From the NCBI GenBank assembly GCA_012838545.1, contig DUPC01000031.1, forward strand, positions 1 to 34,147: DNA of 34,147 bases, in the 5' to 3' direction. The position numbers and the translations under genes are program-made. Under the pieces are notes generated by a model. It had not been told where the DNA came from. It made no database searches and saw only the letters and a list, made by a program, of their open reading frames with translations. Of this stretch, positions 1 to 34,147 are shown one piece after another (positions within the stretch are counted from its first letter, which is position 1; each line of letters opens with the position of its first letter). This DNA is from Acholeplasmataceae bacterium (lineage in GTDB: Bacteria > Bacillota_I > Bacilli_A > ML615J-28 > CAG-313).

Positions 1-56
1 AACACTAAAGCCACCAATAGGCTCAAGAATCTTTTACCATATTTGGTAATAGTCAT
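1..56 (-). CDS. N-terminus of an exported protein (partial, cut by window edge)
   Basis: On the minus strand an ATG at 56 follows a strong AGGAGG site and opens a frame reading MTITKYGKRFLSLLVALV before the window ends. A short basic segment followed by a hydrophobic run is the start of a signal peptide or membrane anchor. It lies just downstream of the nuclease lipoprotein gene with no terminator visible between, so it is probably the next gene of the same ABC transporter operon. Nothing can be said about its function from 18 residues. Confidence 0.6.
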   Translation of the reverse strand, partial: MTITKYGKRFLSLLVALV

Positions 57-89
57 GTTTTTTTTCCTCCTATTTTTATTTTACCCACA

Positions 90-1649
90 TCAATAAGTGA
101 GATCATTTTGGTTTGCCACTAAAATTTGCAATTTGCCATCAAAAATACTCATAATGCCTACAACATCAAGTGTTTTACCTTCGAAATATTCCCAATCGGA
201 AACACGGTTACCTTTATCGTCGTAGATATATGTTTCGTTAGGAATTCGGATATTAATATCTTTGCCATTTACTTTCGCTTCAATTGTGAATCCTAAATTG
301 CTCGGATTGTTCTTTTTCGTATTGTATCCGTCAACAATCAACAAGTTTTCCATTTTCACCAAAAGACCAAGCATATGGCGATTGTTAGGATTAAAATCGT
401 CTGCAGTAATTTCTAAAGGTTCAATTTCATTGTTCAATGAATAGATTTGCACGGTTGCATCGTTGATGCTTGTTACTTGAACGGCACCGCCGAAATAGCC
501 GATAGTACCTGTCGTATAGATTTCTCTGCCGACTTGGAAGTTTGTAACATCTTGATAACCACCATATAGATATAAACCATACCACTTATTTTCTCTTACA
601 ATGTAAGGAATCAAGTTGTTTTCGTCTGGTTCAGCAACGGTAATTCTTCTTGCCCAAACATATTGGTTAAGCGGTGTTTCGCCGTCCGGAAGCGAATCTA
701 CATATACTTCATAAGCGTTTTGGCCAATTTCGCCGATTTGGGCTTGGATGCCTAAATCGGTTTCTTCAACAAACCAATTGCCGTTTTCGCCAATATATGG
801 GAACGATGAACCGTCGGTTGCAACAACTTCCGTGTTGGTTAAACCGATATGCCAATGTCCGTCAACTTGTTGTTGGATATAAGCGTTTCCGCCACCCAAC
901 TTACGAGTTACGATTCCTTGAATTCTAACCCTTTTGCCTTTGTCCAATTCATTGGCAACAGAATAAACCGTGTTGTATTGTTCGTTGATTTCTTGTAATG
1001 ACATGGATTGTCCGACAACACTGTAGTCATATTCTGGGTCTTTTAATGTGCGGTTCCAAATTCTGGTTCCAAACGCTTCAGCTGCAACGCTTGCTTCAAT
1101 CATTTTTGACGCATACATTGTGCCAGCGGCTTTGGTTGCGGTATAGCATTGTTCAACCAATTCCAAATTGATTAAACGGCCACCAACCCAAACCCATGCC
1201 AAATAGCGTTTACCAGTTGAATCGACGCGTTGGGAATTAACTTCGTCAGCTTGAAGAACAATCGGAATATCGTTGTCCCTAGCGTTTTCCATAACTTTCT
1301 TGACGAATTTTGCGGCTGCAAATCCCCATGGTTCAACTTTGTATGTTGATTCCGGTGTATCTATACCGAGATAACGTACTGTAATAACCTGTCCTTTTAA
1401 TGTTCTAAAGATTGTCGTGTCACCGTCAACGTGGGAAACAAATGTTACCTGTCCGATTCCGTCTTCAATGAAGTCTTTGCCTTCGTAATCCTTGGTAAAT
1501 TTAAACTCATCGGTTAGTGGAGTCGGAATTTCGTCATCGGTATATATCTTGTCTTTATCGCCGGGGGTTGGTTCATCCTTTACGCAACCCACAAGCAATA
1601 TCCCTAGAACAAGGAACAGTAAAAGGGATAATAACTTTCTTGTTTTCAT
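90..1649 (-). CDS. Secreted lipoprotein with staphylococcal-nuclease (thermonuclease) domain
   Basis: 519 aa. The N-terminus is a lipoprotein signal with lipobox LVGC, predicting lipid attachment at Cys22 and display on the outer face of the membrane. Residues about 65-200 form an SNase domain. D77 (VDGD), R92, D97 and E100 (VRYLGIDTPES) and R148 (GKRYL) align with D21, R35, D40, E43 and R87 of S. aureus nuclease, so the catalytic set looks intact and Ca-dependent hydrolysis of DNA/RNA is expected. The rest holds beta-rich segments that look like OB folds, for example around residues 238-260, 375-400 and 488-515, which may bind nucleic acid. It sits 24 bp downstream of an ABC substrate-binding lipoprotein gene and is probably cotranscribed, suggesting extracellular nucleic acid is degraded for uptake. 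Start chosen at ATG 1649 after AAGGAT. The OB assignment is inference. Confidence 0.9.
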   Translation of the reverse strand: MKTRKLLSLLLFLVLGILLVGCVKDEPTPGDKDKIYTDDEIPTPLTDEFKFTKDYEGKDFIEDGIGQVTFVSHVDGDTTIFRTLKGQVITVRYLGIDTPESTYKVEPWGFAAAKFVKKVMENARDNDIPIVLQADEVNSQRVDSTGKRYLAWVWVGGRLINLELVEQCYTATKAAGTMYASKMIEASVAAEAFGTRIWNRTLKDPEYDYSVVGQSMSLQEINEQYNTVYSVANELDKGKRVRIQGIVTRKLGGGNAYIQQQVDGHWHIGLTNTEVVATDGSSFPYIGENGNWFVEETDLGIQAQIGEIGQNAYEVYVDSLPDGETPLNQYVWARRITVAEPDENNLIPYIVRENKWYGLYLYGGYQDVTNFQVGREIYTTGTIGYFGGAVQVTSINDATVQIYSLNNEIEPLEITADDFNPNNRHMLGLLVKMENLLIVDGYNTKKNNPSNLGFTIEAKVNGKDINIRIPNETYIYDDKGNRVSDWEYFEGKTLDVVGIMSIFDGKLQILVANQNDLTY

Positions 1650-1673
1650 TAAAATCCTTCTATCTAGACTTCA

Positions 1674-3188
1674 TTATTCTAGTTCGTCAAGCGCATCTTC
1701 GTAAGCTTGTTCGATGCTGACGCCGCCATATAGAACCGCTTGAACCAATGCTTCAACTACGTCACGGCAGTCACTGGAACCAGGGAAAGCAGGGGATGTG
1801 TAGAATATATTTCTTTGTTCCCAACCAACTTTCATTGTCTTGGCAATGAATGATGGTTCGTAAATAGTTGTCCATTCGCCAGTGTTGGCATCAAGGATTA
1901 GTTTTTTACCATCTAAGAAGTCTTCGTATTCTTGAGATGATCTAACGCTTTGACGGATTGGGAAGTAACCAGTCTTGGTTGCCCAAATCATTGCAGCTTT
2001 GTAACTTGTTAAGAAACGGATGAATAACCAACCAGCCAATTCTTCCATTGGATCTGTACATTTGAATAGTGTAACGTTGGTACCTTGTTGGATAACTTGG
2101 CCTTTATCAGGTTGAACTCCACCGTATTTAGTTACATCTTCGAATTGTGGGTAAGGAACAATTCCTACGTGGAATGTGCTGTCCGGATCACCTGGGTAGT
2201 TATAGTTAGCACCAGCAGATGAACCGATTGTCATCTGGATTTGACCGGCTTTGAAAGCGTCTGAGCTATAGTCAGTACCGAATTTAGTCGATGTACCGAA
2301 TAAGCCTGCTTCTTTGTTATCGAAGAACCATTGTATAGCAGATTTCGATTGAGGATTGTCGAATCTGAATCTTGGTTCTTCTAGCGATGTGTATTCGCCG
2401 CCGAATTGTTGTGTTAATGTGATGAATAGGTTAGCTTCGGAGTCAGCTGCGAATCCGGCATGTTTTAATTTGTCATCAGAGGATAATGCTTGGTAAGCTT
2501 CGCTGTTGATGTAAACCTCGCAGATTTCGATAATGTCTTCCCAAGATAGGTAAGCATTTGGATTGTCTGTGAATACCGGTTTTTCGTCAACTACTTCGAC
2601 AGTACCTAAGTTGTATTTTTCATATAGACTTACGCCATCAACTTTTTCGTTATAGAACCATGTTTTGTTATAGAACATAACTTCGGTTGATTTATTGAAC
2701 GGTAAGCTGTAAAGCGTTCCTTTAGTATCGTAGATTTTACCTTCTTCGTAATAAGCAGTAATAAAGTCGTCGATTTCTTCTTGAGTCATGCCATAACGAG
2801 CATGATTGATATAGGAATCAAGTTCACGTACAGCTTTACCTTGAAGATAAGCAGCGACATGGTCTGGATAAGTTTGCGCAATCGTTGGATTGTTTCCGCT
2901 TGACAAGGTTGTTAAAATCTTATCGCGAAGATCGGTGTAGCCGCCTTGTGATTGTTGAACAACAGTAATATTTGGATATTCTTTATTGAACTCAGTAATG
3001 ATTTCCGCAATAACACCTTGGTTGGCTTGTCCCATTGCATGCCAGAATGTTACAGTAGCCGAAATCTCAGTTTGATAATCAGGACCCAAATCTTCGATTT
3101 CGTGTTCTGTTCTTCTTCCTCTTGGGGTACAACCCACAACTGCTATCGCAATAATAAGCATCGCAAGTAAACTAAGAAATTTTCTCAT
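1674..3188 (-). CDS. ABC transporter substrate-binding lipoprotein (family 1, sugar-type)
   Basis: 504 aa. A signal peptide ends in lipobox VVGC, predicting lipid-anchored Cys20. The mature protein begins like family 1 extracellular solute-binding proteins (VTFWHAMGQANQGVIAEI, then FNKEYPNITV) and carries late features typical of UgpB/MalE-like proteins, such as EELAGWLFIRFLTS. It is the receptor that would hand ligand to the two permeases encoded just upstream. Family members bind sugars, glycerol-3-phosphate or sugar-containing molecules; the ligand cannot be read from sequence. The neighbouring nuclease lipoprotein raises the possibility of nucleosides or oligonucleotides. At 504 aa it is somewhat longer than many family members (about 420-450). 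The start has a clear GAAGGAG site. Confidence 0.93.
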   Translation of the reverse strand: MRKFLSLLAMLIIAIAVVGCTPRGRRTEHEIEDLGPDYQTEISATVTFWHAMGQANQGVIAEIITEFNKEYPNITVVQQSQGGYTDLRDKILTTLSSGNNPTIAQTYPDHVAAYLQGKAVRELDSYINHARYGMTQEEIDDFITAYYEEGKIYDTKGTLYSLPFNKSTEVMFYNKTWFYNEKVDGVSLYEKYNLGTVEVVDEKPVFTDNPNAYLSWEDIIEICEVYINSEAYQALSSDDKLKHAGFAADSEANLFITLTQQFGGEYTSLEEPRFRFDNPQSKSAIQWFFDNKEAGLFGTSTKFGTDYSSDAFKAGQIQMTIGSSAGANYNYPGDPDSTFHVGIVPYPQFEDVTKYGGVQPDKGQVIQQGTNVTLFKCTDPMEELAGWLFIRFLTSYKAAMIWATKTGYFPIRQSVRSSQEYEDFLDGKKLILDANTGEWTTIYEPSFIAKTMKVGWEQRNIFYTSPAFPGSSDCRDVVEALVQAVLYGGVSIEQAYEDALDELE

Positions 3189-3244
3189 TTTTTCTTCTCC
3201 TTCTTTTTGCTTTTTTTATTTTTACTAAAACTTTCATTTTAGTT

Positions 3245-4252
3245 TTAGCCTTTAATACCGCTTCTTGATACACCACGCATGATGTACTTTCTCAAGAAAA
3301 TGAAGATTAACAGAAGCGGAGCTGTGACGACTGTGGTGGCAGCCATCTGTAAATTATAAGGTGAACGGCCTTGGTCATCGGTAAAGGCAGTTCTTAAACC
3401 GTTTGTGATCAGACGCATTTTTCCTTCAGTAACAAGGTTAGGCCATACATATGAGTTCCATGCGCCCATCAATTTGAGAATTGTGATGGTAATCAATGTT
3501 GGCATTGCGATTGGCACCATGATTTTCAATAAGTATTGGAAATCGCCTGTGCCGTCAACTTTTGCTGCATAATACAACTCATTAGGTATTTGCTTAAAGT
3601 TTTGTCTGAGCAGATAAATATAGAACACTGATACCCAGAAAGGAACAATCATAGCTTGGTATGTATTAATCCATCCCAGTCTTGAAACGGTAATATAGTT
3701 GGTAATAACCATCATTTCTCCCGGAATCATCATAGTTGCGAGGAAGATGGTAAAGAGAATATCGCGACCTTTAAAGTGCAATCTTGCAAATGCGAATGCG
3801 GATAAAACTGTTGTGATTAATGTACCAATTGTTGAAAATACGCCGACGATGATGGTGTTAATCATATAACGACCGAAATATGTGCCCGTCATTGTCATGG
3901 AGACACGATAATTCGACCAAATGATTTTTCGTGGAAAATAAGTTGGATCGGGAAGATTGACTTCTTCCGTTGACTTAAGCGATGTGATAATCATCCAATA
4001 AAACGGAGCAATGATAAAAATTGCCACAAGCGTCAAGAAAGAGTATGTCAAGACGTATTTGATAATTTTTAGCGTTTTTTCCCGTCTAATGACCTCCGAA
4101 ATAGAATCCCCAATCATGGTATTTGTGGTATCAAGATTGGTGCTGTAACGTTTAACGACGATTTCGCGGTTGCTTAATACTTTTTTCCGGAAAACAGCGA
4201 GCGGAACTAAAACAATAACTAAAACACTAATTAAATATTTTAATAGAACCAT
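3245..4252 (-). CDS. ABC transporter permease, MalG/UgpE type
   Basis: 335 aa integral membrane protein. It contains the inner-membrane-component signature (EAA loop) YYAAKVDGTGDFQYLLKIMVPIAMP, which docks on the ATPase, and ends in GVSRSGIKG, typical of MalG-like C-termini. Hydrophobic segments include residues about 2-20, 68-90, 133-155, 165-185 and 300-320. The family is usually about 270-290 aa; here an N-terminal extension of about 60 residues adds one more hydrophobic helix and a polar linker before the conserved core. It follows the MalF-type permease gene by 12 bp and precedes the binding-protein gene, forming a standard CUT1-type importer cassette. The SD-like GGGAGTG upstream supports ATG 4252. 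Confidence 0.94.
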   Translation of the reverse strand: MVLLKYLISVLVIVLVPLAVFRKKVLSNREIVVKRYSTNLDTTNTMIGDSISEVIRREKTLKIIKYVLTYSFLTLVAIFIIAPFYWMIITSLKSTEEVNLPDPTYFPRKIIWSNYRVSMTMTGTYFGRYMINTIIVGVFSTIGTLITTVLSAFAFARLHFKGRDILFTIFLATMMIPGEMMVITNYITVSRLGWINTYQAMIVPFWVSVFYIYLLRQNFKQIPNELYYAAKVDGTGDFQYLLKIMVPIAMPTLITITILKLMGAWNSYVWPNLVTEGKMRLITNGLRTAFTDDQGRSPYNLQMAATTVVTAPLLLIFIFLRKYIMRGVSRSGIKG

Positions 4253-4264
4253 AAGTCACACTCC

Positions 4265-5236
4265 CTAGTAATGAACACGTTTTTTACTGACCCATGCATT
4301 GATGAGAGTAAAGAACATGATAATAAGAAATAGTACTACTGCCGCTGCAGCTGCATACCCCATTCCCTTCGTCATATCGCTGGTTTTCATCCGGTCATAT
4401 ACATACCAAACGACGGTAGCCATTTGCCTGCGATAGCCTTTTGGACCAGCCTGATTGCCGAAGATAGCAACAACCGATGAATATTCTTTAAATGCCCCGA
4501 TAAACGAAGTTATTGTAAGGTACGCAATTTGAGGGGAGAGGAGAGGGACAGTGATTCTAAACGCGATGCGCATTTTGGTTGCGCCATCGATTTGGGCTGC
4601 TTGATAATACTGTTTATCAATGCTTTGAAGCCCGCTTAACAAAATGAGAATTTTAAATGGTAAGGCGTTCCATGTAATGTATGTTAATAGAATTAACATC
4701 GACTTCCAATAAGAAGGATAAAGCGCATTGCCTGCTGAATCCATCAAGTCGCCACCTAACCAGTTTTGTGGTTGCCCACCGAAGACTTTAATGATGTTGT
4801 TGACTAATCCACCGTGTGTTGCAAACATTACGGAGAATACCATCCCGATAGCAATGGTGTTGGTTACATATGGCATAAAGAAGACGGTTTGATAAAACTT
4901 TTGCAGCCATTTAATACTGTTTAACCCAATGGCGATTACCAACGATAATATTACCGAAACCGGAACGGAAACAAATACGATAATCATCGTGGTCTTCAGA
5001 TATTGAATAAAATCGCCTCTTGTAAATATTGCTTTGAAGTTTGCTAGACCCCAAGAACTAAATTCATATTCGGTTGGATCTGCCCCTTTACCGTATCCGA
5101 TGTTTAGATAGTTGTAGTTTTCTTTAAACGCAATGATAAATGTGTTGAGTAGCGGATAGATAATAAAGATAATTAGTAAGATTAAAGTTGGAGCTAAATA
5201 CAACCAGGCTTTATATTGTTTTTTTCCAACTTCCAT
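4265..5236 (-). CDS. ABC transporter permease, MalF/UgpA type
   Basis: 323 aa with about six hydrophobic segments, starting at YLAPTLILLIIFIIYPLL, the usual first helix of UgpA/MalF-like permeases. The EAA loop YYQAAQIDGATKMRIAFRITVPLLSP is present, so coupling to the ATPase is expected. It pairs with the downstream MalG-type permease to form the transmembrane channel. The start lies 1 bp after the stop codon of the ATPase gene, consistent with translational coupling in a single operon. Substrate unknown. Confidence 0.95.
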   Translation of the reverse strand: MEVGKKQYKAWLYLAPTLILLIIFIIYPLLNTFIIAFKENYNYLNIGYGKGADPTEYEFSSWGLANFKAIFTRGDFIQYLKTTMIIVFVSVPVSVILSLVIAIGLNSIKWLQKFYQTVFFMPYVTNTIAIGMVFSVMFATHGGLVNNIIKVFGGQPQNWLGGDLMDSAGNALYPSYWKSMLILLTYITWNALPFKILILLSGLQSIDKQYYQAAQIDGATKMRIAFRITVPLLSPQIAYLTITSFIGAFKEYSSVVAIFGNQAGPKGYRRQMATVVWYVYDRMKTSDMTKGMGYAAAAAVVLFLIIMFFTLINAWVSKKRVHY

Positions 5237-5237
5237 A

Positions 5238-6308
5238 CTATTGCAGTCTCTTTTCCGTTAGTTTATCGAAAATGAAACATTTATGGGGTTTGATTTTGGC
5301 TTTAATTGTTCTTCCGTCAACAATATTCTTGATGTCTGCATCCACAATAAATCTGAAATTTGGCGATTCGCAATATTCGTTTTCGGCAATAACTGATTTG
5401 TCGCGTCCGATGTATTCCACCAAATTAATCTTAAAGGTAAAATCGCCGGTTCCTTCTTTATTTACTTCAAAGCCTTCAGGCCGAATTCCTATGATTGCCT
5501 CTTGATTAGGTAATTCGGTATCTAAAATTCTGTCTTCGCCAATAAAAACCCCACCATCTTTGATGTAGCCTTTGAAAATATTGATTGGAGGAGTACCAAG
5601 GAATTTGGCAACAAAAAGATTTACCGGATTGTTATAAACATCTTGTGGCGCACCTTTTTGTTGAGCAACACCGTCTTTCATAACAATGATTTCATCGGAA
5701 ATACTCATCGCTTCTTCTTGGTCATGAGTTACGAAAATTGTTGTGATTCCCGTTTCTCTTTGAATCCGTTTGATTTCTTCTCTGGTTTGAAGACGAAGTC
5801 TTGCATCCAGATTGGACAACGGTTCATCCAACAATAGAACATCGGGATTTTTTACCAGTGCCCGGGCAATGGCTACGCGTTGTTGTTGTCCGCCGGACAG
5901 TTGCTTCGGCTTACGGTTCATAAGCGTTCCGATTGCAACCAAATCGGCAACCTTTTGCGCTCTTTGCAAAGCTTCCGCTTTAGGCACTTTTAAGTTTTGC
6001 AACGGAAACAAAATGTTTTGTTTCACCGTCATGTGTGGATATAGAGCGTAATTTTGGAACACAAGGCCAATTCCCCGTTTTTCCGGAGGTAATTGCGTTA
6101 CTTCTGCGTTCCCAAAAAAAATCTGTCCTTCAGTAGGATTCAATAAACCCGCAATCATATACAAGGTTGTTGACTTTCCACATCCAGACGGACCAAGTAA
6201 GCCAATAAGTTTTCCGGAAGGAACTACGGTGTCAAGCTTATCGACAGCGCGAACTTCGGAATCTTTATCAGCAAAAACTTTGGTTAGGTTAACTAATCGT
6301 ATGTCCAT
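5238..6308 (-). CDS. ABC transporter ATPase, MsmK/UgpC/MalK type
   Basis: 356 aa from the chosen start. Walker A GPSGCGKST (residues 39-47), Q-loop FQNYALYPHMTV, signature LSGGQQQR (from 137), Walker B DVLLLDEP (161-163 for DEP) and switch histidine region FVTHDQEEAM are all present. A C-terminal OB/TOBE-like region with GIRPEGFEV follows, as in MalK/UgpC. It powers the importer encoded downstream; MsmK-type ATPases can also serve several transporters. The ORF track starts at TTG 6323, but that codon overlaps the ribosome site GGAGG (about 6317-6321). ATG 6308 lies 8 nt after it and is the likely start. First gene of the operon, with promoter and operators upstream. Confidence 0.95.
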   Translation of the reverse strand: MDIRLVNLTKVFADKDSEVRAVDKLDTVVPSGKLIGLLGPSGCGKSTTLYMIAGLLNPTEGQIFFGNAEVTQLPPEKRGIGLVFQNYALYPHMTVKQNILFPLQNLKVPKAEALQRAQKVADLVAIGTLMNRKPKQLSGGQQQRVAIARALVKNPDVLLLDEPLSNLDARLRLQTREEIKRIQRETGITTIFVTHDQEEAMSISDEIIVMKDGVAQQKGAPQDVYNNPVNLFVAKFLGTPPINIFKGYIKDGGVFIGEDRILDTELPNQEAIIGIRPEGFEVNKEGTGDFTFKINLVEYIGRDKSVIAENEYCESPNFRFIVDADIKNIVDGRTIKAKIKPHKCFIFDKLTEKRLQ

Positions 6309-6334
6309 TTTTTTGTCCTCCAAAATTAATACTG

Positions 6335-6362
6335 TAACGTTAATTGTTACCTATTAACGTTA
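6335..6362 (-). promoter_or_regulatory. Tandem palindromic operator sites upstream of ABC operon
   Basis: Two copies of the perfect palindrome TAACGTTA lie at 6335-6342 and 6355-6362, 20 bp apart start to start (two helical turns), within the leader between the promoter and the first gene. A related GTTAC half-site lies between them. The layout fits binding by a LacI-type or similar dimeric repressor that blocks transcription, but no regulator gene is in the window. Confidence 0.5.
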
Positions 6363-6378
6363 TCCTTTCAGTCAATTC

Positions 6379-6407
6379 ATTATAGCATACTTAGAGTAAA
6401 AACGCAA
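6379..6407 (-). promoter_or_regulatory. Promoter of the ABC transporter-nuclease operon
   Basis: Reading the minus strand, TATAAT at 6384-6379 is preceded by TGC, giving a perfect extended -10 (TGnTATAAT). A weak -35, TTGCGT, lies at 6407-6402 with 17 bp spacing. Transcription would start near 6372, just before the two TAACGTTA palindromes. Confidence 0.65.
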
Positions 6408-6463
6408 TCAATAACCTTATTTTTTTCAAAAATTGTTTTTTTGTGGCTAACAGTAACAAAAAA

Positions 6464-6482
6464 TGTCGCAAAAATTGCGACA
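6464..6482 (-). terminator. Intrinsic terminator of dnaX-ybaB-recR operon
   Basis: Perfect 8-bp stem TGTCGCAA / TTGCGACA with a 3-nt loop. On the minus strand it is followed directly by a T run (TTTTTTG). It lies 50 bp after the stop of the small membrane protein gene, the last gene of the operon. Confidence 0.8.
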
Positions 6483-6532
6483 CTTCGAAATTTATTTTAT
6501 TTAGGTTTAAACGATTATTTCCTACTTGTTTT

Positions 6533-6766
6533 TTACACAAAAGTCCAAATCACAAAGAGAACCACAAAGATAATTCCCAGAACCAGAATCAACTTAAAAG
6601 ACTTTTTGATGACGGTGATAGCACCAATTATAACCAAAAACGCCGCTGCAAGCAACACGATTGCTTGAAGAAAGCCAGATAGTTGGGTAAAAATATCAAG
6701 CACGAACTTGACAAATTCTTCGCCTTTTTTGTTTGTATACTCAATAATGAAATCAAATATGCCCAT
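6533..6766 (-). CDS. Small two-helix membrane protein of unknown function
   Basis: 77 aa. ATG 6766 follows AAGGAG at a good distance and lies 11 bp after the recR stop, so it is a real last gene of the dnaX operon. The protein has an amphipathic N-terminus, a hydrophobic segment at about residues 34-50 (AIVLLAAAFLVIIGAI), a basic turn (KKSFK) and a second hydrophobic segment to the C-terminus. In Bacillus the position after recR holds yaaL and bofA, but I see no BofA-like sequence here, so shared position does not establish homology. Function unknown. Confidence 0.75.
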   Translation of the reverse strand: MGIFDFIIEYTNKKGEEFVKFVLDIFTQLSGFLQAIVLLAAAFLVIIGAITVIKKSFKLILVLGIIFVVLFVIWTFV

Positions 6767-6777
6767 CTTTTTTCTCC

Positions 6778-7377
6778 TTAGATTTTCTTTCTTGCTTCGA
6801 GCGCTCTTCTGAGCGTCAATTCGTCCGCATACTCAATGTCCCCTCCGGCAGGCAAACCATAACCGATTTTGGTAACGGATAGTCCCTGTCTGGAGACAAT
6901 TTTATCAATATATAAAGCGGTCGTTTCGCCTGCTGGCGTAAAACTTGTGGCGATAATAATTTCTTTTACAACCGGATCTTCCGCGCGTTTGGCAAGCGAA
7001 TCCAAGTTAATGTCGTCGGGTCCGATTCCCTCAAGTGGGGAAATAAGTCCGCTCAACACGTGGTATAATCCGTTGTATTGTTTGCTTTTCTCGATCGAGA
7101 GCACGTCCTTGGTGTCTTTAACTACCATGATTTGCGAATGGTCCCGTACCGGGCTTTGGCAAATTTCGCATTCGTCTTGTTCCGTTAACACATGGCAAGT
7201 TTGGCAATGTTTAACTTTATCCTTGGTGCTGACCAAAGCATCAATAAAAGCTTTGACGTCTTCTTCGCTAAACTTTTCCACAATGTGGAAGGCAAAACGA
7301 GTGGCCGTTTTCTTTCCTACGCCGGGGAACTTTTCCAATGAAGCAACCAGACGATTTAGAAATTTCAATTCATTCAT
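6778..7377 (-). CDS. recR: Recombination mediator RecR
   Basis: 199 aa, the usual RecR length. The N-terminal helix-hairpin-helix reads LEKFPGVGKKTATRFAFHI (about residues 13-32). It is followed by a four-cysteine zinc module (CQTCHVLTEQDECEIC, about 58-73), a Toprim domain (IMVVKDTKDV onward) and the conserved end GYGLPAGGDIEYADELTLRRAL. RecR acts with RecF and RecO to load RecA at ssDNA gaps; recF is also in this window. The start codon overlaps the ybaB stop as TAATG, so translation is coupled. Confidence 0.98.
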   Translation of the reverse strand: MNELKFLNRLVASLEKFPGVGKKTATRFAFHIVEKFSEEDVKAFIDALVSTKDKVKHCQTCHVLTEQDECEICQSPVRDHSQIMVVKDTKDVLSIEKSKQYNGLYHVLSGLISPLEGIGPDDINLDSLAKRAEDPVVKEIIIATSFTPAGETTALYIDKIVSRQGLSVTKIGYGLPAGGDIEYADELTLRRALEARKKI

Positions 7378-7685
7378 TAAAAGAAGCTACCCATCCCACC
7401 GAGAAGTGCTTGGTATTTGCCCAATTTTTCTTCTGTCATTTTCTCGATGTCCTTATATGCCAGATTGCATGCGGCAACAATCATGTCGCCCAACATTTCC
7501 AAATCTTCTGGTCCTTCGATGGTAAAATCTTCGTCTATTGCAACTTCTTTAACTTCTTTGGTTCCGGTAACGGTAACTGTAACAACCCCGGTTTTTTTCG
7601 AAAATACCGATTCTTCAATTTCTTTTTGGGCTGCCATCATCTCTTGTTGCATTTTTTGGACCTTACGGATTAATTGTTGATTCAT
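7377..7685 (-). CDS. ybaB: YbaB/EbfC family nucleoid-associated protein
   Basis: 102 aa, typical of the YbaB/EbfC family of small dimeric DNA-binding proteins. The N-terminal helix contains VQKMQQEMMAAQKEIEE and the beta core contains VTVTVTGTKEVKEVAID, with an (E)DLEMLGDMIVAACNLA helix after it. The gene lies between dnaX and recR, the conserved order in Bacillota. Both ends overlap neighbours by TAATG (dnaX stop/ybaB start and ybaB stop/recR start). Likely a DNA-binding protein linked to nucleoid organisation or recombination; its exact role is unsettled in the family. Confidence 0.96.
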   Translation of the reverse strand: MNQQLIRKVQKMQQEMMAAQKEIEESVFSKKTGVVTVTVTGTKEVKEVAIDEDFTIEGPEDLEMLGDMIVAACNLAYKDIEKMTEEKLGKYQALLGGMGSFF

Positions 7686-10525
7686 TATTCTCCCTCTTTT
7701 CTAATTAATGCTTTGCCGAATAAAGCTTCCGCTTTTTGGTCAATCGAATTAACTTTTGGCGCAGTCAGGTTCTTATCCGCTTTCATGATTTTTAATTCCG
7801 GATGATTAATCGGAGACAATCGCGGAAATTTGACCCCCATATAATATTGGGAATGATATTCCTTGCGCTTTTCTTGCCATACACTTTCCGGCAAAGCAAT
7901 AAAATCATATTCCTTGCCAAAAGCGTTCTTCAATACTTGTTTGGCATCAAAATGCACTTTTTCTTCCATTAAATAATTACATATTTGCGCATTCGGATAA
8001 ACGATAATCATTTCTTTAAGACCGTTTGCGGCGAGAACCCCATCCATCAAATAACGCGCAACAGGAGTAAGATGTAAGCTTAATCTATCTCCCATCCGAC
8101 GCCAATTGTTGACAATTTTAACTTTTTCTTCCCGCGCTTTTGGGTCTCGCGATTCGTGAAGAATCGTTTCAAGCCTTTTCACGTCATATACTCTTTGGGT
8201 TTCCAAATCGTCAATTTCTTCCGCTTTTTTTGGAGCAGGCGTTTCGCTTTCCGCGCGCGGAGTGCGAACGACAACGGTTGTGGAAGATGTTTGCGTTTGA
8301 GTCTGTTGAGGTGTTTGGACTTGCGGAGCTGCTTCTTGTGCTACAGGTACTTCCGCAGGCACTTTTTTCATCGCTTCCTCAAGTTGGTTAATCCTTGCCC
8401 CCAATTTAAAACTATATTCTTTAACATTGTTTATCGACTTAGATAACTCATCCAAAGCATTCACATCTATCGTTGGTGTCTCTTCCTTCTTTTCAGCCAA
8501 CTCATCGATTCTCTTTACCAATCCATCGATTTCGTTGCGATAAGCAAGTTGAAATGCTTCCACCGCTTCCTGATAATGTTCGAATTGTTGTTTCAACTCA
8601 TTATATTGATCCTTGATTTCGTTGACTTCTTCGACTGGGTTCGGTTTTTCTTCGTTGTGATATAGTTCGACAATATCCAACCGTTCTTCAACACCGTTGA
8701 ATTTACCGAGAATCAACTGAACAAGCGAATCCATGTCGTCAATTCGGTTTTGTAGTTGCATCATCATTTCCTGGACATTGGCAATAAATAAATTGCTCGG
8801 TTCATGAAGTTTTTCTGCCATATCTTGACCAAGAATATTTGCAACTTTTGTTTCGATTGTTTCAATTCTGTTTAATAATTCGTTATCGACATTTCCTGTT
8901 TCTTCTTTAGAATTTTCTTTAATCGCTGCAATTTTTTCTTCCATTTCCGCAAGTTTCGCCAATAATTCTTCATCTGCATTTGGTTCAATTTTTCTTGCTT
9001 TTTCTGTCAATGTTCCTATTTGGGTTTCCAAAGAAGCAAGTCTCGATAACAACTCGTCATTAATGTTGTTACCAGTTACCAAATCATTTGCTTCTGTTTT
9101 TGTGGTTTTAATAGCTTCAACTTCAACTTTGATTTCTCTTAACGCATCGCCGATAACTTCAACAATACCCATTTTTTCTTCAAACTCAACTTGAAGGCGC
9201 TTTTGGGTATCTTCCAATTCCAATATTTTGTTTTCTATTTCTTTATTATATGTTGTATTGCTTGCTTGGTTTTCTAAAAATTCTAATTTGGCGCTTACGC
9301 TTTCTTGCCAATCTTTAAGGTTCTGCGCTGCCAGTTTGTTTTCCAAGATTTGAACATTGCGTTCGAGGTCGCAGATGCTTTCTTCCAAGATAGCAATCGT
9401 TTCGCTTTTTTCAATATCGATTTCTTTTACGATTGGCGTTTCGTCCTGATAATGAATCATTTTCATGATTCCGACTTCCAAATAAATCATCTGCGAAGTC
9501 GTCCATTTCATTTTATTTTGAATATCGATTAATATATCTAGATATTTCAAGATTTGCGTGCGTTTTAGTGATTGTGCCAAAACAACAAATTTTTCGTCAT
9601 CAAAGATTGCTTTTTTGTTAAGCGCGTTTCCTTGATTTTGAAAAAGCAGCAAATCGCGGCACAATTGAATCAAACCGTAGGTGATGCGGTCGACTTCTTT
9701 TCCCGATTCAACTAATTCTTCGATAACAGACAATGACTTTGTGACATCTTTGTTTTCAAATGAAGAGAGCAGTTCCAACAATTTAACTTTCGAAACCCGT
9801 CCGGTTACTTTATCGACATCTTCAATGGTGATTTCGTCATCGGTAAAAGCGCTGACCTGATCAAGCATTCCCAAAGCATCGCGCATTCCACCTTCCGCCG
9901 CTTCCGCAATCCCTTCAACAGCTTCGTCTTTAATTAATATACCTTCTCTTTCAATAACCCTGTTAAGCATTTCAATAATTTGCGCTTTTGTTAAAGGTTT
10001 GAAATCAAACCTTTGACACCGCGAGTGTATCGTTAACGGTATTTTATGAGGTTCGGTCGTGGCAAAAATGAAACATACATGAAGAGGAGGTTCTTCTATT
10101 GTCTTAAGCAAAGCATTAAAAGCGGAAAGACTTAGCATGTGAACTTCATCAATGATATATACTTTGGTTTTCAACAAACTAGGAAGGAAATTTACTTTTT
10201 CCAAAATGCGGCGCATTTCGTCAACGCCGTTGTTGCTTGCGGCGTCAAGTTCGATTATATCCGTAGTGACTTCATTTATGATTGCCTCACACTTAGAACA
10301 TTTATTGCACGGTTCGCCGTTTTGAGGATTATCGCAGTTAATCGCTCGCGCAAAAATCCGAGCAATCGTTGTTTTTCCAATTCCCCTTGGACCGCTGAAG
10401 ATATATGCATGAGAAGTTTTATTGTGCATTATCGCATTTTGTAAAGTTTTTATAACATGCGATTGTCCGACAACTTCCGCAAAAGTATTAGGGCGATAAC
10501 TTCGGTATAATGCTTTATAGGCCAT
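7685..10525 (-). CDS. dnaX: DNA polymerase III subunit gamma/tau, unusually long
   Basis: 946 aa, far longer than the roughly 560 aa of B. subtilis DnaX. Residues 1-240 are the clamp-loader AAA+ module: Walker A GPRGIGKTT (45-53), zinc cysteines C64, C73, C76, C79, Walker B IIDEVHML and sensor region FIFATTEPHKIP. Domain III runs to about 365. Residues about 375-720 are predicted coiled coil and include three 29-residue tandem repeats. A Pro/Gln/Thr-rich linker follows (about 725-765), then a C-terminal domain (770-946) expected to be the tau-specific part that contacts the polymerase and helicase. An A7 slippery site lies at codons 765-767. Heads the dnaX-ybaB-recR operon; start ATG 10525 after AAGGAAG. 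The extra coil is the oddity; the function call itself is secure. Confidence 0.97.
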   Translation of the reverse strand: MAYKALYRSYRPNTFAEVVGQSHVIKTLQNAIMHNKTSHAYIFSGPRGIGKTTIARIFARAINCDNPQNGEPCNKCSKCEAIINEVTTDIIELDAASNNGVDEMRRILEKVNFLPSLLKTKVYIIDEVHMLSLSAFNALLKTIEEPPLHVCFIFATTEPHKIPLTIHSRCQRFDFKPLTKAQIIEMLNRVIEREGILIKDEAVEGIAEAAEGGMRDALGMLDQVSAFTDDEITIEDVDKVTGRVSKVKLLELLSSFENKDVTKSLSVIEELVESGKEVDRITYGLIQLCRDLLLFQNQGNALNKKAIFDDEKFVVLAQSLKRTQILKYLDILIDIQNKMKWTTSQMIYLEVGIMKMIHYQDETPIVKEIDIEKSETIAILEESICDLERNVQILENKLAAQNLKDWQESVSAKLEFLENQASNTTYNKEIENKILELEDTQKRLQVEFEEKMGIVEVIGDALREIKVEVEAIKTTKTEANDLVTGNNINDELLSRLASLETQIGTLTEKARKIEPNADEELLAKLAEMEEKIAAIKENSKEETGNVDNELLNRIETIETKVANILGQDMAEKLHEPSNLFIANVQEMMMQLQNRIDDMDSLVQLILGKFNGVEERLDIVELYHNEEKPNPVEEVNEIKDQYNELKQQFEHYQEAVEAFQLAYRNEIDGLVKRIDELAEKKEETPTIDVNALDELSKSINNVKEYSFKLGARINQLEEAMKKVPAEVPVAQEAAPQVQTPQQTQTQTSSTTVVVRTPRAESETPAPKKAEEIDDLETQRVYDVKRLETILHESRDPKAREEKVKIVNNWRRMGDRLSLHLTPVARYLMDGVLAANGLKEMIIVYPNAQICNYLMEEKVHFDAKQVLKNAFGKEYDFIALPESVWQEKRKEYHSQYYMGVKFPRLSPINHPELKIMKADKNLTAPKVNSIDQKAEALFGKALIRKEGE
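8211..8231 (-). promoter_or_regulatory. Candidate programmed -1 frameshift site in dnaX
   Basis: On the minus strand the coding frame reads CCA AAA AAA GCG, so A AAA AAA (8231-8225) is an X XXY YYZ slippery heptamer in the correct phase. After a -1 shift the frame reads AGC GGA AGA AAT TGA, stopping at 8213-8211. This would yield a product of about 771 aa lacking the C-terminal domain, comparable in principle to gamma of E. coli. I see no strong upstream SD-like stimulator or downstream hairpin. Confidence 0.45.
8825..9067 (-). repeat. Three tandem 29-residue repeats within DnaX coiled coil
   Basis: Residues 487-515, 516-544 and 545-567 (last partial) start NINDELLSRLASLE, NADEELLAKLAEME and NVDNELLNRIETIE. 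The spacing is exactly 29 residues, with hydrophobic positions in heptad-like register. The DNA copies have diverged, so the repeat is visible mainly at protein level. Confidence 0.75.
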
Positions 10526-10547
10526 AGTTCAACTTCCTTTCTCTTCA

Positions 10548-10561
10548 TTAGTATATACTAA
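10548..10561. promoter_or_regulatory. 14-bp perfect palindrome upstream of dnaX
   Basis: TTAGTATATACTAA is a perfect palindrome located 23 bp before the dnaX start, just upstream of its ribosome site. It could be an operator or overlap a -10 element (TATACT on the minus strand). No convincing -35 was found at standard spacing. Confidence 0.3.
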
Positions 10562-10721
10562 GAAAACATTAATTTTATTTTCACAAAAGCCAATAATAAT
10601 CATTGATAGTATATCATAGATTATCATATTTTTAAAGTTATTTTATTCTTTTTTTAAAATCTCCTGATTCAAGGTGTTTTTGCACAATTTGTCAAATTGC
10701 TTTCTTATATAATAAAGAAAT

Positions 10722-10747
10722 AAAGGGAAGCTTTTCAGCCTCCCTTT
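10722..10747 (-). terminator. Intrinsic terminator after the SPFH gene
   Basis: On the minus strand AAAGGGAGGCT / AGCTTCCCTTT forms an 11-bp stem (one G-U pair) with a GAAA loop, followed by a T-rich tract (ATTTCTTTATT). It lies 10 bp after the SPFH gene stop and closes the 123aa-NfeD-SPFH operon. Confidence 0.8.
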
Positions 10748-10756
10748 AGATATATA

Positions 10757-11731
10757 TTATTTTTTAGTTTCAGGTTCTGTCAAAAGCTCCTTTGCGGAAA
10801 CAGCTAAGCCCGCTATGCTTTGAAGTTCGGAAGGAATGATGATTTTGGTTGCTTGGCCTTCCGACATCTTAGCCAAAGCTTCATATGCTTTTAAGGCCAA
10901 GACGCCCTTATCAACCGCAACCTCTTTTATCATCTTTAATCCTTGCGCTGTTGCTTCGTTTACGATTATAATCGACTTGGCTTTACCTTCGGCTTCTTGA
11001 ATCAAAGCTTCCTTTTTAGCTTCAGCACGGAGAATATCTGCTTGTTTGGACCCTTCGGCGCGAAGGATTGCAGAACGTTTTTCCCCTTCCGCAAGCAAAA
11101 TAGATTCTCTTCGTTCGCGTTCGGCACGCATTTGTTTTTCCATGGCGTCGCGAATATCTTTTGGCGGCATAATGTTTTTGACTTCCACACGAAACACTTT
11201 TATGCCCCAAGGGTCGGTTGCTTCATCCAAAATCGCTCGCATCTTGGTGTTGATTAAGTCTCTGCTGGTCAAGGCTTCGTCCAAATCAAGATCACCCATA
11301 ATATTACGAAGCGTGGTTGTCGTCAAATTATCGAGCGCACCAATTGGGTTCGATACACCGTATACATATAGTTTAGGGTCGGTTATTTGATAATAAACGA
11401 CGGTATCGATTTGCATCGTAACATTATCTTTGGTAATTACGGGTTGAGGTTCAAAGTCGATTACTTGTTCCTTTAAATTAACAATGCCAATTTTATACGG
11501 ACTAAAATACGATTTACTCTTGGCATATTGACTGCTCGCGCTGTTTGGATCAACCGCTATCCGATCAATAAACGGAAACAAGAAGTGAATTCCGGTGTCC
11601 CATGTTGCATGATATCTGCCCAAACGTTCAACGACATAGGCATTGGTTTGCGAAACAATACGAATGTGCGAAATAATAATAATCGCAATTAAAACTAACA
11701 AAACAATAATAACAATTAAAACTGCATCCAT
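10757..11731 (-). CDS. SPFH/Band 7 membrane protein (QmcA/stomatin-like)
   Basis: 324 aa. A single N-terminal membrane helix (residues about 3-22, VLIVIIVLLVLIAIIII) is followed by the SPFH core (NAYVVERLGRYHATWDTGIHFLFPFID, then QVIDFEPQPVITKDNVTMQID and VEVKNIMPPKDIRDAM). A long Ala/Glu/Lys-rich coiled coil follows (about 195-265) with repeated AEG/RAE motifs, and then an ALKAYEALAKM-type C-terminal helix. These proteins oligomerise at the membrane and are linked to membrane microdomains or protease control. The upstream NfeD-like gene is the standard genetic partner. No slipin-associated serine protease domain is seen here. Last gene of a three-gene operon. Confidence 0.95.
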   Translation of the reverse strand: MDAVLIVIIVLLVLIAIIIISHIRIVSQTNAYVVERLGRYHATWDTGIHFLFPFIDRIAVDPNSASSQYAKSKSYFSPYKIGIVNLKEQVIDFEPQPVITKDNVTMQIDTVVYYQITDPKLYVYGVSNPIGALDNLTTTTLRNIMGDLDLDEALTSRDLINTKMRAILDEATDPWGIKVFRVEVKNIMPPKDIRDAMEKQMRAERERRESILLAEGEKRSAILRAEGSKQADILRAEAKKEALIQEAEGKAKSIIIVNEATAQGLKMIKEVAVDKGVLALKAYEALAKMSEGQATKIIIPSELQSIAGLAVSAKELLTEPETKK

Positions 11732-11747
11732 TTTTTATTCTTCCTTT

Positions 11748-12218
11748 CTATTTAATGTTAATTTCCTGAATCGCATCAACGACCAGTTTGTTGCCATCAA
11801 TCTTTACCACAACGACTTTATCTCCTATGGCAAAAGATTGATTATTGAGTGCTATAGCTGTCCACTCCCGAAAATCGACAATAACTTCTCCTTTTGAAAA
11901 GGTGTTTATTTCGCGTGTTACCTCTCCGACCTTACCGATTAACCGATCCGCATTGGTCTTTACTTCGGTGTTTTTTGTTAATTTCTTCACCAGCGGTCTT
12001 GTTGCAAGAACTAATACAAACGATACTGCGGCAAATACTACCAATTGTTCAATTATACTAGCATCGAGGATTGCAGCGATTAAACCACCGACCGCCCCTA
12101 AGGAAAACCATATTGAAACAAGTTCTGCGGATTCGCTTTCAAGTACAACTGCAATAATGGCTACGAGGATCCAAATAATAATCATGTACATTTGCGTAGA
12201 GCCCCAAAATGATAACAT
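11748..12218 (-). CDS. NfeD-like membrane protein
   Basis: 156 aa. Three hydrophobic segments fill the first half (MYMIIIWILVAIIAVVLE, LVSIWFSLGAVGGLIAAIL, QLVVFAAVSFVLVLATRPLV). A C-terminal OB-fold-like domain follows (about 95-156, LIGKVGEVTREINTFSKGEVIVDFREWTAIA then GDKVVVVKIDGNKLVV). This matches the short NfeD class without the protease domain, which works with SPFH proteins such as the one encoded 17 bp downstream. Its start codon overlaps the stop of the upstream unknown gene (TAATG), indicating coupling. Confidence 0.92.
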   Translation of the reverse strand: MLSFWGSTQMYMIIIWILVAIIAVVLESESAELVSIWFSLGAVGGLIAAILDASIIEQLVVFAAVSFVLVLATRPLVKKLTKNTEVKTNADRLIGKVGEVTREINTFSKGEVIVDFREWTAIALNNQSFAIGDKVVVVKIDGNKLVVDAIQEINIK

Positions 12219-12589
12219 TAATAACCCTCCTTCGTATTAACAATCAACATCCGGTTACCGGTATTCCAGAGAGCACTGAATTTATACGCTGTCTTATCCT
12301 TAAAATCAAGCGTAAGATGATCGCTGATTTCCGTAATCAGGTGTTTGCCTGAAATACGGCCGTAAGACGGTTTTATCGCAATTCTATGCAATCTTGCAGC
12401 ATCATGGTTATCCACTTCGTCTTTGGAAACCTTTTGAATAATGATATTTCCTGAATCGCGATCAATTCCCACAGCCACTGCATACGCGTCTTTAAAATAA
12501 TTTGCCGCATGCTTGTTCAAAGTTATGTTGTTTTCGTAAAGTGTTACAGCGCCTAAAGAACTGTTTTTAGTTATCCATTCTATCTTCAT
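12218..12589 (-). CDS. Uncharacterised 123-aa soluble protein upstream of NfeD-SPFH pair
   Basis: 123 aa, not recognised. It has no signal peptide or membrane helix. The N-terminal half alternates short beta-like runs (GAVTLYENNITLNKHAANYFKDAYAVAVGID, GNIIIQKV), recalling small proteins with an 'ITLNK..A..YF' start and a strand pair, but I cannot name a family. The C-terminal half contains KPSYGRISGKHLITEISDHL and an ALWNTGNRMLIVNTKEGY end. It is first in the operon with NfeD and SPFH, overlapping NfeD by TAATG, behind a perfect consensus promoter and a GGAGGAGC ribosome site. Context suggests a role tied to that membrane system, which is inference only. Confidence 0.8.
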   Translation of the reverse strand: MKIEWITKNSSLGAVTLYENNITLNKHAANYFKDAYAVAVGIDRDSGNIIIQKVSKDEVDNHDAARLHRIAIKPSYGRISGKHLITEISDHLTLDFKDKTAYKFSALWNTGNRMLIVNTKEGY

Positions 12590-12608
12590 AATGCTCCTCC
12601 TTACTTAC

Positions 12609-12637
12609 ATTATATTCGAAATGGATTTTTTTGTCAA
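12609..12637 (-). promoter_or_regulatory. Perfect consensus sigma-A promoter of 123aa-NfeD-SPFH operon
   Basis: Minus strand TTGACA (12637-12632), 17-bp spacer, TATAAT (12614-12609). Both hexamers match consensus exactly. Upstream is an A/T-rich tract with two ATGTATAAAA repeats (about 12643-12660) that may act as an UP element. The leader is only about 15 nt before the GGAGG site. Confidence 0.85.
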
Positions 12638-12865
12638 GCAAATGTATAAAAATGTATAAAAAATATTTTTGTATATTATATTGTATGCGCTGTGTTTATA
12701 TTTTATTAAATATTTTTGTCGATTTTCCCAATAAAAAGGTATCCTTCTCTTGTTTTATTGACGGTAACCTTTTACAAATTGCTATTGCCCTGCCAAAAAA
12801 CCCTAAAATTTTCCCAAAATTGTGACTCTGCTTGGCTTTCTTGTAAATCTTTTATAATATATTCA

Positions 12866-12894
12866 TTGTTTTATTAAAGAAATGGTGGTATAAT
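12866..12894 (+). promoter_or_regulatory. Promoter for the 346-aa membrane protein and ttcA-like gene
   Basis: TTGTTT (12866-12871), 17-bp spacer ending TGG, TATAAT (12889-12894), giving a perfect extended -10. Transcription starts about 25 nt before the GAGGTGA ribosome site. The rest of the 12590-12925 gap is A/T-rich and holds only this promoter and the divergent one. Confidence 0.75.
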
Positions 12895-12925
12895 AATACA
12901 GAAAAAATTAACGAGGTGAACATAT

Positions 12926-13966
12926 ATGCGTGTAAGAAAAATAATAATATTATTAATATCCATTTTATTTCCACTAATTGTAACAACCTTTATTGCCTTT
13001 TATTCTTACGGCGCCGTGGGCGGCTGGGTGAGAAACGAAAATCGATTTTACGAACATTATTTCAATAACAGGTATTCCACCGAAGAACAAATCGAACGCT
13101 CTGTTCGTTTCTCTTCTGCAAAATATCAAAAGAACGTCACTAACGTAACATTCAGAGACCCAGACACCAACGGATTACTCGAATTAAACAACGGCACATT
13201 GAATTTGGCTAATGCTTTCTCTATCGAATCTTACGCAATCTTGAACGAAACCGACACAAACTTTACGATTCAATACACGTTCTTTATCTATGATATCGCA
13301 TACGGTACTACAGAAGACCCGATAGTAAAACCGGGGGAATTATATCTCGTTTCCGTTAAAGGCGTAGGAGACGAAGCCGATTTGCATCTACGTTCGGCTC
13401 TCGATACCTTAAAGGATTCGCTCAAAGGAGATAACCCTTCCACCGGCGCTGCAACCCCAGCGGTTTCGCGGTCTGGAAGTTTTCCTATTTTTGACAATAA
13501 TGCCAATGACCCGGAAAAAGCTGACGACGCCCATTATGTATATACGATTAATCCAAACAATACTTATCCTTTTACTCATGTTGACGATTTAGGCAATGAA
13601 AAAGATATCGAATCTGTTCCGTTCTTAATAACCAGAGAAGCAACGTTTGCAATAGTTCAGAAACTAGGAACCGACGAAGACCCAATCAAAGTTTGGACTA
13701 TCGGTACATTAAGAAATATTAAATCCTCAACAACCAGCAACAACGATTTGAATTTTAACACTTTGCCAAACCTTAACGAAGGTTATAAATCAGATATAAA
13801 AACAGCAGGATACTTGAAATTCGTTTGGCCAACCCTATTATGGCAATCAGCTATCGCATTTGTCATTACTTCGGGATTATCATATTTGTTTTATCATATT
13901 TGGACTATCGAGGAAGGGGAAAATCAAAAATTAAAACCAACAACTATTAAGAAGGTTAAGAAATAG
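12926..13966 (+). CDS. Membrane-anchored protein of unknown function
   Basis: 346 aa, not recognised. It has an N-terminal hydrophobic helix (residues about 5-28), a long polar domain of about 270 residues rich in Asn, Asp and Thr, and a second helix near the C-terminus (LLWQSAIAFVITSGLSYLFYHIW, about 308-330). A basic tail follows. The topology suggests an extracytoplasmic domain held between two helices. It reads from GAGGTGAACATATATG and is followed 32 bp later by a TtcA-like gene, with a small hairpin plus T-rich run (AGGTC/GACCT) between them that may partly terminate. These two genes are the only plus-strand genes left of dnaA. No conserved motif allows a function call. Confidence 0.85.
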   Translation: MRVRKIIILLISILFPLIVTTFIAFYSYGAVGGWVRNENRFYEHYFNNRYSTEEQIERSVRFSSAKYQKNVTNVTFRDPDTNGLLELNNGTLNLANAFSIESYAILNETDTNFTIQYTFFIYDIAYGTTEDPIVKPGELYLVSVKGVGDEADLHLRSALDTLKDSLKGDNPSTGAATPAVSRSGSFPIFDNNANDPEKADDAHYVYTINPNNTYPFTHVDDLGNEKDIESVPFLITREATFAIVQKLGTDEDPIKVWTIGTLRNIKSSTTSNNDLNFNTLPNLNEGYKSDIKTAGYLKFVWPTLLWQSAIAFVITSGLSYLFYHIWTIEEGENQKLKPTTIKKVKK

Positions 13967-13998
13967 GTCGTTAAGACCTTTTCTTTTAGGAAAAAAAC

Positions 13999-14826
13999 AT
14001 GGATGTTAAAGAAATAGAAAGATCGTTAATAACAACTTATCGGAAAGCTCTTTACCGCCCCTTTATTCAGGCGATAGCGGAATATGAATTAATCAAACCG
14101 GGAGATAGGATTGCAGTGTGCATTTCCGGAGGAAAAGACAGTTTAACACTTGCAAAATTAATGCAAGAATATCAGCGCCATGGTCAAGTACCGATTGAAG
14201 TTGTCTTTATCGTTATGAATCCCGGTTTCATGGAAGAAAATGTTGTAGCTTTAGAAGAGAATGCCAAGAAAATGGGCATTCCGATTGAAATAGTTCCCTC
14301 AGATATCTTTGAAGTTGTCGAAAGAATTGCCAGCGACTATCCGTGTTATATGTGCGCCAGAATGCGAAGAGGAACATTATACTCTATCGCCCAACAAAAA
14401 GGATGCAATAAAATCGCTTTAGGTCATCATTTTGACGATGCAATCGAAACTATTTTATTAAACATTTTTTACGGCGGAACATATAAATGCATGATGCCGA
14501 AACTGAAAGCGCAAAATTTCCCCGATATGGAACTAATCCGCCCTCTTATATATATTAAAGAAAAGGACATTATTCGTTTTATCAAACAAATCGGCGTTTC
14601 CCCGATGAATTGCGGATGCATGGTGGCCTGTGGAAAAACATCTTCGAAACGAAGAGAAGTCAAAAACTTAATCGCCAATATGCGTAAAATTTATCCCAAT
14701 GTCGATATTTCGATATATCGAAGTGCGCAAAACATAAACCTCAACTGCGCTTTGGGTTGGAAACACGGCGATAAGCAACATAGTTTTCTTGAATACTATG
14801 ATGAAGATATATATTCCGACGAATAA
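13999..14826 (+). CDS. TtcA-like tRNA thiolation PP-loop ATPase
   Basis: 275 aa. The PP-loop CISGGKDSL (about residues 41-49) marks the N-type ATP pyrophosphatase family. The CYMCARMRRGTLYSIA motif followed by IALGHHFDDAIETILLNIFYGG closely follows TtcA (tRNA 2-thiocytidine-32 synthesis), whose paired cysteines plus a later cysteine bind an Fe-S cluster. Later cysteines lie in MNCGCMVACGKTSSKRREV. The gap before the later cysteines and the extra Cys in this motif differ from E. coli TtcA, so a related thiolase or TilS-like relative remains possible. TilS is less likely because the CxxC pair and GHHFDD context fit TtcA better. Its stop is followed by a convergent terminator shared with asnS. 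Confidence 0.85.
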   Translation: MDVKEIERSLITTYRKALYRPFIQAIAEYELIKPGDRIAVCISGGKDSLTLAKLMQEYQRHGQVPIEVVFIVMNPGFMEENVVALEENAKKMGIPIEIVPSDIFEVVERIASDYPCYMCARMRRGTLYSIAQQKGCNKIALGHHFDDAIETILLNIFYGGTYKCMMPKLKAQNFPDMELIRPLIYIKEKDIIRFIKQIGVSPMNCGCMVACGKTSSKRREVKNLIANMRKIYPNVDISIYRSAQNINLNCALGWKHGDKQHSFLEYYDEDIYSDE

Positions 14827-14840
14827 AATATTAAAAAATA

Positions 14841-14880
14841 AAAATGCAGATTATGGTCAAAGCCTTATCTGCATTTTTTT
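14841..14880. terminator. Bidirectional terminator between ttcA-like gene and asnS
   Basis: AAAATGCAGAT (14841-14851) pairs with ATCTGCATTTT (14867-14877) to form an 11-bp stem with a 15-nt loop. It is followed by T7 on the plus strand and flanked by an A-rich tract that gives U's on the minus strand. It serves both convergent genes. Confidence 0.85.
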
Positions 14881-14884
14881 CTAA

Positions 14885-16279
14885 TTAAAATTCACAGTTT
14901 TTTGGTGTTCTGGCATACGGAATGACATCGCGAATGTTTTCGACTCCGGTCACATACATAATCAACCGTTCAAATCCCATACCGAAGCCCGCGTGTTTTA
15001 CACCACCGTATTTTCTTAAGTCGATATACCAATCAAGTTCCTCTTTTTTCATTCCGAGTTCTTCCATCCGTTTAATTAACAAATCCAAACGTTCTTCCCT
15101 TTGGGATCCCCCAACCAACTCTCCGGCACCGGGAACCAAATAATCCACTGCTGCTACCGTCTCGTTATCGTCATTCACGCGCATATAGAATGCTTTGATT
15201 TCTTTTGGCCAATCGATAATAAAGACAGGCGCTTTAAAATGGACATCCGTTAAATACTTTTCGTGTTCGGTTGCGAAATCTTGTCCGTGTTCCGGTTCAA
15301 CTTCAAATTTTTGACCGCTCGCTTTTAAGATATCGACAGCTTCTTTATGAGTACATATATTAGCTTTGGATTTTACCAATTCTTCCAGTTGGGCGATTTT
15401 ACCCTGCGCAACAAATTTATCAAAGAAAACCATTTCCTCTTTGGCGTTTTCTAAAATAAATTTAACGATGTATTTAACCATTTCTTCAATTAAAGCGATG
15501 TTGTCGTTCAAATCAGCAAACGCAACTTCCGGTTCAATCATCCAAAACTCGGATGCATGGCGGGTTGTATTGGAGTTTTCTGCCCTGAATGTCGGTCCAA
15601 AAGTATAAACCTTTTTAAACGCTAACGCAAACGTTTCGGCTTCCAATTGGCCGGTAACGGTTAAGTTGACTTTTTTACCAAAGAAATCTTTGGAATAATC
15701 GACTTCTCCGGTTTTGGCTATGCGTTCCAAATCTAGAGTTGTAACTTGAAACATTTGACCTGCGCCTTCTCCATCATTGGAAGTAATTAATGGCGTGTGT
15801 ACATATACAAAACCATTTTCGTTAAAGAACTTATGGATGGCAAACGCAAGCAAACTTCTCACTTTAAACACCGCATGAAACAAATTGGTTCTAGGTCTCA
15901 GGTGCGCATTCTTTCTCAAGAATTCTCTGGTATGCCGTTTTGGTTGAATCGGATAATCTTCCGGGCTGTCGCCTTCAAGTGCAATTTGGTGTGCTTTGAT
16001 TTCAATCGGTTGTGCTTCCTTTGGCGACAAAACGACTTCGCCATCGATGGTTACTGCGCTTCCCACCCGAATTTTGGTTACATCTTGCCAATTGGACAAA
16101 GCATGATCGTAAACAATTTGCATGCTTTCGAAAAACGATCCGTCGTTTAACGCAATAAACCCGAATTCTTTTTGATTTCGGTTGGAACGAACCCAACCTT
16201 CCAAACGCACTTTTTTGCTTACAGCCCCTTGTTTTTCTTTTATTAATTGTTGAATGCTGCTTTTTTGATATTCACTCAT
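14885..16279 (-). CDS. asnS: Asparaginyl-tRNA synthetase
   Basis: 464 aa from the chosen start, matching the class IIb AsnRS size. The N-terminal OB anticodon-binding domain includes VRLEGWVRSNRNQKEFGFIALNDGS. Class II motif 2 reads FGPTFRAENSNTTRHASEFWMIEPE, and motif 3 reads GFGMGFERLIMYVTG, ending in VIPYARTPKNCEF, diagnostic of AsnRS. It charges tRNA-Asn in the cytoplasm. The track's start at 16411 is wrong: its first 44 residues are translated from the T-box leader. ATG 16279 follows AAAAAAGGAGGAAAG directly after the T-box terminator. Regulated by tRNA-Asn charging through that leader. Confidence 0.97.
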   Translation of the reverse strand: MSEYQKSSIQQLIKEKQGAVSKKVRLEGWVRSNRNQKEFGFIALNDGSFFESMQIVYDHALSNWQDVTKIRVGSAVTIDGEVVLSPKEAQPIEIKAHQIALEGDSPEDYPIQPKRHTREFLRKNAHLRPRTNLFHAVFKVRSLLAFAIHKFFNENGFVYVHTPLITSNDGEGAGQMFQVTTLDLERIAKTGEVDYSKDFFGKKVNLTVTGQLEAETFALAFKKVYTFGPTFRAENSNTTRHASEFWMIEPEVAFADLNDNIALIEEMVKYIVKFILENAKEEMVFFDKFVAQGKIAQLEELVKSKANICTHKEAVDILKASGQKFEVEPEHGQDFATEHEKYLTDVHFKAPVFIIDWPKEIKAFYMRVNDDNETVAAVDYLVPGAGELVGGSQREERLDLLIKRMEELGMKKEELDWYIDLRKYGGVKHAGFGMGFERLIMYVTGVENIRDVIPYARTPKNCEF

Positions 16280-16299
16280 TTTCTTTCCTCCTTTTTTAA

Positions 16300-16565
16300 A
16301 AAAAATAGTCCTTAGGAATTGCTTCCTAAGGACGAAAATCTCGCGGTGCCACCTTAGTTCACGATAATTTAAGGAAAATACATATATATTATCGTGCCCT
16401 CGTTTGTCCATAACGCCGGATTAAGCGGGTAGTTCTACTTTCAAGTTTGATTTCTTCTACCACTCCGAGGTGTTTTTCCATTAAGTGTTTCTGTTAAGTT
16501 TCCACTATCCTTAACTCACTGGAAGAAACTTTCTTAATATACTCTTCCTCTTCATCGTTTTGTTT
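16300..16565 (-). ncRNA. T-box riboswitch leader of asnS
   Basis: On the minus strand the leader holds the GAAGAGGAAGAGTA motif of Stem I and an internal loop with AAC triplets (AACAGAAAC), matching an asparagine specifier codon. The T-box sequence AAGGTGGCACCGCGA lies at 16355-16341. A terminator follows: GTCCTTAGGAA / TTCCTAAGGAC with loop GCAA and a TATTTTTTTT tail. CTAAGG before the T-box can pair with CCTTAG of the terminator arm, forming the competing antiterminator. Uncharged tRNA-Asn would favour read-through into asnS. Confidence 0.93.
16308..16333 (-). terminator. T-box regulated terminator before asnS
   Basis: An 11-bp perfect stem with a GCAA tetraloop followed by TATTTTTTTT on the minus strand. 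Its 5' arm overlaps the antiterminator pairing region, as expected of a regulated terminator. Confidence 0.92.
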
Positions 16566-16583
16566 TTATCTTTAGTTATCTGT

Positions 16584-16612
16584 ATTATATGCTTTCTTAA
16601 GCAATATGTCAA
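16584..16612 (-). promoter_or_regulatory. Perfect consensus promoter of asnS T-box transcript
   Basis: TTGACA (16612-16607), 17-bp spacer, TATAAT (16589-16584) on the minus strand, both matching consensus. It begins 12 bp after the mnmE stop; I see no separate terminator for mnmE, so read-through into the T-box leader is possible. Confidence 0.88.
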
Positions 16613-16624
16613 GTCTTTTTTTGT

Positions 16625-17995
16625 TTATTTGCCCAAACAAAACTTGGAGAACAACTCATTGAGAAGCCGATCGGTACGCAATTCACCGATGATTTCGCCT
16701 AAAGAATTCCAGGCAGCTTGAATATATATATCCACAATGTCGATATAAACATCTTCTGCAATCGCTTTTAACGCTTCGTCCAAATTGTTTATAGCTTCGT
16801 TGATTTTCGCGAGTTGACGGGTGTTGCTTATATATGAAACATTAGTTTCGTTGACATCTCGAATCATTACGTATATTTTTATTGCCTCTTCCAACTTTTT
16901 AATATCTTGTTGATTGGTTGCGGAAATTACAATCGAATCGGAAAATTTTTCCGGATCAACCACAAGCGGAAGGTCACTTTTGTTGATTACTTTAAGATGT
17001 TGGCGGTTTTTGACTAATTCAAGTAAATCGTAGTCCATTTTTTCCAGCGGAGCGCTGCCGTCCAAAATCAAAAGAATCAACTCGGCTTCATCAATTTTGC
17101 TTTGGCTTTTGGAAATGCCAATTTTTTCGACTTCGTCGACAGCTTCCCTAATCCCCGCGGTATCAATCAAGTTCAGCATAATGCTTCCAAGAATCAGTTT
17201 TCCTTCCACGATGTCTCTGGTGGTTCCGGGAATCGGCGTTACAATAGCTTTGTCTTCTCTTAACAAGGCATTTAGCAGACTGCTTTTGCCGACATTCGGC
17301 CGGCCGATTATTACGGTTTTTATTCCTTCTTTCAATTTCTTGGCATCGCTTGAATAAGAAAGAATGGTTTTCAATTGATTATATATATCTTTGATTTGGG
17401 GTTTGATTACCGAATTGGTCAATTCTTCCACGTCGTCATATTCGGGATAGTCGATGTTTACCGCAATCGTAGCGATAATATTTAAAAGCTTAACTCGCAA
17501 ATCGTCGATTGTGGCTTTTATGTCCCCCCGAAGACCATAATTGGCAAGCCGAAGGGCGGCCTTGCTTTCTGCATCAATCACATCCATAACGGCTTCCGCT
17601 TTCGTTAAATCGATGCGTCCGTTTAAAAAAGCGCGTTTCGTAAATTCACCCGGCTCTGCAATCCTTGCCCCCTGAAGGGCCAACAGTTCAAATATCTGAT
17701 TGGTTACAAAAATTCCGCCATGACAATTAATTTCCACAATATCTTCTTTTGTGTAAGTTTTGGGTGCCCGATACACCATCACCAAGACTTCGTCGATTAC
17801 TTCATTCGATTGCGGGTCGACGATGTGACCGTAATGAATGGTGTGACTCGGTACCCGGCGCAAATCCTTCTTGCCTTTGAAAACTTTTGACGCAATTTGG
17901 ATTGCTGCGCTACCGCTCATCCTGACAATCGATATGGCCCCTTTGCCCAATGCCGTGGATATTCCTAAAATAGTATCGTTCATCGTTTCTTTCAT
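16625..17995 (-). CDS. mnmE: tRNA modification GTPase MnmE
   Basis: 456 aa, full length. The N-terminal domain starts DTILGISTALGKGAISIVRMSG. The inserted G domain carries G1 GRPNVGKSS, G2 TTRD, G3 DTAGIRE and G4 NKSD. The C-terminus FCLGK contains the catalytic cysteine of the usual C(I/L/V)GK tail. With MnmG it installs 5-carboxymethylaminomethyl-type groups on wobble uridine of certain tRNAs. The start overlaps the rmuC stop as ATGA. The second Met, at codon 5, is an alternative start because GGAG lies very close to the first ATG. In many Bacillota mnmE follows jag; here rmuC and a terminator intervene. Confidence 0.98.
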   Translation of the reverse strand: MKETMNDTILGISTALGKGAISIVRMSGSAAIQIASKVFKGKKDLRRVPSHTIHYGHIVDPQSNEVIDEVLVMVYRAPKTYTKEDIVEINCHGGIFVTNQIFELLALQGARIAEPGEFTKRAFLNGRIDLTKAEAVMDVIDAESKAALRLANYGLRGDIKATIDDLRVKLLNIIATIAVNIDYPEYDDVEELTNSVIKPQIKDIYNQLKTILSYSSDAKKLKEGIKTVIIGRPNVGKSSLLNALLREDKAIVTPIPGTTRDIVEGKLILGSIMLNLIDTAGIREAVDEVEKIGISKSQSKIDEAELILLILDGSAPLEKMDYDLLELVKNRQHLKVINKSDLPLVVDPEKFSDSIVISATNQQDIKKLEEAIKIYVMIRDVNETNVSYISNTRQLAKINEAINNLDEALKAIAEDVYIDIVDIYIQAAWNSLGEIIGELRTDRLLNELFSKFCLGK

Positions 17996-19212
17996 TCTCC
18001 GCTCACTTTTTCTAAGAAGTTTTCTTCATCCATTTTTTCGATTCTTTCAAACCGTTTGATAATCTTATCGTTGGTTGTACTTAATTTGTCGGATTCGTCT
18101 TTGGCTTTTTCAATCGCTTTTCTAACTTGGCCCCAACGTTCGGTGTAACGTTCAAATTCTTTGCTTAGTTTGCGCAATTCTTCAATTATCAAATTGGTGT
18201 TTTGACGGCGTTTATAATCCAATAAGGCAACTTGAATTACCTTAAGCGTAGCTATTAAAGTCGTTGGCGACGTCAAAGCAACATGTTTTTTCTCGGCATA
18301 CGTTACCAATTCCTGTTGATTAGCCAAAATATAATAGTAAACCGCTTCGGACGGAATAAACATTAAAGCGTTACCTATGGTTTCGCCGGGAATAATGTAC
18401 TTTCGGGAAATATCGTCGATATGTTTTTTGACATCGACTTTGAAGTGCGTTTCATAATTCTTTTTATCTGCTGGGGTTATATCAGGTTCATTCATCTTTT
18501 GATAGTTTTCCAAAGGGAATTTTGAATCAATTGCTATATGCCCTTTGTTTTCCGGAGTAAAGATGATAGCATCCACTCTGAAGCCGTTTGTCATTTGGTA
18601 CTGCGTTTGGTATATATCTCCGCTTACCCCAAAGACATTTTCCAAAATAGCGTTCAATTGGAATTCGCCAAAACTTCCGCGTTTGGTCTTGTCCTGTAAA
18701 ATGTCTTGTAGTTGAATAATGTCTTTGGATAATGCTTCAATATTAGTTTGCGCCTGATCAATGACGGCTAATCGTTCCATTACATTGGAAAATGTTGCCG
18801 TTGTTTGTTCAAAACCCGATGCCAAGCGGTTTTCAACGCTCGCGTTTATTTTAGCAAGCTCATCGGAAACAGTTTTTAACATTTGCACCTCGACTTGGCT
18901 AAACTTGTTTTGGATTTCGTATAATTCTTTGGTGGCGTTCGATAAAGTTTGCGCATTCTTTTCCGACAAGTTTTCAAACCTTTGGTCGATAACGGAACGG
19001 GTTTGTTCCAATTGTTGGGTAATATGTTCGTTTGTTTTATGCATGATCTCAAACTGATTTTTATAAAGCGCGCTTTCAATCATGTTTTCAAATTCTTCGG
19101 TTTCTTGGGTTTTGTTTGTCCTAGCTTTTTTTAACAAAAACAAAAGGATAAAAACATTCATTAATAATACTATCCCCAAAATAATGGAAATCATTATTTC
19201 CGGTAAGCTCAT
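17992..19212 (-). CDS. rmuC: DNA recombination protein RmuC
   Basis: 406 aa. One N-terminal membrane helix (residues about 7-28) is followed by a long coiled coil (about 40-180) with TTATFSNVMERLAVIDQAQTNIEALSKDI. The RmuC nuclease-like core includes GSFGEFQLNAILENVF, VDAIIFTPENKGHIAIDSKFPLENYQKM, IPSEAVYYYILA and ALTSPTTLIATLKVI. RmuC limits rearrangements at inverted repeats in E. coli; its PD-(D/E)XK-like core suggests nuclease activity. It sits upstream of mnmE with an ATGA overlap. Start ATG 19212 follows AAAGGAGGTAAG. Confidence 0.96.
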   Translation of the reverse strand: MSLPEIMISIILGIVLLMNVFILLFLLKKARTNKTQETEEFENMIESALYKNQFEIMHKTNEHITQQLEQTRSVIDQRFENLSEKNAQTLSNATKELYEIQNKFSQVEVQMLKTVSDELAKINASVENRLASGFEQTTATFSNVMERLAVIDQAQTNIEALSKDIIQLQDILQDKTKRGSFGEFQLNAILENVFGVSGDIYQTQYQMTNGFRVDAIIFTPENKGHIAIDSKFPLENYQKMNEPDITPADKKNYETHFKVDVKKHIDDISRKYIIPGETIGNALMFIPSEAVYYYILANQQELVTYAEKKHVALTSPTTLIATLKVIQVALLDYKRRQNTNLIIEELRKLSKEFERYTERWGQVRKAIEKAKDESDKLSTTNDKIIKRFERIEKMDEENFLEKVSGE

Positions 19213-19239
19213 ATATCTTACCTCCTTTGTGTTTCTTTA

Positions 19240-19268
19240 ATTATATCACAAGATAGCGCTTTGAATAA
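19240..19268 (-). promoter_or_regulatory. Extended -10 promoter of rmuC-mnmE
   Basis: Minus strand TGATATAAT gives a TGnTATAAT extended -10 (hexamer 19245-19240); the -35 at 17-bp spacing is poor. It is followed closely by AAAGGAGG and the rmuC start. The rest of 19269-19436 shows no other clear feature. Confidence 0.55.
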
Positions 19269-19436
19269 TATTTTTAACACCTTTAAAAATGGAAACACTT
19301 TCACTCTTTAATCAATGGCGCAACCATATTGCCTATGTTATAATTGCTTTTGAAGTCCGAACTAACCCTCGCTCATCTTTTGCTTGGTCTTTTTGGTCTT
19401 CATCCCTAATTATTTTATTTCTCGTTTCTTTTTCAA

Positions 19437-19463
19437 AAAGAGAGGGCTTGATTCCCTCTCTTT
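19437..19463. terminator. Terminator after rpmH-rnpA-yidC-jag operon
   Basis: AAAGAGAGGG / CCCTCTCTTT is a 10-bp perfect stem with a 7-nt loop, immediately after jag on the minus strand. T-rich tracts flank it on both strands (TTTCTTTTTTT on plus, TTTTTG on minus), so it may act in both directions. Confidence 0.8.
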
Positions 19464-19469
19464 CTTTTT

Positions 19470-20093
19470 TTATTTTTTTACCCTTGGTTCGATAATCAAA
19501 TAACGTTCCGGCTCTTCGCCTTCGGAATGCGTCGTGACATCGCGCCATTCAGATAACTTGTTGTGGACGACTTTGCGTTCATAGGCATTCATATAATGAA
19601 GTTTAACCGGAATTTTGGTTTTTGCAACGTCTCTGGCAATTCGCGTGGCCATGCGTTCAAGCTTTTCGTCGCGTTTTTTTCGGTACTCACCGACATCGAC
19701 TTTTACAACAAAACCGGTTTCTTGGTCGCGATCAAAATATTGATTGACAATCAACGAAGCTAATAATTGAAACGCGCTTAATGTTTTGGCTCCTCTGCCG
19801 ATTAAAATGTTGTTTGCTCCGTCGGTTGATACGCTGTACTCAACGACATTGTCGCGCATCTTGCGTTCCACATAGCCCATAATATTGGCGTTTTGTAAAA
19901 AGTTTTCCAAGTAGTCTTTGGCTTTTTTGATTGGATTGGCACCAACCATGACATGAACTTGAATTTCCTCACGGGATACTTCTTCCGGCGTCAATACATC
20001 GAAATACAAATCTTCTTTAGCGATTCCCAATTCCTTGACAGCTAATTCTTCAACTTCTTGCAGACTGTGTCCAACATATATTCTTTCTTTCAC
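19470..20093 (-). CDS. jag: Jag/KhpB RNA-binding protein (SpoIIIJ-associated)
   Basis: 207 aa. The Jag_N domain reads ERIYVGHSLQEVEELAVKELGI. The KH domain carries its GxxG loop as NILIGRGAKTLSAFQLLASLIVNQY (about 115-140), and the C-terminal R3H domain has MNAYERKVVHNKLSEW. KhpB proteins bind RNA with KhpA and influence cell elongation or division in Gram-positives. The gene follows yidC by 11 bp, as in Bacillus (spoIIIJ-jag), and the operon ends with the terminator just downstream. Confidence 0.97.
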   Translation of the reverse strand: MKERIYVGHSLQEVEELAVKELGIAKEDLYFDVLTPEEVSREEIQVHVMVGANPIKKAKDYLENFLQNANIMGYVERKMRDNVVEYSVSTDGANNILIGRGAKTLSAFQLLASLIVNQYFDRDQETGFVVKVDVGEYRKKRDEKLERMATRIARDVAKTKIPVKLHYMNAYERKVVHNKLSEWRDVTTHSEGEEPERYLIIEPRVKK

Positions 20094-20104
20094 TTCTCCA
20101 CCTC

Positions 20105-21619
20105 TTACTTCGCGTGTATATTTCTTAAACGTTCCAGCCGTTCTGCGCTGCGTTTTTGGCCGACATAAGATTGGAACATTGTATATATGTTACCAATCAA
20201 CCAATAAAAACCTAAACCGGCTGCGCTGCTTAAAACAAACATACCCATCATGAGCGTCATGAAATACATCATGTATTTCATGGTTTTTTGGGTTTCGTTT
20301 TGTTGTGCAGCCGCTTGACGGCGATAAGCAGGTATATTGGCTTGCGATTCTTCTTGAAGTTTCTTTTGTTTTCTTTGCAAAATGAATTGGCTTAACATTT
20401 GCGTTCCGACAACCAAAACAGCAAGAACAATTACACCCCACATTTGCAGTGAATCGCCTTGGGTGCGGTCTTTAAACAAATCGATTCCAAAAATCTTGGT
20501 ATTCAAACCTTCAACCCAGTTTGCGGTTCCGCTGACTTCGCCATTAGTGTAAGGCAAACGGGAAATCGCCCGGAATATACTCATAAAGATTGGGAATTGC
20601 AAGAATGGCAACAAACAGCCTCCGATGCCTACTTTATATTTCCGATAGATTGCCGCCATTTCCATTTGTTTGGCTTTTTGCGATTCGGGATCGCTTCTTT
20701 TTTCATATTTAGCTTCCAATTTAGCGAGTTCAGGTTGCATCAATTGCATTTTTAAACTCATATCGTTGGTTCTGGCATATATCGGCCAACCGAGCGTACG
20801 AACCAACAAAGTAGTCAAAATCAAACCGATGACATAATAACCGCCAAGCAATTTGGATAATGTCATTAAAATCCAGCCTACCGGGAACGTAAAGAAATTG
20901 TTAAACAAATGTCCCCAGAAACCATTTCCAAAACCATAGAATTGAATTGGCGCGGGTTGCAAACGATAGCGATCTGTTTGGATGGTGTAAAAATATACTA
21001 CTTCGTAAACATCTTGAGTTGCTTCAAATTCCGCTTCATCAACGGATTGAACGGTAGCTCCGGTACAGCTCGAACCGCTCCGGCGAACTAGCCCCAGCTT
21101 TTTTGCTTCGGTCGTCGTTTCCAATTTGGCCAAATATTTGACTTTGGCTTTATCGATTAATTCTTTTTGATAATCTTCCAATGAGCCTGCTTCAATATAA
21201 TCGTTTATTTGATCAATTGCGCTTTCCTTGGCCGCTTGGAGTTGGCCGCTTTTTACCTCTTGTTTGAATTCTTCTTTATCCGGAACCCGAACGGTAAGGC
21301 TTAACTCTAGTGCAAGCTCGTCAAGTTGCGTCAAAGCATTGTCCAAAAACCCGTCAGGATCAGTGATAGCTTCGTTTGCGAGGATAGCGGTTATCTTGGC
21401 GTAAACACTTGTTTTCGCTTCGTCGTTTTCTTCCGGAACTATTAGATAAGTTCGCAAAAGGGTGCGCGTTTTCTCTATTTGGGTATTTTGGATTTTCGTT
21501 TCTAAATCCTTATAAGTGGTTACCTCTTGCTTTCCACAACTCACCAGGAAAAATACGAAAAAGCCCAAAACAATTGTTATCATTGCATAACGAATCATTT
21601 TACTTCTTTTTGTACTCAT
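20105..21619 (-). CDS. yidC: Membrane protein insertase YidC
   Basis: 504 aa. An N-terminal lipoprotein signal with lipobox LVSC (Cys28) resembles the lipidated SpoIIIJ/YidC of Gram-positives. Residues about 30-215 form an atypical helical, charged extracytoplasmic segment before the five-helix YidC/Oxa1 core: WGHLFNNFFTFPVGWILMTLS, TTLLVRTLGWPIYARTNDMSLKMQLMQPEL, GGCLLPFLQFPIFMSIFRAI and AAGLGFYWLIGNIYTMFQSY. The conserved Arg of the hydrophilic groove is present in LLVRTLGWP. Typical Gram-positive YidC is about 260-310 aa, so this protein has an added N-terminal region of roughly 200 residues. It follows rnpA directly (TAA then ATG). Confidence 0.97.
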   Translation of the reverse strand: MSTKRSKMIRYAMITIVLGFFVFFLVSCGKQEVTTYKDLETKIQNTQIEKTRTLLRTYLIVPEENDEAKTSVYAKITAILANEAITDPDGFLDNALTQLDELALELSLTVRVPDKEEFKQEVKSGQLQAAKESAIDQINDYIEAGSLEDYQKELIDKAKVKYLAKLETTTEAKKLGLVRRSGSSCTGATVQSVDEAEFEATQDVYEVVYFYTIQTDRYRLQPAPIQFYGFGNGFWGHLFNNFFTFPVGWILMTLSKLLGGYYVIGLILTTLLVRTLGWPIYARTNDMSLKMQLMQPELAKLEAKYEKRSDPESQKAKQMEMAAIYRKYKVGIGGCLLPFLQFPIFMSIFRAISRLPYTNGEVSGTANWVEGLNTKIFGIDLFKDRTQGDSLQMWGVIVLAVLVVGTQMLSQFILQRKQKKLQEESQANIPAYRRQAAAQQNETQKTMKYMMYFMTLMMGMFVLSSAAGLGFYWLIGNIYTMFQSYVGQKRSAERLERLRNIHAK

Positions 21620-21967
21620 TTAATTCTCCTCAATATTAATTTTTTGATTGATTTGATTTATCAGCTGGGTTAATTCCTCTTTTAACTGAAGAAACTTTAA
21701 CGTTTTGCTTCCTTCTTTAACAACTATTAATACCGATACATGAGGCAACACGTCCAACAACGGACGCATGATTTCTCTGACAACGCGTTTTGCGTAATTT
21801 CTTTCGACAGCGCTACCGTATTTTTTTCCAACCGAAATGGCATACAGATTGGTTTTTAAATTGTTTTTTTGGTAATACAGTGTAAAACTTGGACTGCTCA
21901 CTCTTTTTCGTCCGCGGACGATTCGGGCAATCTCTTCGTTTCTTTTTAAGCGATAGCGTTTATTCAT
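21620..21967 (-). CDS. rnpA: Ribonuclease P protein component
   Basis: 115 aa, normal for RnpA. It starts MNKRYRLKRNEEIARIVRGRKRVSSPSFTLYY and has the RNR motif in GKKYGSAVERNYAKRVVREIMR. It assists the catalytic RNase P RNA in maturing tRNA 5' ends. The gene lies about 100 bp after rpmH in the conserved rpmH-rnpA-yidC-jag order; the intervening stretch contains a hairpin-like AGACCTCTTCTAAG / CTTGTCACC area but no convincing terminator. Confidence 0.97.
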   Translation of the reverse strand: MNKRYRLKRNEEIARIVRGRKRVSSPSFTLYYQKNNLKTNLYAISVGKKYGSAVERNYAKRVVREIMRPLLDVLPHVSVLIVVKEGSKTLKFLQLKEELTQLINQINQKINIEEN

Positions 21968-22064
21968 TTTTATCCCTCTTTATAAAACAAAAAGACCTCT
22001 TCTAAGTTTTTGGTGACAAGAAGTGGTCTATGTATCGATATTTGGTTGTGTCATAAGTAGAAAA

Positions 22065-22199
22065 TTATGCTGATAAGACTGTGCGACCCTTTAAACGTCT
22101 ACGAGCCAATACCTTTCTTCCTCCGACTGTTGCCATACGAGCACGGAATCCGTGGGTTTTACTGTGTTTTCGTTTGTTAGGTTGATATGTTCTTTTCAT
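22065..22199 (-). CDS. rpmH: 50S ribosomal protein L34
   Basis: 44 aa, absent from the ORF track because of its size. The minus-strand frame starts at ATG 22199 after AGGAGGTG, reads [20 protein letters not shown] and ends KGRTVLSA then TAA at 22065. This matches L34 along its whole length, including the [15 protein letters not shown] core. First gene of the rpmH-rnpA-yidC-jag operon, behind a perfect consensus promoter. Confidence 0.99.
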
Positions 22200-22229
22200 T
22201 TGAGCACCTCCTATAAACCATGCTTGTAT

Positions 22230-22258
22230 ATTATACATGAATGGGTGGTCTTTGTCAA
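22230..22258 (-). promoter_or_regulatory. Perfect consensus promoter of rpmH operon
   Basis: TTGACA (22258-22253), 17-bp spacer, TATAAT (22235-22230) on the minus strand. Both boxes match consensus, as expected for a ribosomal protein gene. Confidence 0.88.
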
Positions 22259-22363
22259 CGAATTGATTACTTTTTTATTTTTGCCCGCCTTTGGGTTCGC
22301 ATTTTTATTATTATTTCCCAAAAACAATCTGTTAAACTGCAAAAAAATTAATAAACCACTTTT

Positions 22364-23374
22364 TTAATATGTTTTTATCTTTTGATAGTCAACCCATGCT
22401 TTGGTTATGATTTCTTGGTTGTCGCTTCCCAAAACTTTTGCGATAACGTAAATTTTGGAGATATTATATATTTTGTTGATTTCGACATAATTGGTCGAAG
22501 GCATAATAGTTGATTGATTGACGCATCCGTAATAGGAGTCGATTAAAAGATAATCGCTGAAATATTCTTCGGTATCAGTCGGATGGTTTGCCACTTGGGC
22601 ATAGATTTCGACAATCATGTGCTTCATGGAAATACCATCGATTGATTTTGCGGTCAAATAAGTGCGGATTCTATCGCTTGTTTCGCCGCTAACGCGTCTT
22701 TCGATTCGTAAATCGAACAATTCGCCTTCATTAACCAAATAACCTTTTTTGCCTGCGGTTTCGTTGTCGATCAAACGTTCCTCAAAAGAATCAAATTCAA
22801 TATTATCCAAATCTAACGCTTCTACCTGATAGGTAAAGTTTTTAAAATCGGATTTGCCGGTTTCATTGTTTCGGATTTCATAATAAATACTTACATACAG
22901 TTTTATGGGTTTATTGTCTAATTTACTGTATTCTTCGGTTTTTTCGTCGTAATCGTTGCTGGTTTTGCCTAGATTGGACCAAGAAGCAAAACTCGCCGAA
23001 GTATTGCTCCAGGTACTCGCTTTGCCTTCTTTATATAATAGGTTGCCTTCGGCTGTAACAGCGGTCAAAAATCCGTGTACGTTAACAACCATGGCGCTCG
23101 AATCTTTTTTCGTTAAATACATAAATACATCCCAAAAGGAGTGTTCTTTGTTTTTGTCGGCATCATCCGTACTCGGAATATACCTCTTTTCGCGTTTTTT
23201 TAGGGTAACCATTAAATTTTCGTCATAGGGGGTTGTGGCGTAGTCTTGATAATTGGCATCGATTGCAGGTTGAAACAAAACGTTCAATAACACAATTAGC
23301 GTTGCCAATGCAACCGTGTACACTACTAAAACCAAAACTTTTACTTTTACGCTCAATTGCGAAAATTTATGCAT
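22364..23374 (-). CDS. Uncharacterised membrane-anchored protein beside oriC
   Basis: 336 aa, not recognised. One N-terminal hydrophobic helix (residues about 10-31, VKVLVLVVYTVALATLIVLLNVLF) is followed by a large presumably extracytoplasmic domain with many charged residues and beta-like stretches (PIKLYVSIYYEIRN, MKHMIVEIYAQVA, YVEINKIYNISKIYVIAKVLG). There is no lipobox and no second helix. It is transcribed alone, divergently from dnaA, from its own promoter inside the origin region. It resembles the 346-aa protein at 12926 in general layout (membrane anchor plus large domain), but I see no convincing sequence similarity. Function unknown. Confidence 0.85.
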   Translation of the reverse strand: MHKFSQLSVKVKVLVLVVYTVALATLIVLLNVLFQPAIDANYQDYATTPYDENLMVTLKKREKRYIPSTDDADKNKEHSFWDVFMYLTKKDSSAMVVNVHGFLTAVTAEGNLLYKEGKASTWSNTSASFASWSNLGKTSNDYDEKTEEYSKLDNKPIKLYVSIYYEIRNNETGKSDFKNFTYQVEALDLDNIEFDSFEERLIDNETAGKKGYLVNEGELFDLRIERRVSGETSDRIRTYLTAKSIDGISMKHMIVEIYAQVANHPTDTEEYFSDYLLIDSYYGCVNQSTIMPSTNYVEINKIYNISKIYVIAKVLGSDNQEIITKAWVDYQKIKTY

Positions 23375-23396
23375 AATTCTTCACCTCAATATTGAA

Positions 23397-23425
23397 ATTA
23401 TACCATAACAGCCCTTTGTTTGCAA
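23397..23425 (-). promoter_or_regulatory. Promoter of the oriC-adjacent orphan gene
   Basis: Minus strand TTGCAA (23425-23420), 17-bp spacer ending TGG, TATAAT (23402-23397), giving a perfect extended -10. It is 19 bp from the first DnaA box, so DnaA binding could influence it. Confidence 0.7.
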
Positions 23426-23443
23426 GCAATCCATGATATAAAG

Positions 23444-23586
23444 TTTTCCACATTATCAACATGAGGAAAACAATTGGGAAAACTCTCCCTAGTTTTCCAC
23501 AGGAAAACTTTTTAAAAAATGTTTATTAATGTTTTAGCCAATTTTTTTGTCATTTTGTGATATATTATTAGGAAAGAGGTGATATT
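23444..23586 (+). other. oriC part 1: DnaA-box cluster and AT-rich stretch upstream of dnaA
   Basis: DnaA boxes TTTTCCACA (23444-23452), TTATCAACA directly adjoining (23453-23461) and TTTTCCACA (23493-23501) are the local variants of TTATCCACA. Around the third lies the inverted repeat AGTTTTCC-ACA-GGAAAACT (23491-23509). An A/T-rich stretch (23510-23570) follows, up to the GAGGTG ribosome site of dnaA. It probably serves both initiation and dnaA autoregulation. A dnaA promoter is likely near TGATATATT (about 23560), but its -35 is weak. Confidence 0.75.
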
Positions 23587-24972
23587 ATGGACAACGCTCA
23601 TCAGCTTTGGCTTGACGTAAAATCTAGGCTGCAAAACGCAGAACACCTTATCGGAAAAACCGAATACGAAGAATTGATACAACCCATCGATACGATTCAC
23701 AAGGTTTCCGGAGGTTATATTTATCTTGTAGTATCTTCCATGTTGGAAAAATATCGCCTAGAGAAGTTTTATTTGGAAAAAATGAATCAGGTTTTGGTAA
23801 CTATCACCAATGAGGTTGTCAAATTCAAAATAATGACCGCAGAAGCTGCCGAAAAAGAAAAAGAAAGCAAAATCGATGAACCTTTTCAGGTGGCGGATAC
23901 GGTTAACAAACGCGTTTTGCGTCCTGAATATACTTTCGACAACTTTGTTACCGGCGAATCCAATCGGTTTGCTTTCCTGACTGCAATGAAAGTCGCGGAA
24001 TCCCCTCACGTTACGGTTAACCCGCTGTATATTTTTGGGGAAGTAGGGCTAGGAAAAACCCATCTTATGACCGCAATCGGTCACTTCGTGCTTGACAACA
24101 ACATCAACGCCAATGTGGTTTATACGACCGCCCAACAGTTTGCGGAGGATTATTTTACCGCTACCACAGCCAAAAAACCAGTAGCGATCGAAAATTTCTA
24201 CCAACATTATCGCGAAGCTGAGTTGTTATTGGTCGATGATGTCCAATTTTTGTCTGGAAAAACCAAAACCCAAGAGGAATTTTTTAAGGTTTTTGAATAT
24301 TTGTTCGAAAACAACCGCCAAATCGTCTTAACTTCCGATCGACCAGCTTCCGAACTTGAAAATATTATGGCCAGATTGAAATCGCGATTTAGCTGGGGCG
24401 TTCTTGTCGATATCAAAAAACCAGATTTAAATCTGCGAAAATCCATTCTGAAACGCAAACTTCCTTTTTTAATTAAGGATTATTCCGAGTTTCCGGAAGA
24501 CGTTATCGAATACATTGCGCTACATTTTGACGACAACGTCCGGGATTTGGAAGGTGCGCTTCGCCGTTTTATCTATTATTGCGTCTCTTTGAATGTTGAT
24601 TTTTCCATCGAAAATGCCCAAGTGGCGCTTGATGCGATAATCTCGCGAGACAAGACAAGCGTTCAACCGGACTATAACGATGTAATCGAACAGGTGAAAA
24701 CTTCTGTTGCGCGTTACTTCAATGTTTCTATGCGCGACCTGGCGTCACAATCAAGACGGAAAGACTTGGTTTATCCGCGTCAAATTGCTATTTACATAAT
24801 AAGGACGCTTTTCGACGTCCCTTTAAAGAAAGTCGGAGAGTTCTTTGGCGGACGCGATCACGCGACAGTGGCGCATGCGGAAAAAAAGATAGCTTCACTG
24901 ATTGAATCCGATTGGGCTGTGAAGCAAGATGTTGAGAATTTATCCAAAAAGTTTAAAGAAGAGACTACTTAA
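23587..24972 (+). CDS. dnaA: Chromosomal replication initiator DnaA
   Basis: 461 aa. Domain I occupies roughly the first 80 residues, with a short charged linker to about 105. The AAA+ domain starts YTFDNFVTGESNRFA and includes Walker A GEVGLGKTH (151-159), Walker B LLLVDDVQFL and RLKSRFSWGV (sensor/arginine region). C-terminal domain IV carries the DNA-binding signature VGEFFGGRDHATVAHAEKKI. DnaA binds the nearby 9-mers and opens the origin. It is followed by an 85-bp gap with further boxes and then dnaN, the conserved dnaA-dnaN pair. The start follows GAGGTGATATT. Confidence 0.99.
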   Translation: MDNAHQLWLDVKSRLQNAEHLIGKTEYEELIQPIDTIHKVSGGYIYLVVSSMLEKYRLEKFYLEKMNQVLVTITNEVVKFKIMTAEAAEKEKESKIDEPFQVADTVNKRVLRPEYTFDNFVTGESNRFAFLTAMKVAESPHVTVNPLYIFGEVGLGKTHLMTAIGHFVLDNNINANVVYTTAQQFAEDYFTATTAKKPVAIENFYQHYREAELLLVDDVQFLSGKTKTQEEFFKVFEYLFENNRQIVLTSDRPASELENIMARLKSRFSWGVLVDIKKPDLNLRKSILKRKLPFLIKDYSEFPEDVIEYIALHFDDNVRDLEGALRRFIYYCVSLNVDFSIENAQVALDAIISRDKTSVQPDYNDVIEQVKTSVARYFNVSMRDLASQSRRKDLVYPRQIAIYIIRTLFDVPLKKVGEFFGGRDHATVAHAEKKIASLIESDWAVKQDVENLSKKFKEETT

Positions 24973-24991
24973 TTGCTGAATTTTTAAAAAG

Positions 24992-25025
24992 TTTTCCACA
25001 TTTCCACAGTGTTAATAATAATAAA
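24992..25025 (+). other. oriC part 2: DnaA boxes plus DnaA-trio-like repeat in dnaA-dnaN gap
   Basis: TTTTCCACA (24992-25000) and ATTTCCACA (25000-25008) are two DnaA boxes in the same orientation. They are followed by GTGT and then four TAA triplets (25013-25024). Boxes followed by a short spacer and TAG/TAA trinucleotides is the layout of the basal unwinding element described for B. subtilis incC. Opening would then start in the A/T-rich stretch to the right. Confidence 0.65.
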
Positions 25026-25057
25026 CAAAAAAGAAATTTAAATAAAGGAGATTGACT

Positions 25058-26182
25058 ATGAAATTTACGATGAATCGAGAGATTCTTTTAGATGCTTTAA
25101 ATCATGTTTCTAAAGGGTTATCTTCCAAAACCCCAATGCCGGTCCTTTCGGGGATCAAAATTGAAGTAAGTCGCGAAAACATAATTTTGACAACGACCAA
25201 CCGCGAAATATCGGTTCAAATTGTTTTAGACACAAGCGAGCAGGTAACCGTATACGAAGAAGGGGACTGCCTTGTGCCCGGTAAATACTTTATTGAGATT
25301 ATCAAAAAAGTCGAAGGGAAGACTGTCGACTTCACCTTATTTGAGGAAAATACCATCAAGATATTATCGGATCGTTCCAATTTTACCTTAATCGCCCTCG
25401 AAAAAACCAATTTCCCAGATGTATCGTTTGAATCGCTGGGAACACCAATCAATATTAAAAGCACTTTATTAAGACAAATTATCAAACAAACCGCTTTTGC
25501 TGCCGGAACATCGGAAGCCAGAGTCGTATTAACCGGCGTTTGTTTTGAATTGAAAGACGACAAACTTGAAGTAGTTGCTACTGACAGCTATCGCTTGTCC
25601 AAGAAAGTCACTCAATTACCGGAAAACCATCAACCTATTCAAATCAATATCCCTAGCAAGGCGCTTGAGGAATTAAATAAAATCCTTGAAAACAAGGACA
25701 CTGATGTCGAATTGTTTATTATAAGCAACAAAGCCTTATTCAAAATTCAAAATATTGCCTTTATGACACGGTTAATTGAAGGGAATTTCCCAGATACAAA
25801 CAGCCTTTTTCCTAATACCCATATTGTCGAAATTGAATTCAACAAAAACGATCTCCTCGCTACAATCGATCGAACGCAAGTTTTCACAGGAAATGACATT
25901 TCGAGCACTATAAAGATGGTTCTCAATCGTGACAAGACAGTGCACGTTTTCTCCAGTTCAAGCGAAATCGGAAGAGTTGTAGATGAAATATACCCTTTAA
26001 AAGTCCAAGGAATTGACCAATTTCAAGTCGCTTTCAGCGCTCGATACTTCTTGGAAGCTTTAAGAGCCTTTGAGTCTCAGGTGGTCAGTATGAAGTTAAC
26101 AGGCGAACTCAAACCATTTACCATAACCGGCCAAAACGACGACAATTTGATTCAATTGATTCTCCCAGTAAGGACATTTTAA
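25058..26182 (+). CDS. dnaN: DNA polymerase III beta subunit (sliding clamp)
   Basis: 374 aa. It has the three-domain clamp pattern: MKFTMNREILLDALNHVSKGLSSKTPMPVLSGI, then the SEARVVLTGVCFELKDDKLEVVATDSYRLS region, and a C-terminal end FTITGQNDDNLIQLILPVRTF that forms part of the partner-binding cleft. It encircles DNA and holds the polymerase. The track begins at TTG 25052, but that codon abuts GGAG (25047-25050). ATG 25058, 7 nt after the SD, is the likely start. An intrinsic terminator follows the stop. Confidence 0.99.
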   Translation: MKFTMNREILLDALNHVSKGLSSKTPMPVLSGIKIEVSRENIILTTTNREISVQIVLDTSEQVTVYEEGDCLVPGKYFIEIIKKVEGKTVDFTLFEENTIKILSDRSNFTLIALEKTNFPDVSFESLGTPINIKSTLLRQIIKQTAFAAGTSEARVVLTGVCFELKDDKLEVVATDSYRLSKKVTQLPENHQPIQINIPSKALEELNKILENKDTDVELFIISNKALFKIQNIAFMTRLIEGNFPDTNSLFPNTHIVEIEFNKNDLLATIDRTQVFTGNDISSTIKMVLNRDKTVHVFSSSSEIGRVVDEIYPLKVQGIDQFQVAFSARYFLEALRAFESQVVSMKLTGELKPFTITGQNDDNLIQLILPVRTF

Positions 26183-26185
26183 ATA

Positions 26186-26213
26186 AAAAAACCTTGATAT
26201 TTCAAGGTTTTTT
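26186..26213. terminator. Bidirectional terminator between dnaN and parA
   Basis: AAAAAACCTTGA / TCAAGGTTTTTT is a 12-bp perfect stem with a 4-nt loop. It gives a T run in both directions and serves convergent dnaN and parA. Confidence 0.88.
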
Positions 26214-26223
26214 GCTTATTTTG

Positions 26224-27009
26224 TTAAATTTTAATTTCAGAAAAGGTCGACAACAAGTCTCTTTTAATCTCGTCACGGTTTTTTTGATGAAATTTTGAAG
26301 GCATTTGGTGTTCGTCGAAGACGCTGACCCCCATCTCTTGAAGGTTCCGAATAACCGCTTTTTCCTTGATTGGGGAGATGATTTTGGCATCTGGAGTATA
26401 GGTTTTTACTTGTGTCTTTAACTTCTTCAAACAGGTGTTCGGAGCCAGCTTAATTGGGTGGTATCCAGTGGGTACAATGTACCTAACTTTGCCCAAATCG
26501 ATGTCAGAGTCTGTAAAATACTGAATTGTATTAATAAAACCGTCTAAACCAAGCGTATCGAGGCCCACTACAAGAAGGATATCATCGCTTAAGTCGAGTA
26601 ATATTTCAGTCAAGCGACTACTCGAAGGCGGAAAATCGATAAAAATATAGTCAAAAAAGCGTCGAAAATAGTCAATTAACTGTCTTAATTTGGATTCTTG
26701 CGGCCTTCTTAGCGTTAAAGTAAGCGAAAGTCTGTCTGTATTTAAGGTTTTAATGATATACATATCAGGTCTTGCCTCAAAAACGATGTCGTTGGGTTGA
26801 CATTCGCCTGCTAAAAGGTGTTCGAAGTAGTTGTCATCTCTTTCACCAACAAATTTCTCTGCACCAAAGATTTTGAAAATGCTGTTTTGGTCGTCGGCAC
26901 TTAAAATTAAAACTCTTTGTCCTTTGGCTGCATGATAGTGAGCTAGGTATCCAAGGAACGTGGTTTTACCGACTCCGCCCTTTTTACAAAAAACTGATAC
27001 GACTGGCAT
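26224..27009 (-). CDS. ParA/Soj family partition ATPase
   Basis: 261 aa. The deviant Walker A KKGGVGKTTF lies at residues 9-18, and the Walker B-like YIFIDFPPSS at about 126-135. The general ParA/MinD order is kept (LILSADDQNS, LLVVGLDTLGLDGFINTIQYF). The protein is short and lacks an N-terminal helix-turn-helix, as in Soj or small type Ib plasmid ParA proteins. It lies 1 bp after a ribbon-helix-helix gene on the minus strand, next to dnaN, where Soj/Spo0J often reside. It probably drives segregation of the origin region or positions another cargo. No classical ParB gene is in the window. A MinD-like role is less likely because no C-terminal amphipathic helix is evident. Confidence 0.92.
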   Translation of the reverse strand: MPVVSVFCKKGGVGKTTFLGYLAHYHAAKGQRVLILSADDQNSIFKIFGAEKFVGERDDNYFEHLLAGECQPNDIVFEARPDMYIIKTLNTDRLSLTLTLRRPQESKLRQLIDYFRRFFDYIFIDFPPSSSRLTEILLDLSDDILLVVGLDTLGLDGFINTIQYFTDSDIDLGKVRYIVPTGYHPIKLAPNTCLKKLKTQVKTYTPDAKIISPIKEKAVIRNLQEMGVSVFDEHQMPSKFHQKNRDEIKRDLLSTFSEIKI

Positions 27010-27010
27010 C

Positions 27011-27340
27011 TTAGATCATCCCTTCTCGCTGCAATTTTTCTCTACACGCTTCTTCGATGAATTCCGAAAACATAATTCCGCGATTTACGCACGCAATTTT
27101 AATCTGTCTTCTGAGGTTTCTATCCATAGTAGAAGTGTATTTTTCTCTACCTACTAATTCTTCAACATAACCACGCTTTGAAGATTGGGTTCTTGCGGCT
27201 TTTGGTTGTTGATAAGTGGGTTGTCTAACCACTTTTTGGGGCTCTGGTTGCGCGACTGGTTGTTGCTGTACTACTGTTTCAATAGGCGTTTCTTCAAAAA
27301 GTTCATCAAAAGGGTTCCTTCTCTTTTGTGTTGGATCCAT
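27011..27340 (-). CDS. Ribbon-helix-helix DNA-binding protein, probable partner of ParA
   Basis: 109 aa from ATG 27340, which follows GAAGGAGGAAG; the track's longer 153-aa version runs into the upstream noncoding DNA. Residues 1-55 are low complexity, rich in Gln, Pro and Val (VVQQQPVAQPEPQK). The C-terminal half, YTSTMDRNLRRQIKIACVNRGIMFSEFIEEACREKL, has the strand-helix-helix pattern of CopG/Arc-type RHH proteins. Immediately upstream of parA with a 1-bp gap, it fits a centromere-binding ParB analogue of the type Ib plasmid kind. A long repeat-bearing A/T-rich region lies just upstream, where its binding sites might be. The family call rests on pattern, not on a database match. Confidence 0.75.
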   Translation of the reverse strand: MDPTQKRRNPFDELFEETPIETVVQQQPVAQPEPQKVVRQPTYQQPKAARTQSSKRGYVEELVGREKYTSTMDRNLRRQIKIACVNRGIMFSEFIEEACREKLQREGMI

Positions 27341-27370
27341 AAAACTTCCTCCTTCAAATATTCTGCTAAA

Positions 27371-27399
27371 AGTATAGCACAACTTAAAAAACAAAGCAA
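27371..27399 (-). promoter_or_regulatory. Promoter of RHH-parA operon
   Basis: Minus strand TTGCTT (27399-27394), 17-bp spacer ending TGC, TATACT (27376-27371), an extended -10 type. It lies upstream of the GGAGG site of the RHH gene. Confidence 0.6.
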
Positions 27400-28669
27400 G
27401 CAAAAAGCAATATTTATTCAAATAAGGATTTAAACACATACATAAAAACATAAATAAATACAAATTGAACAATTAACAATCAGATCTCAAGAAAACGAAA
27501 AATTCACCCTAAACTCTATATTTTTCCCAGAAAAGCGTAAAAGCATACTTTAAATCGGACTCCAAAATTGATTTTGAGCCCAAAAAGGCGCCTTTTTTCG
27601 CATTTTTATTTTTTTTATCAAAAGTTATTCGGGCCGAATTAAAAAAACTCAAAAAAACCGGCAAATTTCGGTTTTTGATAAAACCCAAGCAACAGCGCTT
27701 TGGATTTTGCAAAAACATCTCAAAATACATAAATAAATAAAAAAATAAAAACGCAAAAACATAAATAAGGCACCACAAACACATTTTTTGGACTTTAAAA
27801 AAGCCGAAACAAAACAAAAATTTTAAATTAAAATAAAAAACCTTTAAAATAAAACCAAAAACAAAAGAAACAAATCTTTTAAATTAAAATTAAACCAAAC
27901 GCGACACAAAATTAAAAACCTTTAGACTAAAAGAATTTGTTGAACGTTTTTAGAGAAAAACGTTTTAATTTAAAAACAAAAACGTTTTAAAAGCATTTAA
28001 ATTAAAACAATAACCCGATCTAAATTTTCACAAAACCTTTAATGTAAAACCAATTTTGCTTTATTTTGATCTGATGGAGGATTTTTTTGAAACGGTTTTT
28101 TTAAAACAACTTTGGATTTTGAGCTTTCGGTCTCTTTAATAGAAGCAAAAAAGAAAACAAATATGTAAATACCGAAACAAATAAACCCATAAAACAATAA
28201 AAAAGTATATAAGGTTTGACGAAAACACAGAAAAACCTAAATCGGTAAATACATAAATAAATACCAAAAACATAAATACGTATATAAAGGAAAACAGAAA
28301 AGAATAAAACCCTAAATAATACTTTACCTAAATAAATAAAAAAATAAAAGTTCTTTTATTCTTATATTTAAAAAATAAAAACTTATAAAATAAAACTAAC
28401 AAAAAATCTTACAAAAAAGGCTTGTTTTTTATATTTTTGAAGTCTTTTGACCTATGTCAAAAAATTAAAATAGTTTAATTTTGCGTATATAATATATAAA
28501 TAAGGAATATACATATTTACGTACATGCTTAATTTTTCTTTTGACTTAGGGCAAAAACGTCAAATTTTTTATAGGAAAAAATCGCATGGCAACAAGCTGT
28601 CTAAAAGATGTCAAAAAAAAGCCCTTTTTTCTTGTTTTTTGATTAAAAAATAAATAATGTTTTTACTGG
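27400..28669. other. Large A/T-rich noncoding region with repeats, candidate centromere or origin element
   Basis: No credible gene is present over about 1.27 kb; the one long ORF (27509-27817) reads as low-complexity hydrophobic sequence. Composition is visibly far more A/T-rich than the flanks and uneven between strands: 27841-27900 has 10 C and 1 G. ACATAAATA recurs at 27448, 27727, 27759, 28251 and 28270; the 14-mer ACATAAATAAATAC is exact at 27448 and 28251. AAACGTTTT-type palindromes cluster near 27940-27990, and GTCAAAA/TTTTGAC heptamers cluster at 28445-28616. It lies between the RHH-parA pair and recF-gyrBA, close to oriC. Confidence 0.6.
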
Positions 28670-28695
28670 CAAATTTTTAAAATTTGTGGTATAAT
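28670..28695 (+). promoter_or_regulatory. Promoter with internal palindrome upstream of S4-recF-gyrBA
   Basis: TATAAT (28690-28695) preceded by TGG gives a perfect extended -10; a -35-like CTGGCA precedes it. The spacer holds the inverted repeat CAAATTTT-T-AAAATTTG (28670-28686), perfect over 17 nt, a possible operator or DNA-shape element. The GAGGTG site and ATG 28721 follow. Confidence 0.6.
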
Positions 28696-28720
28696 TATTC
28701 ATGTAATAACGAGGTGTTCT

Positions 28721-28936
28721 ATGCATAAAATTTCCATTAAAACTGACTTTATTACCTTAGGCCAATTACTTAAACTTTCCGGGGTTATTACCAACGGCGG
28801 AGAAGCCAAATTCTTTCTTCTCAACAATAAAATACTTGTTAACGGAGAGGCCGAAAATCGACGTGGAAGGAAGCTTTTTGGAAGCGAAATAGTTAAAATA
28901 AACGATGATTTTGAGTTGTTTGTTGAGAAAAAATGA
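28721..28936 (+). CDS. yaaA: S4-domain protein YaaA (RlbA-type)
   Basis: 71 aa. The protein is essentially one S4 RNA-binding domain: ITLGQLLKLSGVITNGGEAKFFLLNNKILVNGEAENRRGRKLFGSEIV. Small S4 proteins of this type lie immediately upstream of recF in many Bacillota. They are thought to bind RNA or assist ribosome assembly, but the role is not firm. Its stop overlaps the recF start as ATGA, so the two are coupled. Confidence 0.96.
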   Translation: MHKISIKTDFITLGQLLKLSGVITNGGEAKFFLLNNKILVNGEAENRRGRKLFGSEIVKINDDFELFVEKK

Positions 28937-30024
28937 AGCTATTTGGGATTGAATTAATCAATTTCCGCTGTTTCGCAGAAAAGAATTTTAATTTTGGAGA
29001 TAATCTGAATATAATTTTTGGTCCGAATGCTGTCGGCAAGACGTCTTTATTAGAAGCTGTTCATGTTTTAGGATTGACTAAATCAAATCGGACCAATAAT
29101 GATCAGGATATGATTCAAAACGGGAAGGATTATTTTTTAGTAAAAGGTTTTTTTAACAAAGGGGAAATATCGGATACTGTTTTGGTTTGCTATTCCGGTA
29201 AAGGAAAGCAAGTAAAAAGAAATAACGAAATCTTTAGAAGTTTAGGTGAATACATTGGTTTTTTTAATGCTGTCTCCTTTGCTCCTTCTGATTTGATTAC
29301 TTTTTTTGGGGCTTCCAGTAAAAGGCGGAGAGAGTTCGATATGGCTTTTTGCCAACTCTCCAAGCAGTTTTTATACTGGTCTACTATTTACAACAGGTTG
29401 CTTAAAGAGCGGAACGTTCTGTTAAAAACGTTGTCATTCGATGACAATGTAAAAACAAAAAAGCTTCTTGAGGTAATTGATCAAAGGTTAATCGAAGCCG
29501 GGGAACGTGTGATTCAGGATCGTCAACGTTATTTAAAACAGTTAAATTTGATTCTTAAGCGAATCCACAAACAGATAGCTGAACAGGAAGAATTAAAAAT
29601 CAATTATCATGCGTCTTGTTCTTTAGGAAACTATGATAAGAGTTTAAAAGCAAACTTTGAAAACGATATAAAGAGAGGTTCAACCAGTGTTGGTCCGCAT
29701 CGGGACAACTTTGTCTTGACAATAAATGATAAGGATTTATGTGTTTATGGGTCACAAGGACAACAAAGAAACGCTGTTTTAAGCATCAAATTGGCGCTTG
29801 TCGAGTTGATTTATCAAACAAAAGGAGAGTATCCGATTTTGTTGCTTGATGATGTTTTTAGCGAACTAGACAAAATTCGACAAAACCAGTTAATCAAGAC
29901 TTTAAACAAATACGTTCAAACCATCATCACAACCGCAACACTATCAGATATTGATAAAGGACTTGTTAATCAAGCAAAGCTAATTGAGTTAAAAGAAGGA
30001 GGTGGATATCGTGACGCTAAATAA
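28933..30024 (+). CDS. recF: DNA replication and repair protein RecF
   Basis: 363 aa. Walker [15 protein letters not shown] lies at about residues 30-43, after the typical start [19 protein letters not shown]. The signature region [19 protein letters not shown] and Walker [14 protein letters not shown] are present near the C-terminus. RecF recognises gapped DNA and acts with RecR (also in this window) to load RecA. It overlaps the S4 gene by ATGA and the gyrB start by 14 bp. Confidence 0.98.
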
Positions 30025-31927
30025 GAATGACGTTGACAGATACGATGCCAGTAGCATTCAGGTGCTCGAAGGACTTGAAGGTGTAAGAAGAAGACCGGGG
30101 ATGTATATCGGCACCACCGGACCAAAAGGATTACATCATTTGGTGTGGGAAATTGTTGATAACTCGATTGACGAAGCTCTTGCGGGGTATTGCGATACAA
30201 TAATTGTGGAAATCTTTGGGGATAACTTCATAAAGGTTGTTGATAACGGTCGAGGAATGCCAATCGACATTCACCCTAAAACGGGATTATCAACCGTAGA
30301 AACTATTTTCACGGTTTTGCATGCTGGTGGAAAATTTGACGGAAAGAACTATAAAGTGTCCGGCGGTTTGCACGGCGTTGGCGCCTCTGTCGTCAATGCG
30401 TTAAGCGAATGGTTGGAAGTTTATGTTCGCCGGGATTCCAAAGTGTATTTTCAAAGGTTTTCGCGCGGAAAGAGCGAAGGAATTTTAAAAGAAATTGGCG
30501 AAACTGAAGAAACCGGAACAACGGTCGTCTTTAAACCGGACGCAGAAGTCTTTAAAGATACAACGGTTTTTGATTTTGAGGTTCTTAGGCAAAGGATCCA
30601 ACAATTAGCCTTTTTAAATAAAGGTTTGAAAATAAGTATTGTTGATAAGCGCATTTCTCCCGCAAAAGAACTTCATTACTGCTACGAAGGCGGGATTGCG
30701 GAATATGTTAGATATTTAAACAAAGCAAAATCAACAATCCATAATGAGGTAATTATGATAGAAGAAGAAGTAGAAAGGGTCGTTGTCGAAATCGGGTTGC
30801 AATATACCAACGATTTTGTCAGCAACATCTACTCCTTCGTCAACAATATCCGAACTCAAGAAGGCGGAACCCATGAAGAAGGTTTTAGAACCAGCTTGAC
30901 GCGGATTCTCAATAACTATGCAAAAAACGCAGGATTCCTCAAAAAAGACGAAAGTTTATCCGGAGATGATGTTCGCGAAGGTTTAACCGCCATCGTTTCT
31001 TGTAAAATTGCGGAACCGCAATTTGAAGGTCAGACTAAAACCAAATTAGGCAATACCGAGGTAAGACGGATTGTATCCCAGGCAATGACCGATAAATTCG
31101 AAGCCTTTTTGTTGGAAAATCCAAATGTTGCCAAAACAATTGTGGAAAAGTCGTTATTGGCTTTACGAGCTAGGATTGCAGCAAAAAAAGCCCGCGAGGC
31201 AACGCGGAGGAAGAGTCCGCTTGATTCATTGGGCTTTGCATCAAAACTGGCCGATTGCCGAGCTAAGGATCCGAAAAGAACAGAAATATACATCGTGGAA
31301 GGAGATTCTGCGGGAGGTTCTGCCCGCCAAGGCAGGGAAAGCGAATTTCAAGCGATTCTTCCATTAAGAGGTAAAGTATTGAATGTGGAAAAAGCTCGCC
31401 CCGACAAGATTTTCAGTAACAAAGAAATTATTTCTTTGATTCAGGCGATAGGTACCGGCATACAGGACGATTTCAACATCGGTGATTTGCGTTATCACAA
31501 GATTGTCATCATGACCGATGCCGACGTCGATGGTGCGCATATTCGAACTTTGCTATTAACCTTTTTTTACCGCTATATGCGCCCTTTGATTGAAGAGGGA
31601 TATATTTTCATTGCTCAGCCGCCATTGTTCAAAATTTCGCAAAATAAACGGGTAGAATACGCTTATAGCGATGAAGAGCTTGATCAAAAATTAAAGAACT
31701 ATACGGGCAAGGTAAATATCCAAAGATACAAAGGTTTGGGAGAAATGAATGCGGAACAGTTGTGGGAAACCACTATGGACCCAAAACGCCGCACCTTGTT
31801 GAAAGTAACCCTAGATGACTCAATTGAAGCTGACCGAATTTTCAGTACTTTAATGGGTGATGACGTCGAACCGAGAAGAGAGTTTATTGAAGAGAATGCG
31901 GTATACGTTAAGAATCTTGACATCTAA
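30011..31927 (+). CDS. gyrB: DNA gyrase subunit B
   Basis: 638 aa from GTG 30011. The GHKL ATPase domain has [27 protein letters not shown] and [17 protein letters not shown]. The Toprim domain has [14 protein letters not shown], then [22 protein letters not shown], and the C-terminal [21 protein letters not shown]. With GyrA it introduces negative supercoils. The track starts at GTG 30002, but that overlaps the GGAGG site (29998-30002); the GTG at 30011, 8 nt downstream, fits better. Overlaps the recF end by 14 bp. Confidence 0.98.
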
Positions 31928-31941
31928 AGGAGGTGTGCTGA

Positions 31942-34147
31942 ATGGATGAATATGACGACATTAAAGAATTTGACGAAGAATGGGAAGACGATTTAGAAGA
32001 AACCGAAGACGTTATAGAAGACGAAATCGACGAAGAAGAAGTAGAAACTGATAACGACAACTTTGATAATGGCGATAATGACGAAAACGGATCAGCTGCA
32101 CTTCCTGAAAACAACGAAGGCGTAAAAGATGTTAATCTGACGAGCGAAATGAAAAATTCGTTCTTGAGTTATGCTATGAGCGTAATCGTTTCGCGGGCGC
32201 TTCCGGATGTTAGAGACGGATTGAAGCCGGTTCATCGTCGTATTCTCTATGCGATGAATGAACTTGGAGTTTACAGCGACCGTCCTCACAAAAAGTCTGC
32301 CCGCATTGTCGGTGACGTTATAGGTAAATACCATCCGCACGGCGACAGCGCGGTTTATGAAGCGATGGTACGCATGGCACAGGACTTTACATATCGCTAT
32401 CCTTTAGTCGACGGACACGGAAATTTCGGTTCCATCGACGGCGATGGCGCCGCCGCAATGCGTTACACCGAAGCAAGGATGTCTAAGATTGCGACGGAAA
32501 TGCTACGCGATTTAAACAAAAATACTGTTGATTTCCAAGCTAACTACGACGGTTCCGAAAAAGAACCCGTGGTTCTTCCTGCCAGAATTCCTAATCTCCT
32601 TGTCAACGGAGCTACCGGGATTGCGGTGGGTATGGCTACCAATATTCCGACACATAACCTTTCGGAAGTAATTGACGGGGCTTTGTCACTGATTGAAAAT
32701 CCCGAAATTACGGTTGATGAATTAATGGAATACATTCCGGCACCGGACTTTCCGACAGGCGGAATCATCGTCGGCGTAAAACAATTAAAAAATGCCTATG
32801 AAACAGGCACCGGAACAATTACTGTAAGGGGTAAAGTCAAAATTGAAAAAACCTCTTCTGGCAAACAAGAAATTATTATTACGGAAATACCTTATCAAGT
32901 TAATAAAACCCGGTTAATCGAAAGAATTGCCGATCTTGCCAAAAACAAAACCATTGAAGGCATCACAGATTTGCGCGACGAAACAAACCGAAAAGGAATG
33001 CGCATAATTATCGAAACAAGACGTGATGTCAACAGCGCGGTAATTTTGAACAATTTATACAAACACACGCAACTTCAAACAACTTTTGGTTTTAATATGA
33101 TTGCGCTTGACCGCGGTCAACCTCGGGTTTTCAACTTAAAACAAATTTTGGAAAAATACTTGGAGCACCAAGTAGAAGTTATAACCAGAAGAACTGAATT
33201 TGATTTAGAAAAAGCCAAGGCAAGATTGCACATTGTTGAAGGATTGCTTATCGCTTTAGCCAATATCGATGAAGTTGTTCATATAATCAAAACTTCCAAA
33301 ACTCCGGATATGGCCATTTTGCGCTTAACCGACAGTTTCTTGTTGACCGAAACGCAAGCCAAAGCCATTCTCGATATGCGCTTGCAACGCTTGACGGGAT
33401 TGGAAATCGAAAAACTTCAAACCGAAGGCAATGATTTAAAAACCTTGGTTGCTTATTTGACCAATGTTCTTGAAAGTCACGAAAAGAAAATGGCGGTTAT
33501 CGTATCGGAAATGCGCGATATCCAAAAACGTTTCACAGACGAAAGAAGAACCCAAATCGATTATACCGTCGATTTGGACGTAAGCGATGAAGATTTAATT
33601 CCGATTGAAGATACTATTATAACCATTACCAATAAAGGTTATATCAAACGTCTAAACGTCGATGTTTACAAGACACAACATCGGGGCGGAAAAGGTATTA
33701 CCGGCGCAAGAATGCAAGAAAACGACTTTATCGAAAGGATTATTTATACATCAAGCCACGATAATTTACTTTTCTTCACCAATTTCGGAAAAGTTTATTT
33801 GCTAAAAGCGTTCCAAATTCCTTACGGAAGCAGAATCGCCAAAGGTATTCCGCTTGTCAATTTATTGAATTTCGACGAGGATGAACGTTTGACGGCGGTT
33901 GTCAATGTCGATACGATTGACAAGGACGGTTATTTGTTCTTTACCACCAAAAGAGGAGTGGTTAAGAAAACCGAACTTCGCCAATATAAAAACATTCGCA
34001 CAGGCGGTATCAGAGCGATTATTTTAGCCCCAAAAGATGAATTGATAGAAGTGGCCTTGACCGACGGAACCAAGGATATTATTATTGGCGCATCCAGCGG
34101 AAAAGCGGTTCGTTTTAACGAAGAACAGGTTCGTCCAACCAAAAGGG
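31942..34147 (+). CDS. gyrA: DNA gyrase subunit A (3' end outside window)
   Basis: 735 codons are visible and the frame is open at the window edge, which is why the ORF track misses it. ATG 31942 follows AAAGGAGGTG. The first 50 residues contain 29 Asp/Glu and one Lys, an acidic extension about 50 residues longer than E. coli or B. subtilis GyrA. The conserved core then starts at [32 protein letters not shown]. The quinolone region reads [17 protein letters not shown] (Ser and Glu at the usual positions) and the active-site Tyr is in AMRYTEARM. The C-terminal beta-pinwheel begins about residue 560, with a GyrA-box-like QHRGGKG (579-585). Partner of gyrB, 14 bp upstream. Confidence 0.98.

Follow-up and report, generated by a model that had tools for sequence, protein, structure and literature searches.

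The chromosomal partition proteins of bacteria have been described in review as belonging entirely to the HTH class (PMC5002424), and no earlier description of a ParA-RHH chromosomal system was found in the open-licence literature. The closest described systems that employ an RHH protein are the type Ib systems of plasmids and the SegAB system of archaea. On the plasmid pSM19035, for instance, contiguous 7-bp units (WATCACW) are each occupied by one RHH dimer, and at least four contiguous units are required for the full activation of ParA (PMC9499535). In the archaeal SegAB system, the SegB sites are 13-bp palindromes (TCTAGA S TCTAGA) that are distributed over the chromosome, with 46-49 sites in S. 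solfataricus (PMC12284271).

The locus considered here lies in a draft genome of 1.71 Mb (G000; 65 contigs, 96% complete), on a contig of 103,759 bp (G000:C3), and the window is the whole analysed stretch of 34,147 bp. The gene order in the window is dnaA, dnaN, parA (minus strand), rhh (minus strand), an AT-rich gap of 1.38 kb, an S4-domain gene, recF, gyrB, and gyrA; the neighbours conserved next to parA (dnaA and dnaN, 23587-26182) and on the gap side (the S4-domain gene, recF, and gyrB, 28721-31927) are all encoded on the plus strand. The stop codon of rhh (27011-27013) is separated from the parA ATG at 27009 by a 1-nt gap, with a GGAGG shortly before that ATG, and the two genes form a tight operon with the spacing of a coupled one. 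A terminator-like hairpin (26186-26213) lies where dnaN and parA converge, a weak indication given 2 such sites against the 1.5 expected in shuffles, and a simple promoter scan performed no better than shuffles. Elsewhere in the window, a T-box leader (Rfam RF00230, 128.7 bits) is found at 16325-16564 on the minus strand, upstream of an asparaginyl-tRNA-synthetase-like gene.

The product of parA (26224-27009, minus strand) is a Walker-type ParA ATPase of 261 aa that carries a deviant Walker A motif (KGGVGKT) together with A' and B motifs, matches Pfam AAA_31 (E 4.5e-22), and, in the manner of type Ib proteins, has no N-terminal HTH domain. Its orthologues across the order are 45-69% identical, and the closest named match, at 66% identity, comes from a MAG of Anaeroplasma bactoclasticum (NCBI order Anaeroplasmatales). 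With the Soj of the same host it shares 25% identity and is, by this comparison, a far-diverged paralogue different from Soj.

The partner gene, rhh (27011-27340, minus strand), encodes a candidate centromere-binding protein of 109 aa, with an N-terminal KRRNPF motif, a variable Gln/Pro-rich linker, and a C-terminal RHH domain (approximately residues 65-107). Neither Pfam nor NCBIfam has a model that scores above its cut-off for this protein; a profile built from 22 sequences nevertheless matches the archaeal-virus RHH protein SvtR (PDB 2kel, E 6e-9), and the C-terminal helices of the AlphaFold model (pLDDT ~90) resemble the folds of Arc, CopG, SvtR, MatP, and CdbA, although the Foldseek E-values are weak, the domain being so short. 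The original prediction of a ParA gene paired with a small RHH gene at these positions is confirmed. Alignment of the 22 orthologues reveals a short K-R-x-[NS]-P-[LF] motif conserved at the N-terminus, in which R7 and P10 (window numbering) are invariant; a linker of variable composition and length follows, and the C-terminus holds a KYT-x-T-M strand with two helices behind it. The Gln/Pro-rich N-terminal arm that had been singled out is real; however, because the alignment conserves the N-terminal motif and the C-terminus while the linker varies, this arm is an unconserved linker of the present species, and the conserved piece is the K-R-x-[NS]-P-[LF] motif.

The probable oriC is a cluster of DnaA boxes at 23444-23501, upstream of dnaA, where three boxes match at 8/9 positions and exact boxes occupy the same place in relatives; a 336-aa open reading frame between rnpA and dnaA (22364-23374, minus strand) adjoins this cluster. 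The stretch at 27.3-28.7 kb was considered as a DnaA-box origin and rejected, given that the boxes cluster at 23444-23501 instead and none is present in the stretch itself, where the local cumulative GC-skew minimum falls (27-28 kb). Because the boxes lie upstream of dnaA and are missing from the array described below, the AT-rich region is regarded as an origin-proximal repeat array and not as the origin. Some 4 kb thus separate the pair and its array from the likely oriC.

The order, which comprises gut and environmental relatives of Anaeroplasma, was sampled in 43 genomes, all of them draft assemblies, from two families (f1 and f2) and 22 genera. No ParB_N domain occurs in the host genome, and no Spo0J-type ParB was found in the 43 genomes; weak ParB_N matches appear in eight of them (best E 3e-11), of which the single match inspected is a ParB-nuclease/DNA-methylase fusion. 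Elsewhere in the class, ParB at E < 1e-28 and parS palindromes are carried by most families. The parS sequence (TGTTNCACGTGAAACA) has no match in the host genome at up to one mismatch, and in some relatives a few one-off matches stand isolated. The original prediction had named, as the finding that would refute it, a canonical parB together with parS at another place in the genome, and neither was found. The same prediction erred in placing the pair where Soj and Spo0J would be expected, because a canonical soj resides at its normal mnmG-rsmG-soj locus on another contig (L094:4641-5402, on G000:C38), orphaned and followed by an mscS-type channel gene in place of spo0J. The mnmG-rsmG-soj order is also present in the six relatives that were read (G006, G007, G008, G011, G013, and G037); the orphan Soj persists, and an overlapping role for it could be envisaged.

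Components of the condensin are likewise missing, with the SMC hinge in 0 of the 43 genomes and no ScpA above cut-off in any of them. A causal link from the loss of SMC to the gain of the RHH protein was rejected, since ScpA is also missing in families f4, f13, and f15, which keep ParB; with families f7, f10, and f18 of the class lacking ScpA as well, the loss of condensin is broader than the ParA-RHH system and is unexplained by it. As a separate observation, five genomes of family f7 (G047, G059, G081, G090, and G098; 98-100% complete) have no strong Spo0J-type ParB (best E 1e-12), and neither ScpA nor an RHH protein of the order's family was found in them. The absences across the order are indicated by the agreement of many genomes that are incomplete drafts.

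In the AT-rich intergenic region upstream of rhh (27341-28720) lie the promoters from which rhh-parA and S4-recF-gyrBA diverge, as well as a candidate centromere in which TA steps are phased at 4/8 bp with the unit TAYRTAWW. When this interval is compared in 30 loci (the window and 29 relatives), the words TACATAAA, ATACATAA, and CATAAATA exceed the Markov-2 expectation by a factor of 9-12 and are present in 26-30 of the loci, and nearly all of their spacings are multiples of 8 bp. Strong sites number 219 against 31 in Markov-2 simulations, with 109 of the 142 pairs within 80 bp in the 8-bp register against 0.3 in simulations, and the averaged unit, TAYRTAWW, has a palindromic core. The strict core (TACATA/TATGTA) reaches 10.5 per kb, a 16-fold enrichment over the 0.66 per kb of the control, which comprised 165 kb taken from elsewhere in the same group. 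Core pairs share one register at 200/339 for the same orientation and 190/335 for opposite orientations, where chance is 1/8; these pairs are not independent and are supplied mostly by family f2, family f1 alone giving 23/34 in register. A single register shared by both orientations is what would be expected of a two-fold symmetric protein. Moreover, the autocorrelation of TA steps at lag 8 attains z = 5.5 for the window alone, 16 for the remaining f1 loci, and 28 for f2, and sliding windows confine the phasing signal mainly to the interval upstream of rhh.

In the window itself, the in-phase runs exceed those of all 500 simulations and fall into six clusters from 27433 to 28533: 27433-27466 (TACATAAAAACATAAATAAATACA, directly upstream of rhh), 27726-27765 (beginning with TACATAAATAAATAAA), 28162-28193, 28325-28348, 28218-28284 (from TACATAAATAAATACC to AACATAAATACGTATA), and 28510-28533 (TACATATTTACGTACA). 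This array is degenerate, weaker and more broken than those of f2, and a strict three-unit pattern finds no match in the window at one mismatch and a single match at two; searched genome-wide in G018, the three-unit pattern clusters on C7:34099-35881, directly upstream of rhh. Distant secondary sites, in which respect ParB systems differ, were not evident by pattern sampling, a method with which degenerate AT-rich sites are hard to see. A repeat array next to the operon is a further type Ib-like trait, read here from sequence only and weak in the window. Two other weak signals of TA phasing are recorded: a 4-bp phasing of 4.5 units in a coding region at 12951-13650, the only signal flagged in the window outside the array interval and probably due to chance, and a secondary one that, in a relative rich in AT, spans the end of parA and dnaN (L036:6301-7350).

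The ParA-RHH pair and the origin-proximal array are, with good probability, the chromosome's own partition system, standing in place of ParB-parS in this order, with RHH binding and segregation as the inferred steps; the comparative evidence gives strong support to the distinct system that had been proposed, in which an RHH protein would be the centromere-binding component without ParB or parS. It might be argued instead that the RHH protein is a local transcription regulator only, that the array is a long operator for rhh-parA and S4-recF-gyrBA, and that ParA serves in regulation or in the control of DnaA, on which Soj-family ParAs can act. The array does fill a divergent promoter region, plasmid RHH partition proteins do autoregulate, and the parS sites of pSM19035 overlap promoters (PMC9499535); yet more than 1 kb of phased sites far exceeds what an operator needs, the RHH protein has a ParA ATPase for its partner, Spo0J and parS are absent from the same genomes, and autoregulation is in any case compatible with partition, all of which renders a purely regulatory role unlikely. 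Considerably less probable still is the proposal that the array has no tie to RHH binding and represents only a tandem (AAAT)n repeat of low complexity or an AT-rich element at which oriC unwinds. Some tracts in the window do read as AAAT or TAAA microsatellites, and the region, at 22-26% GC, contains the skew minimum mentioned above; nevertheless, slippage was rejected as the source of the whole array, as it cannot place cores of opposite orientation in one 8-bp register, the core is identical in f1 and f2, the DnaA boxes are elsewhere, and the signal is largely limited to the interval upstream of rhh.

The partition pair is fixed and single-copy across the order, which answers the proposed check for its conservation in relatives: a strong ParA orthologue is present in 38 of the 43 genomes and the RHH protein in 37, always in a single copy. 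In G004, masking as N covers the start of parA and all that lies upstream of it, and the further misses are G008, G011, G013, and G037 (65-82% complete) and G006, which is without both parA and rhh despite being 95% complete (140 contigs). Outside the order, the RHH profile matches in none of approximately 350 genomes of the class that were sampled, and ParA matches at E < 1e-20 are confined to two genomes of family f10, G170 and G200. In every locus of the order that was compared, dnaN stands on the parA side, with S4/recF/gyrB on the other side wherever the sequence reaches. The distances of ParA track those of DnaN (28 loci, Mantel r 0.86, 0/999 permutations), and this shared divergence speaks for a long vertical inheritance of ParA. 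The suggested capture from a plasmid is accordingly unsupported: the pair is chromosomal, between dnaN and recF-gyrBA, and no close relatives of it were found in 72,556 plasmids, 50,697 phages, or IMG/VR. That the locus should be a recently captured plasmid or phage partition cassette under passive carriage is scarcely credible, for although the pairing of ParA with an RHH protein is typical of plasmids (PMC5002424, PMC9499535), the present pair keeps the same place beside dnaN across 22 genera, co-diverges with DnaN, and has no close plasmid, phage, or viral relative.

The two f10 genomes, each a single contig, possess a canonical ParB together with a ParA that is 42-45% identical to that of the window and is not near dnaN. 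Upstream of this ParA is a small protein with two K-R-x-[NS]-P-L motifs (the pairs lie at L104:8175-9332 and L105:8028-9151), which recalls the arrangement in the order, whereas no array was seen at the f10 pair. Because a profile comparison between the order's RHH family and the small f10 proteins was negative, their C-terminal domains being not demonstrably homologous, and because the f10 pair gave no confident match in the PDB, the resemblance is described as one of layout only. The f10 genomes are consistent with an ancestor that had both systems and a subsequent loss of ParB, which falls short of proof, and their combination of ParB with a related ParA pair suggests that a switch of partition system may pass through a dual stage.

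If the ParA-RHH pair does partition the chromosome, RHH dimers would bind, probably in a cooperative manner, to the TAYRTAWW units of 8 bp that lie between rhh and recF, and the resulting partition complex would be origin-proximal, at a distance of about 4 kb from oriC. By means of its flexible arm, the protein would then offer the K-R-x-[NS]-P-[LF] peptide conserved at its N-terminus to ParA-ATP on the nucleoid and stimulate the ATPase, so that sister origins might be pulled apart along a ParA gradient. ParG-type proteins have arginine-bearing arms, and it is by analogy with these that the N-terminal motif may be seen as an activator of ParA; binding of the array, activation, and segregation of chromosomes by this route are what we infer. 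Binding would probably also autoregulate the rhh-parA operon, because the array overlaps its promoter. The broader proposition, held with rather less assurance but still favoured, is that the order has lost both ParB-parS and SMC-ScpAB and segregates its chromosome by ParA-RHH on a centromere of 8-bp iterons; on a bacterial chromosome this would be the counterpart of archaeal SegAB, and it would depart from the statement that only HTH-type ParB proteins serve bacterial chromosomes. We class the system as known parts in a new role and with a new site. Here a replacement of ParB can be seen along with its candidate centromere, and the order in which it is fixed is also without SMC and ScpA. This opens to test how a chromosome of 1-2 Mb is segregated and folded when neither ParB CTPase clamps nor condensin loading is available, and whether chromosomal partition modules can be exchanged.

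Compared with bacterial ParABS (Soj-Spo0J-parS), the system of the order similarly places a ParA ATPase and a DNA-binding partner near oriC, and Soj is kept at its usual locus; it differs in having no ParB/CTPase and no parS, in the use of RHH for HTH, and in its locus. With the type Ib RHH partition systems of plasmids (pSM19035 delta/omega and TP228 ParF/ParG), it shares a small ParA without HTH, a small RHH partner whose N-terminal arm is flexible, and short contiguous repeat arrays, whereas the order's system is chromosomal, origin-proximal, and fixed across the order, has no plasmid homologue that could be found, and displays an 8-bp unit with a palindromic core and an N-terminal K-R-x-[NS]-P-[LF] motif of its own. 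The nearest chromosomal analogue is archaeal SegAB, which likewise unites a chromosomal ParA orthologue with a site-specific RHH binder whose sites lie upstream of the operon (PMC12284271). The relation of the partner's sequence to SegB is compared by description only, the most enriched words at the array being of the TACATAAA type and not TCTAGA, and the best PDB match of the partner being SvtR; and the order's system differs from SegAB in being bacterial and in relying on one dense array of 8-bp units.
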